This document shows positions 1-64,000 of a stretch of DNA of 64,000 bases, piece after piece. This stretch comes from Jannaschia sp. M317 (GTDB taxonomy: Bacteria > Pseudomonadota > Alphaproteobacteria > Rhodobacterales > Rhodobacteraceae). Location of the stretch: the NCBI RefSeq assembly GCF_025141175.1, contig NZ_CP081155.1:3253001-3317000 (forward strand), given 5' to 3'. The number at the start of each line of letters is the position of its first letter. Position 1 is the first letter of the stretch. The notes under the pieces are model-generated. The model was not told the origin of the DNA. It ran no database searches and saw nothing but the letters and a program-made list of their open reading frames with translations. The position numbers were made by a program, and so were the translations under genes.

Positions 1-107
1 GGGATTATGCCCTGATCGGGCGGGCCGGGGTGACCGCAGACCGCCCGTTCGAGGCGCTGCTCGATGATCTGCGCCGCGCGCTGGCCAAGGTGCATGGCGC
101 GCGCTGA
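1..107 (+). CDS. rnpA: Ribonuclease P protein component, 3' end
   Basis: Only the last 34 codons are in the window, read from base 3 to the TGA at 105-107. They contain DYALIGRAGV and then an LxDLRRALAKVH tail, the usual C-terminus of the RNase P protein, which binds the RNase P RNA and helps process tRNA 5' ends. The yidD gene that follows is the normal neighbour of rnpA, which supports the call. The start and catalytic-RNA-binding part lie outside the window. Confidence 0.85.
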   Translation, partial: DYALIGRAGVTADRPFEALLDDLRRALAKVHGAR

Positions 108-122
108 CCCCACGATTGCGGC

Positions 123-143
123 GAACTTTTCGGCGAAAAGTTC
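123..143. repeat. Intergenic perfect palindrome (AT-rich hairpin family)
   Basis: Nine-base arms GAACTTTTC and GAAAAGTTC flank a GGC loop, 15 bases after the rnpA stop and 45 before yidD. It resembles hairpins at 7660, 42204, 59861, 59886, 62848 and 62871. No T-run follows, so simple termination is not obvious. Confidence 0.7.
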
Positions 144-188
144 AGCCGGAGCCTTTTGCCCCGGCTCTTGTGCGCCCAGGTTCAGACG

Positions 189-410
189 ATGACCCCGCTT
201 GCGCGCCTCTTTTCCTTGCCGGTCCACGCTTACCGCGCGGTGTTCTCGCCGTATGTCGGGCACAACTGCCGCTATCATCCCACCTGCTCTGTCTACGCGC
301 TTGAGGCGTTGCAGAAGCACGGCGGGCTAAAGGGGGGGTGGCTGGCGCTGCGCCGCATCGCCCGATGCCGCCCTTTTGGCGGCTCCGGCATCGACAATGT
401 GCCCGACTAG
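189..410 (+). CDS. yidD: Membrane protein insertion efficiency factor YidD
   Basis: This 73-residue protein has the full YidD pattern: LPVHAYRAVFSPYVG, then HNCRYHPTCSVYALEAL with the two conserved cysteines, then RRIARCRPFGGSG. YidD is a small amphipathic membrane-associated protein that aids insertion of inner-membrane proteins by YidC, encoded about 3.4 kb downstream. The ATG at 189 was chosen because it starts exactly where the family starts; a TTG at 156 would add an unrelated 11-residue extension. It follows rnpA, the common order in proteobacteria. Confidence 0.93.
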   Translation: MTPLARLFSLPVHAYRAVFSPYVGHNCRYHPTCSVYALEALQKHGGLKGGWLALRRIARCRPFGGSGIDNVPD

Positions 411-716
411 ACACGGCCCGCACCCGGCGCGGAACTTTTTGCTTTGCGGATTGGCGAACCCGACGTAAACCCCGCCTCAGGGTGCCACGTCAGCTGAGGG
501 AGGGCGTTCATGTATCGATTGTACGTCCGACGACCGCAGCCCTGTGTCTGCTCTGCCCGCGCGACTGCGCAGGCAAGCTGAACCCGATCGGTCGCGCGCC
601 CGTCGCGTGATCCTTTCCGACATCGACAGCTAGACACCGTGCCCCGCGTGGGGGCCGTCTGCCGTCGTCGTCATTTCCAAACCCGAACCAGAGGCCCCGT
701 CTCACGGGGAAAATCC
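411..716 (+). other. Intergenic stretch with a possible 23-codon leader ORF
   Basis: No established gene is visible in these 306 bases. There is an ATG at 510 with a GGAGG at 499-503; its frame encodes MYRLYVRRPQPCVCSARATA and stops at 581. It is Arg/Cys-rich and could be a leader peptide or chance. A CCCCG...CGGGG hairpin sits just before the next gene at 717. Confidence 0.3.
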
Positions 717-932
717 ATGACCGCATTGCGTCTACCTTCCGCGCCCACGCGCGACATCATCGACACCGCCATCGCCCTGCATGGCCCGGGCCGCGTCCTG
801 CTGGCCGCGCTCCGCGCGATGGTGCGGCCCAAATCCAGGCCGCCTGATGCTGCCCTGCCCGACCATCTGCGGCGCGATCTCGGGCTGCCGCCGATGCCGC
901 CGCCGCTGCCGTCGAGCCGCGCGCTCTATTGA
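717..932 (+). CDS. Small DUF1127-like conserved hypothetical protein
   Basis: A 71-residue protein rich in Arg, Pro and Leu. Residues around 54-62 read [13 protein letters not shown], which resembles the L-D-x-x-L-R-D-I-G-L signature of DUF1127 (YjiS-type) proteins, small basic proteins that in alphaproteobacteria are often linked to RNA and stress regulation. The rest is not a canonical DUF1127, so the match rests on that motif only. The ATG at 717 follows GGGGAAAATCC, a usable ribosome-binding site. It lies 77 bases upstream of ttcA on the same strand. Function unknown. Confidence 0.55.
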
Positions 933-1009
933 CGGCACGCAGGCCCGTCGCCCGGTGGAAGCCGGGCGGCGGATCGGCTAGGGGAAGGCAATCCAGACCC
1001 GAGGTTGCC

Positions 1010-1909
1010 ATGCCCGACACCCTGCTGCCCAACGACGGCACCGACGACATCCACGCGCTGTTCCACGGCGCGCCCAAGACGACCGAGTTCCGCAAGCTGC
1101 GCAAGCGCATCATCCGCGAAACCCGCGAGGCGATCGACCGCTACGCCATGGTCGACCGAACCGGACCGCGTCAGAAATGGCTGGTCTGCCTGTCGGGCGG
1201 CAAGGACAGCTACACCCTGCTGGCGGCCCTGACGGAGCTGCAGTGGCGCGGGTTGCTGCCAGTCGACATCCTGGCCTGCAACCTGGATCAGGGGCAGCCG
1301 AATTTTCCGGCCACCGTCCTGCCGGCGTTTCTGGAACGGATGGGCGTGCCGCATCGCATCGAATACCGCGACACCTATTCCATCGTGAAGGACAAGGTGC
1401 CCGCCGGGCGCACGTATTGCGCGCTGTGCTCGCGCCTGCGCCGCGCCAACCTTTATCGCATCGCCCGCGAGGAAGGATGTTCCGCCGTGGTGCTGGGTCA
1501 TCACCGCGACGACATCCTGGAGACGTTTTTCCTGAACCTTTTCCACGGTGGCAAGGTGGCGACGATGCCGCCGAAACTCCTGAACGACGAAGGCGACATG
1601 CTGGTGCTGCGCCCGCTGGCCCACGTGGCCGAGGCGGATTGTGACCGGTTTGCGCGGGCGATGGATTACCCGATCATCCCCTGCGATCTGTGTGGCAGCC
1701 AGGACGGGCTGCAACGGCAGGCCATCAAGGCCATGCTGGACAGCTGGGAGGCCAAGGTGCCGGGGCGCAGGGGCAAGATGTTCTCGGCGCTGTGCCAGGT
1801 GCGGCCGTCGCATATGCCGGACCCGGATCTGTTCGATTTTGCCGCGCTGATCCCCCGGACAGGGGGAACAGACAGGGACAATTCGACAGATATTCCCTTG
1901 CTGCGTTAA
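1010..1909 (+). CDS. ttcA: tRNA 2-thiocytidine(32) synthetase TtcA
   Basis: This 299-residue enzyme adds sulfur to cytidine 32 of certain tRNAs. The PP-loop ATP pyrophosphatase motif SGGKDS is at residues 62-67. Two CxxC pairs, CALC (about 137-140) and CDLC (about 225-228), match the iron-sulfur cluster ligands of TtcA. GHHRDD near residue 163 is another family signature. The ATG at 1010 gives the usual N-terminus; the open frame extends upstream to 929 but only over the end of the preceding small gene. It acts in the cytoplasm. Confidence 0.93.
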
Positions 1910-1964
1910 GGAACCGGTCATGGCCAAGGGGTAGCCGTCACAGGGCGTTTTCCCCGGAGGTTCC

Positions 1965-3518
1965 ATGCCTGCAGCCCCCACACCCGCCACGCCCGCCCCC
2001 GTCTGGCGCGACCGCCTGCGCCGCCTGCGACGGCGCGTCGACTGGATGATGCTTTTCCCGGCGGCGGCGGCCATCGCCTGGGGGTTCGGCGAATCGGCTG
2101 TGGCCATGGTGTTGGTCGTCGTGCTTCCGGTGTGCATGGCGCTGCAGGCGGGCCGCCGCGGTTTGGTCGAGGCGCCGATCCGAACGGCTGACAGGCACCC
2201 CATCCAACGGACCGCCGTTCAGAACTTCGTCGACGAAGTGCTGGAGGATTGCGCCACGCGCGACCGCACCACGGCCGTTCTGCTGATCCAGATTGACGAT
2301 CTGCATGTGGCCAACGGCGAATGGGGCACCGAACTGTCTGAAACCGTGATGGACCGCGTGGTTCAGCGGATCTCGGCCACCATGCGGGGCCAGGATGCGG
2401 TGTTCCGGTCCAGCGACGACTGCCTGACGCTGGTGCTGAACCCCACCCGCCGCGCCGATCTTGAGGTGGTGATGAATATCGTCGACCGGGTCCAGGCCGC
2501 CGTGGCGGAGCCGATCTCGATCAGGGGACGGTCGATCCGGGTGCGGTCCTGTATTGGCCTGTGCTCCGAGGCGATGGCCCCGGCGCGGACGGGGGCTGCC
2601 TTGCTGGCGGCGGCGGATTGCGCGCTGCGGATCGCGTCGCGCCAGGGTGGCGATACGGTGCGGGCCTTTACAGCCGATTTGCAGACCCAGGTCGAAACGG
2701 ATCACAAACTGTCCACGCGCATCGACGCGGCGTTGGAGTCCGGGGAAATCCGGGCCTGGTTCCAGCCACAGATCCAGACCACGACAGACCGCATCGCAGG
2801 GTTCGAGGCCTTGGCGCGCTGGCACCATCCGGATCTGGGCGTGCTGACACCGGGGCAGTTCCTGGGGGCCATCGCCTCGGCGGGGCGCATGGCCGAGCTT
2901 GGCAACGTCATGCTGCGCGCCGCGCTGGAGGCCTTGGTGGAATGGGACCGGATCGGTCTGGACGTGCCCCACGTGGGGGTCAATGTGTCGCTTGAGGAAC
3001 TGAGCGACCCCCGCCTGGCGGAGCGGTTGACCTGGCAGGTGGATCGCTACGGCCTGTCGCCCGCGCGGGTCGCCGTGGAGATCCTGGAAACCGTTACGTT
3101 GCGCGAAAACGACGAAACCATCGTGCGCAACATCACCGCCCTTCGCGAGGCCGGGTTTCAGCTGGACCTGGATGATTTCGGCACGGGTGCCGCCTCGATC
3201 AGCCATATCGCGCGGTTCGGTGTGCACCGCATCAAGCTGGACCGCAGCTTTATCCACAATATCGACGGCGACGCGGATCAACGGCGCGTGGTCGGGGCGA
3301 TTCTGCGCCTGGCGGAAAATCTGGGCATCGACACCCTGGCCGAAGGCGTGGAGCGTGCGGAGGAGCGGGACTGCCTGATCCGCCTTGGATGCCCGCATCT
3401 GCAAGGGTTCGGCATCGCCCGCCCCATGCCTTTCGACGATGCGACCACCTGGGCGCGGGCGCAAGCCGGCGGCAAGATCGCCGCCCTGCATCACATGCGC
3501 CCCCACGGGACCGCGTGA
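1965..3518 (+). CDS. Membrane-anchored EAL phosphodiesterase with degenerate GGDEF
   Basis: A 517-residue protein with two hydrophobic segments (about 28-60), a GGDEF-like domain (about 85-235) and an EAL domain (about 245-500). In the first, the GG[DE]EF loop is replaced by RSSDDC near residue 138, so it should not make cyclic di-GMP. The EAL domain keeps E-A-L at 281-283, NVS near 340, EILE near 371, DDFGTG at 393-398, the Lys at 414 and LAEGVE near 438, so hydrolysis of cyclic di-GMP is likely. The final motif reads LQGFGIARPMP, near the standard QGY/F form. The start follows a CCGGAGG site. It stands between ttcA and yidC, with 256 apparently empty bases before yidC. Confidence 0.88.
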   Translation: MPAAPTPATPAPVWRDRLRRLRRRVDWMMLFPAAAAIAWGFGESAVAMVLVVVLPVCMALQAGRRGLVEAPIRTADRHPIQRTAVQNFVDEVLEDCATRDRTTAVLLIQIDDLHVANGEWGTELSETVMDRVVQRISATMRGQDAVFRSSDDCLTLVLNPTRRADLEVVMNIVDRVQAAVAEPISIRGRSIRVRSCIGLCSEAMAPARTGAALLAAADCALRIASRQGGDTVRAFTADLQTQVETDHKLSTRIDAALESGEIRAWFQPQIQTTTDRIAGFEALARWHHPDLGVLTPGQFLGAIASAGRMAELGNVMLRAALEALVEWDRIGLDVPHVGVNVSLEELSDPRLAERLTWQVDRYGLSPARVAVEILETVTLRENDETIVRNITALREAGFQLDLDDFGTGAASISHIARFGVHRIKLDRSFIHNIDGDADQRRVVGAILRLAENLGIDTLAEGVERAEERDCLIRLGCPHLQGFGIARPMPFDDATTWARAQAGGKIAALHHMRPHGTA

Positions 3519-3774
3519 CGGTGCCTGTGCGCCTGAGGGAACCCGCCGGATTTCACGCCTCCCGCAGTCGGGGTCCATCCGGCCGCGGCGGAAGGGGCGG
3601 CCCCCCGAAGGCAAACATATCGAGGGGTCCGCGCCGGCCTGAACGCGGTCAAATCCCGTGATTTCGGGGGCGTGCCGAAGGTTTGTCTGCGGCCTCTGCG
3701 TCTCTTTCGGGTTGACCTTCGGGCGCATGGTCTGTTGAACGGCGCGCAACTCCCGACATGCCCGGACAGGTCCC

Positions 3775-5628
3775 ATGGACGATCAGAACAAGAACCTCAT
3801 TCTCGCGACCGTGCTCTCTGCGGTGGTCATCCTGGTGTGGTTCTTCCTGTTCCCACCAGAACAGCAAGCGCCCACGGTAGCCGAGGTGCCCACCGCCGAT
3901 GGCATCGTCGACCCGGCCACGGGCGCGATCACGCCCCCCGTCGCCCCCGGTGACGCAGGCGTCGTACCTGCCCCGGCGGAAGCCCGCGAAGCCGCGCTGA
4001 CCACTGCCGCCCGGGTCGAGATCGATACACCCCGTCTGACCGGCTCGGTGTCATTGGCAGGCGGGCGCATCGACGACCTGTCGCTGAAGGACTACCGCGA
4101 AACTTTGGACGATGATTCGCCAATCGTGACCCTGCTGAGCCCGGCTGGCGCCCCGAACGCCTATTACGCTTTGCACGGCTGGGTTCCCGGCGGCACGCTG
4201 GCCAGCGATGCGGTCCCCGGTGCCACGACCGTCTGGTCGGCCCCTGCCGATGCGGTCCTGACCCCCGAGACGCCTTTGGAGCTGACCTGGGACAATGGTG
4301 CGGGCCTGACGTTCCGCAAGGTGATCTCGATCGACGCGAACTACATGTTCACGGTGGCCCAGTCGGTGGACAACACCACGGGCGAAGCCGTGCGCCTGGC
4401 CCCCTATGGCCTGATCGCCCGACAGGGTGAGCCGGAGACGGTCAACTTCTTCATCTTGCACGAGGGTGTCGTTGCCCGGTCGGACGGCGAATTGTTGGAG
4501 ATCGACTATGACGACATGGTCGACCTGGATCCGGTCGCGGCCGAAGGCGGGCGCGTGCAGATCACCGAAGTGGCCGAAGACGGCTGGATCGGCTTCACCG
4601 ACAAGTACTGGATGGCGGCCCTGATCCCCAGCGCGGGCGTGCCGTTCAGCGAGGTCGTCAAGTACGTCGACCGCGCCGACCGTTACCAGACCGAAACGCG
4701 CCTGCCCTATCGCACGGTCGAAGCCGGCCAGACCCATGTTTCCGAAAGCCGTCTGTTTGCCGGTGCAAAGGAATGGGAACAGCTGCGCGCCTATCAGAAC
4801 GACGAAGGCATCGCCGGTTTCGTCGACAGCATCGACTGGGGTTGGTTCTATTTCCTGACCAAGCCGATCTTTGCCGCCCTGCACTGGCTGAACGCTCAGA
4901 TCGGCAACATGGGCATCGCGATCATCGTGCTGACCCTTGGCATCAAGGCGATCCTGCTGCCGCTGGCCTATAAATCCTACGTGTCGATGGCACGGATGAA
5001 AGAGCTGCAGCCCGAGATGGAGAAGCTCAAGGAGAAGGCGGGCGAAGACCGTCAGAAGCTTCAGCAGGGGATGATGGAGCTTTACAAGAAGAACAAGGTG
5101 AACCCTGCCGCCGGGTGTCTGCCGATCCTTCTGCAGATCCCGATCTTCTTCAGTCTCTACAAGGTGATCTTCGTTACGCTGGAGTTGCGCCACGCGCCCT
5201 TCTTTGGGCCGTTCCAGGACCTGAGCGCGCCGGACCCGACCTCGATCTTCAACCTGTTCGGGGCCTTCCCCTGGCCCGCCCCCGAGGCCGGGACGATCCT
5301 GGCGCTGGTCTTCATCGGGATCCTGCCGATCCTGCTGGGCGTGTCGATGTGGTTGCAGCAGAAACTGAACCCGGCCCCCACCGACCCGACGCAGGCAATG
5401 ATCTTTGCCTGGTTGCCCTGGGTGTTCATGTTCATGCTGGGCGGCTTTGCCTCGGGCCTGGTGGTCTACTGGATCGCGAACAACACGATCACGTTCATCC
5501 AGCAGTATTCCATCATGCGGTCGCACGGGTCGAAGCCGGACCTGTTCGGCAACATCAAAGGCGGCTTCAAGAAAAAGCCCGCCGCCGCCAACGATACCAA
5601 GGCCCCCAAGTCCGGTCCGAAGAAGTGA
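3775..5628 (+). CDS. yidC: Membrane protein insertase YidC
   Basis: A 617-residue inner-membrane insertase. The N-terminal segment (residues about 6-23) is a membrane anchor, followed by a large periplasmic domain to about 350, then the conserved Oxa1/Alb3-like core. In the core, MGIAIIVLTLGIKAILLPL is transmembrane segment 2, a charged coiled cytoplasmic hairpin follows (KELQPEMEKLKEKAGEDRQK), then NPAAGCLPILLQIPIFFSLYKV. The Lys-rich tail is typical for ribosome contact. It overlaps the MOSC gene by four bases, suggesting coupled translation. With YidD it forms the membrane-insertion module of this region. Confidence 0.96.
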   Translation: MDDQNKNLILATVLSAVVILVWFFLFPPEQQAPTVAEVPTADGIVDPATGAITPPVAPGDAGVVPAPAEAREAALTTAARVEIDTPRLTGSVSLAGGRIDDLSLKDYRETLDDDSPIVTLLSPAGAPNAYYALHGWVPGGTLASDAVPGATTVWSAPADAVLTPETPLELTWDNGAGLTFRKVISIDANYMFTVAQSVDNTTGEAVRLAPYGLIARQGEPETVNFFILHEGVVARSDGELLEIDYDDMVDLDPVAAEGGRVQITEVAEDGWIGFTDKYWMAALIPSAGVPFSEVVKYVDRADRYQTETRLPYRTVEAGQTHVSESRLFAGAKEWEQLRAYQNDEGIAGFVDSIDWGWFYFLTKPIFAALHWLNAQIGNMGIAIIVLTLGIKAILLPLAYKSYVSMARMKELQPEMEKLKEKAGEDRQKLQQGMMELYKKNKVNPAAGCLPILLQIPIFFSLYKVIFVTLELRHAPFFGPFQDLSAPDPTSIFNLFGAFPWPAPEAGTILALVFIGILPILLGVSMWLQQKLNPAPTDPTQAMIFAWLPWVFMFMLGGFASGLVVYWIANNTITFIQQYSIMRSHGSKPDLFGNIKGGFKKKPAAANDTKAPKSGPKK

Positions 5629-6353
5629 AGCTCGCCTCGATCTGGCGGCATCCGGTCAAGGCCATCGGCCGGGAGGAGATGGCCTCTGCCCGGCTGGAAG
5701 TGGGCCGCACCCTGCCGTTGGATCGTCGCTGGGCGGTGACCCACGAAAACACCCGCGACTCCGGGCCCGGCTGGGCCCGGAAAGCCAACTTTCTGCGCGG
5801 CGTATCGGGCCCTTCGCTGATGGCCGTGACAGCAGAGACGTCGGGCGATGCGATCATCCTGCGCCACCCGGACCGCCCGGACCTGACCATCGATCCCGAC
5901 CGGGATGGCGATCGACTGGTCGACTGGCTGGCCCCGATCTGGCGCGACGACCTGCCGCGACCGACCGGCCTGGTGCGGTGCGACACCGGGTTCACCGATG
6001 TGCCCGATCCCTGGATCTCGATCCACAACCACGCCTCGCACCGGGCGGTCGAGGGTCGGCTGGGTCGCCCTCTGTCGATCCATCGCTGGCGTGGGAACCT
6101 GTGGCTTGACGACATGGATCTTTGGCACGAGTTCGAGCTTTTGGATCGGGACATTCAGATCGGTGAAGCCGTCCTGCGGGTTCGGCAACGCATCACCCGA
6201 TGCCGCGCGACCGAAGCCAACCCGGACACCGGCGAACGGGACGCAGATACACTCGGCACCCTGCGCAGTTGGGACCATCAGGACTTCGGCATCTACGCCG
6301 AAGTCATTCGCAGCGGCACCATCGCCCCAGGCGCGCCGGTCCAGATCCTGTGA
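5625..6353 (+). CDS. MOSC domain protein
   Basis: A 242-residue protein. The N-terminal beta-barrel part begins [13 protein letters not shown], and the MOSC core holds FRGN-like [10 protein letters not shown] and the [15 protein letters not shown] segment typical of the family, whose members handle molybdenum cofactor or sulfur transfer. The motif Cys sits in RCRATE. The start is GTG at 5625, overlapping the yidC stop as GTGA, so it is probably translated by coupling to yidC. Its substrate cannot be told from sequence. The yidC-MOSC-engB-argB arrangement is common in this bacterial group. Confidence 0.87.
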
Positions 6354-6994
6354 CCGGCCCCGATCCCGATACCCTGACGCCCATGGCTCCGGCCTATGGC
6401 GGGACCATCTTTCTGCGCCCATTGGCCAAGGGCCGCGACAACGTGACGGTCGGGCCCTACGCCTATTACGACGACCAGGATGAGACGCGCGATTTCTTCG
6501 ATCGCAATGTGCTGCACCACTACGACTTTGTAGGCGACCATCTGACCATCGGTGCCTTTTGCGCAATCGCCCATGGCGCGCGGATCGTGATGAATGGTGG
6601 CACGCATGCAATGGACGGATTTTCGACCTTTCCGTTCAACATTTTCGGTCACGGATGGGACGCGGGGTTCGACCCCGCCAGTTGGGAGGCCGGGCGCAAG
6701 GGCGACACGGTGATCGGCCCCGATGTCTGGATTGGCAACGGCGCGACCATCATGCCCGGCGTGACCATCGGGGCAGGTGCCATCGTGGCCGCCGCGTCGG
6801 TGGTGACGCGCGACGTGCCCGCCTATGCCGTCGTGGCGGGCAATCCTGCCCGCACCGTGCGCCGCCGTTTCGACGACGCCATTGTCGCCCGCCTGTTGGC
6901 CATCGCCTGGTGGGACTGGGATGTGGCCCGGATTGCGCGTAACCTGAATGCCATTCGCGGGGCCGACCTGGCCGCGCTGGAGTCTGCCAAATGA
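6350..6994 (+). CDS. CatB/Vat-type hexapeptide O-acetyltransferase
   Basis: A 214-residue left-handed beta-helix protein of the xenobiotic/chloramphenicol-type acetyltransferase group. Evidence is the GPYAYYDD start, the [20 protein letters not shown] hexapeptide stretch, the active-site-type His in [19 protein letters not shown], and the repeats [20 protein letters not shown]. These enzymes move acetyl from acetyl-CoA to a hydroxyl of a small molecule; the substrate here is unknown, and family members are often called resistance genes without proof. The GTG at 6350 overlaps the MOSC stop (GTGA); an ATG at 6383 is an alternative. The 3' end overlaps engB by four bases. Confidence 0.87.
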
Positions 6995-7644
6995 CCGCCC
7001 TGCCCTTTCCCGTCGTCGATGCCCCGGATCCCGAAGCGGAGGAGCGCGGCCGCAAGCTGTTCGCGTCTGGCGGAGAGTTCCTGAAGGGCGTGGTTGCCAT
7101 GTCCGGCATGCCCCCCGCAGACCGGATCGAGGTCTGCTTTGCCGGTCGGTCCAACGTGGGCAAATCGTCTCTGATCAACGCATTGACCGGGCGCCGTTCA
7201 TTGGCCCGCGCGTCGAACACGCCGGGCCGCACCCAGGAAATCAACTTCTTCACGCTGGAAAACAGCCATTATCTGGTCGACCTGCCCGGCTATGGCTTTG
7301 CCAAGGCACCGGTGGCAACGGTCGCGAAGTGGCAGGCCCTGCTGAAAAGCTATCTTGCGGGGCGACAGACGCTGCGCCGCGCCTTCGTCCTGATCGACGC
7401 TCGCCATGGGGTCAAAGCCGTGGACGAGGAAATCATGTCCCTGCTCGACGCCTCGGCGGTGACGTTTCAGACGGTTCTCACGAAGGCCGACAAGGTGAAA
7501 GACGCGGAACGGGAGCAGGCGCTGGACCAGACGCGGCGTGCGCTGGCCCGCCATCCGGCGGCCTTTCCCGAACTGATCGTTACATCCTCCGAAAAGGGCT
7601 GGGGCATCCCGACCCTTCGATCCGTCATCGCCGAAATTTCTTGA
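6991..7644 (+). CDS. engB: Ribosome-biogenesis GTPase EngB (YsxC/YihA)
   Basis: A 217-residue GTPase needed for late assembly of the large ribosomal subunit. Visible motifs are G1 GRSNVGKSS (52-59 region), the switch NTPGRTQ (about 76-82), G3 DLPGYGFAK (97-105) and G4 TKADK (164-168), in the order and spacing of the family. The ATG at 6991 overlaps the previous stop (ATGA), so it belongs to the yidC-MOSC-acetyltransferase-engB run. A hairpin-rich 53-base spacer separates it from argB. Confidence 0.96.
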
Positions 7645-7680
7645 ACAAAGAAAATTTCCAAACTCTTGTGCCAAGAGTTT
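7634..7680. repeat. Two adjacent inverted repeats in the engB-argB spacer
   Basis: The second is perfect: arms AAACTCTTG (7660-7668) and CAAGAGTTT (7672-7680) around TGC. The first is imperfect, AAATTTCTT against AAGAAAATTT, and spans the engB stop codon. The perfect one ends 17 bases before the argB start, close to its GGAG site, and belongs to the AT-rich palindrome family. Confidence 0.65.
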
Positions 7681-7697
7681 TCGCCCCGGAGCCGCAG

Positions 7698-8567
7698 ATG
7701 AAACCCCAGGACGCCATGACCAACCGCGACAACGCCGCCATTGCCCGCACCCTGAACGAGGCGCTGCCCTATCTGACCCGTTACGATGATGCGATCGTCG
7801 TCATCAAACTGGGCGGGCACGCCATGGGATCGGACGAGGGCATGGCCAGCTTCGCCCGCGATGTCGTGCTGATGCGGACCGTGGGGATCAACCCGGTCAT
7901 CGTCCACGGCGGTGGACCGATGATCAACGCCATGCTGGACCGGCTGGGCGTGACGTCGGAATTCGTGCGCGGCAAACGCGTGACCGATGCCGAAACCCTT
8001 CGGGTCGTCGAAATGGTCCTGGGGGGCGAGATCAACAAACGCATCGTTCAGGCCATCAACACCGCAGGCGGCCGCGCGGTGGGTCTGACGGGCAAGGATG
8101 CCGACATGATCACCTGCGTGCAGGACGATCCGGATCTGGGCTTCGTCGGAACCCCGTCCGAGGTCGATCCCCGCCTGCTGCACTCGTTGTTCCGCGACGA
8201 GATGATCCCCGTCATCGCCCCCATCGGGACCGGTGAAAATGACGAAACATTCAACATCAACGGAGACACGGCCGCAGGTGCCATCGCGGGCGCGCTCAAG
8301 GCGGACCGCCTGCTGCTGCTGACGGATGTGACCGGGGTCAAGGACGCCACGGGCGAAGTCGTGACACAACTCAGCGCGTCGCAGGTGCGCGACCTGACCG
8401 CCGACGGCACGATCGCGGGTGGGATGATTCCCAAGACACAGACCGCGCTGGATGCGTTGGCCGCAGGCGTCCGCGCGGTTGTGATCCTGGATGGTCGCGT
8501 CCCGAACGCGGCCCTGCTGGAGCTGTTCACCAGCCACGGCGCCGGCAGCCTCATCCGATCCGAATGA
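7698..8567 (+). CDS. argB: Acetylglutamate kinase
   Basis: A 289-residue kinase that phosphorylates N-acetyl-L-glutamate, the second step of arginine synthesis. The amino-acid-kinase motifs KLGGHAMG (37-44) and [11 protein letters not shown] (70-80) are present, as is the nucleotide-side segment near [14 protein letters not shown]. The ATG at 7698 has GGAG seven bases upstream; an ATG at 7716 is a weaker alternative. It is on the same strand as engB but the hairpins between them may uncouple expression. Confidence 0.95.
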
Positions 8568-8607
8568 CCCGCCATTCAGGTTAACGCGCGGTCGGCAACG
8601 CGCCCCT

Positions 8608-8651
8608 GTTTCTTCTCGGCGAAAATACTCCACGGGGGTCCGGGGGTGTGA
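8608..8651 (+). repeat. Dispersed G-rich intergenic element, copy 1
   Basis: Pattern: TTTCTTCTCGGCGAAAATAC followed by CTCC and two G-runs (GGGGG-TCC-GGGGG). It lies between the convergent argB and DUF3422 genes. Similar elements occur at 20170 and 42107, each with TTCTCTGG/TTCTCGG, then AAATA, then G-runs. Confidence 0.6.
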
Positions 8652-8684
8652 AACCCTCGGCGCTCTCCGATGAAGGGTCGGTCG

Positions 8685-9962
8685 TTACGACTCCATCCCG
8701 CGCCGGATCCGCCGAACCACCCACCAAACGGCCGCGACGACAGGGATCACGGCAACGGCCGACACCATTTCCTTGGACCAGCCGAGCTGGGCCCCAAACG
8801 GATAGAGAGCCGCGGCCACCAGGCCCAGCGCGTAGTAGCTGATCGCCACGACCGACAGGCCCTCGACCGTCTTTTGCAATCGCAACTGTGCCGCGGCCCG
8901 GTCGTCCATCGACCGCAGCAACAAGGCGTTCTGTGTCGCGCGGTCGACGTTTACGCGGGTGGACAACAGATCGCCCGCCCGTTTGGCCCGCTCGGCCAAT
9001 GCTTCCATCCGGCCCTGGACAGACCGGCAGGTCCGCATTGCCGGATCGAAGCGGCGCATCATGAATTCCGCCAGGGTCTGACGTCCGCCAAAGCGGTCTT
9101 CTCGCAGGACCGAGATCCGTTGCTGGACCAGCGCGTCATAGGCATCCATCGCACCGAACCGGAAAGAGGATCGCGCCAGCATCCGTTCCAGGTCAGAGCC
9201 GATTGTCAGCAATCCTTCCAACGTCGTCTCGGTCTGTGCCTCACCCGCGCGCAGTGCGCCAACCAGGTCCGACAGGGTCTTGTCCATCTCCCCCAGCTCT
9301 GCCGACAACGCCCGGGCCCGTGGCAGGGTCAGCATGGCCATGGTCTTGTAAGTCTCGATCTCGCAGAGGCGCTGGACGATCCGCCCGACGCGCCGATCGC
9401 CCGCGTCGTCCGAGGCGAAGACGGCAAAGCGGATGTGCCCGCCGGTATCGATACGGAAATCGCTGGCGATAATGGCGCTGTCGTCCAGAACGCTGGCCAC
9501 GGCCAGGCTTTCTGGAACAAACCACCCGGCCAATTTTTCGTCAATCGCGCTGTCTTCGGGCCGGTTTTCCACCCGGATCAGGGCCGAGGTCAGACGCATC
9601 CCCGGCGCGTCATCCAGCCAATCGGCGGGAAATTCATTGAAGACACTGCCGTCAAAGGGCCGATCCGCGACGCCATCCGAGAACAGCGTGTAGGTCACGA
9701 ACTCCGTATGGCTTTCCCATTTCAGGCGGTGCTTGCCAAGCTGGCCAAAGAAGTGCGTGGCCCCCGGTTTCGGGTGATCGGCCCCGAACCGATCCAACAG
9801 CGCCTCCAGGTGGGCGCGGTCGACGGCACGGTCGCGATTGGCGGCGTCGTCTTCGCGCTTGATCGCCAGAAATGCGGCCCGGCATGGGGCCGTCAGGACC
9901 GGAAAAGGCCGCGCGTGCAACTCGTTGGCCAACTCGTATCGGCGGGGGTGGTCGCGCAGCAT
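8685..9962 (-). CDS. DUF3422 family membrane protein
   Basis: A 425-residue protein. The N-terminus, MLRDHPRRYELANELHARPFP, is the hallmark of DUF3422, a family found widely in alphaproteobacteria with no proven function. The body is largely soluble and helical. Two hydrophobic segments lie near the C-terminus (VVAISYYALGLVAAALYPF and MVSAVAVIPVVAAVWWVV), followed by an Arg-rich end, so it is probably a cytoplasmic domain anchored by a C-terminal hairpin. The ATG at 9962, after GAGG, fits the family; the frame is open a little further upstream. It converges with argB. Confidence 0.85.
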   Translation of the reverse strand: MLRDHPRRYELANELHARPFPVLTAPCRAAFLAIKREDDAANRDRAVDRAHLEALLDRFGADHPKPGATHFFGQLGKHRLKWESHTEFVTYTLFSDGVADRPFDGSVFNEFPADWLDDAPGMRLTSALIRVENRPEDSAIDEKLAGWFVPESLAVASVLDDSAIIASDFRIDTGGHIRFAVFASDDAGDRRVGRIVQRLCEIETYKTMAMLTLPRARALSAELGEMDKTLSDLVGALRAGEAQTETTLEGLLTIGSDLERMLARSSFRFGAMDAYDALVQQRISVLREDRFGGRQTLAEFMMRRFDPAMRTCRSVQGRMEALAERAKRAGDLLSTRVNVDRATQNALLLRSMDDRAAAQLRLQKTVEGLSVVAISYYALGLVAAALYPFGAQLGWSKEMVSAVAVIPVVAAVWWVVRRIRRGMES

Positions 9963-10047
9963 CGGAACCTCATGCGTTTCTGCTGAGCTAGCGCGCAAGC
10001 GACACTGCGCAAACGGGGGGGACGGTATGCCTTGGTATTCGTGACTT

Positions 10048-11247
10048 TCACGTCACGCGACGACGTATCGCAAATTCCGGACGGCGGTATTCACCCTGGT
10101 CCATCACCTCGCGGATGTGGCCGACCGCCGCGTCGACATCCGCCTCTGACAAGAACAGCGGGGTAAAGCCGAACCGCAAGATGTCGGGCGCGCGGAAATC
10201 GCCGATGACGCCGCGCGCAATCAGGGCCTGAACGATGGCGTAGCCGTCGGGATGCCGCAGGCTGACCTGCGACCCGCGCGGCACGCCGGGCACCAGCGCA
10301 GGCATCAGATCGGGGCAGGCGCGCGTCACGGCGTCCAGAAACCGATCCGACAGTTCCAGAGATCGGGCGCGCAGCGCGGGCATGTCGACCTCGTCCCAGA
10401 TGTCGAGCGCGGCGTCCAGCGCGGCCAATTGCAGAACCGGCGGCGTGCCGACGCGCATCCTCTCGATCCCGTCGCCTGGCGCATAATCCAGATCGAAGGC
10501 AAAGGGAGCGGCATGGCCAAGCCAGCCCGACAGCGCCGGGCGCACCGCATCGTGCAGCCCCTCGCGCACGTAGATGAAGGCAGGCGCGCCCGGCCCCGCA
10601 TTCAGGTATTTATAGGTGCAGCCCACGGCGAAATCCGCCCCCGCCCCCGTCAGATCCACCTCATGGGCACCGGCGGAATGGGCCAGGTCCCAAACCGTAA
10701 GTATGCCTTTACGCTTTGCCGCCGCCGTCAGGGCGGCCATGTCGTGCAGCCGTCCCGTGCGGTAATCGACCTGGGTCAGCATCAGAACGGCCACATCATC
10801 CGTCAGCGCCCCCTCGATGGCTTCGGGGGCTACGGTGCGCAGCTCAAACCCCTGACCTAAAGTAGAAATCAAGCCCTGCGCCATGTAGAGATCGCTGGGA
10901 AAGTTGCCGCTGTCCGACAGAACAACGCGGCGGTCCCCGGCCAGATGCAGGGCCGAGGCCAGCGCCTGATAGACCTTGATCGACAGGGTGTCGCCGGTGG
11001 TGACGGTGCGCGGAGCGGCCCCGATCAATCGTCCGATCCGGTCGCCCAGCCGCGTGGGCCAGCCCATCCAACCGGCACCGCCCGCGCCCTCGTTCCAGCC
11101 CCGGATCAGCAGCTTGCCCCAGTCATCCTCGATGGTCTGGCGCACCCGTTCAGCCGCGGCTTTGGGCAATGGCCCCAGGGAGTTGCCGTCAAGATAGATC
11201 ACCCCTTCGGGCAGAAAGAATCGCCCGCGCAACTCGGTCCAATCCAT
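10048..11247 (-). CDS. kynU: Kynureninase
   Basis: A 399-residue PLP enzyme that cleaves kynurenine to anthranilate and alanine in tryptophan breakdown. Visible are IYLDGNSLGPLP at the N-terminus, the PLP lysine in CTYKYLNAGPGAPAF, DLAHSAGA upstream of it and the C-terminal RFGFTPLFLSEADVDAAV. The ATG at 11247 follows GGAG at a good distance. No kynA or kynB lies nearby in this window, so the gene stands alone between DUF3422 and the divergent pntAB operon. Confidence 0.94.
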   Translation of the reverse strand: MDWTELRGRFFLPEGVIYLDGNSLGPLPKAAAERVRQTIEDDWGKLLIRGWNEGAGGAGWMGWPTRLGDRIGRLIGAAPRTVTTGDTLSIKVYQALASALHLAGDRRVVLSDSGNFPSDLYMAQGLISTLGQGFELRTVAPEAIEGALTDDVAVLMLTQVDYRTGRLHDMAALTAAAKRKGILTVWDLAHSAGAHEVDLTGAGADFAVGCTYKYLNAGPGAPAFIYVREGLHDAVRPALSGWLGHAAPFAFDLDYAPGDGIERMRVGTPPVLQLAALDAALDIWDEVDMPALRARSLELSDRFLDAVTRACPDLMPALVPGVPRGSQVSLRHPDGYAIVQALIARGVIGDFRAPDILRFGFTPLFLSEADVDAAVGHIREVMDQGEYRRPEFAIRRRVT

Positions 11248-11520
11248 CGAGAAAACTCCGCTTCTTCGGCGTAGCACGCCAGGTGCCGCGACCCTGCGAC
11301 ACTGCGGCAGGTGGGTAAAGGCCATGCAACGCGGACCCTGCGTAAGCTGCTCCAGCGCTTAAACTCAAAATTAATTTTGATATTTGAGCCATTTGTTGTC
11401 ATTTTCCAACACGTCAGACGCTGTGACGCAACATAGTTTCACTCGTCCGTTGCTTAGCTTGAGCATCTTGCGTGCCACAGATAAGAGGCGACATCGCCAC
11501 CAGTTTCCGGAGACCAAGCA
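11248..11520. promoter_or_regulatory. Divergent kynU/pntA control region with AT-rich palindrome
   Basis: These 273 bases between kynU and pntA contain the most AT-rich spot of the neighbourhood. A perfect 16-base palindrome, TCAAAATTAATTTTGA, lies at 11365-11380, and CTCAAA/TTTGAG arms extend around it. TTAA at 11359 and 11371 are eight bases apart, one off the CtrA spacing. It probably carries promoters for both directions; no exact -35/-10 can be fixed. A CCGGAG before pntA is its ribosome-binding site. Confidence 0.4.
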
Positions 11521-13095
11521 ATGAAGATCGGCGCACCGAAAGAGGTTCACGAGGGCGAAGCCCGCGTGGCGATCACCCCAGACAGCGCGGGGCATCTTCA
11601 AAAGCTCGGCTATGACGTCGCCGTCGAGGCCGGCGCGGGCGAAAAGGCTGGCTTCACCGATGCCGCCTATCGCCAGGCAGGTGTGGACGTCATCGACGGC
11701 ACCGATCAGCTTTGGAAAATCGCAGATATCGTCGCCAAGGTCCGTCCCCCCACCGAGGACGAAATCGCCCGCCTGGAACACGGCAAGACGCTGATCTCTT
11801 TCTTCTACCCCTCGTCCAACCAGGCTCTGATGGAGTTGGCCCGCGACAAGGGTGCGTCGGTCATTGCGATGGACATGGTCCCGCGCATTTCGCGTGCGCA
11901 GAAGATGGACGCGCTGTCGTCGATGGCCAATATCGCGGGCTACCGTGCTGTCATCGAGGCGGGCAACAACTTCGGCCGCTTCTTTACCGGCCAGGTCACC
12001 GCTGCGGGCAAGGTGCCCCCGGCAAAGGTTCTGGTCGTCGGCGCCGGCGTGGCCGGTCTGGCGGCAATCGGCACCAGCACGTCGCTGGGCGCGATCACCT
12101 ACGCCTTCGACGTGCGCCCCGAAGTGGCCGAACAGATCGAATCGATGGGCGCGGAGTTCGTGTTCCTCGAATTCTCCGACGATGAACTGCCCGACGGCGC
12201 CGAGACCGGCGGCTATGCGCCGCCGTCCTCGCCGGAATTCCAGGAAAAGCAGTTGGCGAAGTTCCGCGAAATCGCGCCGGACATCGACATCGTCATCACC
12301 ACCGCGTTGATCCCGAACCGCCCGGCCCCGTTGCTGTGGACCAAGGATATGGTCGAGGCGATGAAGCCCGGCTCCGTCGTGATCGACCTGGCCGCCGAGC
12401 GGGGCGGCAACTGCGAGTTGACGGTCCAGGATCAGAAGATCGTGTCCGACAACGGCGTGACGATCATCGGCTACACCGACTTCCCCAGCCGTATGGCGAC
12501 GCAGTCCTCGACGCTTTACGGCAACAACATCCGCCACATGATGGCCGATCTGACGCCCGAGAAAGACGGTCAGGTCGTGCACAACATGGAGGACGACGTG
12601 ATCCGCGGTGCGACCATCGCGCATGAGAACGCGATCACCTTCCCGCCGCCGCCGCCAAAGGTCGCAGCGATTGCGGTGCAGAAGAAAGAGAAGCCCAAGG
12701 AGCTGACACCCGAGGAGAAACGCGCCGCAGAAGTCGCCGCCTTCAAGTCGGAGACGAAGTTCCAGGTCGGCCTGCTGGCCGTCGGCGGCGCGCTGCTGCT
12801 GTTGGCAGGGTTGTTCACGCCTGCCAGCTTCATGCAGCACTTCATCGTCTTCACGCTGGCCTGTTTCGTCGGCTTCCAGGTTATCTGGAACGTCGCCCAT
12901 TCCCTGCACACGCCTTTGATGGCGGTCACGAACGCGATTTCGTCGATCATCATCCTGGGGGCGCTGGTGCAGATCGGCTCTGGCTCGATCCTGGTCACGA
13001 TCCTGGCTGCGGCCGCGGTCTTCATGGCCGGGGTGAATATCTTCGGCGGCTTCCTCGTCACCCGGCGCATGCTCGCCATGTTCCAAAAATCTTAA
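11521..13095 (+). CDS. pntA: NAD(P) transhydrogenase subunit alpha
   Basis: A 524-residue subunit of the proton-translocating transhydrogenase, which makes NADPH from NADH using the proton gradient. The N-terminal soluble NAD-binding part begins [20 protein letters not shown] and holds [20 protein letters not shown] marks the domain end. A charged linker ([17 protein letters not shown], near 390) leads to four membrane segments (about 415-515). The fused one-chain form is the two-gene PntAB type, unlike the split three-gene form of some alphaproteobacteria. pntB follows after 15 bases. Confidence 0.96.
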
Positions 13096-13110
13096 AGCGG
13101 GGCCAGACAC

Positions 13111-14607
13111 ATGGAACTCGGATTCACCAATGCGGCCTATGTCGTCGCGGGCGTTCTCTTCATTCTGTCGCTGGGCGGGCTGAGCAGTCAGGAAAGCGCC
13201 AAGCGCGCAATCTGGTACGGTATCGTGGGCATGGCCCTGGCGGTCGTCGCGACGATCGTCGGGCCGGGCGCGGGGCTTTGGCCGCTGTCCATCATCCTGA
13301 TCGGCCTTGGCGGGGCCATCGGCTATCAGCTGGCCACCAAGGTCCAGATGACCCAGATGCCGGAACTGGTCGCCGCGATGCATTCGCTTGTCGGTCTGGC
13401 GGCGGTTTTCGTCGGCCTGAACGCGCATATAGAGATCGGCCGCGTGGCGGCTGCCTTTGCGGAGGCTGGCGCAGCCTTCCCGCGGGGCTACGGCGAGACC
13501 CCCGAGGTCGCGCTGGCCGGGGCTGCCGTGGCTGAACAGTTCAGCGGTTTCGCGGCGCTGGTCGCCAAGAAGATCCCGGTCGAGATCACGATCCTGCAGA
13601 TCGAACTGTTCCTCGGCATCTTCATCGGGGCCGTGACCTTTACCGGGTCTGTCATCGCCTACGGCAAGCTGGCCGGACGGGTCGACAGCACGGCGAAAAA
13701 GCTGCCCGGAGGTCACATGCTGAACGCCGGTGCTGCCGGTCTCAGCCTGCTGATGCTGGTGATCTACATGTCGTCGGGTTCGACGCTGGCGCTGGTCGTG
13801 ATGACGTTGGCCGCGCTTTTCATCGGCTATCACCTGATCATGGGCATTGGCGGGGCGGACATGCCTGTCGTCGTTTCGATGTTGAACAGCTATTCCGGCT
13901 GGGCGGCTGCCGCGATCGGCTTCTCGCTCGGCAACGATCTGCTGATCACGGTCGGCGCGCTGGTCGGTTCGTCTGGTGCGATCCTGTCCTACATCATGTG
14001 CAAGGCCATGAACCGCAGCTTTGTCTCGGTCATCCTGGGTGGCTTTGGCGGCCCGGCGGGTGAGCAGATGGCCGTCGAAGGCGAGCAGATCGCCATCGAC
14101 GCCGACGGTGTTGCCACGGCCCTGAACGAGGCCGACAGCGTCGTCATCGTGCCGGGCTACGGCATGGCCGTGGCGCAGGCGCAGCAGAACGTCGCCGAAC
14201 TGACGCGCAAGCTGCGCGCGGCAGGCAAGGAGGTCCGCTTTGCGATCCACCCGGTCGCCGGTCGCCTGCCCGGTCACATGAACGTGCTGCTGGCCGAAGC
14301 GAAGGTTCCCTACGACATCGTGCTGGAGATGGACGAGATCAACGACGACTTCCCCGACACGGACGTCGTGATCGTCATCGGGTCCAACGACATCGTGAAT
14401 CCGGCGGCGCAGGACGATCCGAACTCCCCGATCGCGGGAATGCCGGTTCTGGAAGTCTGGAAAGCCAAGCAGGTGTTCGTGTCCAAGCGCGGTCAGGGCA
14501 CCGGGTATTCCGGCATCGAGAACCCGCTGTTCTTCAAGGACAACACGCGGATGTTCTATGGCGACGCCAAGGCGTCGCTCGACACGCTGCTGCCCAAGAT
14601 CGACTGA
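13111..14607 (+). CDS. pntB: NAD(P) transhydrogenase subunit beta
   Basis: A 498-residue partner of PntA. The first about 270 residues form membrane segments of the proton channel. The C-terminal about 180 residues form the NADP-binding domain, with [12 protein letters not shown] as the nucleotide loop, [18 protein letters not shown], and the [17 protein letters not shown] end that closes over NADP. It is in operon with pntA and is followed by a strong hairpin terminator at 14632. The Shine-Dalgarno sequence is weak, consistent with coupling to pntA. Confidence 0.96.
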
Positions 14608-14631
14608 CCGCAGGGCACCGATCCCAAACCA

Positions 14632-14661
14632 GAAAGGGCCGCCCAACCGGGCGGCCCTTTC
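14632..14661. terminator. Bidirectional terminator between pntB and the convergent gene
   Basis: A perfect 13-base stem (arms GAAAGGGCCGCCC and GGGCGGCCCTTTC) around an AACC loop. It ends in T-rich bases on both strands and lies between two convergent genes, so it can serve both. Confidence 0.85.
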
Positions 14662-14681
14662 CTATTCGACCTGAGGTCGAA

Positions 14682-15155
14682 TTACATGTTCAGGATGGTT
14701 TCGATTTCGTCCCGGTCACCATTGTCGCTGTCGAAGGCACGGAAATAGATCTCGGCGATCTGCGTGTCGGTCAGCGTGGAGGCGTCCACCTCGAAGCCTT
14801 GGCGGTCGAGGAAGTTCTGCACCGACTTCACAACCGAGGCTTCGCCGATCGGCTCCAGGCCCAGTTCGTCGGCTTCGGCCAGCGTCATGCGACGCTCAGA
14901 CAGCGCATAGCCTGTGCCTTCACCGGCGAGGACCTGCTTGATCTGCTGCGCTTCGGGCGCATCGCCCTGCGTCAGGGCATAGATCTCGACGATCTGCTCA
15001 TCCGACAGGGTCGTCATGTCGTAGTTGGCGAACCCGTTCGTCTCGAGGATGTTCTCGACCGAGTCGACCATGGTCGGCGACACGCCGGTATAGGCGAGGG
15101 CCGGGGCGGTCAGGGACAGGGCGGCGGCGGTGGAGATAACGGCAAAGCGTTTCAT
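14682..15155 (-). CDS. Secreted hypothetical protein with an internal duplication
   Basis: A 157-residue protein with a clear signal peptide (MKRFAVISTAAALSLTAPALA, cleavage after ALA). The mature part is acidic and contains two copies of the same unit: VDSVENILETNGF...TLSDEQIVEIYAL (about 31-62) and VKSVQNFLDRQGF...TLTDTQIAEIYFRAF (about 110-141). Both units look like short helix-turn-helix bundles. It is expected in the periplasm or outside. I recognise no named family. It shares the terminator at 14632 with pntB. Confidence 0.75.
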   Translation of the reverse strand: MKRFAVISTAAALSLTAPALAYTGVSPTMVDSVENILETNGFANYDMTTLSDEQIVEIYALTQGDAPEAQQIKQVLAGEGTGYALSERRMTLAEADELGLEPIGEASVVKSVQNFLDRQGFEVDASTLTDTQIAEIYFRAFDSDNGDRDEIETILNM

Positions 15156-15326
15156 GTAGTATTCCTTTCACATTGTGACGGCCGCTGCTGTGCGGCGTCT
15201 TGCAATCACAACAGCCTCAACCGCGATTCAGTTTCCAAATTTCCGATTTTTTTTCTTTGGAACCCGTAGGTTAGTTGTGCGTTTGAACGGGTTTTCCGAA
15301 CGCGTCAGCGGTCTCGCAGACACACG

Positions 15327-15356
15327 AACGCCCCGGCCGTTTCCGACCGGGGCGTT
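15327..15356. terminator. Hairpin after the flavodoxin-like gene
   Basis: Arms AACGCCCCGG and CCGGGGCGTT around a ten-base loop, 55 bases beyond the minus-strand stop at 15411. It is a strong stem but lacks a T-run, so it may be a processing or termination signal. Confidence 0.5.
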
Positions 15357-15410
15357 GCTCAACGAATACCTTCCAGTCCGCACAACCAATCGGAAGGCAC
15401 CCGGAGGGGG

Positions 15411-15917
15411 TCAGGCCGCAGTAAGGACCGACGGGGACATTGCGCCATCGCGCATCGTTGCGGCCAAATCTGTCAGGTGGCTTCCATAGCGGCGCATGGA
15501 CTGCGCGCTGGTCACTGCCGCACCGGGCGCGGCCCAAGTCATCGCATGGGCATCGGCCAGCGCCCAGAGGTCGGCCTCGGTCGAGGCGTCGCCGTCCCGG
15601 ATGTTCATGCCATCGGTCAGAACCGCTGCCAGCTTGCCTTGCCAATCGCGCGGCGACAGGTGGCTGCGGCTGGTGTCGGCAAAGGCCCGCATTCTAGGCG
15701 AGAGGCCATTGGCCCCTGCCTGGCTTGCGAAAACGATGACGTCTGCGGCATCCAGACCTTCCCAGACCTCAGCAGGCAGGTCGCCGGCAGGCAGTTGCCA
15801 CAGGCGCACTGTTCCGCCTGCGGCGGCGGCACCATCGGCCAGCGCCTCTGCCCTCCGAACAAGCGGAAGCGTGGCGGAACACAAGATGATCTCGATCTTC
15901 GGGGCCTGGGGCGTCAT
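15411..15917 (-). CDS. Flavodoxin-like (WrbA/NQO-type) protein
   Basis: A 168-residue protein with an alpha/beta flavodoxin-like layout: IEIILCSATLPLVRRAEALADG at the start, DLPAEVWEGLDAADVIVFASQAGANGLSPRMRAFAD in the middle (the place of the flavin-binding loop of quinone reductases), and GKLAAVLTDG afterward. The phosphate-binding loop is not a canonical T-x-T-G-x-T, so flavin binding is uncertain. Quinone reduction or an NADPH-dependent FMN reductase-like role is possible. It lies beside the sugar operon but is separated from it by 72 bases. Confidence 0.6.
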   Translation of the reverse strand: MTPQAPKIEIILCSATLPLVRRAEALADGAAAAGGTVRLWQLPAGDLPAEVWEGLDAADVIVFASQAGANGLSPRMRAFADTSRSHLSPRDWQGKLAAVLTDGMNIRDGDASTEADLWALADAHAMTWAAPGAAVTSAQSMRRYGSHLTDLAATMRDGAMSPSVLTAA

Positions 15918-15989
15918 GGGGCGTCCTCTCGGTCGGTGTGCATGTGCAACGACCGAGAGGTTGATCTTGTTCCAGGCGGTGCCAGCCGG

Positions 15990-16673
15990 TCAGAGCAGGC
16001 GCGCGTAATCGCTTGCCAGCAGGTGCACCGGATCGACGTCTTCGTCGATGTCCGCAAAACGGCCGATCGGTTCGCGGAACCAATTGTCGGTGTTGTCGTC
16101 GTTGACGGTCGACACCTCGCCGATCAGCACGTCGCCCCCCTCGCCCCAGAAGGCGTGCCAATCGCCCGGCATCAAGGTGACGCTCTCGCCCGGGGCGAAT
16201 TTCAACACTTCGCCGGGGGCGAAATCGCGGCGGATACCGTCGCAATACACCGTGCCGCCCGCGGTCTCATCGAAGGCCCCATCCTCGGCCGAGCCATAAA
16301 GCTGGATCGCCAGCGTTGCCCCACCCCGGTTGATGATGTCCTCGGCCTTGAGCCAATGGGAATGCATCGGGCTGAGCTGATCCTTGCGCGAAATCATGAT
16401 TTTCTCGGCATAGCACATGCCGCCACCGCGCTTCAGATCCTCCTGCCGACCGTTGCGGGTGGTGAACAGAAACAAGCCCATCTCGTCGAACTTGCCCGCG
16501 CCATAGTCGGTGATGTCCCAACCGAACATCCCGTCGATCAGCGGCTGGATATCCGTCTTGCGGGCCCGCATCTCGTCGGGGGACCAATAGGCGAAGGGGG
16601 GCATCACATACCCGAAGGAGCGGATGAATTCATCCCCCCGAAGGAGGATGTCGTTGATTTCAGACCGTTTCAT
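15990..16673 (-). CDS. D-lyxose ketol-isomerase-like sugar isomerase
   Basis: A 227-residue cupin enzyme of the D-lyxose isomerase family, which interconverts lyxose with xylulose and, in known members, mannose with fructose. MKRSEINDILLRGDEFIRSFGY is a typical start. Metal ligands are visible as MHSHWLKAEDIINRGG (two His and a Glu, about 105-115) and GDWHAFWGEGG (His near 180). The ATG at 16673 comes one base after the ATPase stop, so it is the last gene of the sugar-uptake operon. That position suggests it isomerises the sugar released by the glycosidase encoded upstream. Confidence 0.87.
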   Translation of the reverse strand: MKRSEINDILLRGDEFIRSFGYVMPPFAYWSPDEMRARKTDIQPLIDGMFGWDITDYGAGKFDEMGLFLFTTRNGRQEDLKRGGGMCYAEKIMISRKDQLSPMHSHWLKAEDIINRGGATLAIQLYGSAEDGAFDETAGGTVYCDGIRRDFAPGEVLKFAPGESVTLMPGDWHAFWGEGGDVLIGEVSTVNDDNTDNWFREPIGRFADIDEDVDPVHLLASDYARLL

Positions 16674-16674
16674 G

Positions 16675-17673
16675 TCAGATCCTGTTACCGTCGGCACCAA
16701 AGTAGTGCAGCGGCGCATTCGAGAAATCGAGCCCGATCGTCTGTCCCGGCCTCAGATCCGTCGTCCCGTCGGTCCGGACGGTCAGCTTGCCCGCCTCACC
16801 ACAATCGACGATCAGATAGGTATCGGCACCCAGATATTCGGTGACGTCCACAACGCCCTGCAGGTCGCTGCCGCCCAGGCCGATGGCCTCGGGGCGAATG
16901 CCCAGGTGAACGGCCCCCTCGGGCGCGTCCGCGCGGACCGAGGCAGGCATGATGTTCATCTTGGGCGATCCGATGAACTGCGCCACGAACAGGTTTCCGG
17001 GCCGATCGTACAGCTCGCGCGGCGATCCGACTTGTTCGATCCGACCCGCCTGCAAGACCACGATCCGGTCGGCCAGGGTCATCGCCTCGACCTGGTCGTG
17101 GGTGACGTAGATCATCGACGCCTTCAACGATTGGTGCAGCTTGGCAATCTCGTAGCGCATCTCGACACGCAGGGACGCGTCCAGGTTCGACAGCGGTTCA
17201 TCGAACAGGAACGCGGTGGGGGCCCGCACGATGGACCGACCGATGGCGACGCGCTGCCGTTGGCCACCTGACAGATCCTTGGGCCGCCGCTCCAGATATT
17301 CCTCCAGGCGCAGGACGCGGGCGGCATCGCCGACCTTTTCCTCGATTTCCGACTTCGGCGCGCCGGACGTCTTGAGCGAGAAGCCCATGTTCTCACCCAC
17401 CGTCATGTGGGGGTAGAGCGCGTAGCTCTGGAACACCATCGCCAACCCGCGCTTGGCGGGCGGCTCTGCGGTCTTGTCGGCCCCGTCGATCAGGATCTGA
17501 CCGCGCGACGTCTCCTCCAGGCCGGCAATCATGCGCAGCAGGGTGGACTTGCCGCAGCCGGACGGCCCGACAAAGATGACGAACTCGCCGTCGTTGATCT
17601 CCAGGTCGACGCCCTTGATGACCTGCACTTCGCCGAACCACTTTTCGACGCCGTTGAGTGTGATGGATCCCAT
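16675..17673 (-). CDS. Sugar ABC transporter ATPase (UgpC/MalK type)
   Basis: A 332-residue ATPase for the carbohydrate importer in this operon. The Walker [10 protein letters not shown] (36-44), Q-loop [12 protein letters not shown], signature [13 protein letters not shown], Walker [12 protein letters not shown] and switch His in [14 protein letters not shown] are all intact. The C-terminal about 90 residues form the TOBE regulatory domain ([10 protein letters not shown]), as in MalK and UgpC. A GGAGG lies ahead of its ATG. It should energise the two permeases encoded just upstream in transcription order. Confidence 0.94.
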
Positions 17674-17676
17674 CGT

Positions 17677-18930
17677 TCAGTCCTCCTGCCCGGCCCAGCC
17701 GAGCCACACGGCTGCGGTCCAGGTGAATGTCTTGCCGCCCGCAGGCGTCCCGTCGCCGGGGTGGTAGTATTCTGCAAACCCCTGCCGCCTGATCAGATCG
17801 GCGGTATCCGCCTTCAGGCGCGCGGCTTCCTGCGTCAGGCCCTGCTCTTCCAGGCCGAAGCCGATCAGACAGTTCATGATCGGCCAGATCGGCCCCCGCC
17901 AATAGCGCAGCGGCTCATACTTCGGCCCCTCCGGGTCGTAGCTGGGGATGCCCCAGCGCGCCGCGTCCCAGATCCGCGCCATCGGCGCCCGCATCCGGTC
18001 GTCGGCCACGCCGCCATACCAGCACAGGCAAGAGGCGTTGGTGACCACGCCCGACCATTCGCCAGTCAGCACGTCGCGGGAATCGTAACTGCCGATCCCG
18101 TCGTTCCAAAGGCTCGCGGCTCCGGCCTCCAGGGTCTCGATCCAGCCCGCGATGTCCGACGTATCCATCCCCAGCGCCTCGCCCGTGGCCAGCAGGTCGC
18201 GGTGCGCACGCAACAGGATAAAGGTCATCGTCGGATCGGCCACCCGGAACGGGTTGTTCGCCTTGATCTCGGCGTGGTCCCAATTGCAGGCGACCCCGAA
18301 CTGCACCAAGGCGATATAGCGATCATAGTCGAACTTGGTCGGCCGCATCGCCGGGTCCACGTGGCCGGTGTCGCGCCGGGTGTATTCCCCCACGCCCGAG
18401 GGATCGACCGCCGCCAGCGCCCCATCCCAATCGGGGGCATTGTCGCGCCCTGCTTCCCAGGGATGCGTGATGCAGCAGGCGCCGTCATCGTCCAGACGCC
18501 AGTCCATGAACCACTGATGCCAGCGTTTCAGCCCCGGCCAGATCGCGCGCAACCGGTCAGCGCCTGCCTCTGGGTTGGCGTCGTACATGCGCCGCGCAAA
18601 ACTGGCCGCCACCGGCGGTTGACTGATGCCCGACGATGCAATGGGCCCGCGCCCCTGCCAGACATCCGGTCCAGGATAATAGCCGGGGTCCTGCCGGTGG
18701 AACAGGATATGCGGAAGCATTCCGTCGTCCCATTGGCCGGACATCAACGTCTCCAACTCCTGCCAGCCACGCCCCACGTCGAAGGTCGAAAACCCCCAGG
18801 CCGCAAAGGCCGAGTCCCAGTTCCACTGGTAGGGGTACAGCCCTGCGGTCGGCACCGTATATCCGCCCCGGTCGTTGCCGGTCAGGATCGCGCGGCCCTG
18901 CGCGTTCAGATCTTGAGTCATGTCGCTCAT
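17677..18930 (-). CDS. GH63/MGH-type alpha-glycosidase
   Basis: A 417-residue (alpha/alpha)6-barrel glycosidase with no signal peptide, so cytoplasmic. Motifs match the mannosylglycerate/glucosylglycerate hydrolase-like branch of GH63: YPYQWNWDSAFAAWGF (about 33-48), HPWEAGRDNAPDWD (about 157-170; the D of DN is the place of the general acid), RPTKFDYDRYIALV and RYWRGPIWPIMN (about 340-351). This branch releases a hexose from small glycosides such as glycosyl-glycerates. The start overlaps the permease stop by ATGA. Substrate is inferred from family and operon only. Confidence 0.8.
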   Translation of the reverse strand: MSDMTQDLNAQGRAILTGNDRGGYTVPTAGLYPYQWNWDSAFAAWGFSTFDVGRGWQELETLMSGQWDDGMLPHILFHRQDPGYYPGPDVWQGRGPIASSGISQPPVAASFARRMYDANPEAGADRLRAIWPGLKRWHQWFMDWRLDDDGACCITHPWEAGRDNAPDWDGALAAVDPSGVGEYTRRDTGHVDPAMRPTKFDYDRYIALVQFGVACNWDHAEIKANNPFRVADPTMTFILLRAHRDLLATGEALGMDTSDIAGWIETLEAGAASLWNDGIGSYDSRDVLTGEWSGVVTNASCLCWYGGVADDRMRAPMARIWDAARWGIPSYDPEGPKYEPLRYWRGPIWPIMNCLIGFGLEEQGLTQEAARLKADTADLIRRQGFAEYYHPGDGTPAGGKTFTWTAAVWLGWAGQED

Positions 18931-20153
18931 CCTTTGACGCTCCCGGCCGTCAGGCCCTTCGTCATGAATTTTTCGAGGCCAAGGAAGATCACCATGATCG
19001 GCAGCGTGGCGATCACCGCGCCCGCCATCAGGTGTTGTCTTGGCACTTCGGAGGAATTGAGGGCCGAAACCCCGCGTGTCAGCGTGAAGATTCCGGGATC
19101 ATCCAGCAGCATGAAAGCCAGCAGGAACTCGTTCCAGGCAATCATGAACACATAGAGCGATACCGAAGCCAGCGCCGGCAGAGACAGCGGCAGCGTGATC
19201 TTCCAGATCACCTGCAACCGAGACAGCCCGTCCATCAGCCCGGCCTCTTCAACCTCGGCCGGAAGCCCCCGGAAATAGCCCTGCAACATGTACAAGGCGA
19301 CCGGGATCGTCGTGACCGGATAGATCATCAGCAGCCCAGGGATGGAATTGCGCAGCCCGGTGACGCTGAAGGCGATGTAGATCGGCAGCGCCAGAACGAT
19401 CATCGGCACCATGTAGATCAGCAGGATAGACCGCGAAAACGCCGCCCGCCCCCGGAACTTCAGCCGCGCCACCGCATAGGCCCCCGGCACCGAAAACAGC
19501 AGCGTCAGGATGACGGTGAACACCGAGACGTAGAACGAGGTCCACAGATAGCTGCCGAAGCCATAGTCGCGGAACAGCTCCTGATAGGACCGCAGCAGGC
19601 CCCAGCCCTTTTCCCAGTCCAGCGAAAAGTCGAGCGGGTTCTGCAACAACGCCTGCTGCGACTTCAGCGAGGTCATGACCATCACATAGAACGGAATGGC
19701 GATCATCGCGGTAAAGAAGACGTAGCCGAAGCCGGTCAGGAAAGCGATGATCGCCTCCTCCCACTCGTGTTTGGTCGCATCGCCTTTGGGCAATGGCGCG
19801 CACATCTTGCGCAGGCCCAGCCCCGTGCCGATTGCCACGGCCAACTGCCCGAACAGGTTGGACCCAAGACTGGATTCCGCCAGCAAGGGGCCGAAGCCGA
19901 CCCAGCCCAGAACCACCAGCGCCAGCGCGGCAGGCCACAGCCATTGCCGGTTCCAGACAGCCGCGAACCCGACCAGAGCCCCCCAACCCAACGAGGGCAG
20001 GATCAGCGGGCGAAACAGATCGCCGGTGGCGAAGGCCATGACGACCGCCACGGCAACGGCCACGGTAAAGGTCCAGAGCGCCCCAAGAACGGCACCGGTC
20101 ACCGAACCATTGCGCCAAATCGGCCCGCCGGTGTTCACATCGGTCGCGCTCAT
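18927..20153 (-). CDS. Sugar ABC permease (MalG type) with an N-terminal membrane extension
   Basis: A 408-residue inner-membrane permease. The C-terminal about 275 residues are a standard MalG-like component: FYVMVMTSLKSQQ near 155-167, and the EAA loop GLPAEVEEAGLMDGLSRLQVIWKITLPLSLPALA that docks on the ATPase. Unusually, about 130 residues precede this, with three or four extra hydrophobic segments (about 18-42, 48-66, 71-88, 100-114). The ATG at 20153 follows GGGAGG; the frame is open further upstream but through the repeat element, without similarity to permeases. Confidence 0.9.
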   Translation of the reverse strand: MSATDVNTGGPIWRNGSVTGAVLGALWTFTVAVAVAVVMAFATGDLFRPLILPSLGWGALVGFAAVWNRQWLWPAALALVVLGWVGFGPLLAESSLGSNLFGQLAVAIGTGLGLRKMCAPLPKGDATKHEWEEAIIAFLTGFGYVFFTAMIAIPFYVMVMTSLKSQQALLQNPLDFSLDWEKGWGLLRSYQELFRDYGFGSYLWTSFYVSVFTVILTLLFSVPGAYAVARLKFRGRAAFSRSILLIYMVPMIVLALPIYIAFSVTGLRNSIPGLLMIYPVTTIPVALYMLQGYFRGLPAEVEEAGLMDGLSRLQVIWKITLPLSLPALASVSLYVFMIAWNEFLLAFMLLDDPGIFTLTRGVSALNSSEVPRQHLMAGAVIATLPIMVIFLGLEKFMTKGLTAGSVKG

Positions 20154-20169
20154 CGTGCCGCCTCCCACT

Positions 20170-20216
20170 TCTCTGCTTGAAAAATATCCCGGGGGGTGTG
20201 GGGGGCTGGCCCCCCG
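20170..20216 (+). repeat. Dispersed G-rich intergenic element, copy 2
   Basis: CTTCTCTGCTTGAAAAATAT, CCC, then G-runs ending in a GGGGGGC-TG-GCCCCCC stem-like block. It lies between the two permease genes, in the orientation opposite to their transcription. Same pattern as 8608 and 42107. Confidence 0.6.
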
Positions 20217-20259
20217 CTTGCCCGGTCGGACCGGCCCCGCCGGTTCGAGACGATGCGCA

Positions 20260-21516
20260 TCACAGGCCCTCCTCCTGGCTGATGAAGCGGAAGAACAGCG
20301 CCGCAAAGACCAGCAGCGTACCGAACACGACGACCGCCACAGCCGCCCCGGCACCGATGTTGGAAATCGCAAAGGCCTGCTCATAGACGTTCACCGTCAA
20401 GGTCCGCGTCCCGGCGTTGCCCCCTGTCAGCAGGAAGATGTCGTCGAACTTGTTGAAGGTCCAAATGAAGCGCAGCAGGAACAGCACCGACAGGATGCCC
20501 AGCAGCATCGGCAACGACAGATAGCGGAACTTCTGGAACGGGCTGGCCCCGTCCATATCGGCCGCCTCGTACATGTCGGTGTCGATCGACTGCATCCGCG
20601 CCAGGATGAACAGGAACGACAGCGGAAAATAGCGCCAGATCTCGAACACGGTGACCATGATCAAGGCCAGGGGCCGGTCGCCGAAGAAGTTGATCGGCGC
20701 ATCCGTCACGCCCATCTGCAGCAGCAGCGCGTTGACCGAGCCGGAAAACGGGTTGAACAGCGTCACCCAGGTAAAGGCCACCGCAATGACCGGGGCCACG
20801 TAAGGGAAAAGGTACAGGCCCCGCAGCAACCCCTGCCCCCTGAACGACTGGTTGAGCAGCAGCGCCGCCATCAACCCGACACCCAGCGCGCCGATGGTGC
20901 CGACGATGGTGTAGAACGCAGTGGCGAACAGGACCGAGCCGAAGTCGCGGGCGCTGAACACCTTGGTGAAGTTCTCCAACGTGAAGTCGAAGTTGGTGAG
21001 GATGAAATCGCCCTCTCCGCGCAGAACGGCGGGGCTGTCCTCGTTGTCGACGGGATTGGCGGCGAACGCCGGCCCGATGACCGCCGGAATGGTCACCCGC
21101 TCGCGGAAGCGGCCTTCGACATCGCCCCAGTCACAATCCAGATTGCGCCCGTCCAGGGTGCAGGGCGCGGGCACGGCGCCCACAATCAGCCCCTCGGGGA
21201 TCACATCCGAGAAGCCGACCCCGGTCATCGTCGCATCCGCGGACGACAGCCGCAGGCGATAATCGATGCCCAATTCGGCACCTTCGGACATGTCGCGCCC
21301 GCGCCAGCCCTCGTTCATCACGACGGTCGGTGGCCGAAGGTCCGAAAGCTCGACCGGTTTCACGGAGATCCAGAAGATCGCCAGGAGCGGCAGCAGCACG
21401 ACCAGCGACACGATCGCCAGCGTCGGGAACAGCAGGCCCCAGGCCAGTCGCGCCTCACGTTTGGCAAGCGGCCCCGGCCCCTTGGGCGGAGTAGGAGAAT
21501 GCGTCGTATCTGTCAT
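20260..21516 (-). CDS. Sugar ABC permease (MalF type) with a DUF11-like periplasmic insertion
   Basis: A 418-residue permease. Membrane segment 1 is at about 26-50 and the other five lie after about 190; the EAA loop reads DMYEAADMDGASPFQKFRYLSLP. Between segments 1 and 2 lies a loop of about 130 residues, much longer than in most MalF-type proteins except MalF itself, whose insert is elsewhere. Its middle (about 80-145) has the look of a DUF11-type beta-sandwich: TGVGFSDVIPEGLIVGAV, then a Cys at 119, LDC at 126-128, then RVTIPAVIG. It should sit in the periplasm and might touch the binding protein. Confidence 0.9.
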   Translation of the reverse strand: MTDTTHSPTPPKGPGPLAKREARLAWGLLFPTLAIVSLVVLLPLLAIFWISVKPVELSDLRPPTVVMNEGWRGRDMSEGAELGIDYRLRLSSADATMTGVGFSDVIPEGLIVGAVPAPCTLDGRNLDCDWGDVEGRFRERVTIPAVIGPAFAANPVDNEDSPAVLRGEGDFILTNFDFTLENFTKVFSARDFGSVLFATAFYTIVGTIGALGVGLMAALLLNQSFRGQGLLRGLYLFPYVAPVIAVAFTWVTLFNPFSGSVNALLLQMGVTDAPINFFGDRPLALIMVTVFEIWRYFPLSFLFILARMQSIDTDMYEAADMDGASPFQKFRYLSLPMLLGILSVLFLLRFIWTFNKFDDIFLLTGGNAGTRTLTVNVYEQAFAISNIGAGAAVAVVVFGTLLVFAALFFRFISQEEGL

Positions 21517-21571
21517 GACAATGCCCTTGGCGTGGGTTGCCGGGGCGCAGGACGCGCCCCGGCGGGGTGGC

Positions 21572-22915
21572 TCACTCGACGGCGGCCAGTTCTTCGTTCA
21601 TCAGCGCGACGGTATCCGCAGCCGAGCGTTCGCCGTCCACGAACTCCCGGACCAGGCGGTTGAACACCTGGGCGTTGATGATCTTGGAGGCCAGCGCCAG
21701 CTGCCCGTCCTCGACGCCCCAACGCTGCGCGACATCCAGACCGCCCACGATCTCGTCGATCATCGACGCCTCATAGAGGTCTGCCAGCGGAGCCTTGCGG
21801 TCGACGCCGACCGGCAGGGCCTGCCAGGCCTTCACGTTGGCTTCGGGGTCGGTGCCGTCACCGCGACGCACGGGGAACTTGCCCTCGGGTGCCATGGACA
21901 GCATCGGCGCATAGCCCTCGCCCATCAGGAACTCGACGAACTGCATGGCGCTGTCGGTGTCCGCGTCGGCAGTGATGCCCATGTAGCGGACATCACCCCA
22001 GGCCGCGCCATCGGGGTTCGACGGACCGGCAAAGGTGGTGACAACGCCGGTCTTCGACGCCAGCTCGGACGAGGTGGGATCGTCGGTGATGGTGGGCGGG
22101 GCGCTGTCGCGCAGACCGGCCAGTTCGTCCAGGATGAAGGGCGACCAGATGATCATCGCCGCCTGACCTGCGAAATACAGCTCGCGGGATTGCTGCCAGA
22201 ACAGGTCCCCGTCCGGGCTGGCGTCGACGATCTTCTTGTAGAACTCCAGCACTTCGGTCGTGGCGTCCACGTCCAGTTCGGCCAGGCCGTCGGCATCGAC
22301 CGGCGACACGCCGTTGGCCAGGAACACATGTTCCAGAACCTGGGACATGAAGCCCTCGTCAACCTTGGTGGCGGCAACGAAACCATACATCTCCGGCGGG
22401 TTGTGCAGGGCCTCCAGCGCGGCCTCGACGGCGGCGTAGGTGGTCGGCGCCTCCAGGCCCGCCGCGTCGAACAGGTCCTTGCGATAGACCAGCATCTGCG
22501 TCCAGCCATCGACCGGAACCGAGGTAAAGCCGCCCTCGTAGGCCGCCATGCCCAGCGCGCCGGGCGCAAAGGTGTCCTGACCCAGCATCTCGATCACGTC
22601 GGACGCGGCGTCGGTGTCCAGGATACCGGCTTCGGCCCAGGGCAACGCATACTGCAACGAGTGATAGATCACGTCCGGCAGGTCGCCTGCGGCAAAGGCC
22701 GCCGTGGCGCGGGTGCCCAGGTCGTTTTCGGTGACCGGGATGATTTCCACCTCGATGCCGGTGGCGGCGGTGAAGGCGGCGGCGACCTCTTCCTGGACGG
22801 CGACGCGCTCCGGCTGTTCCTCGGGCGTCCACATGCGGATGGTCTGGGCGCTGGCCATACCGGCGGTCAGCGCGGTGATGGCAGTTGCCGTCAGTAGCGT
22901 GTTGCGAAACGTCAT
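21572..22915 (-). CDS. Extracellular sugar-binding protein of the ABC importer
   Basis: A 447-residue family-1 solute-binding protein. The signal peptide is MTFRNTLLTATAITALTAGMASA, with cleavage before QTIRMW. The mature part shows the usual features: FTAATGIEVEIIPV early, AAFAAGDLPDVIYH near 75-88, WTQMLVYRKDLFDAAGLEAPTTY near 137-157, and FVEFLMGEGYAPMLSMAPEGKFPVRR near 325. It captures the substrate in the periplasm. The ATG overlaps the regulator stop (ATGA) and has a GAGGAAA site within the regulator gene. Confidence 0.93.
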   Translation of the reverse strand: MTFRNTLLTATAITALTAGMASAQTIRMWTPEEQPERVAVQEEVAAAFTAATGIEVEIIPVTENDLGTRATAAFAAGDLPDVIYHSLQYALPWAEAGILDTDAASDVIEMLGQDTFAPGALGMAAYEGGFTSVPVDGWTQMLVYRKDLFDAAGLEAPTTYAAVEAALEALHNPPEMYGFVAATKVDEGFMSQVLEHVFLANGVSPVDADGLAELDVDATTEVLEFYKKIVDASPDGDLFWQQSRELYFAGQAAMIIWSPFILDELAGLRDSAPPTITDDPTSSELASKTGVVTTFAGPSNPDGAAWGDVRYMGITADADTDSAMQFVEFLMGEGYAPMLSMAPEGKFPVRRGDGTDPEANVKAWQALPVGVDRKAPLADLYEASMIDEIVGGLDVAQRWGVEDGQLALASKIINAQVFNRLVREFVDGERSAADTVALMNEELAAVE

Positions 22916-24027
22916 GCGTTTCCTCCCTCTTGGTTGATCATCTTCTGGCGCAGGTGCGCCGAAGTCCGTGCGGGCGGCCCGTCAGAGCCCCCCTCTACAA
23001 GGGTGGCATCCGCCAACCAGCGCAGCGCCTCGGGCTCCGCCTCCCCCTTGATCCTTTCGATCAGCATCCGCGCCAAAGCCGCGCCCGCCGCCTTTGTGTC
23101 CACCTTCCAGGTGGTCAAGGGCGGGCTGGCATTCGCAGCCTCGGGGATGCCGTCATAAGCCATGATCGACACGTCCTGTCCGACCGTCAGCCCGCGTTCC
23201 TTGACCGCGCGGTACCCCCCCAGGGCCGCCTGATCGAGAACGTAGATAATCGCCGTGGGCGGGGCATCCCGGTCCAAAAGCTGCCGCGTCGCGCGCACGC
23301 CGTCGGCATGATCGCGCGCGCCCCAGACCACGTCCACCGGGGTCAGCCCCTCGGCCGCCATGGCCGTCAGGAACCCCTGGGTGCGCAGATGCGCATAGTT
23401 GTATTCCGACCCGCTGGTCACCAGCGCAATGTCCCGGTGCCCCATCTCGACCAGCCGCCGCACGCCCGCACGCATCGCGGCCCCGCCACGGATGTCGTAG
23501 TAGCTGATCCCGGTCAGATCCTCGCACCGACCATAGAGAACGAACGGCACGCCTTTTTCGCGCAGATACTCGATCCGCGGGTCTTTGCGCAGGGTCCGTT
23601 GCAGGATGAAACCATCGGCCTTGCGGTCCTCGATCAGCCCGTCCAAGACGTCGCGCATCTGCTCGCCCGAGGGGGCGGTGGCCACCGTCAGCGTCCAGCC
23701 CTGAGCGCCTGCTGCCGTCGTCACGCCCGCCAGAAAATCGGTCAGGAATGGCGAGTGTCCGTCATGTTCGCTGACCTCCATCACGAGACCCAGCGCCTTG
23801 GCCCGCCCCGTACGGATCGCCTGCGCCTGCGCCATCGGACGATAGCCCAGCCGGTCAGCCGCCCGCTGCACACGCGCACGGGTTGCCTCGGCGATATCGG
23901 GATACCCGTTGAGCGCCCGACTGACCGTTCCCTTGGTCAATCCGGTCTCAGCAGCAAGCTGAGCGATGGTGACGCGCGCACCTTTCCCGTCCACGCGAAC
24001 ACGTGTCATGCCGTTGGCAATCTGCAC
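22912..24027 (-). CDS. LacI-family transcriptional regulator of the sugar operon
   Basis: A 371-residue regulator. The N-terminal helix-turn-helix is VTIAQLAAETGLTKGTVSRALNG (about 19-41), followed by the hinge helix RVQRAADRLGYRPMAQAQAIRTGRA. The C-terminal periplasmic-binding-like domain (about 75-340) binds the inducer. It is the first gene of the operon and overlaps the binding-protein gene, so it is autoregulated if the palindrome at 24064 is its operator. The start is GTG at 24027, ahead of which lies GGGAGG; an ATG at 24009 has no such site. Confidence 0.93.
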   Translation of the reverse strand: MQIANGMTRVRVDGKGARVTIAQLAAETGLTKGTVSRALNGYPDIAEATRARVQRAADRLGYRPMAQAQAIRTGRAKALGLVMEVSEHDGHSPFLTDFLAGVTTAAGAQGWTLTVATAPSGEQMRDVLDGLIEDRKADGFILQRTLRKDPRIEYLREKGVPFVLYGRCEDLTGISYYDIRGGAAMRAGVRRLVEMGHRDIALVTSGSEYNYAHLRTQGFLTAMAAEGLTPVDVVWGARDHADGVRATRQLLDRDAPPTAIIYVLDQAALGGYRAVKERGLTVGQDVSIMAYDGIPEAANASPPLTTWKVDTKAAGAALARMLIERIKGEAEPEALRWLADATLVEGGSDGPPARTSAHLRQKMINQEGGNA

Positions 24028-24063
24028 CTTACAAGGTCCTCCCTTGCGAGTCAGATTGTGCCA

Positions 24064-24079
24064 CCGAAACCGGTTTCGG
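24064..24079. promoter_or_regulatory. LacI-type operator
   Basis: A perfect 16-base palindrome, CCGAAACCGGTTTCGG, with the central CG of LacI/GalR-family operators. It is 37 bases upstream of the regulator's GTG, so binding should block the operon promoter. Only one copy was seen. Confidence 0.82.
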
Positions 24080-24123
24080 CAAGAATTTTTCCGATTACTT
24101 TGCAGGCATTTCGCGCAACATCA

Positions 24124-24156
24124 GAAAGCCCGCCACGCAGGATGCGTGACGGGCTT
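24124..24156 (-). terminator. Hairpin terminator after hppD
   Basis: On the minus strand, arms GAAGCCCGTCACGCA and TGCGTGGCGGGCTTTC with a TCC loop and one G-T pair, then TCTGATG. It lies 90 bases beyond the hppD stop and upstream of the sugar operon. Confidence 0.7.
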
Positions 24157-24245
24157 CATCGAAAACCGAGAAATGTGTCCGTTTTTACAGGGCCATACGG
24201 GTCCCGACCGCAGCGTGATCCTCGCCGCCGCCAGCGTCCGAATAC

Positions 24246-25352
24246 CTAGCCCGCTTTCAGGACGCCCCTGTCGATCTGATCCTGCTCGATCGCCTCGAAC
24301 AAGGCCTTGAAGTTGCCTTCGCCAAAGCCGTCGTCGCCCTTGCGCTGGATGAACTCGAAAAAGATCGGTCCGATGCAGGTCTTGGAAAAGATCTGCAACA
24401 GGATGCGCGTCTCGCGCCCCTGCCCGCCATCAAGTTCGACCACACCTTCGCCGTCGATCAGAATGCCGTGCTTTTCCAGCGCGTCCAGCGGCTCTTCGTG
24501 ACCGGCGACCCGGTCCTGCGACAGGGGGTAATAGGTGGCGGGCGGCTTTGGCATGAACTTGACGCCGTTGGCGGCGATGGCATCGACCGACTCGTAGATG
24601 TCCTTGGCCCCGACCGCGATGTGCTGAATGCCCTCACCGTTGTAACGCTTGAGGTATTCGACGATCTGCCCGGTCTCGCCCCGGTCCTCGTTGATCGGAA
24701 TCCGAATCCGTCCGCAGGGCGAGGTCAACGCGCGCGACAGCAGGCCCGAATGCTTGCCCTGGATGTCGAAGAACCGGATTTCGCGGAAGTTGAACAGATC
24801 GCCGTAGAATTTGAACCAGACGTCCATGTTCCCTTTGTGGACGTTGTGCGTGAGGTGATCGAGGTAGTGAAAGCCGACGCCCGCAGGGTGCGCGTTCGCG
24901 ATCCAGTCGAACTCCGCGTTGTAAGGGGAAGCGTCGCGATACTGATCGATGAAATAGATCAGGCTGCCGCCGATCCCGACAATGGCGGGCGCGTCCAGCG
25001 ACTTTGCCCCTTCGAACGGCTTGCCCCCCTTGGACACGGCATAGGCAAAGGCATGATCGGCGTCGGCCACCCGCCAGCCCATCGCGGGCGCGCAGGGGCC
25101 GTGTTCGGCGACGAAATCCATCGCATGGCTGCCCGGCTCGGCGTTGATCAGATAGGTGATGTCGCCTTGCTGCCAGACTTCGATGGCGCGCGTCTTGTGG
25201 GTGGCGACATGCGTGTAACCTTGGCGCGTAAAGACGTCGCGCAAATCCTGGGGTGTCTCGCTGGCGAATTCGACGAACTCGAACCCGTCGGTGCCCGCGG
25301 GGTTCTCGGCGCTGATCTCGGCATAGGGGGCATCGTGAGGGAACGGACCCAT
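24246..25352 (-). CDS. hppD: 4-hydroxyphenylpyruvate dioxygenase
   Basis: A 368-residue iron enzyme that turns 4-hydroxyphenylpyruvate into homogentisate in tyrosine breakdown. The two vicinal-oxygen-chelate halves are visible. The iron ligands are the His of GFHYLDHLTHNV (about 161-172), the His of IQHIAVG (about 245) and the Glu of GPIFFEFIQRKG near 325. The C-terminal closing helix is GEGNFKALFEAIEQDQ. A divergent Lrp/AsnC-type gene and a shared palindrome suggest local control. No other homogentisate-pathway gene is in the window. Confidence 0.95.
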   Translation of the reverse strand: MGPFPHDAPYAEISAENPAGTDGFEFVEFASETPQDLRDVFTRQGYTHVATHKTRAIEVWQQGDITYLINAEPGSHAMDFVAEHGPCAPAMGWRVADADHAFAYAVSKGGKPFEGAKSLDAPAIVGIGGSLIYFIDQYRDASPYNAEFDWIANAHPAGVGFHYLDHLTHNVHKGNMDVWFKFYGDLFNFREIRFFDIQGKHSGLLSRALTSPCGRIRIPINEDRGETGQIVEYLKRYNGEGIQHIAVGAKDIYESVDAIAANGVKFMPKPPATYYPLSQDRVAGHEEPLDALEKHGILIDGEGVVELDGGQGRETRILLQIFSKTCIGPIFFEFIQRKGDDGFGEGNFKALFEAIEQDQIDRGVLKAG

Positions 25353-25464
25353 GGCATCTCTCCTGGCTGTTGGTTGGACTTATGCAACAGGGGGAACGCG
25401 GTGTATGCGCGAAGGTTGACGCGGTTCCGGCCCGGTCCGGTGGTTTCCCGCGCAAATCTTGCCT

Positions 25465-25478
25465 ATTTCGCGCGAAAT
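25465..25478. promoter_or_regulatory. Palindrome in the hppD/asnC divergent region
   Basis: A perfect 14-base palindrome, ATTTCGCGCGAAAT, lies 16 bases before the Lrp-type start and 112 before hppD. Such a site is a plausible binding place for the adjacent regulator; this is inference from location and symmetry. Confidence 0.5.
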
Positions 25479-25493
25479 CCGCATAATCCGGAA

Positions 25494-25946
25494 ATGGATG
25501 ACACCGACCGCCGCATTTTGCACCTGCTTCAACGGGACGCCAGCCTGACCGCCGATGCCTTGGGCCGGGCGCTTGGCCTGTCGGCCAGCCAGGCCGGTCG
25601 TCGCCGCGCCCGGTTGGAAGGCACGGGCGTCGTGCGCGCGACCGTGGTGCGCCTGGACCCCGCGCAGCTGGGTCTGGATGTGCAGGCCTTTGTTCAGGTG
25701 CAGATGACCAGCCATGCCCCCGTGCGCGCCCGCGCCTTTCTGCAACTGTTGGAGGCGGAACCGCGCGTCGCCTCGGTCTGGACCATGACCGGCGAGGCCG
25801 ATTATCTGCTGCGGGTCTGGTGTCGCGACCTGAGCAGCCTCAACGACCTCGTGCATCGGGTGCTGCTGCCACACGACGCCGTGGCGCGGGTTCAAAGTCA
25901 GATCGTGATGGATCAGCCCAAACGCGACAGCCCCCTGCCGGTATAG
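25494..25946 (+). CDS. Lrp/AsnC-family transcriptional regulator
   Basis: A 150-residue regulator. The N-terminal helix-turn-helix is MDDTDRRILHLLQRDASLTADALGRALGLSASQAGRRRARLE, the standard Lrp layout, followed by the AsnC ligand/oligomer domain (AFVQVQMTSHAP...; VWTMTGEADYLLRVW near 92-106). The ATG at 25494 gives the canonical MDxxDRxIL start. It is divergent from hppD, so control of tyrosine catabolism by an aromatic amino acid is likely but not shown. Confidence 0.92.
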   Translation: MDDTDRRILHLLQRDASLTADALGRALGLSASQAGRRRARLEGTGVVRATVVRLDPAQLGLDVQAFVQVQMTSHAPVRARAFLQLLEAEPRVASVWTMTGEADYLLRVWCRDLSSLNDLVHRVLLPHDAVARVQSQIVMDQPKRDSPLPV

Positions 25947-26045
25947 TGCCCCGACATCGGGGGCAGCCCGCCAAAGATAGGGGCGCGTGCGCGTATGTAC
26001 ATGCCGCCCGTTGTCCCCGGCGCGCGCCTGCCCTAGCGTCGACAC

Positions 26046-27962
26046 ATGGAAAGCTTTCTCTTTCAGGCCGCGATTTACCTCGGTGCCGCCACGCTCTGTG
26101 TGCCGCTGGCCGTTCGCTTCGGGCTGGGCTCCGTTCTGGGCTATCTGGTTGCCGGTATTCTGATCGGACCGGTTACCGGTCTCGTCGGCTCTGAAACCGA
26201 AAGCTTGCAGCATTTCGCTGAATTCGGCGTCGTCATGATGCTGTTCCTCATCGGGCTGGAGCTGGAACCCCGCGCGTTGTGGGACATGCGGGCGCGGTTG
26301 CTGGGACTGGGTCTGGGGCAAGTCACGCTGACCATGGCCGCGATTTCGGGGGCCGCGTTCTTTTTCGGGATGACCTGGCAGGTTTCGGTGGCGATCGGTA
26401 TGACCCTGGCGCTGTCATCCACGGCGATCGTGATGCAGACCCTCAACGAGAAGCAATTGACACCGACGCGGGGCGGGCGCTCCGCCTTCTCGGTGCTGCT
26501 GGCGCAGGACATCGTGGTGATCCCGATGCTGGCGGTCATGCCGCTTTTGGCAACGGGACAAAGCCATGGCGATGGCGGCCACGGGACCGATGCCATGGGC
26601 GACGGGGAAAGCGCCCAGATGGTCGCGGATGTGACCCATTGGGTCGACACCCTGCCGGCCTGGGGCCTGACCGCGCTGACCATCGGAGCGGTGGCCATCG
26701 TGATCCTGGGCGGGCTGTTCCTGACGCGCCCGATCTTTACCTTTGCCGCTCAGGCTCGCCTGCGCGAGATGCACACCGTTGTCTCGCTGCTGTTCGTGAT
26801 TGGCGTCGCAGTCTTGATGAACCTCGTCGGCCTGTCGCCCGCGCTGGGCACGTTTCTGGCGGGGGTCGTTCTGGCGAATTCCGAATTCCGGCACGAGCTG
26901 GAGGCGGATATCGAGCCGTTCAAGGGCATCCTGCTTGGCTTGTTCTTCATCACCGTCGGCGCGGGCATCGATTTTGGCACCTTTGTTGGTGCGCCGCTGG
27001 TGGTTCTGGGGGTCGTTGCCGGGCTGATGGCGGTCAAGGGCACGATCCTGTTCGTGCTTGCCCTGATCTTCCGCATGAAGGGACGTGACCGGATCCTGTT
27101 CACCCTGTCACTGGCACAGGCGGGTGAATTCGGGTTTGTCCTTGTGTCGGTCGGCGTGCAGGACGGGGTCTTCGGGCAGGAGGTGTCGGCCATCCTGTTG
27201 CTGGCCGTGGCGCTGTCCATGCTTCTGACGCCACTCTTGTTCATTGCCCATGACAAGTTGGCCGCCCGGCACAAGAGCGAGGCCGACGTGCCCGCAGACG
27301 AGATCGACGAGACGGCCGAGGTCATCATCGCCGGCGTCGGGCGTTTCGGTCAAATGGTCCACCGGATGTTGCAGGGGTCCGGCGTGTCGACGGTGGTTCT
27401 GGACCGCGACATGGAGACGATCCAACTGTTGCGCCGTTTCGGGATCAAGACCTATCTGGGTGACCCGACCCGCCCCGAGCTGCTGAAGGCGGCGGGGCTG
27501 GCCACGGCCAAGGTCCTTGTCGTGGCGCTGGACGACCGGGCGGACGCCGTGAAACTGACGAAGATGGCCAAAAAGGCGAACCCGGACATCCACGTGGTCG
27601 CCCGTGCCTATGACCGGGTGCATGTCTATGAGCTGTACCGGGCCGGTGCCCGCGATATCGTGCGCGAAATGTTCGACGGCTCGCTGCGGGCCGGGCGCTA
27701 TGCATTGGAACGTCTGGGGTGGACCGAAACGGACGCCCACGAAGCGCGCGAAGCGTTCTACAAACACGACCGGGAGTCGCTGCTGGAACTGGCGCAGTTG
27801 TGGAAGCCGGGGGTGCCGATCAGCGAGAACCCGGAATACACCGCCAAGGCGCGCGAACTGTCAAAGGGCCTGGAGAATGCCATCCTCACCCGGTTCGGGG
27901 AGGATGACGACGCCGCCGCGGCCGCCCGCGACGACTCAGAGCCATCGGACCGCCAGATCTGA
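26046..27962 (+). CDS. KefB/KefC-type cation:proton antiporter (CPA2) with RCK domain
   Basis: A 638-residue membrane protein. About twelve hydrophobic segments fill residues 1-400; GIALE-like LIGLELEPRALWDMR, ALSSTAIVMQTLNEK and AGVVLANSEFRHELEADIEPFKGILLGLFFITVGAGIDFG are family signatures. The TrkA-N/RCK domain follows at about 420-540 (VIIAGVGRFGQMVHRML, a dinucleotide-binding loop), then an acidic tail. It exports potassium (or sodium) in exchange for protons, probably gated by nucleotide or glutathione adducts as in KefB/C. No KefF/KefG partner lies next to it. Confidence 0.9.
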   Translation: MESFLFQAAIYLGAATLCVPLAVRFGLGSVLGYLVAGILIGPVTGLVGSETESLQHFAEFGVVMMLFLIGLELEPRALWDMRARLLGLGLGQVTLTMAAISGAAFFFGMTWQVSVAIGMTLALSSTAIVMQTLNEKQLTPTRGGRSAFSVLLAQDIVVIPMLAVMPLLATGQSHGDGGHGTDAMGDGESAQMVADVTHWVDTLPAWGLTALTIGAVAIVILGGLFLTRPIFTFAAQARLREMHTVVSLLFVIGVAVLMNLVGLSPALGTFLAGVVLANSEFRHELEADIEPFKGILLGLFFITVGAGIDFGTFVGAPLVVLGVVAGLMAVKGTILFVLALIFRMKGRDRILFTLSLAQAGEFGFVLVSVGVQDGVFGQEVSAILLLAVALSMLLTPLLFIAHDKLAARHKSEADVPADEIDETAEVIIAGVGRFGQMVHRMLQGSGVSTVVLDRDMETIQLLRRFGIKTYLGDPTRPELLKAAGLATAKVLVVALDDRADAVKLTKMAKKANPDIHVVARAYDRVHVYELYRAGARDIVREMFDGSLRAGRYALERLGWTETDAHEAREAFYKHDRESLLELAQLWKPGVPISENPEYTAKARELSKGLENAILTRFGEDDDAAAAARDDSEPSDRQI

Positions 27963-27998
27963 CGGAAACCGGGGCGCGCGGCACCCCGGTCCGTTCTG

Positions 27999-29426
27999 TC
28001 ACAGTCCCTTGGCCTGATAGCTGGCCGCGATCCGGCTGATGGCGACGATGAACCCCGCCGTGCGCAGGTCCGGGACCTCCTCGCGGTGGTGCCAAACCTC
28101 TCGCATGGCCCCATAGGCCGCGCGCATCGTGTCATCCAGACCGGACCGGACCAGTTCCAACTCGCCCGCGCCGCGCAGGTAGTTGCGCTTGAAGTCGTCG
28201 GACAGGGTCCAGGGCACCTCCTTGTTCTTGGACAGACGCTCCAATTCGTCGACCAGCACCTGGTGGCGCGACTCCTCGGCGCGGCGCTGCATCCGGCCAA
28301 ACCGAATGTGACTGAGGTTCTTGACCCATTCGAAATAGCTGACCGTCACCCCCCCGGCGTTCGCATAGAGATCGGGAATGATGATCACGCCACGCTTTTG
28401 CAGCATGTCGTTGGCGTCCGAGGTGATCGGCCCGTTCGCCGCCTCGATGATCAGCGGGGCCTTTACACGGTCGGCGTTGCCCGGGTGGATCACGCCCTCC
28501 AACGCGGCAGGGATCAGGATGTCGCACTCGGCTTCCAGCAGCTTGGACCCATCGGCGTCGAAGGTCGCGCCGGGGAAGCCCTTTACGCCACCATGTTCGC
28601 GGATGTGCAGGTGGACCATGTCCACCTCCAACCCATCGGGGTTATAGATGCCGCCGTCCCGTTCGATGATGCCGGTGACCTTGCAGCCGTCCTCACGCTC
28701 CAGGAAGGAGGCGGCGTGGAAACCCACGTTGCCCAGGCCCTGGACGATCACCCGTTTGCCATCGAGTGTGCCATCCAGACCGGCCGCGGCCTTGTCCTCG
28801 GGGTGGCGGAAGAATTCGCGCAGCGCATATTGCACGCCCCGGCCCGTCGCCTCGACCCGGCCCGCGATGCCGCCCGCATTCGCGGGTTTGCCGGTGACGC
28901 AGGCGTTGCCGTTGATGTCGGTGGTCTTCATGCGTTTGTACTGGTCTGCGATCCAGGCCATTTCCCGCTCGCCGGTGCCCATGTCGGGGGCGGGGACGTT
29001 CTGGGCGGGGTTGATCAGGTCGCGCTTGATCAGCTCATAGGCGAAGCGGCGGGTGATCTGTTCCATTTCATGCGGTTCCCATTGACGGGGATCGACGCAG
29101 AGCCCGCCCTTGGAACCGCCGAAGGGCGTTTCCACCAGCGCGCATTTGTAGGTCATCAGCGAGGCCAGCGCCTCCACCTCGTCCTGGTCGACGGCCATGG
29201 CGAAGCGGATGCCGCCCTTGACCGGTTCCATGTGTTCGGAATGCACGGACCGATAGCCTGTGAACGTGTGGATCTCGCCCCGCAGGCGCACGCCGAAACG
29301 GACCGTGTAGGTGGCATTGCAGACCCGGATCTTTTCGATCAGGCCGGGGCTGAGATCCATCAGGCCTACTGCTTTGTCATACATCGCGTTGACCGAGGCG
29401 CTGAAGCCGCCGTGTTTACCTTGCAT
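27999..29426 (-). CDS. gdhA: Glutamate dehydrogenase (Glu/Leu/Phe/Val dehydrogenase family)
   Basis: A 475-residue enzyme that interconverts glutamate and 2-oxoglutarate plus ammonia. Substrate-domain motifs are GGIRFAMAVDQDEVEALASLMTYK and PFGGSKGGLCVDP with the catalytic Lys, then VPAPDMGTGEREMAWI. The nucleotide domain contains VIVQGLGNVGFHAASFL and LIIEAANGPITSDAND. The length suits the hexameric GDH type, not the large NAD type. The ATG has GAGGGAGGAA upstream. NAD against NADP use cannot be settled by eye. Confidence 0.94.
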   Translation of the reverse strand: MQGKHGGFSASVNAMYDKAVGLMDLSPGLIEKIRVCNATYTVRFGVRLRGEIHTFTGYRSVHSEHMEPVKGGIRFAMAVDQDEVEALASLMTYKCALVETPFGGSKGGLCVDPRQWEPHEMEQITRRFAYELIKRDLINPAQNVPAPDMGTGEREMAWIADQYKRMKTTDINGNACVTGKPANAGGIAGRVEATGRGVQYALREFFRHPEDKAAAGLDGTLDGKRVIVQGLGNVGFHAASFLEREDGCKVTGIIERDGGIYNPDGLEVDMVHLHIREHGGVKGFPGATFDADGSKLLEAECDILIPAALEGVIHPGNADRVKAPLIIEAANGPITSDANDMLQKRGVIIIPDLYANAGGVTVSYFEWVKNLSHIRFGRMQRRAEESRHQVLVDELERLSKNKEVPWTLSDDFKRNYLRGAGELELVRSGLDDTMRAAYGAMREVWHHREEVPDLRTAGFIVAISRIAASYQAKGL

Positions 29427-29640
29427 GAAGAAATTCCTCCCTCTCGCCCCCCTGTTGCGGCAGGCTTCGGGGGCATTGGCCTACATTTTAGGCAACGATG
29501 CTACCCCTAGCGGAAGAACGTTCACGGTTTGTGAACGCTGCCATGGTTTCACCACAAGGCGGTCCGCGCGGTTGCGCAATCGTGGCGGATAACGACCCAA
29601 CGACTCGCTTTGCGTCCAATGCCTGTTAACCCGTATCTGC

Positions 29641-31467
29641 GTGGTATCTGCCGTGTTTACATTGTTCCAACCGCTTCGCCGCCTGTCTCAGCTCCGCTGT
29701 TCCGTCGCGCGTTTCCGACGACAGGAAGATGGCGCGCTCACGATTTTCGGCCTTCTGCTCTTGATCATGATGATGGTCGCCGGTGGCTTTGCCCTGGACA
29801 TCATGCGGTCCGAGGTGGATCGCACGAACCTTCAGAACGCGGTCGACCGGGCCGTTCTGGCCGCCGCCGCGCTGGAACAGGACCGCGACCCCCGCACGGT
29901 GGTCGAGGATTTCCTGCGCGCGTCGCAAGTGGATGTCGACGACGTCCAGATCGTAGTCAGCGACACCGGCAGCGTCCGAAGCGTGTCTGCCGCGACCACA
30001 TCCGAAATCGACAGCCTGTTCCTGGGCATGCTGGGACATGAAACCGTGTTGCAGCCGGTCTCGTCCGAGGCACGCGAAGAAGAGACGGAGCTGGAGCTGT
30101 CGCTGGTCGTCGACATTTCCGGGTCGATGGGCGGGACGAAGATCACCAACCTGCGGTCCGCAGCCACGGATTTCGTGACCGAATTGCTGCGCGACCGCGA
30201 GGATCTGACCACGATTTCGATCGTGCCCTACAACGACCGGGTCAACCTTGGCTCGTTGCTGCCGAACTATTTCGAGATGACGGATGAGCATGACCTGTCC
30301 AACTGCGTCGTTTTTGACAACACCGACTTCTCCAGCACCGGCCTGACGGCTGGCACGGTCCTGCAACGCATGGGGCACTTCGACTGGGTCAGCGGCGGGG
30401 CCACAAATGCGCAGGGCAACATCAGCTCTCCGCTGTGCCGCGAGGATGACTATGGCGCGGTCCTGGCCTGGTCCAACAACGTGACCGAGCTGACCACCCA
30501 TATCGCCGGCCTCGGCGCAGGCTGGAATACGGCGATGGACCTGGGGGTCAAGGTCGGCACCATGCTGCTGGATCCCACGTCGCGCGATGAACTGGGCGAA
30601 ATGATCGCCGACACCCACGTCGACGCGGTCTTTGCCGGACGGCCCTTTGATTACGGCACCGAAGGCGTGCAAAAGGTGCTGGTCGTGATGACCGACGGCG
30701 TGAACACCAGCCAGTGGGACCTGCGCGAGAGCCGCAAGAACGGGCCCTCGGGGGTCTTCGTGCACAACACTGCCGTGACCGCACCCGGAAACCCGAATGC
30801 AGGGAACAACGGAAACGGCGTCGGCGACTTCGACGGCAACAATGGCCTGGCCAATGGGCTAATAGACCAGCTGGTTCCGTCCCTTTTGAACGGAGTCTCC
30901 AACTATACCAATGCCTGGACGAACCTGCGCGACAACGTCCCGCTGAACGACCATACCGGGTGGTGGGCATCTGACGAGCGGGAGTTCTTTACCGCCTGGG
31001 ACGGCACCGAAAACGCCAACACGTTTTTCTCGGTCTGGTCCGACGACCAGAACGCGTTCTGGGTGCCGCATCTGGGTATCTACCAATCCACGCCTTTTGG
31101 CGCCACGGACGCGGTGGAACTGACCTATCCGGAACTGTTTTCGCAGATGTCGATCAACTACCTGGACGACACGCTGCTCGGCAGCGCCGATACCAACACC
31201 CGCAACCACTACAACGGGGCCTGGCAGACGACGCAGTGGCATTCCTCGGCCAATGCGAACCTGGCGGCGATCTGCGGCGCGGCGCGCGCGGCCGACATCA
31301 TCATCTATACGATCGCCTTCAACGCGCCGACGTCAGGCCAGACGGCCATGCAAGGCTGCGCCGGGGTCGGCAACGAGGCCAATTTCATCAACGTCACCGA
31401 CCTGGATATCGAGGCGGCCTTTGACGACATCCTGGCGTCGATCAACCGGCTGAGGCTGACCCAATGA
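29641..31467 (+). CDS. TadG-like pilus-assembly protein with von Willebrand A domain
   Basis: A 608-residue protein. Its N-terminus carries a TadE/TadG-type start: RRQEDGALTIFGLLLLIMMMVAGGFALDIMRSE (about 26-57), a single membrane segment preceded by the Gly-x-hydrophobic motif. A vWA domain follows with an intact metal-ion adhesion site, VVDISGSMGG (about 152-161), and MTDGVNTSQWD near 350. Two long Asn/Asp/Gly-rich segments interrupt the domain. The product should be anchored in the inner membrane facing the periplasm. The start is GTG at 29641, with other GTG codons close behind. It overlaps the next gene by four bases. Confidence 0.85.
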   Translation: MVSAVFTLFQPLRRLSQLRCSVARFRRQEDGALTIFGLLLLIMMMVAGGFALDIMRSEVDRTNLQNAVDRAVLAAAALEQDRDPRTVVEDFLRASQVDVDDVQIVVSDTGSVRSVSAATTSEIDSLFLGMLGHETVLQPVSSEAREEETELELSLVVDISGSMGGTKITNLRSAATDFVTELLRDREDLTTISIVPYNDRVNLGSLLPNYFEMTDEHDLSNCVVFDNTDFSSTGLTAGTVLQRMGHFDWVSGGATNAQGNISSPLCREDDYGAVLAWSNNVTELTTHIAGLGAGWNTAMDLGVKVGTMLLDPTSRDELGEMIADTHVDAVFAGRPFDYGTEGVQKVLVVMTDGVNTSQWDLRESRKNGPSGVFVHNTAVTAPGNPNAGNNGNGVGDFDGNNGLANGLIDQLVPSLLNGVSNYTNAWTNLRDNVPLNDHTGWWASDEREFFTAWDGTENANTFFSVWSDDQNAFWVPHLGIYQSTPFGATDAVELTYPELFSQMSINYLDDTLLGSADTNTRNHYNGAWQTTQWHSSANANLAAICGAARAADIIIYTIAFNAPTSGQTAMQGCAGVGNEANFINVTDLDIEAAFDDILASINRLRLTQ

Positions 31468-32057
31468 TCCGCTCTGCCTTGAACATCTGTGCGGCCCCGC
31501 TGCGCCGGGCCACGGCCCTGCTGGATCGTGGCGACCGTGCCCTGGGCCTGGGCGACCGGGCGCGAGAGGCGGGCGGCGCAACGGTGGAATTTGTCATCCT
31601 GCTGCCGGTCTTTCTGCTGGTCTTCATGTCGTCGGTCGAGGCGTCGCTGCTGCTGACCCGACAGGTGATGCTGGAACGCGCGGTGGATCTGGCCGTGCGC
31701 GACATCCGCCTGGGCGGGGGGGCCGTGACCCAGACCGCGCTGCGCGACGACGTCTGCGACCGCGCCCTGATCCTGGCCGATTGCCAGGCCAACCTGCTGG
31801 TCGAACTGACCGAGATTTCCCGCAGCACCTATGCGGTGCCGTCGTCGGCACAGCCTTGCGTCAACCGGTCCACCTCGATCACGCCGACGCCCGGTTGGGC
31901 AACGGCGGGACCAGGCAAGATGATCCTGCTGCGGGCCTGCTTTGCCGTCGACCCGATCCTGCCGGGCGTGGGCCTTGGCACGCAGCTTGTCAGCAATCTC
32001 GACGGCGACAGCGTGCGCATGGTGGCCTCCACCGCCTTCGTCGTGGAACCGGATTAA
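31464..32057 (+). CDS. TadE-like pseudopilin-type protein
   Basis: A 197-residue protein. Residues about 35-62 read REAGGATVEFVILLPVFLLVFMSSVEASLLL, the TadE signature (G-x-x-x-V-E-F then a hydrophobic helix). The remainder is a small periplasmic domain with several Cys. It starts inside the stop of the TadG-like gene (ATGA) and is followed after five bases by another TadE-like gene. No tad export ATPase or secretin is in the window, so the machine that uses it must be elsewhere. Confidence 0.85.
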   Translation: MIRSALNICAAPLRRATALLDRGDRALGLGDRAREAGGATVEFVILLPVFLLVFMSSVEASLLLTRQVMLERAVDLAVRDIRLGGGAVTQTALRDDVCDRALILADCQANLLVELTEISRSTYAVPSSAQPCVNRSTSITPTPGWATAGPGKMILLRACFAVDPILPGVGLGTQLVSNLDGDSVRMVASTAFVVEPD

Positions 32058-32062
32058 GGGGT

Positions 32063-33004
32063 ATGTCGATGTTTAACCTGTCAAACCTGCGTCGCAGCCG
32101 CACCGCCATCGCCGCCTTCCTGCACGATGAGGATGCCGCCATTTCCGTCGAGGCCGCAATCATCCTGCCGGTTCTGGGCATTTTCTATGTCGCGGCCTTT
32201 TCCTACTTTGATGCCTACCGGCGCGAGGCGGTGATGACCAAGGCGACCTACATGGTCAGCGACATGCTGTCCCGCGAAGAGGGAACGATCACGCCCATCG
32301 ATCTGGAAGGATTGCAGGACGTCTTCGAATTCGTCACCTTCTCGGAGGGGAACACCTGGATGCGGTTCACCGAAGTGCGCCGCGAAAGCGATGAGATCCG
32401 GGTGATGTGGTCATATGCCACCGACGGCAATCCGCTTCAGACCAACGCGACCATCAACGCCCACCTGCGCAACATCCCCGTTTTGCAGGACAATGAGCGG
32501 ACGGTCGTTGTCGAAAGCTTCACCAACTACGAGCCGCCTTTCAACGTGAACCTCTCCGACCGCACGTTCGAGCGGTTCGTCACCACGCGGCAGCGCTATG
32601 CCGCGCGGCTCGACTTTGACGGGACAATCCTCCCGACCTCGGTCGCAACCGTCAGCGCCGACACCTCGGGCTGCCTCAACAATGGCTTTGCGAACGGCCT
32701 CTACAACGGCAATTCCAACGGAGTGGGCACCGGCAATGGCAATGGCTGTGGGCACGGTCTGACAGGCCTGCAGGGTGTCGGCGCAACCACACCGGGCAAT
32801 TCCGCCAACAGCAACGGCAACAGCGCGCCCAGCACCACGACCACCACAACGACCACGAGTTCCAACGGCAACAGCGGAAGCTCTAGCACCACCAGCACCA
32901 GCACCAGCACGACGAGCACCACGGTCACGAGTGTCACGACGAGCACTGGCAATTCTGGAGGCAACGGGAATTCCGGGAACAACGGCAACGGCAATACACC
33001 CTGA
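32063..33004 (+). CDS. TadE-like protein with Thr/Ser/Asn/Gly-rich tail
   Basis: A 313-residue protein with AISVEAAIILPVLGIFYVAAFSYFDAYRREAVM (about 26-58), again a TadE-type anchor. A globular part runs to about 208. The last about 105 residues are low-complexity: runs of NGN/GNGN, then TTTTTTTT, TSTSTST and finally NSGGNGNSGNN. This tail is like an unfolded surface stalk or a glycosylation-prone linker. It starts at ATG 32063 after AAGGGG and is cotranscribed with the two genes before it. Confidence 0.84.
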   Translation: MSMFNLSNLRRSRTAIAAFLHDEDAAISVEAAIILPVLGIFYVAAFSYFDAYRREAVMTKATYMVSDMLSREEGTITPIDLEGLQDVFEFVTFSEGNTWMRFTEVRRESDEIRVMWSYATDGNPLQTNATINAHLRNIPVLQDNERTVVVESFTNYEPPFNVNLSDRTFERFVTTRQRYAARLDFDGTILPTSVATVSADTSGCLNNGFANGLYNGNSNGVGTGNGNGCGHGLTGLQGVGATTPGNSANSNGNSAPSTTTTTTTTSSNGNSGSSSTTSTSTSTTSTTVTSVTTSTGNSGGNGNSGNNGNGNTP

Positions 33005-33088
33005 CGCCTGCGCCTTTTCCTTCCGTCATCTTGCTTGATCGCGGCGTGGGTTCTGGACTCCTCCGCGCTGCGCCCCGATATTCCATCA

Positions 33089-35050
33089 ATGCGCCTGCCC
33101 GACAGTTTTCTCGACGACCTCCGCTCCCGGCTGAGCCTGTCTCAGGTGGTCGGGCGCAAGGTCGTGTGGGACATGCGCAAGACCAATCAGGCCAAGGGCG
33201 ACTGGTGGGCCCCCTGCCCGTTTCACCAGGAAAAATCCGCCAGCTTCCACGTCGATGACCAAAAGGGATTCTACTACTGCTTCGGCTGCCAGGCGAAGGG
33301 CAACCTGTTCGGATTCGTGCAAGAGACCGAAAACGTGGGCTTTCTGGAAGCCGTGGAAATCCTGGCCCGCGAAGCCGGAATGCCGATGCCCGCCCGCGAC
33401 CCCAAAGCCGCTGAAAAATCAGATCGCCGCACCCAACTGGCCCAGGTGACCGAGGCCGCGACCCAGTGGTTCCGCCTGCAGCTGAACACCGGGGCCGCAG
33501 CCGAAGCCCGCGCCTATCTGGACAGACGGGGCCTGCGGCAGCGGACGCTCGACACCTTCGAGATCGGGTTTGCCCCTCGGTCGTGGGAGGCACTGACCGA
33601 GGCCCTGACCGCCAAGGGCGTGGCCTTTGACCTGCTGGAGGCGACGGGACTGGCGGGCACGAACGACCGGGGCAAGCGGTTCGACAAGTTCCGCAACCGG
33701 ATCATCTTTCCCATTCGCGACGTGCGGGGCCGCGTGATCGGGTTCGGCGGGCGGGCGATGGACCCGGATGACAAGGCCAAATACCTGAACTCCTCCGAGA
33801 CGGAGCTGTTCGACAAGGGGGCCAACCTTTACAATCTGCGGGCCGCGCGGGCGGCGGCGGGCAAGGGGAAGTCCTTTGTCGTGGCCGAAGGCTACATGGA
33901 CGTCATCGCCCTGCATCAGGCCGGGTTCGAGGCGGCGGTCGCCCCCCTGGGCACCGCAGTCACGGAACGTCAGTTGCAGATGATGTGGCGGGTCACACCC
34001 GAGCCGCTGATCGCGCTGGATGGCGATGCCGCAGGGCAAAAGGCGGGCCTGCGGGTGGCGGACCTGGCGCTGCCGCTGATCGAGGCGGGGCAAAGTCTGC
34101 GCTTTGCCATCCTGCCCGAAGGTCAGGACCCCGATGATCTGATCCGAGGCGAGGGGCGCGAAGCGATGCAGGCGGTTCTGGACGGCGCGCGTCCGATGCT
34201 GTCGCTGATGTGGGATCGTGCGGTCGAGGGGCGCAGCTTTGACAGCCCCGAACGCCGCGCCATGCTGGACCGCGACCTGCGCGACCTGGTTCGCAAGATC
34301 CGCGACCCCGCCCTGCGCCGCCACTACGCAGAAGAGATCGCCCGCCTGCGCGCGGACTTGTTCGGTCTGGCCAATCCGGTCCAGCAGGCCCCGCCACCCG
34401 CGCGCCCCGAACGCCCCTGGACACCCCGCCCGCCCGGTCGCGGACGCTGGCAGCCCCCCGCAGGAGCCGCCGAAGCGACCCGCGCGTCGGCCCTGGTACG
34501 CGGCACCCTGACGGCAGAGGACAAGTTGGAACAGGTGGCCCTGGCCGGGCTGGCGCTGCACCCCTCTCTGGTGAACGATTTCGCTGACGCGCTGGAAACG
34601 CTGACCTGGGCCCGGACAGAGCATCAGCAGGTGGCCACGGCCCTTTTGCGGCTGCCGGATCGGTGCGACGCACAGGTCGCACAGGAACAACTGTTGGCAT
34701 TTCTGGGCGAAGACACCCTTGAAACCCTTCTGGCTCAAAGCCATGTCCGCATTTCGCCCGCAGCTCGTGCCGGGGCGGACCGCGAGACGGCGCGCCTGTG
34801 CATACGCGATATCCTGACCCGCCTGGAGGCCCGGCGCGGGGCAGACCGGGAACGCCGCGAGGCGCTGGAAGATTTCGAGGAGGATGCCGATGAGGCGATG
34901 ACATGGCGCCTGGCACAGGCCACGCGCCGCAAAGAGGCCGCCCAACGGGCGCGCCAGGACAGCGAGGGCACCGCCGATGAGGCGTCCCACGCGGACCACT
35001 ACGATAGCCTTTTGGCCACGCCCAAAGGTTCCAACAGCCGCAAGAAGTGA
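33089..35050 (+). CDS. dnaG: DNA primase
   Basis: A 653-residue primase that lays down RNA primers at replication forks. The zinc-binding domain has CPFH (C43, H46) and CFGC (C64, C67); the catalytic core has KFRNRIIFPIRD and the Toprim motif VVAEGYMDV, followed by ALDGDAAGQKA. The C-terminal part is rich in Arg, Glu and Ala, as expected for the helicase-binding end in alphaproteobacteria. The ATG at 33089 matches the usual MxLPxxFLDELR start. It leads the primase-sigma operon with rpoD. Confidence 0.95.
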   Translation: MRLPDSFLDDLRSRLSLSQVVGRKVVWDMRKTNQAKGDWWAPCPFHQEKSASFHVDDQKGFYYCFGCQAKGNLFGFVQETENVGFLEAVEILAREAGMPMPARDPKAAEKSDRRTQLAQVTEAATQWFRLQLNTGAAAEARAYLDRRGLRQRTLDTFEIGFAPRSWEALTEALTAKGVAFDLLEATGLAGTNDRGKRFDKFRNRIIFPIRDVRGRVIGFGGRAMDPDDKAKYLNSSETELFDKGANLYNLRAARAAAGKGKSFVVAEGYMDVIALHQAGFEAAVAPLGTAVTERQLQMMWRVTPEPLIALDGDAAGQKAGLRVADLALPLIEAGQSLRFAILPEGQDPDDLIRGEGREAMQAVLDGARPMLSLMWDRAVEGRSFDSPERRAMLDRDLRDLVRKIRDPALRRHYAEEIARLRADLFGLANPVQQAPPPARPERPWTPRPPGRGRWQPPAGAAEATRASALVRGTLTAEDKLEQVALAGLALHPSLVNDFADALETLTWARTEHQQVATALLRLPDRCDAQVAQEQLLAFLGEDTLETLLAQSHVRISPAARAGADRETARLCIRDILTRLEARRGADRERREALEDFEEDADEAMTWRLAQATRRKEAAQRARQDSEGTADEASHADHYDSLLATPKGSNSRKK

Positions 35051-35134
35051 TTCGGGGTGCGGCCCCCGACGATTCGCGCTAGTGATTCGATCACGCCTGG
35101 ATTTAACAGAATCACTCCGCCGGAGGAGCGTCGC

Positions 35135-37117
35135 ATGGCCAAAGACACTGACGACCAAAAACAAGACAACGAGGGCGACATCTCGCTCGATATGAGCCAG
35201 GCCGCCGTCAAACGGATGATCGCCGAAGCGCGTACGCGCGGCTACATCACCTACGACCAGCTCAATCAGGTGCTCCCGCCCGAGCAGGTGTCCTCCGAAC
35301 AGATCGAGGACGTGATGTCGATGCTGTCCGAAATGGGCATCAACATCATCGAGGCCGAGGAAGCCGAGGAAGAAGACGACAAGCCGCAGGGATCCACCGC
35401 CGTCGTCGACGCATCGAACAAAAGCGGTGATGTCGCGACCACAAGTGCCGCCGATCAAAAGCTGGACCGCACCGACGACCCGGTGCGCATGTACCTGCGC
35501 GAAATGGGCTCTGTCGAGCTGCTGTCGCGCGAGGGCGAAATCGCCATCGCCAAGCGGATCGAAGCGGGGCGCAACACGATGATCCTGGGGCTTTGCGAAA
35601 GCCCCCTGACCTTCCAGGCCATCACGATCTGGCGCGACGAACTTCTGTCCGAAGACATCCTGTTGCGCGATGTCATCGACTTGGAAACGACCTTTGGCGA
35701 CCACCTGGAGGAAGAGGCCGAGACCCCCGTGGTCGGTGCCGCCGCCCCCGCCAACGACAACCCGAAGACCGAAACCAAGCAGGAACTGGACGCCGACGGC
35801 AATCCGATCGCCACGGATGACGACGAGGACGAGGACGAAGGCGCGAACCTGTCGCTCGCCGCGATGGAAGCCGCGCTGAAGCCGCGCGTGCTGGAAACGC
35901 TGGACCGGATTGCCGACGACTACACCCAACTGGCCGAGATGCAGGACCTGCGGATCAGCGCCACGTTGAACGAGGACGACAGCTTTTCGACCGGCGAGGA
36001 GAGCGCGTATCAAAAGCTGCGCTCCGAAATCGTGGAGTTGGTGAACGGGCTGCACCTGCACAACAACCGGATCGAAGCGCTGATCGATCAGCTCTACGGC
36101 ATCAACCGCCGGATAATGTCCATCGATTCGGGCATGGTGAAGCTGGCTGACCAGGCGCGCATCAACCGGCGCGAGTTCATTGAAGCGTACCGTGGTCACG
36201 AACTTGATCCCGGCTGGGTCGACCGCATGGCCGAGCAGCCCGGTCGCGGCTGGCAAGCCCTGTTCGAACGCAATCGCGACAAGGTCGAAGAACTGCGGTC
36301 GGACATGGCGCAGGTCGGACAGTATGTCGGCGTGGACATCAACGAATTCCGCCGCATCGTGAACCAGGTCCAGAAGGGCGAGAAGGAAGCGCGGCAGGCC
36401 AAGAAGGAAATGGTCGAAGCGAACCTGCGCCTCGTGATTTCCATCGCCAAGAAATATACGAACCGGGGTCTGCAATTCCTGGACCTGATCCAGGAAGGCA
36501 ACATCGGCCTGATGAAGGCCGTCGACAAGTTCGAGTATCGCCGCGGCTACAAGTTCTCGACCTATGCGACCTGGTGGATCCGTCAGGCCATCACCCGGTC
36601 CATCGCCGACCAGGCGCGTACGATCCGCATCCCGGTCCACATGATCGAGACGATCAACAAGCTGGTCCGCACCGGGCGTCAGATGCTGCACGAGATCGGT
36701 CGCGAACCGACGCCCGAGGAGCTGGCCGCCAAGCTGCAGATGCCGCTGGAGAAGGTCCGCAAGGTGATGAAGATCGCCAAAGAGCCTATCTCCCTCGAAA
36801 CGCCCATCGGCGACGAGGAAGACAGCCAACTGGGCGATTTCATCGAGGACAAGAACGCCGTCCTGCCGCTGGATTCCGCCATTCAGGAAAACCTGAAGGA
36901 AACCACGACGCGCGTGCTCGCCTCGCTCACCCCACGAGAGGAGCGGGTTCTGCGGATGCGTTTCGGCATCGGCATGAACACCGATCACACGCTGGAGGAG
37001 GTCGGTCAGCAGTTCTCGGTCACCCGCGAACGGATTCGCCAGATCGAGGCGAAGGCCCTGCGCAAGCTCAAGCACCCAAGCCGGTCGCGGAAGCTGCGCA
37101 GCTTCCTCGACCAATAG
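35135..37117 (+). CDS. rpoD: RNA polymerase primary sigma factor RpoD (sigma-70)
   Basis: A 660-residue housekeeping sigma factor. Region 1.1 is near the N-terminus ([26 protein letters not shown]), an acidic stretch follows, and region 1.2 is [30 protein letters not shown]. Regions 2.3-2.4 read [38 protein letters not shown]. Region 4.2 has [30 protein letters not shown]. The CGGAGG ahead of ATG 35135 fixes the start. It follows dnaG, the standard macromolecular-synthesis pairing. Confidence 0.97.
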
Positions 37118-37128
37118 GGGGCGGATAG

Positions 37129-37398
37129 ATGGCTGGTTTTCTGTCGAAGCTTTTCGGTGGCGGTGCCCCCGCTGCCGAGCCTGCCGTCGAGACGGCGGAG
37201 TATCAGGGTTTCAAGATCACGCCGACCCCGATGAAGGAAGGCAGCGAATACCGCATTGCCGCCCTCATCGAGAAGGACGGCCAGTCGCACCAATTGATCC
37301 GCGCCGATGTGATGCGCGACCGGGACGAATGCGCGACGCTGTCGCTGGGAAAGGCGCAGCAGCTGATCGACCAGATGGGCGACCGGCTGTTTCACTGA
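37129..37398 (+). CDS. HlyU-family small regulator
   Basis: An 89-residue protein of the HlyU family: MAGFLSKLFGGG at the start, YQGFKITPTPMKEGSEYRIAALIEK, then HQLIRADVMRDRDECATLSLGKAQQLIDQMGD. The founding HlyU of Vibrio regulates haemolysin, but this short alphaproteobacterial form has no proven role. The gene starts 11 bases after rpoD and may be read from the same transcript. It has no clear DNA-binding helix that I can point to. Confidence 0.85.
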   Translation: MAGFLSKLFGGGAPAAEPAVETAEYQGFKITPTPMKEGSEYRIAALIEKDGQSHQLIRADVMRDRDECATLSLGKAQQLIDQMGDRLFH

Positions 37399-37416
37399 TC
37401 TGGTCCGGCGCGCCAT

Positions 37417-37596
37417 TCAATCCTCCAGGATGAATGTGACCATCATGTTGCCCTGATAGTGATCGACCTTGCTGTCTGTCACGTGGACAGAATGCTCCTT
37501 CACCCAAGCGCTTTGGACATTGCGCAGGGTATCGTAAGCGCGCTGGGCCACGGCATCTTCTATGCTGGCTGTGCAGGTCGCGGAAATTTTCGTCAC
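37417..37596 (-). CDS. Dodecin-like flavin-binding protein
   Basis: A 59-residue protein reading VTKISATCTASIEDAVAQRA, then YDTLRNVQSAWVKEHSVHVT and DSKVDHYQGNMMVTFILED. This is the dodecin pattern: SIEDAV helix, TLRN turn, W in the flavin-stacking position (AW), and a terminal VTFILE strand. Dodecins form 12-mers that store or buffer flavins. There is no in-frame ATG between the upstream stop and the protein, so GTG at 37596 is the likely start, without a clear Shine-Dalgarno. It is convergent with hlyU. Confidence 0.75.
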   Translation of the reverse strand: MTKISATCTASIEDAVAQRAYDTLRNVQSAWVKEHSVHVTDSKVDHYQGNMMVTFILED

Positions 37597-37706
37597 GCGG
37601 ACGATACTCGTTGGCTGTTCTTTCGAGACGTTGCAGGCGGTAGGGTCGCCATCTTAGCGAGCGCGCGGGGATGGAATGGGGTTCCGTCGCGCGCTAGACG
37701 GGGCCC

Positions 37707-38168
37707 ATGTCGCGCGCCACAACCCTCCTCTCCACACCCGTGCGCCAAGCCATCGCAGGCCGCGACCTGATCGTTTTCGATGGGGAATGCGTGCTCTGCT
37801 CCGGGTTCTTTCGCTTCATGCTGCGATATGATCGGCAGGCGCGGTTTGCCTTTGCGACGGCGCAATCAGATCTGGGACAAGCGATCTATACCGACCTTGG
37901 CCTGCCGACCGGGGACTTCGAAACAAACCTCGTGTGCGTTGACGGGCGTATCTACGAAAAACTGGACGCCTTCGCTGCTGCCATGTCAGCAATCGGCTGG
38001 CCATGGCGGGCGCTCGCGGCGGTGCGCCTGCTGCCGGAACCGTTCCGCTCGGCGCTTTATCTGCGGATCGCGCGCAATCGGTATCGGCTGTTCGGCCGGT
38101 ATGACACATGCATGATCCCCTCGCCGAAGGTCCGCGGCCGCTTCCTAGATCTGGGCGCTGACGGGTGA
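37707..38168 (+). CDS. DCC-family thiol-disulfide-like protein (DUF393)
   Basis: A 153-residue protein with the DUF393 motif DLIVFDGECVLCSGFFRFML (about 20-39), in which the DxxCxxC arrangement gives the family its DCC name. RYDRQARFAFATAQSDLGQ and a C-terminal RNRYRLFGRYDTCM are also family features. It is a thioredoxin-fold-like cytoplasmic protein with unknown partner. Its stop overlaps the next gene's GTG (GTGA). Confidence 0.88.
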   Translation: MSRATTLLSTPVRQAIAGRDLIVFDGECVLCSGFFRFMLRYDRQARFAFATAQSDLGQAIYTDLGLPTGDFETNLVCVDGRIYEKLDAFAAAMSAIGWPWRALAAVRLLPEPFRSALYLRIARNRYRLFGRYDTCMIPSPKVRGRFLDLGADG

Positions 38169-38695
38169 CCTCGCTTTTCGCCCGTGCGCTTGGCCCGGCC
38201 TTTGCGGCATTGCCGGAGCCGTTGCGCAGACTGCATGCGCCCGTGGGGCAGCGCGTCTGGCGCGGCACCGCGCATCTGACCCAAGGCGGCTGGTTCGCGC
38301 GCCGTCTGGCACGCGGAGCGGGATTTCCCGTGACCGAAGGGCCGGTCCCCCTTGATCTCACGATCACAACAACCGCGGAGGGCGAGGTCTGGACCCGGCA
38401 TTTCGGCGGCCACCGCCTGTCCTCGACCCTCTCGGCATTGCCCGACGGGCAGATCGCGGAGCGGATCGGACCTTTCGTCCTGATACTGCGGCCCCGGATC
38501 GACGGCGAGGCACTGCTCATTCCTGTGGTCGGCATGCGCCTTGGCCCCCTGCCTCTTCCGAGCGGCCTTGCCCCGAGGGGCGGAGGGCGGGAAACGACCG
38601 TGGCGGAGTGCGTCGCCTTCGATGTCGACAGCCGTTTGCCAGGCCTGGGCCGCATCTTGCGCTATCGCGGCACCCTGACGGAGGATACCCCCTGA
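38165..38695 (+). CDS. DUF4166 family protein
   Basis: A 176-residue protein: LFARALGPAFAALPEPLRRLH at the start, then WRGTAHLTQGGWFARRLARGAGFP and LDLTITTTAEGEVWTRHFGGHRLSSTL, the usual DUF4166 layout. In other genomes DUF4166 often follows saccharopine-dehydrogenase-like or DCC-family genes, and DUF393 precedes it here. GTG at 38165 overlaps the previous stop, and its own stop overlaps the next start, so the three genes are translationally coupled. Function unknown. Confidence 0.8.
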   Translation: MTSLFARALGPAFAALPEPLRRLHAPVGQRVWRGTAHLTQGGWFARRLARGAGFPVTEGPVPLDLTITTTAEGEVWTRHFGGHRLSSTLSALPDGQIAERIGPFVLILRPRIDGEALLIPVVGMRLGPLPLPSGLAPRGGGRETTVAECVAFDVDSRLPGLGRILRYRGTLTEDTP

Positions 38696-39108
38696 ACACC
38701 ACATTCACCATCGACACCCCCGGCCCCGGCCTGACCGAGATCACCCGGACCGTCGCCGCCTGGTTGCCGCCGGGTGACGGATTGCTGACGCTGTTCATCC
38801 GCCACACCTCGGCCAGTCTGTTGATACAGGAAAACGCGGACCCAGAGGTTCAGACCGACCTGCGCGCCTGGCTACATCGCCTGGTGCCCCCCACGACAGA
38901 TCCCAGCCAGTCCTTCCTCACCCATACCTACGAGGGACCTGACGACATGCCTGGGCACATCAAGGCAATGCTGCTGCCCACCAGCCTGTCGATCCCGGTC
39001 ATAGGGGGGCGCATGGCATTGGGCACCTGGCAGGGCATTTATGTGGTAGAACATCGCGACCGCCCCCATCGTCGACAGGTGGTCGCACAGGTCTTGTCCC
39101 CGACCTGA
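38692..39108 (+). CDS. YjbQ family protein, apparently with a CTG start
   Basis: A 138-residue YjbQ (UPF0047) protein with the typical TIDTPGPGLTEIT, LLTLFIRHTSASLLIQENADPEV, DDMPGHIKAMLLPTSLSIPV and GRMALGTWQGIYVVEHRDRPHRRQV. Some members have weak thiamine-phosphate synthase activity. No ATG, GTG or TTG begins the family's usual N-terminus (NTTFTIDTPGPG). A CTG at 38692 does, it overlaps the upstream stop as CTGA, and it has GGAGGA six bases ahead. I therefore place the start there. Confidence 0.85.
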   Translation: MNTTFTIDTPGPGLTEITRTVAAWLPPGDGLLTLFIRHTSASLLIQENADPEVQTDLRAWLHRLVPPTTDPSQSFLTHTYEGPDDMPGHIKAMLLPTSLSIPVIGGRMALGTWQGIYVVEHRDRPHRRQVVAQVLSPT

Positions 39109-39501
39109 AAACTTCACCGACGGGAATGGGTTTGGGCGGGTCCGGCGTTCATGGACCGGCAGGACAAGGGCCGGACCAGAGGTGACCTGTTCAGGTCAGA
39201 TCGTGGGGCCCGTCACGGGGTGCGCCCCTTGGGGGCAGTTGCTCCAAATCCCGACGGCTGGATCCGGCCACCCGATTGCAGGTGTCTCGAGTCAAACGAG
39301 GTGCCCGGACAGACGCCAATCCAGAGCGACCCTGTTCGCATCGGCCTTGGCAAAATGCCCGCGCCGCCTTGTTTGTCGCCCGGTCCTATCCCGGTCGCGG
39401 CCCGGCCAGTCGCCAGGTCGGTCATCCGGCCTTACCCGTCCCCGCCAGCGATAAGCCCGCGCCGCCCTTGCTCAGGTCCCGTCACCAATAGGGCACAGAG
39501 G
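39109..39501. other. 393-base convergent intergenic stretch
   Basis: It lies between the convergent yjbQ and MCP-like genes. I see no convincing gene. A TGACCTG-TT-CAGGTCA inverted repeat is at 39183-39198. The region keeps the GC content of the surroundings but lacks codon structure. Confidence 0.4.
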
Positions 39502-40359
39502 TCACGCCTGCGCCCGCACTCCGGCCCCCTCTCGCGTGTCCAATTCCACAATCAGGGCCTGAGCCAAGGCAAGCGCCCGCCCGCCCAGAACGCCGTTCTC
39601 GCCCGAGCCGCGCACCGCCTCCTGATTTTGAATCTCGATCTCCGTAAGCCGGTCGAGAAATCCGCGCAGCGTCTCTGTCTCGTTCAACACGACCCGCCGA
39701 CTTTGGCTGGCCGTATCCTGAGCCGCTGACGCAGCGACCTGTGCATGTCCAATCGTATCGCGGATCTTGCCCGTTGCCTGGCCCAATGCGTCCAGTGGCA
39801 CGGTACTGCGCGTAAGCCGGAGGCGCATCGCCTCCAGCTGGGCGGTCAGATCGGCGACCAGCCCGTCAATCATCCGCGCCCGTTCGCTCGATTGCTCCGA
39901 AAGGGCCTGCATCTCGCGGGCGACGACCGAAAAACCACGCCCGGCCTCGCCCGCGCGGGCGGCTTCTACCGAGGCATTGATTGCAAGCAACCGCGCCATT
40001 CGGGCAATGTTCGACACCGAACGCGCGTGGCCGTCGACCGCGACCAGCGCGTATTTCAGCCCCGCTTCGTCTGCCAACAGCGCCTCGACATGGCCACGCA
40101 TCTCGGTCACGCGGTCGCCCAGGACATGCGCCTCCTGCGATTGAACCGAGAGCCGTTCGGACACCCCCTCGAAATAGCTATCCAGCATGGCCTGCCCGTC
40201 TTGCACCGCCGACACACGATCGCGGACGTTGCGCGCCTCTTCCAATAGGGTTGCGTTCATCTCTGACCTTTTGCGCGACGCAGCATTGACGCAACGCGCG
40301 TTGGCGATGATCCGGTCGAGAAGATCCGAAATCAGACGAGCGGGGTTCTGGCGTGTCAT
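39502..40359 (-). CDS. Soluble MCP-type chemoreceptor signalling protein
   Basis: A 285-residue cytoplasmic protein, mostly long coiled-coil. The tip hairpin of methyl-accepting proteins is clear: [31 protein letters not shown] (about 137-167). There is no membrane segment and no recognisable sensor domain, although the N-terminal about 60 residues could bind a partner. It should couple to a CheA/CheW array or to another kinase. The ATG at 40359 follows GGAGG. A CtrA-type box sits just upstream. Confidence 0.85.
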
Positions 40360-40395
40360 CCTGTCCTCCAACGCTCTCGGCATACGCCATGCCCC

Positions 40396-40410
40396 TTAAT
40401 CGACAATTAA
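40396..40410. promoter_or_regulatory. CtrA-type binding site (TTAA-N7-TTAA)
   Basis: TTAA at 40396-40399 and TTAA at 40407-40410 are seven bases apart, the exact CtrA consensus of alphaproteobacteria. It is 37 bases ahead of the MCP-like ATG and 109 ahead of nrdR, with CTTAAT/ATTAAG symmetry around it. CtrA controls motility and chemotaxis genes in Rhodobacterales. Confidence 0.7.
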
Positions 40411-40518
40411 GCGCCACCCCGCTCTTGCCACGCTACCTATGGGGCGGCACAGTATCGCAACACCAAGGACTGGTCCGCCCTGCCATATCTGGCGGCCCCT
40501 GCCCCCCGGAGACAGAAC

Positions 40519-40983
40519 ATGCGCTGCCCCTTCTGCGGAAACGTCGACACCCAGGTGAAGGACTCGCGCCCCGCCGAGGATCACGTGGCGATCCGGCGGC
40601 GCCGGTTCTGCCCGGCCTGCGGCGGTCGCTTTACCACCTACGAACGGGTGCAGCTGCGCGACCTGGTGGTGATCAAGACCAACGGCAAACGTGAAGAATT
40701 CGATCGCGACAAGCTGGAACGCTCCATCCGCATCTCCATGCAGAAACGTCCCGTGGAACCGGAGCGTATCGACCAGATGATCTCCGGCATCGTGCGGCGG
40801 CTGGAAAGCATGGGCGACACCGACATCGCCTCCAAGCAGATCGGCGAGATCGTGATGGAAAGCCTGGCCCGGATCGACACCGTGGCCTACGTGCGGTTTG
40901 CAAGCGTCTACAAGAACTTCCAGGCGGCCGACGATTTCGAGGATTTCGTGGGGCAGCTACGCCCGCCCACCCCGGACACGTGA
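40519..40983 (+). CDS. nrdR: Ribonucleotide reductase repressor NrdR
   Basis: A 154-residue zinc-ribbon and ATP-cone repressor. MRCPFCGN (C3, C6) and [13 protein letters not shown] (C31, C34) bind zinc; RRRRF lies between. The ATP-cone follows: [21 protein letters not shown] and [17 protein letters not shown]. It shuts off ribonucleotide reductase genes when dATP is high. ATG 40519 has GGAG close upstream. ribD starts 10 bases after its stop, an order common in bacteria. Confidence 0.97.
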
Positions 40984-40993
40984 CGCAGGCCCC

Positions 40994-42088
40994 ATGACCG
41001 ACGATCGCCGCTGGATGCAGGCCGCCTTGGCGTTGTCTTCACGTGGGCTGGGCCGCGTCTGGCCGAACCCAGCCGTCGGCTGCGTCATCGTGGCGTCAGG
41101 CCGTGTCGTCGGTCGTGGCCGGACGGCCGATGGCGGCCGCCCTCATGCCGAAACGCAGGCCCTGGCCCAGGCAGGTCCGGCTGCGCGCGGTGCCACCGCC
41201 TATGTCACGCTCGAACCCTGCGCCCATCACGGCCAGACCCCCCCCTGCGCCGAGGCATTGATCGCGGCGGGGATCGCCCGCGTTGTGACGGCCCTGCGCG
41301 ACCCGGACCCCCGTGTCGACGGTGGCGGCCATGACCGATTGCGCGCCGCCGGGATCGTGGTCACCGAAGACGCCTGCACGGCAGAGGCCGCGCGGCTGCA
41401 GGCCGGGTTCCTGACCCGCCTGCGCCTTGGTCGCCCTATGGTCACACTGAAACTGGCGACCTCGCTCGATGGGCGGATCGCGACGGCCGGCGGGCAAAGC
41501 CAGTGGATCACCGGCCCCGCTGCCCGCGCCCATGTCCACGCCCAACGGGCCTGCCACGACGCGGTGATGGTGGGGGCCGGGACCGCCCGCGCCGACGACC
41601 CCCGTCTGACCGTGCGCGGCCTTGGCCCACGGCCGCAGCCGGTGCGGATCGTCGTGTCGCGCCGTCTGGACGTGCCACAAGACAGCGCCTTGACCCGCAG
41701 CACCGCCGAAGCACCGGTCTGGATGGTGCACGGCCCGCAGGCCCCAGCGGCCAAGCGCGCGGCCCTGACAGCGCGGGGTGTGACCCTGATCGAGGCTCCG
41801 ACCGATGGCGCGGGCCAGCTCGACCTGGCCTGCGCCCTGCGGATGTTGGGTGACCGGGGTCTGACGCGGGTCTACTGCGAAGGCGGCGGCAGCTACGCGG
41901 CCTCGCTGCTGCAGGCGGATCTGGTGGATCGGATGGACAGCTACACGGCCGGAATAGCGATCGGCGCAGAGGGCCGCCCCGCCCTGGGGGTCATGGGGCT
42001 TGACGCCTTGACCCAGGCCCCTCGCCTGGCGCTTACGGACACGCGCAGGATCGGCCCGGACATCCTTCACCGCTGGGCCCGCCCCTGA
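40994..42088 (+). CDS. ribD: Riboflavin biosynthesis protein RibD (deaminase-reductase)
   Basis: A 364-residue bifunctional enzyme for the second and third steps of riboflavin synthesis. The N-terminal deaminase has PHAETQAL (the His and Glu active site) and EPCAHHGQTPPCAEAL (the zinc Cys). The C-terminal reductase (about 145-364) has VTLKLATSLDGRIAT, GAGTARADDPRLTVR and CEGGGSYAASLLQADLVD. It is cotranscribed with nrdR. The deaminase-side spacer GRPHAETQ is typical. No ribE, ribA or ribH follows. Confidence 0.96.
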   Translation: MTDDRRWMQAALALSSRGLGRVWPNPAVGCVIVASGRVVGRGRTADGGRPHAETQALAQAGPAARGATAYVTLEPCAHHGQTPPCAEALIAAGIARVVTALRDPDPRVDGGGHDRLRAAGIVVTEDACTAEAARLQAGFLTRLRLGRPMVTLKLATSLDGRIATAGGQSQWITGPAARAHVHAQRACHDAVMVGAGTARADDPRLTVRGLGPRPQPVRIVVSRRLDVPQDSALTRSTAEAPVWMVHGPQAPAAKRAALTARGVTLIEAPTDGAGQLDLACALRMLGDRGLTRVYCEGGGSYAASLLQADLVDRMDSYTAGIAIGAEGRPALGVMGLDALTQAPRLALTDTRRIGPDILHRWARP

Positions 42089-42106
42089 GATAGGCACACA
42101 CCCTGA

Positions 42107-42176
42107 TCTTCCTCTGGCCATAAATACCGCGGGGGGCCGCCGGAGGCGACGGGGGCAGAGCCCCCTCCCAGCCCGC
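42107..42176 (+). repeat. Dispersed G-rich intergenic element, copy 3
   Basis: Starts ATCTTCCTCTGGCCATAAAT, then ACCGC with a G-run, ends in a GGGGGC-AGA-GCCCCC stem-like block. It lies in the convergent ribD/metK spacer and matches copies at 8608 and 20170. Confidence 0.65.
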
Positions 42177-42203
42177 ATCAAACGCCCCCGCCGCGACGGG
42201 TCC

Positions 42204-42227
42204 GCAAATCCTTAGATAAGGATTTGC
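42204..42227. repeat. AT-rich perfect palindrome at the metK 3' end
   Basis: Eleven-base arms GCAAATCCTTA and TAAGGATTTGC around GA, ending one base before the metK stop. The hairpin at 59861 has the same outer GCAAA/TTTGC and the same GA loop, only the inner bases differ. Confidence 0.75.
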
Positions 42228-42228
42228 C

Positions 42229-43413
42229 TCACACCGCAGCCCGCAGCGCATCCGCCAGATCCGTCTTCTCCCAGGAGAAGCCGCCATCCGCTTCCGGCGC
42301 ACGACCGAAATGCCCATAGGCCGCCGTGCGTGCATAGATCGGGCGGTTCAGGCCCAGATGCTGCCGGATGCCGCGCGGGGTCAGGTCCATGACGGCGGCG
42401 ACGGCGCGTTCGATCTCGGCTTCGGGGGCCTCACCGGTGCCATGGGTATCGACATAGATCGACAGGGGCTTGGCCACACCGATCGCATAGGACAGCTGCA
42501 ACGTCGCGCGGGTCGCAAGCCCCGAAGCCACGATATTCTTGGCAAGATAGCGCGCGGCATAGGCCGCCGACCGGTCAACCTTGGTCGGATCCTTGCCGGA
42601 AAACGCCCCGCCCCCATGCGGGGCGGCACCACCATAGGTATCCACGATGATCTTGCGACCGGTCAGGCCCGCGTCGCCGTCTGGCCCGCCGATCACGAAC
42701 TTGCCCGTCGGGTTGACCCACCATTCCGTCTGATCGGTCAGCCAGCCTTCGGGCAGCACCTCTTGGATGTAAGGGGCGACAACCGCGCGAACGTCATCCG
42801 AGGTCATCGTCTCATCAAGGTGTTGCGTCGACAACACCAAGGACGACACGCCCACCGGCTTTCCGCCTTCATAGCGCACCGTCAGCTGAGACTTTGCGTC
42901 CGGGCCCAGCGTCGGCTCGGCCCCGGATTTGCGCACTTCGGCCAGGCGGCGCAGGATCCCATGGGCATAGAGGATCGGTGCCGGCATCAGCTCGTCCGTC
43001 TCGTCGCAGGCATAGCCGAACATGATGCCCTGGTCGCCCGCCCCTTCGTCCTTGTCGGCGCTGGCATCGACGCCTTGGGCGATATGGGCCGATTGCTCGT
43101 GCAGCAGGTTCAGAACGTCACAGGTGGCGTGGTGAAACTTGTCCTGCTCATAGCCGATATCCTTGATGCAGGCGCGTGCGATGCGGTCGACCTCGCCCAT
43201 CATGTCCTTCAGCCGGTCGGGATCGCTCAGCCCGATTTCGCCGCCGATCACGACCTGGTTGGTGGTGGCGAAGGTTTCGCAGGCGACGCGCGCCTCGGGT
43301 TCTTCGGTCAAGAGGGCATCGAGGATCGAGTCCGAGATCCGGTCACAGACCTTGTCGGGATGGCCTTCGGACACGGATTCCGAGGTGAAGGAATAGCTCT
43401 GGCGGCGGCTCAT
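42229..43413 (-). CDS. metK: S-adenosylmethionine synthetase
   Basis: A 394-residue enzyme that makes S-adenosylmethionine from methionine and [31 protein letters not shown] begins the first domain; [43 protein letters not shown] and [29 protein letters not shown] are the signature segments. A SAM/SAH-type riboswitch overlaps its ribosome-binding site, so its own product should repress translation. The ATG at 43413 follows GGAG. It is the last gene of the lnt-side series. Confidence 0.97.
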
Positions 43414-43415
43414 GG

Positions 43416-43466
43416 GGTTGCTCCAATCCAATTGTCCCACCCCGTCAGGAAGCCGTTGGGGTGAGC
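43416..43466 (-). promoter_or_regulatory. SAM/SAH riboswitch ahead of metK
   Basis: On the minus strand, stem arms CACCCC and GGGGTG enclose a loop reading AACGGCTTCCTGAC. The GCTTCC of that loop is complementary to TTGGAGCAAC, which holds the metK Shine-Dalgarno GGAG, so a pseudoknot can form. This is the compact layout of the SAM/SAH class (RF01727) found ahead of metK in Rhodobacterales. Ligand binding should hide the ribosome-binding site. Confidence 0.85.
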
Positions 43467-43478
43467 GGTTGCGTATGG

Positions 43479-44963
43479 CTAGTGGGGATCACCGCCCCCG
43501 TCCACCGGTTTTCGGCCCCGAAACGCCAGCCCTGCGGCGGCGCACAGAAGCATCGCGAACAATGCGGCCCAGTCCCCGGTCTTTGTGTAGGGCGTCGGTG
43601 GCAGCGCGGGCGGCAGAGGTGTGTCGATATGTCCTGTCTCATTCAGGGGGATCGTCGCGCGCAGGGTCCCGCGGGCATCAATCGCGGCCGTGATGCCGGT
43701 ATTCGCCGCCCGCAGCAGCGGCAGACCCGTCTCGGCCGCGCGCAACCGGGCCAGGGCCAGATGCTGTCGCGGGCCGGCGAACGCACCGAACCATGCGTCG
43801 TTGGTCAGATGCAGGATCGCGCGGGGCCGGTCCACGGCGCGGGGGATCTGTGGAAAAATCGCCTCGTAGCAGATCAGCGGCAAGATCGGACCGATGCCAG
43901 GCACATCGATCAGCTCGGGCCCCGACCCCGGCGCATAGGTCCCCGCCAGTTGCGCGGCCAGCGGACCCAGGCCCATCGCACCGAACAGGCCCGGCAGGGG
44001 CAGGTATTCCCCAAACGGGACCAGCCGGTGCTTGTCATAAAGATGCGCGACCTCTCCCTCTGGCCCCGTCAGCAACACCAGGGCATTGCGCGGGCGATTG
44101 GCGTCGTCGTAGCGCTGCGCCCCGATCAGAACAGGGCCATCCCCCGCAGCCGTCGCCAGGATCGGTCGGATATTTTCCGAGTAGCGCAGCAACTCCGGAA
44201 GGGCGGTTTCCGGCCAGACGGTCAGCGCGGGGGGCACGTCGGCGGGGGACGCCGTTTCGGCCAGGCCGCGCCGCCAGAAGGTGCCGATCCAGTCGGGGTC
44301 CCATTTCAGGTGCTGCGGGGCGTTCGGCTGCACCAGACGCACCATCGGGGCGTCACCCGGAATAGGCGGCGCGGGCGGCAGGACGGCGGCCATCGCAAAG
44401 GGTGCAGCCCAGAACGCGAGGCCCAGGGCGGCGGGCACCGGACGGGCCAGCGCCAGCAACCCGCCCCCCAGCAGGACCGCCAGGCCCAAACCATGCGCGC
44501 CCAGCAAGGACGCGCTCGGCAAGGCCGCTGATCCGATCAACACATGCCCCGGCAACGCCCATGGAAAGCCGGTCAATACATAGGACCGCGCCAGTTCGGC
44601 CAGCGCCAGCGCGACGGCCATGCCCAGGGGCCCGCCCCCGATCCGCCGCCCCAATGCCCCCGCGACGGCCCAGAACAGCCCCATGCCCAATGCCATCCCC
44701 ACCAGCGCAGGCGCGGCCAGCCAGCCGGTGGCTGCGGCATCGACGAAAAAGGGCTCGGTGATCCAGTGCAGGGCCAGCGCGAAATGCGCGGTCCCGAACA
44801 GCCAGCCCGCCGCCCAGGACCATCGCGCCCGTGCCATCAACGCGAGACCCAGCGCATAGCCCGGCAAGGCCAGGTACCACAGATCCCAGGGGGCCTGGCC
44901 CAGGGCCGCGCCCACACCGGCCAGCGCCAGCAGAACCGGCGACGTCAGCCAGCGGGGCAGCAA
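43479..44963 (-). CDS. lnt: Apolipoprotein N-acyltransferase
   Basis: A 494-residue inner-membrane enzyme that adds the third acyl chain to lipoproteins. Several membrane segments fill residues 1-190, and the nitrilase domain follows. The catalytic triad is visible: Glu in [11 protein letters not shown], Lys in [14 protein letters not shown], and Cys in [39 protein letters not shown] is also typical. The start is TTG at 44963, three bases after the corC stop, with no nearby ATG in frame. It lies just upstream of the metK riboswitch. Confidence 0.94.
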
Positions 44964-44966
44964 CGG

Positions 44967-45863
44967 TCAGGCGGCCTGAGGCATGCGCAGGCGCAGGCGC
45001 TTGATCCGGCGGGGGTCCGCGTCCACGACCTCGATCTCTGCGCCAGAGGGATGCGGAATGACTTCGCCGCGTTCCGGCACCCTGCCCGCCAGCATAAAGA
45101 CAAGACCGCCCAGGGTATCGATCTCTTCTTCGTCCTCGTCATCTACAAGGCGAAAGCCGATCTCTTCCTGGAAATCGTCAAGCGGCGTCCGGGCAAGCGC
45201 AAGATAGCAACCCGTCTTTTCTTGGCGCCAGAACTTGCCCTCGTCCTGGTCGTGTTCGTCTTCGATCTCGCCGATGACCTGTTCGATCAGGTCCTCCAGC
45301 GTGACCAACCCGTCGACACCGCCGTATTCGTCGATCACCAGCGCCATGTGCACCCGTTGCGTCTGCATCTTGGCCAGCAAGACGCCGATCGGCATGGATG
45401 GGGGCGCATAGATCAGCTTGCGCAGCAGGGACGCCATGTCGAACGGCTTGCCGCGGTCGCCGTTGAACCCATGGTTCAGCGCCACGTCCTTCAGGTGGAT
45501 CATGCCCAGGGGCTCGTCCAATGTGCCTTCGAACACGGGGATCCGGGTCAGACCGCTTTCACGGAACTTCGCAACCAGGTCCGGCAAGGTGATGTCGACC
45601 GGCACGGCCACGACTTCGGCGCGCGGGATCAGCACGTCGTCCAGCCGCTTCAGTCGCAGGTTAAGCAAACCAGGCATGGGCCGTGCAGCCGGAGCCTGCG
45701 GGGCAGCACCGTTGCTGTCAGCCTCGGGGCCAAGAAACCCGCCAAACACGCGGGAGATGAAACCGGGACGCGCGCCGGGCCCAGGGGCCGGTTCCGCGTC
45801 GGGTGTGTAACTGTCCTGAGCCTGCGCGCGACGCGCGGCGTTAGACGATCCGTCGTTGTCCAT
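44967..45863 (-). CDS. corC: CorC/HlyC-type CBS-domain protein
   Basis: A 298-residue cytoplasmic protein with two CBS domains (IPRAEVVAVPVDIT...RIPVFEGTLDEPLGMIHLKDV about 75-135, and the second near 150-200, VLLAKMQTQRVHMALVIDEYGGVDGLVTLEDLIEQVIGEI). The C-terminal CorC_HlyC transporter-associated domain ends with GAEIEVVDADPRRIKRLRLR. There is no DUF21 membrane domain, so it is the soluble CorC form linked to magnesium/cobalt homeostasis. It lies in the ybeY-corC-lnt order conserved in many proteobacteria. Confidence 0.92.
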   Translation of the reverse strand: MDNDGSSNAARRAQAQDSYTPDAEPAPGPGARPGFISRVFGGFLGPEADSNGAAPQAPAARPMPGLLNLRLKRLDDVLIPRAEVVAVPVDITLPDLVAKFRESGLTRIPVFEGTLDEPLGMIHLKDVALNHGFNGDRGKPFDMASLLRKLIYAPPSMPIGVLLAKMQTQRVHMALVIDEYGGVDGLVTLEDLIEQVIGEIEDEHDQDEGKFWRQEKTGCYLALARTPLDDFQEEIGFRLVDDEDEEEIDTLGGLVFMLAGRVPERGEVIPHPSGAEIEVVDADPRRIKRLRLRMPQAA

Positions 45864-45914
45864 CGGACCCGGAGGGCTCCTGTTTGCACCGGGAACAGCC
45901 CCGGCCCCCCTAAC

Positions 45915-46400
45915 TTAAGGCGTGGCGTAGGGATCGGGAAGGCCCAAAGCCGTCACGATTCGCACTTCCAGCGATTCCATGCGCATCGCATCGGCCTCGG
46001 TCTGGTGATCGTAGCCCAAAAGATGCAGCGTCGCGTGCACCAGCAGGTGGATCACATGGGCGTCGAAGGGTTTGTTCTGCTCCGCCGCTTCGCGGGCGCA
46101 GGTGTCGTAGGCGATGGCGATATCGCCCAGTTCCGGGTCGTGCGGGTCCGGTGCCAGGGGCGGCCCACCGGGGGTGTCAGCCCCGCGTTCATCGGATGGC
46201 CAGGAAAGCACGTTGGTGGGCCGCGCCTTGCCCCGAAAATCGGCGTTGAGTGCGGCGATGCGGGCGTCGTCGCAGCCCATCACCGCCACCTCCCAACCGG
46301 TGCCCACGCCGGCACCGTCCAACGCGGCGGGCACGGCCACGGCGGCCAGCCGGTCCAGGTCGGACCAGCGGTCATCCTCCAGGATCACATCGACGGTCAC
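45915..46400 (-). CDS. ybeY: Endoribonuclease YbeY (16S rRNA maturation)
   Basis: A 161-residue metalloenzyme for 16S rRNA 3'-end maturation and ribosome quality control. The zinc triad is HLLVHATLHLLGYDH (H-x3-H-x5-H, about 122-136), with LNADFRGKARPTNVLSWP earlier. It begins at GTG 46400, overlapping the previous stop (GTGA). It is next to phoH and corC, the usual neighbours. Confidence 0.95.
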   Translation of the reverse strand: MTVDVILEDDRWSDLDRLAAVAVPAALDGAGVGTGWEVAVMGCDDARIAALNADFRGKARPTNVLSWPSDERGADTPGGPPLAPDPHDPELGDIAIAYDTCAREAAEQNKPFDAHVIHLLVHATLHLLGYDHQTEADAMRMESLEVRIVTALGLPDPYATP

Positions 46401-46732
46401 AGCCCGATGAACCCCCAGCCGGTCGGGCGGAACCCGAAGCGGAGCGCGGCCTCGGTGGTCCTTGCTTCCTCCGCCAGAACGGCATCCAGCGTCAGGGCCA
46501 TCTCGCCGGTCTGCGCCTCGATGGTTTCCGGCTCATCCTCGTCGGCAGGAAAGTGTTCCAGATCAAAGCCTTCGTCTTCCAACCAACCCATGAACTCGGT
46601 CGCATCTGCGCCCTCTGCCGCCTCAAAGTGCAGGTCGATCATGGCGCGCGCAGGGGGCTTGGTCTGGGCCGTGATCTCGGCCCATTGCGCGCGTGTGGCC
46701 GCGCGTTGCGCCTCCGGATCGTGGGGCGTCAT
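46397..46732 (-). CDS. RraB-like ribonuclease E inhibitor
   Basis: A 111-residue acidic protein. ARAMIDLHFEAAEGADATEFMGWLEDEGFDLEHF and later EARTTEAALRFGFRPTGWGFIGL fit the RraB/regulator-of-ribonuclease-activity-B family, which binds RNase E and limits RNA decay in E. coli. Its overlaps with phoH (ATGA) and ybeY (GTGA) place it inside an RNA-maturation operon, which supports an RNA-related job. Assignment is at family level. Confidence 0.75.
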   Translation of the reverse strand: MTPHDPEAQRAATRAQWAEITAQTKPPARAMIDLHFEAAEGADATEFMGWLEDEGFDLEHFPADEDEPETIEAQTGEMALTLDAVLAEEARTTEAALRFGFRPTGWGFIGL

Positions 46733-47748
46733 GACCGGACGGCCTTTGCTGCTTCGCGGCGGCTGTCCTCGGCCTCGTAGGCGGTGATGATCTTGGCCAC
46801 CAGCGGATGACGCACCACGTCCGTTGCAGTGAAGTAGTTAAAGCTGATGCCGTCGACGCCGTGCAGGATATGTTCGGCATCGCGCAGGCCAGAGGTGACG
46901 CCGCGCGGCAGATCGACCTGGCTGCGGTCGCCGGTGATCGCCATGCGCGATCCCTTGCCAAGACGGGTCAGGAACATCTTCATCTGCATCGTCGTGGCGT
47001 TCTGCGCCTCGTCCAGGATCACGAAGGCATTCGACAGCGTCCGCCCTCGCATGAAAGCCAGCGGCGCGATTTCCACGCGCTTTTCCTCGCGCAGTTTGGC
47101 CAGTTGCTTGCCCGGCAGAAAATCGTTCAGCGCGTCATAAAGCGGCTGCATGTAGGGATCGACCTTTTCATCCTGGGTGCCGGGCAGAAAGCCCAGCTTC
47201 TCGCCCGCCTCGACGGCGGGACGGGTCAGGATAATGCGGTCGACCTCGCCCTGGATGAACTTCGACACAGCGACGGCCACGGCGATATAGGTCTTGCCGG
47301 TGCCCGCAGGCCCGATACCGAAAGTCAGCTCATTTTCCAGCAGGGCGCGGGTATAGGCCTTCTGCGCCTCGGTCCGCGGCTCCATCGTTTTCTTGCGGGT
47401 GCGGATTTCCAGCGGCGGACCGGCGAACATCTCGGCCTGATCGCCATCGCGGGCCTCTGCCTCGCCATCTTGCAGGCGGATCAGGCCGTCGATCACGCCC
47501 ATCGTGACATTCTTGCCGGATTCGAGGCGCGCATAGAGCGCGTTCAAAACACGCTCCGCCTCGCCCGCCGCCTCGCCGTGGATGATCAAGGCATTGCCGC
47601 GATGGACGATCTGCACGCCCATCAACTGTTCGATCTGGGCCAGATGGGCACTGGACGGTCCGACCAGGTCGATCATCAGGCGGTTGTCCGGAAAGTCGAG
47701 CTGGATCGCGATGGCGTCCTGGGCGTCGGGGACGAGAGGTGCTGCCAA
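46729..47748 (-). CDS. phoH: PhoH-family ATPase
   Basis: A 339-residue P-loop ATPase. Walker A is FGIGPAGTGKTYIAVA (about 142-157), Walker B is NAFVILDEAQNAT near 235, and TGDRSQVDLPRGVTSGL is a family signature. These proteins are predicted RNA helicase-like partners of YbeY. The frame begins at TTG 47748 with GGAG six bases upstream; the next ATG would delete the start of the RNA-binding N-terminal part. First gene of the phoH-rraB-ybeY-corC-lnt series. Confidence 0.93.
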   Translation of the reverse strand: MAAPLVPDAQDAIAIQLDFPDNRLMIDLVGPSSAHLAQIEQLMGVQIVHRGNALIIHGEAAGEAERVLNALYARLESGKNVTMGVIDGLIRLQDGEAEARDGDQAEMFAGPPLEIRTRKKTMEPRTEAQKAYTRALLENELTFGIGPAGTGKTYIAVAVAVSKFIQGEVDRIILTRPAVEAGEKLGFLPGTQDEKVDPYMQPLYDALNDFLPGKQLAKLREEKRVEIAPLAFMRGRTLSNAFVILDEAQNATTMQMKMFLTRLGKGSRMAITGDRSQVDLPRGVTSGLRDAEHILHGVDGISFNYFTATDVVRHPLVAKIITAYEAEDSRREAAKAVRS

Positions 47749-47817
47749 GGAGGGCTCCTTCAGGGATGGAATTGCTTGCAGGCAAGGTGTTGTTGCGACA
47801 GCAGGCCGCCAGACGCA

Positions 47818-47850
47818 ACGGGGGCCGCGACGTTTCCGCCGCGGCCCCGT
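47818..47850 (-). terminator. Hairpin after the lipoprotein gene
   Basis: Arms ACGGGGCCGCG and CGCGGCCCCCGT (one bulged base) lie 24 bases beyond the lipoprotein stop, between it and the phoH start. T-run is weak. Confidence 0.6.
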
Positions 47851-47873
47851 GTATCATGTCGATGAGATGCCAC

Positions 47874-48182
47874 TCAGATCGGGTCGTTGATGTCCTGACC
47901 GCCCCGGAACGGGCCGGTGACATATTCGGGCGGCGCCGCGCCCGAGCAGACCGGCTTGCCCTCTGGCGACAGGCGTTGGGACAGATAGCCCTCGACCCCG
48001 TCGTCGATCAGCCAATGGTCACAGCCGCGCGGATCGACCCAGATGCCGGGCGACAGTTCCTGCAAGGAGGAGCGGCCGATGATCTGGCGGTCGACGGTCT
48101 TGTCGCGCACGCCGCCCCCGCCCACGCAGCCCGACAGGGCGGCGGCGGCGGTGATCAGGGCGATGGTTTTCGTGATGGTCAT
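47874..48182 (-). CDS. Small lipoprotein sharing a Cys-module with the neighbouring OmpA protein
   Basis: A 102-residue lipoprotein: MTITKTIALITAAAALSGCVGGGG gives a signal peptide with an LSGC lipobox, cysteine at 18. The mature part contains GIWVDPRGCDHWLIDDGVEG, then PEGKPVCSG. The same arrangement (DPxGCxHWxxDDGxEG ... GxPVC) is found in the OmpA-type protein encoded directly upstream. It is probably outer-membrane attached. Function unknown; a pairing with the OmpA protein in the envelope is the obvious idea. Confidence 0.8.
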   Translation of the reverse strand: MTITKTIALITAAAALSGCVGGGGVRDKTVDRQIIGRSSLQELSPGIWVDPRGCDHWLIDDGVEGYLSQRLSPEGKPVCSGAAPPEYVTGPFRGGQDINDPI

Positions 48183-48198
48183 GGTTGTTCCACCCCTC

Positions 48199-48867
48199 TC
48201 AGCGGTAGCAGGTGACTTCGACGCGGCGGTTCTGCGCCTTGCCCGAAGCCGTGGCGTTGGACGCGCGCGGGATACGCTCGCCGTAGCCCACGACATCAAT
48301 GACGCGCGCGCCCGAGGCACGGGCCACGGCAGCAACCGCATCGGCGCGACGCTTGGACAGGGACAGGTTGTAGGCATCCGAGGCGCGGCTGTCGGTGTGG
48401 CCGTAGATCCCGAAGGCAGACGCCGTGGTCGACCGGAAGAAGTTCATCAGCGCCGCGCGTCCCTGCGCATGGATGTTGGAGCTGTCGGTGGCAAAGAACT
48501 GATCGGTGCTCATCACGCCACAGGCGCGGCCCCGGTTGCAGACCGGGCGACCGTCGCGGGTCACGTGGGGCGTCATGAAGCCTTCGGCCCCGTCGTCCAT
48601 CACCCAATGCTCACACCCGTCGGGATCGGTCCAGATCGTTGGCGTGTAGCGTTCGGCCAGGATCGTGCGTTCCCGGCCCGGCGCGGTGCGGCCGCGGGTC
48701 CAGACGCCATTTCCGTTCTGGTCCAGTGTGAAGGTATAGACGTTGCCGGAGCCATCCTGCCCGACGTCGCCCACGTTCTGCGCCATCGCGGGCGCGGTCA
48801 GGCAGAGGCTTGCGGCGATGATCGCCGTCGCGGCCTTCCTGAGCATGTCATATCCGAAACGAGCCAC
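48199..48867 (-). CDS. OmpA-domain envelope protein
   Basis: A 222-residue protein. A signal peptide (RKAATAIIAASLCLTAPAMA) precedes a mature part with TIWTDPDGCEHWVMDDGAEG ... GRPVCNRGRAC (about 75-115), then a C-terminal OmpA/peptidoglycan-binding domain: IYGHTDSRASDAYNLSLSKRRADAVAAV and VVGYGERIPRASN. I take GTG 48867, which has AGGGGGG upstream; ATG 48846 would also give a good signal peptide. The module it shares with the lipoprotein gene, 16 bases downstream, suggests a duplication. Confidence 0.87.
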   Translation of the reverse strand: MARFGYDMLRKAATAIIAASLCLTAPAMAQNVGDVGQDGSGNVYTFTLDQNGNGVWTRGRTAPGRERTILAERYTPTIWTDPDGCEHWVMDDGAEGFMTPHVTRDGRPVCNRGRACGVMSTDQFFATDSSNIHAQGRAALMNFFRSTTASAFGIYGHTDSRASDAYNLSLSKRRADAVAAVARASGARVIDVVGYGERIPRASNATASGKAQNRRVEVTCYR

Positions 48868-49233
48868 TGAAGCCCCCCTGTCCTGTCCCAATTGCTTGCG
48901 GCATCCGTCGAGGGTGACCAACAGGCCAGACCGGCCCAAAGGCCCGCGCGACGGCGCGACCTATAAGTCGAGTCTAGCAAACCTGTGCGCCCTGCAAAGC
49001 ACAAATCGCTATATCTAGTCGGTTTTATGGCTCAATGGGACAGGTTTGGGGGACAATCCCCCGCAATGCGCAGGCTTTTCCCAGCAGCGGCGTTAATCCG
49101 GGCAACCCGTCGCGCCGACGGAGCGGCCCATCAAGGGGCCCGATCCCATAGCTGGCCCAGATGCGCGCCCGGCAATCAACGGAAACGCCCGCAATAAGGC
49201 ATCCATTGCTGCCAAACGCGCAACAATCGGCGC
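48868..49233. other. Intergenic region between ompA-like gene and miaB
   Basis: 366 bases without a convincing gene. The first about 150 are AT-richer than usual and include TATAAG and TATATCTAG near 48961-49016; they probably hold the promoter of the minus-strand OmpA gene. No terminator hairpin for miaB stands out. Confidence 0.4.
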
Positions 49234-50559
49234 TCAGATCAGCTCTGCCGCCAGGGAGTTTCTCTTGGCTTCGGTCACGCGTACCCGCGCCACCTGCCCG
49301 CGCAGGCTGTCTGGTGCGACCACGTGAACGGCCTGAAGGTGTTCGGACTTGCCCACCAATTGACCCGGCTGACGCCCCGCCTTTTCGAACAGGACGGTCG
49401 TCTCGCGCCCGACCATGGCCTGCTGCGCTGCCTGTTGCTGCTGGCCAAGCAATGCCTGCAACCGCTGCAGACGATCCGATGCGACATCATCGCTGACATG
49501 CGCCTTTTCCGCGGCGGGGGTGCCGGGGCGGGCGGAGTATTTGAAGCTGTAGGCCTGACCGTAGCCCACCCGTTCGACCAGGCGCAGGGTGTCCTGGAAA
49601 TCCTCTTCGGTTTCGCCGGGGAAGCCGACGATGAAGTCGCCCGACAGCAACAGATCCGGGCGTGCCGCGCGCAGGCGGTCGATGATCTCGATGTAGCTGG
49701 CCGCAGTGTGCTTGCGGTTCATCGCCTTGAGGATCTTGTCCGAGCCGGACTGCACCGGCAGGTGCAGATAGGGCATCAGCTTGGAACAGGTGCCGTGGGC
49801 GTCGATCAGGGCGTCGTCCATGTCGTTGGGATGGCTGGTGGTAAAGCGGATACGCTCCAACCCCTCGATCCCGTCCAGCGCCCAGATCAGATCGGCCAGC
49901 GACCAGGTGCCGCCGTCAGGTCCGTCGCCGTGATAGGCGTTGACGTTCTGACCCAGCAGCGTGATTTCCCTCACGCCCCGGTCGACCAGCGCCCGCGCCT
50001 CGGAGAGCAGGCGCGCCGCGGGTCGGCTGACCTCGGCCCCGCGGGTGTAGGGCACAACGCAGAAGGCGCAGAACTTGTCACAGCCTTCCTGCACCGTCAG
50101 GAACGCCGTTGGCCGGGTGGCGGGGGTGCGCAGCTGAGGCAGATGCTCGAACTTGTCCTCTTCGGGCATGTCCGTATCCAGGGCCTGTTCGCCCGCCTGG
50201 GCGCGCGCCACCAAAGACGGCAGTCGGTGATAAGCCTGCGGCCCCACGACCAGATCGACGGCAGGCTGGCGGGCCATGATCTCGGCCCCTTCGGCCTGGG
50301 CCACGCAGCCTGCGACGCCGATCCGCAGGTCCGGGTTCGCGGCCTTCAGCGGCTTCAGGCGGCCCAGTTCGGAATAGACCTTTTCGGCGGCCTTTTCGCG
50401 GATGTGGCAGGTGTTGAGCAGGATCAGATCCGCGTCCTCGGGCCGGTCGGTGGTGACATAGCCCTGCGCGCCCATGGCCTCGGCCATGCGCTCGCTGTCG
50501 TAGACGTTCATCTGGCAACCGTAAGTCTTTACGTGCAGCTTCTTCGGACGCTCGGTCAT
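49234..50559 (-). CDS. miaB: tRNA-2-methylthio-N6-dimethylallyladenosine synthase
   Basis: A 441-residue radical-SAM methylthiotransferase that modifies A37 of tRNAs. N-terminal cluster ligands are C15 (KTYGCQMN), C51 (NTCHIREKA) and C85 (GVAGCVAQ). The radical-SAM triad is [17 protein letters not shown] (C160, C164, C167). The C-terminal TRAM domain follows ([12 protein letters not shown]...). ATG 50559 matches the usual N-terminus. The frame remains open far upstream, but that part has no family similarity. Confidence 0.96.
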
Positions 50560-50670
50560 CTGGTGCGATCCTTGCTCAAGCCATGAGGGATGCGGGGGCA
50601 TAGCGCAGGCCGGGCGGTTGCGAAAGGGGACGGCTTGGGGGAAAGGTGACGCAGGCAGGAAGGACGGGCC

Positions 50671-51528
50671 ATGCAGTTCACGTCGTTGCAGGATCTGACC
50701 GCACGGGCGGAGGCTCTGGGCCCCGGCCCCGTCCTGATGGTCCTGTGCGAGGACGGCATCGAGGTCGCGGGCACGGTGGCGCATCATCTGGGCCCGGCTG
50801 GGTTTCGATGTGTCGTCCTGGCTCTGGCACCTGGTGTGCCGTGCCCAGATCTGCCCGACGGTGCCCACAGCCTGACCCTGGACCGACGGCCCGAAGATAT
50901 GGCGACGGCCTGCGTCAATGCCCTGATCGACGGGCGGCCTGCGGGCAGCTGGATCGCCTGGTGCTACAACGCCGAATACCTGTTCACCCCCTTCATGGAA
51001 ACGCGCACCGTGGGCGAGGCGCTGGCCTTCTGCACCGAGGAACGACGCGATGCGGTGCGCACCATCATCGTCGACCTCTACGGGGCCGAAATGGCCGCGC
51101 CGCTGGACCCGGGCGCGGCCTGGCTGGACCCGGTCGGCTATTACGCGCTGGACCGCTGGGACAAACTGGCCGGTGCCCCGTTGGAGCGGCAGCAGGACGT
51201 GTTTGGCGGGCTGCGCTGGCGGTTCGAGGAACACGTCCCGTGGGAACGGCGCAGCATCGCGCGCGTCTCTATGTTCCGTACCGCCCGCGACCTGCGCCTG
51301 CTGGCCGATCACACGACCAACGATGCGGAGCGCAATACCTACAGCGCCCCCTGGCACCCCTCGCCCAGTGCCTGTGTCGCCTCCTTCCGCGCGGCCAAGG
51401 CGCTGAGCGGCAACCCCGGTTCACGCCGCGCCATTGCCGCGTTGAAGTGGGCGGGGTCGGTGCCGTTCGAGTGGCGCGCGCAACAGTTGATGGACCTGGG
51501 ACTGATGGAACCGGGGCAGTGGTTCTGA
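50671..51528 (+). CDS. Conserved hypothetical, glycosyltransferase-associated type
   Basis: A 285-residue soluble protein. [19 protein letters not shown] at the start and [67 protein letters not shown] and [20 protein letters not shown] near the end are typical of a Rhodobacterales family often labelled glycosyl transferase family 2. I do not see a convincing DxD motif or the classic GT2 fold signature, so I do not claim an activity. It is divergent from miaB and convergent with the next gene, three bases apart. Confidence 0.55.
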
Positions 51529-51531
51529 GCG

Positions 51532-52314
51532 CTATCCCAATGCCTCCGCCAGGACGGGCAGAACGGTTTCGGGCCTGACGAGGGGTGCCATGTGGCCGCC
51601 TTCGGGGATCTGGCGAAACGTCCAATTCGTGCCACGCTGCATGACGTCCACGATCTCGGCAATCGACCGCACGGTGTCGGCGGCATGGATCACCGTCGTA
51701 TCGGCGGGCAGATCGCGGTGCCAATCGTCGAGGGTCGCCTGCTCATTCATGACGGCGTCCCATTCGTGCAGGTTCGGGCGCAGCGCCTTTGTAAAACCGG
51801 TCCGGCGGTGGGATGGCATCGCCTCCCAACTGCCGGGGCCGGTCCAGTAGGTCGCGAACTGCCGCGCGGCTTCTGTCCAGTTACCGGTGCGACCTGCGGC
51901 ACGGATGATGGCGCAAAGCGCCTGCGCCTCGGCAAACGAGGCGCGGTTTTCCTGTTGCAGCAGCGTGAAGGGATTTGGCTCTATCAAAACCAGACGGTCG
52001 ACGCGCGCACCCAGGATCGCCGCCGCCTTCATCGCGACGCTGCCGCCAAAGGAATGCCCTACGATGCGAACGGGTGCGCCGTCCGCCGGCAGGACCGGCA
52101 AGACGAGACGGGCCTGATCGGCCAAGGTCTGCGGCTCTGGCCCGGTCCAGCGGGGCGTCTCTCCGTAGCCATGAAGGTTCACGGCAACCACGCGGAACCG
52201 GTCCGACAACGTCTCCATCGTCACCCGCCACTGTCGCGCGCCAGATACACTGGCGTGCAACAGGATCACGGTTGGCCCTGCCCCGGCGACAAGGGCGTCT
52301 GGCTGCGCATCCAT
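51532..52314 (-). CDS. Alpha/beta hydrolase
   Basis: A 260-residue hydrolase. The nucleophile elbow is GHSFGG (Ser near 95), with VILLHASVSGARQW as the oxyanion strand, and the catalytic His in PEGGHMAPLVRPE near 244. The acid is probably the Asp in VIHAADTV. The substrate cannot be told from sequence. ATG 52314 and GTG 52317 both fit as starts. The gene lies between a glycosyltransferase-like gene and a cytochrome gene. Confidence 0.88.
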   Translation of the reverse strand: MDAQPDALVAGAGPTVILLHASVSGARQWRVTMETLSDRFRVVAVNLHGYGETPRWTGPEPQTLADQARLVLPVLPADGAPVRIVGHSFGGSVAMKAAAILGARVDRLVLIEPNPFTLLQQENRASFAEAQALCAIIRAAGRTGNWTEAARQFATYWTGPGSWEAMPSHRRTGFTKALRPNLHEWDAVMNEQATLDDWHRDLPADTTVIHAADTVRSIAEIVDVMQRGTNWTFRQIPEGGHMAPLVRPETVLPVLAEALG

Positions 52315-52343
52315 CACGCCGCCTAACTTCCGGCGTTGACCGC

Positions 52344-53207
52344 TCAGCCCCCGTCCGGCAGGGGCGCCATTTCCCGCAAATAAAGCAGGATCGCCGCCAG
52401 ATCGTCATCCGTCATCCGCGACAGCTCTGCGTAGGGCATCGGCGGCATCATCGGCGCGCCGTCGGGGCGGACACCCTGACGGATCATGCCATCCAGTTCC
52501 TGGTCGCTATAGCCCGACAGACCCGTCGGCGTGATGTTCGGGGCGACCGATGTGCCCCAAGGGCCGTGAAACGCGAAGCCACCCGCGCCGAGGTGCGTGT
52601 CGAACATCGGTCCCTGCGGGCCGAAAGTGGTGTGACATTCGATGCAATGGGCCACCGGGCCCGCCAGATAGGCCCCGTAGGCCGCGGTCACCCCGGTCTC
52701 TGGCGCGCTGACGCTTTCGATGGGCGGACCGTAGGCGGGCGGGAGGGGAATGTTGTAGACGCTCATGCCTGCATCGTTGTCGACGGCCGGCACCTGCCGC
52801 AGGTACATCACGATGCTCATGACGTCATCGTCCGACAGCCCACGATAGAGACCGATCGGCATCGGCGGGCCGATGACGCTGCCATCGGGGCGTATGCCTT
52901 CTCGGATGGCGCGGACCAGGTCCGCGTCGGACCAGTCGGCCACGCGCGATCCGGGCGTGATGTTGGCGGCAATCGCCGTAAAGGCGTCGTTCTTTTCGAC
53001 CAGCATTCCGGCCAGGAACATGCCGGGCACGGGACCATCGGGCCCCTTGGGCGTGTGGCAATTGCCGCAGGCCGCGGGTCCTTCTACCAGATAGGTGCCG
53101 CGTTCCAGCGAAAGGTCCGCCTGGGCTGTCAGCGTGCCAGCGCAAATTGCCAGAACCGCGAGCGGCCCGAGCCGGGCGCCAACAGGATCATCCGTCTTGC
53201 CAATCAT
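52344..53207 (-). CDS. Two-haem c-type cytochrome (secreted)
   Basis: A 287-residue protein with an N-terminal signal-like hydrophobic stretch (LGPLAVLAICAGTLTAQA), then two haem-binding sites: CGNCH near 48 and CIECH near 190. Each is followed by a class-I cytochrome pattern with an axial-Met candidate (PPMPIGLYRGLSDDDV, PPMPYAELSRMTDDDL). The two halves look duplicated and similar to the cytochrome subunits of membrane-bound dehydrogenases. It should act in the periplasm as an electron carrier for an unidentified dehydrogenase. ATG 53207 has GAGGAGGGG upstream. Confidence 0.88.
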   Translation of the reverse strand: MIGKTDDPVGARLGPLAVLAICAGTLTAQADLSLERGTYLVEGPAACGNCHTPKGPDGPVPGMFLAGMLVEKNDAFTAIAANITPGSRVADWSDADLVRAIREGIRPDGSVIGPPMPIGLYRGLSDDDVMSIVMYLRQVPAVDNDAGMSVYNIPLPPAYGPPIESVSAPETGVTAAYGAYLAGPVAHCIECHTTFGPQGPMFDTHLGAGGFAFHGPWGTSVAPNITPTGLSGYSDQELDGMIRQGVRPDGAPMMPPMPYAELSRMTDDDLAAILLYLREMAPLPDGG

Positions 53208-53274
53208 CTCCGTCCCCTCCTCACGTTTACGTGACCTAGGGTAAACCAAAGGGTGATTCGGCACCATCGCGCAT

Positions 53275-53310
53275 AAAAAAAGCGCGCGCGCCCCGGTTTG
53301 GGACGCGCGC
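53275..53310 (-). terminator. Intrinsic terminator of hsp20
   Basis: On the minus strand, GCGCGCGTCC, a CAAACC loop and GGGGCGCGCGCGC are followed by seven T. It is 24 bases after the hsp20 stop. Confidence 0.9.
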
Positions 53311-53333
53311 GGATCGAAAATCGGTTGGCCCGA

Positions 53334-53795
53334 TCAGGCCTGGACGGTCTCACCCTCCAGAGCCGGGGCGGAGACGCCCTGGGCGATCTCGATCCGGCGT
53401 GGTTTCAGGGCTTCGGGGACCTGCCGCTCCAGCTCGATATGCAGCATGCCGTCGGCGTGGTTGGCCCCGGTAACGTTGACGTGGTCAGCCAGTTGAAATG
53501 ACTTTTCAAAGGCGCGTTGCGCGATGCCACGGTGCAGATAGACCGGCTTGTGCTCGGTTTCGGCCTTGCGGGCGGAAATCGTCAACTGGTGGTCCTTGGC
53601 TTCGATCGACAGCTCATCGGCGGTGAACCCGGCAACGGCAATCGAAATGCGGTAGGCCGTCTCACCCAGCTTTTCGATGTTATAGGGGGGATAGGTGGTC
53701 GCGGTATCAGCGGCCATGGCACGGTCCAGCAGGTTGGCCATACGGTCGAAACCGACAGACGCGCGATAGAGCGGTGCAAAATCGTAAGTACGCAT
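53334..53795 (-). CDS. Hsp20-family small heat-shock protein
   Basis: A 153-residue alpha-crystallin-domain chaperone that holds unfolding proteins. MRTYDFAPLYRASVGFDRMANLLDRA is the IbpA-type start; PYNIEKLGETAYRISIAVAGFTADELSIEAKDHQLTISARK and GIAQRAFEKSFQLADHVNV form the crystallin domain; the final LKPRRIEI has the I-x-I end motif. ATG 53795 follows AAGGAT; ATG 53813 is a weaker alternative inside the thermometer. Expression appears controlled by a sigma-32-type promoter and an RNA hairpin. Confidence 0.95.
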   Translation of the reverse strand: MRTYDFAPLYRASVGFDRMANLLDRAMAADTATTYPPYNIEKLGETAYRISIAVAGFTADELSIEAKDHQLTISARKAETEHKPVYLHRGIAQRAFEKSFQLADHVNVTGANHADGMLHIELERQVPEALKPRRIEIAQGVSAPALEGETVQA

Positions 53796-53890
53796 AGAGT
53801 GCATCCTTTTCAAAGCGATACAAATGTCGCCCCCACCATCGGGCGCGGGGCAGATCGGTCACCGGACCCTGTTTCGGCGTCCGGTTCAGG
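53796..53890 (-). promoter_or_regulatory. ROSE-like RNA thermometer in the hsp20 5' UTR
   Basis: The hairpin just before the start (53803-53819, minus strand) reads AUC-G-CUU, loop UGAA, AAG-GAU. The SD AAGGA is paired to AUCGCUU with a bulged G. A U(U/C)GCU motif opposite the SD with an unpaired G is the hallmark of ROSE elements. The rest of this 95-base leader has further GC-rich pairing (e.g. the GCCCGATGGTGGGGGC segment). Confidence 0.6.
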
Positions 53891-53891
53891 G

Positions 53892-53926
53892 GATCTGGGC
53901 ATCGCAGAAGAGGCGTTCAAGGGGGG
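53892..53926 (-). promoter_or_regulatory. Probable RpoH (sigma-32) promoter of hsp20
   Basis: On the minus strand, CCCCCCTTGAA at 53926-53916 is a near-perfect -35, and CCCAGATC at 53899-53892 resembles the -10 CCCCATNT. The start of transcription would be near 53885. Confidence 0.55.
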
Positions 53927-53978
53927 CTTGCGCCAGATTTTCGAACACCCCCGCAGACAGGGCACCGCCGTGGCAAAG

Positions 53979-54013
53979 GCAAAGGGCCCGCGCGGTCGGC
54001 GCGGGCCCTTTGC
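53979..54013. terminator. Strong hairpin between hsp20 promoter and RTX gene
   Basis: Fifteen-base arms GCAAAGGGCCCGCGC and GCGCGGGCCCTTTGC around GGTCG. It terminates the RTX gene whose stop is 20 bases away, and the T-rich end is weak but present. Confidence 0.8.
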
Positions 54014-54032
54014 TTGTCTCGGGGGCACGGGG

Positions 54033-55166
54033 TCAGAGGTTGGCGAACGTAACCGGCGGCGGGGTCGACACCCCAACCAACCGCATCAGGTCGTCCCCAT
54101 CGGTCGCAACGATCAGATCCGCCCCATCGGCGCGGAACGTCACCTCTGGCGGGACCGGGTTGCCGTCGTCGTCGAAGTCGTCGAACTGTGCTTCGATCAG
54201 CAGGGTGTCTCCGTCGGAGAAGTCGTTGACCGACACGAGGTCGCCCGCGACACCGTCGTAAAACACCTCGAACCGGTCAGCACCCGTACCACCGGTCACC
54301 GTATCGCCGCGCACGGCCTGCAGGATGTCATTTCCGGCGCCGCCGTCCAGCACATCGCCGGTCCCGGCAAATCCGATCCCGTCGAGATCCAGCGCGCCGA
54401 TCACATCATCGCCCGCACCGCCCGACAGAGTGTTGTTGCCGCTGTAGTCGAACAGGAAATCATTGCCGTCGCCGCCGTCCAGCTGGTCGTTGCCAAAGGA
54501 CCCGTCCAGCGCATCTGCCCCGGCCCCGCCCAACAGCACATCGTTGTCTCCGGCCCCAAAGAGCGAGTCGTCGCCCTGCTCACCCAAAAGGGTGTCGTTG
54601 CCCGTCCCGCCGCGCAGGGTGTCATCGCCAAAGCCGCCGCGCAGCAAATCGTTGCCCGCGTTGCCCACCAGTTCATCCAGGCCAACCTGCCCCAGCAGAA
54701 CGTCGTCCCCGCCGCCGCCTGTCAGCAGGTCTTCGCCATTGCCGCCCGCGATCCGGTCGGCATCGGGTCCACCATTGAGAATGTCGCCGCCGTTGCCCCC
54801 GACCAAGGTGTCGGCACCGGACCCGCCGTTGAAGATGTCAAAGCCGCCGCCGCCCAGAATGCTGTCGTTGCCGGGGCCGCCGTCGCCCTGGTCATCGCCG
54901 AACCCGCCAAGCAGCAGATCGTTGCCTTCGCCGCCTTGCAGCTCGTCAAAGCCGTTCTGGCCGGACAGCGTATCGTCCCCGGCCAACCCCTGAAGCAGGT
55001 CGTTTCCACCGAAGCCGCGGATCAGGTTGTCTTCTTCGTCGCCGGTCAGCGTGTCGTCGCCGGCGTTCCCGCCGCCGGGCGTGCCCGTCGCACCGGAATC
55101 GTCATCGTCAAACAGGGTCAGCAGTAGCCCGCCGCCCAACAGAAATAGCGCAACCAAGCCAATCAT
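54033..55166 (-). CDS. RTX-repeat calcium-binding protein with N-terminal anchor
   Basis: A 377-residue protein. MIGLVALFLLGGGLLLTLFDDDDSG begins with a hydrophobic segment, so it is secreted or anchored at its N-terminus. Residues about 35-265 are RTX nonapeptides of the GGxGxD type (about two dozen), such as GGNGGDILNG and GGTGNDTLLG, the calcium-binding beta-roll. The C-terminal about 100 residues (VTGGTGADRFEVFYDGVAGD..., then LLIEAQFDDFDDDG) resemble the usual RTX C-terminal domain. No type-I secretion genes are next to it. Function unknown; an envelope or biofilm role is common. Confidence 0.88.
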   Translation of the reverse strand: MIGLVALFLLGGGLLLTLFDDDDSGATGTPGGGNAGDDTLTGDEEDNLIRGFGGNDLLQGLAGDDTLSGQNGFDELQGGEGNDLLLGGFGDDQGDGGPGNDSILGGGGFDIFNGGSGADTLVGGNGGDILNGGPDADRIAGGNGEDLLTGGGGDDVLLGQVGLDELVGNAGNDLLRGGFGDDTLRGGTGNDTLLGEQGDDSLFGAGDNDVLLGGAGADALDGSFGNDQLDGGDGNDFLFDYSGNNTLSGGAGDDVIGALDLDGIGFAGTGDVLDGGAGNDILQAVRGDTVTGGTGADRFEVFYDGVAGDLVSVNDFSDGDTLLIEAQFDDFDDDGNPVPPEVTFRADGADLIVATDGDDLMRLVGVSTPPPVTFANL

Positions 55167-55296
55167 ATCCGCCCCCTGAAAAAGTTAACGTGCGTTTGTC
55201 GGCTGCCCGAGGGAACGGAGTCAAATTAATTCAAACCATTGAGGATGGGATGGAAACGATGGTTCGACCTAGCGGGCATTACCCTTTGGCCCGACG

Positions 55297-55677
55297 TCAA
55301 TCGGTGGGTTCGGCCGGTTCGATCAAATCCCAGCGGGTGCCCCAGGGATCGCGCCAGACGGCAACGGTGCCATAGGATTCGCGCCGGGGCTCTTCCTCGA
55401 AAACCCCGCCCGCAGCCCTGATCCGCGCAGCGTCCGTCGCGAAATCCCGGCTCATCATGAACAGCCCGACGCGTCCCGCGAATTGTGCGCCGATTGCGGC
55501 CTTTTGGGTTTGGCCCTCGGCGCGGGCCAGCACCAGACGCAGATGCCCGTCGGTGACCGTCACCCAACGCTTGCGGCCCTGGTCGATATCCTCGGCCAGA
55601 GTCCAGCCCAGCGCGGTGAAGAACGCGATGCCGGCGTCGTAGTCGGGAACAATATAGGCGACCGCGCCCAGCCGCAT
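55297..55677 (-). CDS. VOC-superfamily (glyoxalase-like) protein
   Basis: A 126-residue protein. [27 protein letters not shown] is the usual first betaalphabeta unit, RKRWVTVTDGHLRLVLARAEG the next, and VAVWRDPWGTRWDLIEP the end. Metal-binding His/Glu of glyoxalase I are not all obvious, so a dioxygenase or resistance-type activity is possible. ATG 55677 overlaps the metG stop by one base (TGATG), so it is coupled to metG. Confidence 0.85.
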   Translation of the reverse strand: MRLGAVAYIVPDYDAGIAFFTALGWTLAEDIDQGRKRWVTVTDGHLRLVLARAEGQTQKAAIGAQFAGRVGLFMMSRDFATDAARIRAAGGVFEEEPRRESYGTVAVWRDPWGTRWDLIEPAEPTD

Positions 55678-57386
55678 CAGCTGCGCGTACCCGCAAAACG
55701 GGCGGCCCATTCCTCGCGCTGATCGTCGGTGATCTTGGCAAACAGAACCTCCGGCACGGCGAAGCCGTGGCCCGCGGGCAAGACGTTCAACGCCGCCTCG
55801 ATCCCCTCGGGCCAGGAGTCGTCCTGCGTATCCATGGCCGCCAGCATCGCGGCAGAGGCATCGGGGATGAACGGTTGCGACAGCACGGCGTACAGACGGA
55901 TCAGGTTCAGCGCCAGGCGGATCTGCGCGGCTGCCTGTTGCGGATCGGTCTTGTGAACCGTCCAGGGCGCGGCCTCCTGCAGGTATTCGTTGCCCGCCAC
56001 CCAGATCGCCCGCAACTCCTGCGCGGCCTTGCGGATTTCGATCGCATCCATGTGCCGCTCGTAGGCGGCCAGCCGTGTGGTCAGCGTTTCGATCAGCGCG
56101 GCCTCCGGCGCGCCCCAGGTACCGCCCTCGGGCACGACCTCTCCGAATTTCGCCCGGCAGAACTTGGTCACGCGGCTGACGAAGTTGCCGAGCACGTCGG
56201 CCAGGTCCTTGTTCACCGAAGCCTGGAAATTCTCCCAGGTGAATTCGGTGTCACTGCTTTCGGGCACATGAGACAGCAACCACCAGCGCCAGTAGTCGGC
56301 GGGCAGGATGTCCAACGCCTGATCCATGAACACGCCACGCCCGCGCGAGGTGCTGAACTGGCCACCGTCATAGTTGAGGTAATTGAACGACTTGAGGTAA
56401 TCGACCGTCTTCCACGGCTCGCCCGATCCCAACAGGGTCGCCGGAAAGCTGAGTGTGTGGAAGGGCACGTTGTCCTTGCCCATGAACTGCACGTAGCGGA
56501 CATCTTCGGCACCCTTGTCGGTGCGCCACCAACGTTCCCAATCGCCGCCGTTTGCGTCGGCCCATTCGGCGGTGCCCGCGATGTATTCGATGGGCGCGTC
56601 GAACCAGACGTAGAAAACCTTGCCCTCCATCCCCGGCCAGGGTTCATCGCCCTTTTGCACCGGAATGCCCCAATCGAGGTCACGGGTGATGCCGCGATCC
56701 TGCAGGCCATCGCCGTCGTGCAGCCACTTCTTGGCGATGGAAGTGGTCAGCACCGGCCAGCCATCCTGGCTGTCGATCCAGGCGTCGAGGCGGTCCTTCA
56801 GCTGCGATTGCTTGAGATAGAGGTGCTTCGTCTCCCGCACTTCCAGATCGGTCGAGCCGGAAATGGTCGAACGTGGCTCGATCAGGTCGGTCGGGTCCAA
56901 CTGCTTGGTGCAATTGTCGCACTGGTCGCCGCGCGCATCCTCGAACCCGCAGTTCGGGCAGATGCCCTCGATATAGCGGTCCGGCAGGAAACGGCCGTCG
57001 GCGTTGGAATAAACCTGGCGGGAGGACCGTTCTTCGATCAGGCCAGCCGCGTCGAGACGCGCCGCGAAATGCTGTGTCAGGCGGTGGTTCTGCGCGCTGG
57101 ACGAGCGGCCGAAATGATCGAAAGACAGACGGAACCCATCGGCCAGATCCTTTTGTACCTGCCACATCTCGGCGCAGTAATCGGCCACCGGCTTGCCTGC
57201 CTTGGCGGCCGCCAGTTCGGCGGGGGTCCCGTGTTCATCAGTGGCGCAGATGAACATCACCTCGTGACCGCGTGCGCGCAGGTAACGGGCATGGAGATCG
57301 GCGGGCAGCTGGCTGCCGATCAGGTTGCCCAGATGCTTGATCCCGTTGATGTAGGGAATGGCGGACGTGATGAGGGTGCGGGGCAT
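55677..57386 (-). CDS. metG: Methionyl-tRNA synthetase
   Basis: A 569-residue class-I synthetase. The ATP motif HLGN is at residues 18-21 ([15 protein letters not shown]), and the zinc ligands are C143, C146, C156 and C159 ([17 protein letters not shown]). The second ATP-binding motif is [11 protein letters not shown], in place of KMSKS; the S-T-S-R core is a known variant. The C-terminal anticodon-binding helices follow, and there is no C-terminal tRNA-binding dimer domain. Cotranscribed with the VOC gene. Confidence 0.96.
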
Positions 57387-57575
57387 TCTGTTCTCCGTGG
57401 TCGCGCGCTTCTAGGCCAGCGGGGGCCCCTGTCGCAAGCAGGCAAGACCGTTCGCCCGGCGGCCACGACACGCGGGACGGCACGCCTGCATCACCGGTGG
57501 TCGAATACCGCCGCGACGGGGCACCGTCGGGCACGGTCACCGGTCCAGGCCACGCCCGAACGGCTGCGTCGCATG

Positions 57576-58343
57576 TCAGGTGAACTGCTCTCGCAGCAGA
57601 CGTTCCTCCAGCCCATGACCTGGATCGAACAACAGGCGGTGGCACACGGCGGGCTCGCTTTCGATCTCGACGGTGATCACGTCGCGGACGGACCGCGAGT
57701 CGGCCTCGGCCATCATGGGACGCTTGTCCGGGTCAAGCACGTCGAAGCGCACGCGGGCTGCCTTCGGCAACAATGCCCCGCGCCAGCGGCGGGGGCGAAA
57801 CGCGGACATCGCCGTCAGGGCCAGCACGTCAGAACCGATAGGCAGGATCGGGCCGTGGGCCGAATAATTGTAGGCGGTGGACCCCGCAGGCGTGCAGACC
57901 AATGCGCCGTCGCAGACCAGTTCTTCCATGCGGACCTTGTCATCGACTGAAATCCGCAGGCGCGCGGCCTGTGGCCCGGCCCGCAGCAGCGAGACCTCGT
58001 TGATGGCCAGCGCCTGCGACGTGCTGCCGTTGGCACAAGTGGTGCGCATGCGCAGCGGGTTTGTCACCGCCTCCTCTGCGGCGGCCAACCGCTCGGGCAG
58101 GTCATCTTCGGCGTATTCATTCATCAGAAAACCCACGGTGCCGCGGTTCATGCCGTAGGTGGGCGCATCCAGATCCATGGTCCCGTGCAACGTCTGCAGC
58201 ATGAATCCATCGCCGCCCAATGCCACGATCACATCCGCCGCCTCGGGCGCACATTGTCCATACCGCGTCGTCAGCCGGGCAAGCGCGGTCTGCGCATCGG
58301 GCGCGCGGGACGCAAGAAAGGCGATGGCATGGGCCTTTGGCAT
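57576..58343 (-). CDS. nadK: NAD kinase
   Basis: A 255-residue kinase that makes NADP from NAD. The phosphate-donor motif [19 protein letters not shown] (about 37-55) carries GGDG with the catalytic Asp, followed by [33 protein letters not shown] and [18 protein letters not shown] are the nucleotide-binding segments. The ATG at 58343 is the family start. It lies in the spacer opposite glyA. Confidence 0.95.
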
Positions 58344-58545
58344 GGGGCCTCCTGGTGTCGAACGGGTCAGGCTTGGCGGTCCGGGGGCCGAAACGCAAGC
58401 ATCTGGATCACTGCGGCCTTGATCGGAAAGAATGTTTCCCCGCGCCCGCGCCATTCCTCCGTCGATGCGCCGATCTGCCGCTTCACCCCGGGACGGGCTT
58501 GGCGTAAGAGGCGCCAACCTCGCCACCCCCATCAGGAGTTGCCCC

Positions 58546-59853
58546 ATGAACGCCCCCCACCGCCCCGCCGGGCACGACGACGGCTTCTTCACCCGGTCCC
58601 TGGCCGAAACCGACCCCGAGATCGCCAAGGCCACCCAGCAGGAACTGGGCCGACAGCGCGATGAAATCGAGCTGATCGCCTCCGAGAACATCGTCTCGCG
58701 CGCGGTGATGGAGGCCCAGGGCGGGGTGATGACCAACAAGTATGCCGAGGGCTATCCGGGCCGCCGCTACTATGGCGGCTGCCAATACGTCGACATCGCC
58801 GAAGACCTGGCCCGCGACCGCGCCAAACAGCTGTTCAACTGCGATTTCGTGAACGTGCAGCCCAATTCCGGCAGCCAGGCGAACCAGGGCGTGTTCACCG
58901 CCCTGCTGCAACCGGGCGACACCATCCTGGGGATGAGCCTGGACGCAGGCGGTCACCTGACCCACGGCGCGCGCCCTAACCAATCGGGCAAATGGTTCAA
59001 CGCCATCCAATACGGTGTGCGCAAACAGGATCTGACGCTGGATTACGACCAGCTTCAGGAACTGGCGACGGAACACAAGCCGAAGCTGATCATCGCGGGC
59101 GGCTCTGCCATTCCGCGGATCATCGACTTTGCCAAGATGCGGGAAGTCGCGGATTCGGTCGGGGCCTATCTGCTGGTCGACATGGCGCATTTCGCCGGGC
59201 TGGTGGCAAGCGGGCATTACCCGTCGCCCTTCCCCCACGCCCACGTGGCAACGACTACGACGCACAAGACCCTGCGCGGACCGCGCGGCGGCATGATCCT
59301 GACAAATGATGCGGACATCGCCAAGAAGGTGAATTCCGCCATCTTCCCGGGCATCCAGGGCGGGCCGCTGATGCATGTGATCGCGGGCAAGGCCGTGGCC
59401 TTCGGCGAGGCGCTGCGCCCCGGCTTCAAGGACTACCAGGGCCAGGTGATCCGCAATGCACAGGCCTTGGCCGATCAGTTGCAGAAAGGCGGCTTGGACA
59501 TCGTGACCGGCGGCACCGACACGCACCTGATGCTGGTCGACCTGCGCCCCAAGGGCGTGAAGGGCAATGCGACGGAGGCGGCGCTGGGTCGCGCGCATAT
59601 CACCTGCAACAAGAACGGCATCCCCTTCGACGACGAAAAGCCGACGGTGACCAGCGGGATACGCCTCGGCTCCCCCGCGGGCACCACGCGGGGCTTCGGC
59701 GAGGCGGAGTTCCGCGAGATCGCCGATCTGATCGTTGAGGTCGTCGACGGCTTGGCGGCCAATGGCGAAGAGGCCAACGCCCAGGTCGAAGAGGCGGTGA
59801 AGGCCCGCGTCCAGACGCTCTGCGATCGGTTCCCGATTTACCCGGGTCTTTGA
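58546..59853 (+). CDS. glyA: Serine hydroxymethyltransferase
   Basis: A 435-residue PLP enzyme that makes glycine and methylene-tetrahydrofolate from serine. The lysine lies in [58 protein letters not shown] and [25 protein letters not shown] are the standard early motifs. ATG 58546 has CAGGAG close by. A TTGGCG/CGCCAA hairpin lies 29 bases ahead of the start. The gene is divergent from nadK. Directly after its stop come two perfect palindromes. Confidence 0.97.
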
Positions 59854-59860
59854 GGGGGGA

Positions 59861-59907
59861 GCAAAGTCTGAGATCAGACTTTGCAGCAGAGTTTTGCAAA
59901 ACTCTGC
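59861..59907. repeat. Two adjacent perfect palindromes after glyA
   Basis: First: arms GCAAAGTCTGA and TCAGACTTTGC around GA (59861-59884). Second: arms GCAGAGTTTT and AAAACTCTGC around GC (59886-59907), itself a full 22-base palindrome. They lie one base apart, directly after the glyA stop. See also 62848-62894. Confidence 0.8.
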
Positions 59908-60080
59908 GCCACCGAGCTTTGCGGCCGCAGCGCATTCCGCGTTGCGGCCGCTTTGCGTTCAGGTTTCGACCGGGTTTCAATGCCCTGTGCCCCATCCGAT
60001 GAATGTTGCAGCGCAGCACGATTGAAACGCCCCGCCCCGTCGTCTATCAATCGCGAAACATCGTTACCCAAGGGATCGAC

Positions 60081-60797
60081 ATGAAGAAGGTATATGGCTC
60101 CGCCGCCGAGGCGCTGGACGGTCTGCTCTCGGACGGGATGCTCATCGCGGCGGGTGGATTCGGGCTTTGCGGGATTCCGGAGCTTCTGCTTGAGGCGATC
60201 AAGGATGCGGGCACCAAGGACCTGACCTTCGCGTCGAACAACGCGGGCGTTGATGACTTTGGTATCGGCATCCTGCTGCAGACACGGCAGGTCAAGAAGA
60301 TGATATCGTCCTACGTGGGCGAGAATGCCGAATTCATGCGGCAGTATCTGTCCGGAGAGCTGGAGCTGGAATTCAACCCACAGGGCACCCTGGCCGAACG
60401 GATGCGCGCCGGCGGCTGCGGCATTCCCGGCTTCTACACCAAGACCGGGGTGGGCACGGTCATCGCCGATGGCAAGGAACACAAGACGTTCCCGACCGGA
60501 CCCGATGGCACCGACGAGACCTATATCCTGGAGCCCGGGATCTTTGCCGACCTGTCGATCGTCAAGGCCTGGAAGGCCGACACGACCGGCAATCTGGTGT
60601 TTCGCAAGACCGCACGAAACTTCAACCCGCCGGCGGCCATGTGTGGTAAGGTCTGCGTGGCAGAGGTGGAAGAGATCGTCCAATCCGGAGAGTTGGACGC
60701 CGACGGCATTCATCTGCCCGGCATCTACGTGCACCGCCTGATCCAGGGCGACCACGAAAAGCGGATCGAGCAGCGGACAACGCGGCCTGCTGCTTGA
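60081..60797 (+). CDS. scoA: Succinyl-CoA:3-ketoacid CoA-transferase subunit A
   Basis: A 238-residue subunit of the enzyme that moves CoA from succinyl-CoA to acetoacetate, so that ketone bodies or acetoacetate can enter the TCA cycle. MKKVYGSAAEALDGLLSDGMLIAAGGFGLCGIPE, LTFASNNAGVDDFGIGILL, and GTLAERMRAGGCGIPGFYTKTGVGT are the family motifs. ATG 60081 follows AGGGAT. Subunit B is encoded 1.1 kb further, with the LOV-kinase gene in between. Confidence 0.94.
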   Translation: MKKVYGSAAEALDGLLSDGMLIAAGGFGLCGIPELLLEAIKDAGTKDLTFASNNAGVDDFGIGILLQTRQVKKMISSYVGENAEFMRQYLSGELELEFNPQGTLAERMRAGGCGIPGFYTKTGVGTVIADGKEHKTFPTGPDGTDETYILEPGIFADLSIVKAWKADTTGNLVFRKTARNFNPPAAMCGKVCVAEVEEIVQSGELDADGIHLPGIYVHRLIQGDHEKRIEQRTTRPAA

Positions 60798-60799
60798 CG

Positions 60800-61915
60800 A
60801 TGGCGGGCGGGGCACCACATCCTGCCACGGGAGAGAGAAGGCCGGGTCCGATGGCACCGCCTACGGGCCTGTCCGGTATTGGGAGCAGAAGCGTGGACAC
60901 ACGGCGCAAGCTGGCTTCGGTCATCGATGACCAAACCGCTTTGGCGGGCTTTAGTCGTGTCCGCGTGTCGATGATCCTGACCGATCCGCGGACCAAGGAT
61001 AACCCCATCGTCTACGTCAACGCCGCCTTTGAGCGGACGACCGGCTATTCCCGGTCCGCCGTGATCGGGCGCAATTGCCGGTTTCTGCAGGGGCCGGAAA
61101 CCGACAAGGCCGACGTCGACCGCCTGCGTCATGCGATCGAGTCGGGCCGCGACGTGACCGTCGACATAACCAATTACCGCGCCGACGGAGAGCCGTTTCT
61201 GAACCGCTTGATCATCGCCCCGATTGCCGATTCAAGCGGCGACGTCATCTACTTTCTGGGCATCCAGAAAGAGGTCTATGAGACCGAGCGCGAGGAAGAC
61301 GCCGCAAACGCCCTTCTGGTAAACGTCCGCGCCCGCGTGCAGGAAGACCTGGGCCTGCTGCTGGACAGTTTCAGCCAACCCACCGACGATGCCGGCCCCA
61401 TGCCCTACGACGTGGTGAGCCGCCGTCTGGAATGCCTGCAACTCGTCTACGAAAGCATGAAGCTGTCGGATGAACAGGCGCTGCCGGGGCGTGGTATCGA
61501 CCTGGGTGCCTTGGTCAGTCGCATCGCAGCCGGGATTGCCCATGAGGCCAGCCGCTCTGGCATCCGTTACCAGCAAAGCGTGGAACCGATGGTGGTGAAC
61601 CCCGACGCGGCCGTTCGCGTCTCGATCCTGCTGTCAGAGGTGCTGGCCAACGCTTTTGCCCATGCCTTCGACCGGATGGACCAAGGCGTGGTAGAGGTGC
61701 GGATGGTGCGGCTCGCCGCCGGGGGGCTGCGCCTGACGGTCAGCGATGATGGCGTCGGTCTGCCGTCCAACACCCCCTTTCCGAACCCCGAAACCGTGGG
61801 CGGCCGCCTGATCATGACCCTGACCGACGGCCTGGATGCCACGATCAGCCCCATTCGCGGCGCGGCCGGAACGGTCGTCATGATCGATGTCCCTGCGGGT
61901 ATCACCGAGATTTAA
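60800..61915 (+). CDS. LOV-domain sensor protein with degenerate histidine-kinase half
   Basis: A 371-residue protein. The LOV domain (about 45-150) contains the photoactive motif GRNCRFLQG with the flavin-bonding Cys at 93, N-x-R-x-D-G-E/FLNRL and FLGIQKEV; so it should form the blue-light flavin-cysteinyl adduct. The C-terminal half is a HWE/HisKA_2-like kinase: an N-box LLSEVLANAFAHAF, G1 SDDGVGLP and a G2-like region. At the DHp position, where family members have HHRVKNNLQ, it reads RARVQEDLG, with no His. Kinase activity is doubtful. ATG 60800 was chosen; GTG/ATG codons further in are alternatives. It is 2 bases after scoA. Confidence 0.85.
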   Translation: MAGGAPHPATGERRPGPMAPPTGLSGIGSRSVDTRRKLASVIDDQTALAGFSRVRVSMILTDPRTKDNPIVYVNAAFERTTGYSRSAVIGRNCRFLQGPETDKADVDRLRHAIESGRDVTVDITNYRADGEPFLNRLIIAPIADSSGDVIYFLGIQKEVYETEREEDAANALLVNVRARVQEDLGLLLDSFSQPTDDAGPMPYDVVSRRLECLQLVYESMKLSDEQALPGRGIDLGALVSRIAAGIAHEASRSGIRYQQSVEPMVVNPDAAVRVSILLSEVLANAFAHAFDRMDQGVVEVRMVRLAAGGLRLTVSDDGVGLPSNTPFPNPETVGGRLIMTLTDGLDATISPIRGAAGTVVMIDVPAGITEI

Positions 61916-61933
61916 GTCACAAGGAGGCATGAG

Positions 61934-62563
61934 ATGCCCTGGGATCGCAATCAAATGGCTGCGCGCGCCGCGCAGGAGCTGCAGGACGGATGGTACGTCA
62001 ATCTGGGGATCGGCATTCCGACACTGGTGTCCAACCACATCCCCGAAGGGGTCGAGGTCACGCTGCAGTCCGAGAACGGCATGCTGGGCATGGGCCCCTT
62101 CCCCATCGAGGGCGACGAGGATGCCGACCTGATCAACGCCGGCAAGCAGACGATCACCGAACTGCCGCAGACCGCCTATTTCGACAGCGCGCAAAGCTTC
62201 GGCATGATCCGCGGCGGCAAGATCGCGATGGCAATCCTGGGCGCGATGGAAGTGGCCGAGAACGGCGACCTGGCGAACTGGATGATCCCCGGCAAGCTGG
62301 TCAAGGGCATGGGCGGGGCCATGGATCTGGTCGCGGGCGTGGGCCGCGTGGTCGTGGTCATGGACCATGCGAACAAGCACGGTCAGTCGAAGCTGCTGAA
62401 GGAATGCACGCTGCCGCTGACTGGCAAGGGCGTTGTGGACCGGATCATCACGAATCTCGGCGTGCTCGACGTGGTCGAGGGCGGCCTAAAGCTGGTGGAA
62501 CTGGCCGATGGCGTGACCGAGCAGGAACTGCGGGACGTCACCGAGGCCACGCTCGTCGCGTGA
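61934..62563 (+). CDS. scoB: Succinyl-CoA:3-ketoacid CoA-transferase subunit B
   Basis: A 209-residue subunit. The catalytic Glu is E47 in [12 protein letters not shown], and [42 protein letters not shown] is the standard start. [43 protein letters not shown] is also characteristic. An AAGGAGG lies 12 bases ahead. It is cotranscribed with scoA and the LOV gene, and its stop overlaps the GNAT gene. Confidence 0.96.
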
Positions 62564-62841
62564 GTGGCATCCACCGCGAAGACGGGCAAACCGGCGGTCG
62601 CTGGGTGATCGTCGTAAACGGGCACGAGGCGGAGATGACCTATTCCCGCCTCGGCACCACCAAGCTGATCGTCGATCATACCGACGTGCCCGAGGCCCTG
62701 CAGGGCCAGGGCGTCGGGATGATGCTGGCGGAGCGGATGATCTCGGACGCGCGGGCCGAGGGGCTGCGGGTCATCGCGCTCTGCCCATTCGTCAAGGCCC
62801 AGGCGCAGCGTCATCCCGACTGGGCGGACGTGATCGAGTGA
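62560..62841 (+). CDS. YidJ/GNAT-type small N-acetyltransferase
   Basis: A 93-residue protein of the short GNAT (CG-type) family: [73 protein letters not shown]. The acetyl-CoA loop is QGQGVG near 47-52. Substrate unknown. The start is GTG 62560, overlapping the scoB stop (GTGA), so it is probably coupled to scoB. Two palindromes follow the stop. Confidence 0.85.
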
Positions 62842-62847
62842 GGCGGG

Positions 62848-62894
62848 GATCAGACTTTTGCAAAAGTCTGATCAAATCCTTCCAAGGATTTGAT
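62848..62894. repeat. Two overlapping perfect palindromes after the GNAT gene
   Basis: First: arms GATCAGACTTTTG and CAAAAGTCTGATC, a 26-base palindrome (62848-62873). Second: arms ATCAAATCCTT and AAGGATTTGAT around CC (62871-62894). They share the ATC at 62871-62873, so only one can form at a time if transcribed. They lie between the GNAT stop and the sulfotransferase start. Confidence 0.8.
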
Positions 62895-62920
62895 GCCCGC
62901 CGTCACGGTTCCGTTCGGTC

Positions 62921-63682
62921 ATGAAGCATTCGCTCAATGGATACGTGATCTGCACCCTGCCGCGCAGCGGCAGTACATTGTTATGCCAATTGCTGCAGTC
63001 GGTTCCGGGGGCCGGGCAGCCCGGCTCGCATTTTCACCGCACGGACGTTGCTGCCTGGGCTGCAACGCATGGTCTGCCGCCCCTACCCATGCCCGCATCA
63101 CCTGCCGACCTGCGCCGGATCCTTGCTGCAGGTCGTCAGACAGGGTGTGATGGCGACAGTCTCTTCGGTCTGCGCCTGCAATCGCACAGCCGCGCTTACT
63201 TGCTGGAACGCCTAGCCGAGGCGCAACCGGGTCTGCCCTGCGACCGCACAAGGTTGGAGGCGACGTTTGGGCACCTCTGCTTCATCTATCTGACAAGACG
63301 TGATCACTTGGCGCAGGCGATTTCTTACGTGCGTGCGGCGCAGACGGGCCTGTGGCACCGCGCCGCCGATGGCCGCGAGATGGAACGCAGCGCGCCCCCT
63401 GCCCCGTCCCGCTATGACCGAGCGGCCATCACGGACCGTTTGCAGACAATCGCGACCGATGAGCAGCAGTGGCAGGTTTGGTTTGCGCGTCAGGGCATCG
63501 AACCATTGCGGGTCTTCTATGAGGATCTTGCCGCCGACCCGGCGCGGACTCTGGATCGAATCTTGCGCCATCTGGGTCTTGCGGGAATGTCACCGACACT
63601 CCGCATTCCTACGGCGCGCCTGGCTGACGGAACAAGCCTCGCCTGGGCGCGTCGATACCGGTCAGACGCGTCTGGCGACTAG
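62921..63682 (+). CDS. Stf0-type sulfotransferase
   Basis: A 253-residue PAPS-dependent sulfotransferase. The 5'-phosphosulfate loop is YVICTLPRSGSTLLCQLL (about 8-25). HLCFIYLTRRDHLAQAISYVRAAQTGLWHR and RVFYEDLAADPARTLDRILRHLGL are the 3'-phosphate side and the Stf0 signature. The Stf0 model enzyme sulfates trehalose in Mycobacterium, so a sugar or glycan acceptor is likely, but none is proved here. Its last bases overlap the stop of the convergent transglycosylase gene. Confidence 0.86.
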   Translation: MKHSLNGYVICTLPRSGSTLLCQLLQSVPGAGQPGSHFHRTDVAAWAATHGLPPLPMPASPADLRRILAAGRQTGCDGDSLFGLRLQSHSRAYLLERLAEAQPGLPCDRTRLEATFGHLCFIYLTRRDHLAQAISYVRAAQTGLWHRAADGREMERSAPPAPSRYDRAAITDRLQTIATDEQQWQVWFARQGIEPLRVFYEDLAADPARTLDRILRHLGLAGMSPTLRIPTARLADGTSLAWARRYRSDASGD

Positions 63683-64000
63683 GTGTCTTCGAACGCCGCG
63701 TCGAAGACGCAGCCGTCACCGGGCATCGTGGGCGGCGTCTTGCACATCATCCGCGCCACGTTCCAGGCGGCCAGCACCTTGGGCACATAGGCGCGCGTCT
63801 CGGCGTAGGGTGGCACGCCTTCGTGTCGGCGCACGGCCCCCTCGCCCGCGTTGTACCCAGCCAACGCCAGAACGGGGTCGCCGCCGAATTCCTTCATCAG
63901 CCAGTCGAGGTAGGCCACACCGGCGCGGATGTTCTGACCCGGATCGTTGGCGTCGGTGATCCCGAACCGCTCGGCCGTGGCGGGGATCAACTGCATCAAC
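63679..64000 (-). CDS. Lytic transglycosylase (SLT domain), C-terminal part
   Basis: Only the last 107 codons are in the window; the start lies beyond the right edge. The stretch MMQLIPATAERFGITDANDPGQNIRAGVAYLDWLMKEFGGDPVLALAGYNAGEGAVRRHEGVPPYAETRAYVPKVLAAW is the second half of a Slt/MltC-type domain (motif YNAGEGAV). It cleaves peptidoglycan. The catalytic Glu and any signal peptide are outside the window. It overlaps the sulfotransferase gene tail to tail. Confidence 0.9.
   Translation of the reverse strand, partial: LMQLIPATAERFGITDANDPGQNIRAGVAYLDWLMKEFGGDPVLALAGYNAGEGAVRRHEGVPPYAETRAYVPKVLAAWNVARMMCKTPPTMPGDGCVFDAAFEDT

Follow-up and report, generated by a model that had tools for sequence, protein, structure and literature searches.

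Why does a gene for a putative blue-light sensor lie between the genes for the two subunits of a CoA-transferase, and what might its product do? In a window of 64,000 nucleotides from Jannaschia sp. M317 (the whole stretch of DNA analysed here), an initial annotation had placed a LOV gene between scoA and scoB, and had proposed a light sensor that signals without phosphorylation, is tied to ketone-body metabolism and represents a new kind of system. Profile searches bore out the placement: scoA, searched as the reading frame 60003-60797, matched TIGR02429 (214 bits, E 1.3e-63) and PF01144 (E 4.1e-67), scoB matched TIGR02428, and the product of the intervening gene matched PAS_9, a PAS/LOV profile (E 1.2e-21), and HATPase_c_2 (E 1.9e-7). 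The annotated gap of 18 bases between the LOV-gene stop (61915) and scoB is correct. The annotated gap of 2 bases after scoA holds if translation begins at the first ATG (60800), giving 371 amino acids, and fails if it begins at GTG 60893, giving 340 amino acids with the LOV cysteine at position 62 and a gap of 95 bases. The N-termini of the LOV genes vary among Jannaschia carriers; outside the genus, the candidate start of the relatives lies 60-69 residues N-terminal to the LOV cysteine, mostly no more than about 35 bases from the scoA stop and in some 100-430 bases from it. Judged by these comparisons, either ATG 60800 or GTG 60893 may be the start. We infer that scoA, the LOV gene and scoB are likely to be co-transcribed, whichever start is used. 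A small GNAT-like reading frame (62563-62841; PF14542, E 4.6e-25) overlaps the scoB stop codon and may belong to the operon as its fourth gene; beside the operon lies a gene for an Stf0-type sulphotransferase (62921-63682; PF09037, E 4.1e-71).

Table 1. Features of the scoA-LOV-scoB locus, in window positions. The LOV gene is entered from GTG 60893, one of its two candidate starts.
Feature	Position	Strand	Evidence or detail
scoA, 3-oxoacid CoA-transferase subunit A	60081..60797	+	TIGR02429 and PF01144
LdaP-like LOV gene, 340 aa from GTG 60893	60893..61915	+	Pfam PAS_9 and HATPase_c_2
LOV motif GRNCRFLQG	61070..61096	+	photo-adduct Cys codon 61076-61078
Former acceptor motif, here RARVQEDL and HRVKNHL in relatives	61328..61351	+	EL346 alignment, MAFFT
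N-box SEVLANAFAHAF (ATP site)	61634..61669	+	Asn codon 61649-61651
G1 box DDGVG (ATP site)	61745..61759	+	
scoB, 3-oxoacid CoA-transferase subunit B	61934..62563	+	TIGR02428, 329 bits, E 8.1e-99

As annotated, the LOV cysteine is intact, the N-box and G1 box are retained, and the phosphoacceptor motif of the kinase-like half is replaced. The closest solved relative is EL346 of Erythrobacter litoralis (PDB 4r3a, E 5.9e-68), a monomeric LOV-HWE histidine kinase whose domain order and folds are alike and whose LOV motif, N-box and G1 box are also found in the window protein. In the alignment of the two, EVQHRVKNHL of EL346 pairs with NVRARVQEDL, which places alanine (61331-61333) opposite the acceptor histidine; aspartate follows at 61346-61348. 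A MAFFT alignment with 88 relatives gave the same replacement of histidine by alanine, and no histidine was found at the aligned place. EL346 has an acceptor, His142, that is reported as verified (cited in PMC10890935); the window protein lacks the whole H-x-x-K-N-H motif: the CA domain of an EL346-like kinase is present with its N-box and G1 box, and the acceptor histidine of the DHp helix is absent. The window protein also scored 163.8 bits against NF052306, the NCBIfam equivalog for blue-light-activated histidine kinases, below its cut-off of 450. Given this missing acceptor, the annotated idea of a light sensor that signals without histidine phosphorylation is very probably right.

With one apparent exception, the histidine-less proteins that we compared group together. 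In our main tree, from which the acceptor-motif columns had been taken out beforehand, 35 distinct histidine-less proteins formed one clade (UFBoot 100, SH-aLRT 97; recovered in 100% of 200 bootstrap trees), and 33 of the 35 occupy the position between scoA and scoB, hereafter the sco address (the exceptions are L073 and L095). L108, on a long branch, three duplicates and 14 distant LOV kinases were left out of this tree. When these 18 were included in a quick tree of 89 rows, minus L195-L205, the histidine state required two changes, the second of which falls on the very long branch of L108. This protein, from a Hellea sp. metagenome-assembled genome (1089-2108), is a LOV-HWE protein with no acceptor histidine and a ruined N-box, and is apparently a second, independent loss. 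Its 6.1-kb locus contains no sco genes, and a reaction-centre gene was sought in its genome and not found. The clade itself, as reconstructed from these alignments, appears to go back to one event in which the acceptor histidine was lost.

We then asked what the clade has kept. For the acceptor motif, we compared 35 rows picked as lacking the histidine with 36 picked as having it; the last place of H-x-x-K-N-H was Asp in 33/35 clade rows and His in 36/36 kinases, and its Lys occurred in 3/35 clade rows versus 36/36 kinases. The acceptor place itself holds A, S, G, T or E in the 13 Jannaschia carriers. When positions 165-269 (371-residue numbering, used throughout) were searched for a substitute acceptor, H248 alone proved to be His in 8 or more of the 35 clade rows (His in 32, Tyr in two, Ser in one), and it lies outside the helix that once bore the acceptor. 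Cys93, N125, N135 and Q156 are unchanged in all 35 members; we take the latter three to be flavin contacts, and together these residues imply that the window protein would undergo LOV photochemistry. At the ATP site, the N-box Asn is retained in 34/35 members and the G1 residues D316, D317, G318 and G320 in 35/35. Because the clade descends from one event, 34 of 35 does not amount to 35 independent observations. The ATP pocket is probably still in use, or needed structurally, in the absence of phosphotransfer. The one member without an N-box (L083, genome G273; 1486-2544) keeps the sco address, and its genome holds reaction-centre genes, which suggests that nucleotide binding is not always required. 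That acceptor motif and, in L083, the N-box have both gone could point to a functionless, decaying kinase, but the retained LOV and ATP-site residues, the new Asp and the need for the Dinoroseobacter shibae member in pigment formation (PMC10890935) make decay extremely improbable.

The gene order is conserved in related genomes. scoA-LOV-scoB was found in 13 of 20 Jannaschia genomes, all 13 without the acceptor histidine; in the remaining seven, scoA and scoB are adjacent (gap -1 to 14 bases). One of these seven genomes (G011, locus L050) carries an extra orphan scoB, 90% identical, with no scoA or LOV gene in front, and holds an ordinary scoA-scoB pair elsewhere; a candidate LOV remnant beside the orphan was rejected as merely short matches (E 4-6). 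We also searched a family sample of 394 genomes, in which 38 genomes yielded 41 LOV matches at E <= 1e-55. Setting aside two Jannaschia genomes left 39 matches, 17 without the acceptor histidine and 22 with it, and the sco address was occupied at 25 of these 39 loci (16/17 histidine-less and 9/22 intact). L197 was kept out of the sco-address count: a scoA truncated at the contig end precedes it, and the 1.5 kb behind it contains no scoB. By genus codes, LdaP-like proteins (see below) occur in the genus of the window and in 17 other genera within the family sample. The order is far beyond chance, and its presence in 13 genus genomes and in other genera rules out a strain-specific insertion. Because intact LOV kinases occupy the same address in other genera, the address is probably older, on these sequences, than the loss of the histidine; the alternative is that the gene moved to the sco site more than once.

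A system of this kind turned out to have been described already. LdaP, Dshi_1135 of D. shibae, has 338 residues, GRNCRFLQ at 58-65 with Cys61, and Arg148 in place of the acceptor histidine; it shows an FMN photocycle and no detectable autophosphorylation (PMC10890935, 2024). It binds the repressor PpsR, mainly in the dark, whereupon photosynthesis genes are de-repressed, and the ldaP mutant is colourless through loss of pigment (PMC10890935). Table 2 of that paper gives 7 and 7 PpsR peptides in the light samples versus 1, an excess that its authors put down to an approximately 10-fold lower recovery of bait from dark samples, and their western blot found PpsR mainly in the dark; the function is restated in a 2025 review (PMC12654162). 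In our data, the protein of locus L072 matches Dshi_1135 in length and residue positions, and on those matches we take it to be LdaP; from published figures we likewise take genome G078 to be D. shibae. The L072 gene lies between scoA and scoB, and its product sits inside the histidine-less clade. The window protein is 51% identical to it (172/337 columns). Both have the LOV, DHp-like and CA-like layout, GRNCRFLQ with its cysteine and a replaced acceptor histidine, both belong to the clade that descends apart from the intact kinases, and both fit a scoA-x-scoB address (for LdaP, that of the matching L072) and a genome with pufLM; PpsR and photosynthesis genes are present in the genome of the window. 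They differ in that Ala stands at the acceptor place of the window protein and Arg in LdaP, and the window protein may have a longer N-terminus. The suggestion of a new kind of system is accordingly superseded by the LdaP match, at the same address and in the same clade. The histidine-less subgroup of EL346-like LOV histidine kinases reported by Dikiy et al. in 2023 (PMC10359499) is probably the same group. AppA of Cereibacter sphaeroides is likewise a blue-light flavoprotein antirepressor of PpsR (PMC10890935), but senses light through a BLUF domain rather than LOV.

As a separate check of function, we compared the distribution of the gene with that of photosynthesis genes. Within Jannaschia, reaction-centre genes (PF00124) and a PpsR over the TIGR02040 cut-off occur in 13/13 carriers versus 1/7 non-carriers; the other six non-carriers have neither, and all seven retain scoA-scoB. 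The genome of the window (G000) has a PpsR of 382.8 bits, over the cut-off, and, at a distance of about 5 kb, two PF00124 genes. Across the clade, puf genes were present in 34/35 genomes (13/13 in the genus, 17/17 in the family sample and 4/5 among further named loci); from the named loci, the first 39 (L088-L126) of 80 were aligned and puf was sought in the genomes of 20. No reaction-centre gene was found in the genome of the carrier L092, a metagenome-assembled genome of unknown completeness. Where an intact kinase occupies the sco address, puf was present in 3 of 15 genomes (3/9 in the family sample, 0/6 named), the phototrophs being G197, G374 and G231; with three of 15 phototrophic, the address alone does not tell the two groups apart. 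On an rpoB tree, LdaP and puf each changed five times, and an independent-pairs test gave three supported pairs, none opposed in direction (p 0.25), a result without significance because three pairs cannot reach it. One Jannaschia phototroph, G012, has the highest-scoring PpsR of the genus (443 bits), no LdaP and adjacent scoA and scoB. Second PpsR-like genes in G005, G010, G016 and G019 (208-249 bits, below the family cut-off) are possible paralogues. LdaP is just one of several ways of regulating photosynthesis genes: of the 394 family genomes, 166 passed the cut-off for reaction-centre genes and 19 have a clade member (17 plus G000 and G019; E <= 1e-55).

These distributions bear on what the protein acts on. 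Its neighbours suggest that it could bind ScoA or ScoB and tune ketone-body or PHB flux to light, with or without a role at PpsR; the order is widely conserved with often short gaps, and the nine intact kinases at the sco address share the position. However, the non-carriers keep scoAB, six of seven also without reaction-centre genes, the LdaP pull-down as reported (15 enriched proteins besides the bait) names no CoA-transferase subunit, and the D. shibae mutant phenotype is pigment loss (PMC10890935). We consider control of the CoA-transferase very unlikely, and the annotated tie to ketone-body metabolism is not upheld: the gene tracks photosynthesis genes and not scoAB. Nor did we favour a role in the general stress response, in which the protein would be a non-phosphorylating partner of intact HWE kinases or of PhyR/NepR and exert a dominant-negative effect that depends on light. 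In its favour, EL346 belongs to the HWE kinases and is tied to that response (PMC10890935), and intact LOV kinases (L031-L037) are also present in six Jannaschia carrier genomes, but such a role leaves unexplained both the co-occurrence with PpsR and puf and the PpsR interaction and phenotype in D. shibae (PMC10890935); we give it very little credence. From the missing histidine, the clade shared with the protein matching D. shibae LdaP, the common address and a genome with pufLM and ppsR, we conclude with high confidence that the gene encodes an LdaP orthologue, a blue-light-controlled PpsR antirepressor whose address was probably inherited from an ancestral LOV kinase. Our main reading is that its principal target is photosynthesis, not ketone metabolism; for the latter as a side link, the support is the address alone.

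We propose the following mechanism for the LdaP orthologue. In the dark, the protein would bind PpsR, perhaps via the former kinase half, and photosynthesis promoters would be freed; blue light would form the Cys-flavin adduct and alter the kinase-like half, PpsR would be released and repression would follow. PpsR binding, in particular, as well as the photocycle and absent phosphorylation, are carried over by analogy from the D. shibae protein at 51% identity. The place between scoA and scoB is probably the legacy of a LOV kinase already lodged there, mainly securing co-expression. We looked for TGT-N12-ACA, the PpsR-box motif (PMC10890935), as a sign of autoregulation and dropped the idea, because the window holds 9 against 6.6 expected (25 of 100 shuffles reach 9) and none lies at the operon or beyond 52249. 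On a more tentative and, on balance, improbable reading, the LOV kinase would have been converted once to a phosphorylation-free antirepressor whose ATP pocket serves as a second input, with darkness and nucleotide both needed to release PpsR, and scoAB co-expression would tie it to ketone and acetyl-CoA catabolism.

The 2024 LdaP paper (PMC10890935) largely explains this locus; what we add is how it evolved and where, between scoA and scoB, the gene resides. In a survey of the text of freely available papers, we found in print neither a link between LOV proteins and CoA-transferases nor the conserved address of LdaP-like genes, nor, in what those searches turned up, a common origin of the clade or an ATP pocket kept in 34/35 members. 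Dshi_1134 and Dshi_1136 are absent from the main text of PMC10890935, and Dshi_1135 occurs once in PMC4335406. What seemed an oddity becomes a conserved module, with one loss of the histidine and then retention almost solely in phototrophs. It shows how a light-sensing kinase could turn into a direct protein antirepressor, widens the range of LdaP-like proteins, previously a single species, to many genera, and provides scoA-x-scoB as a gene-order signature for finding them. It also raises the question of why the ATP pocket was kept when its phosphotransfer role was lost, and in L083 nature supplies a case for testing whether ATP binding is required for antirepression. If nucleotide gating is true, photosynthesis would be gated by both light and the energy state of the cell.
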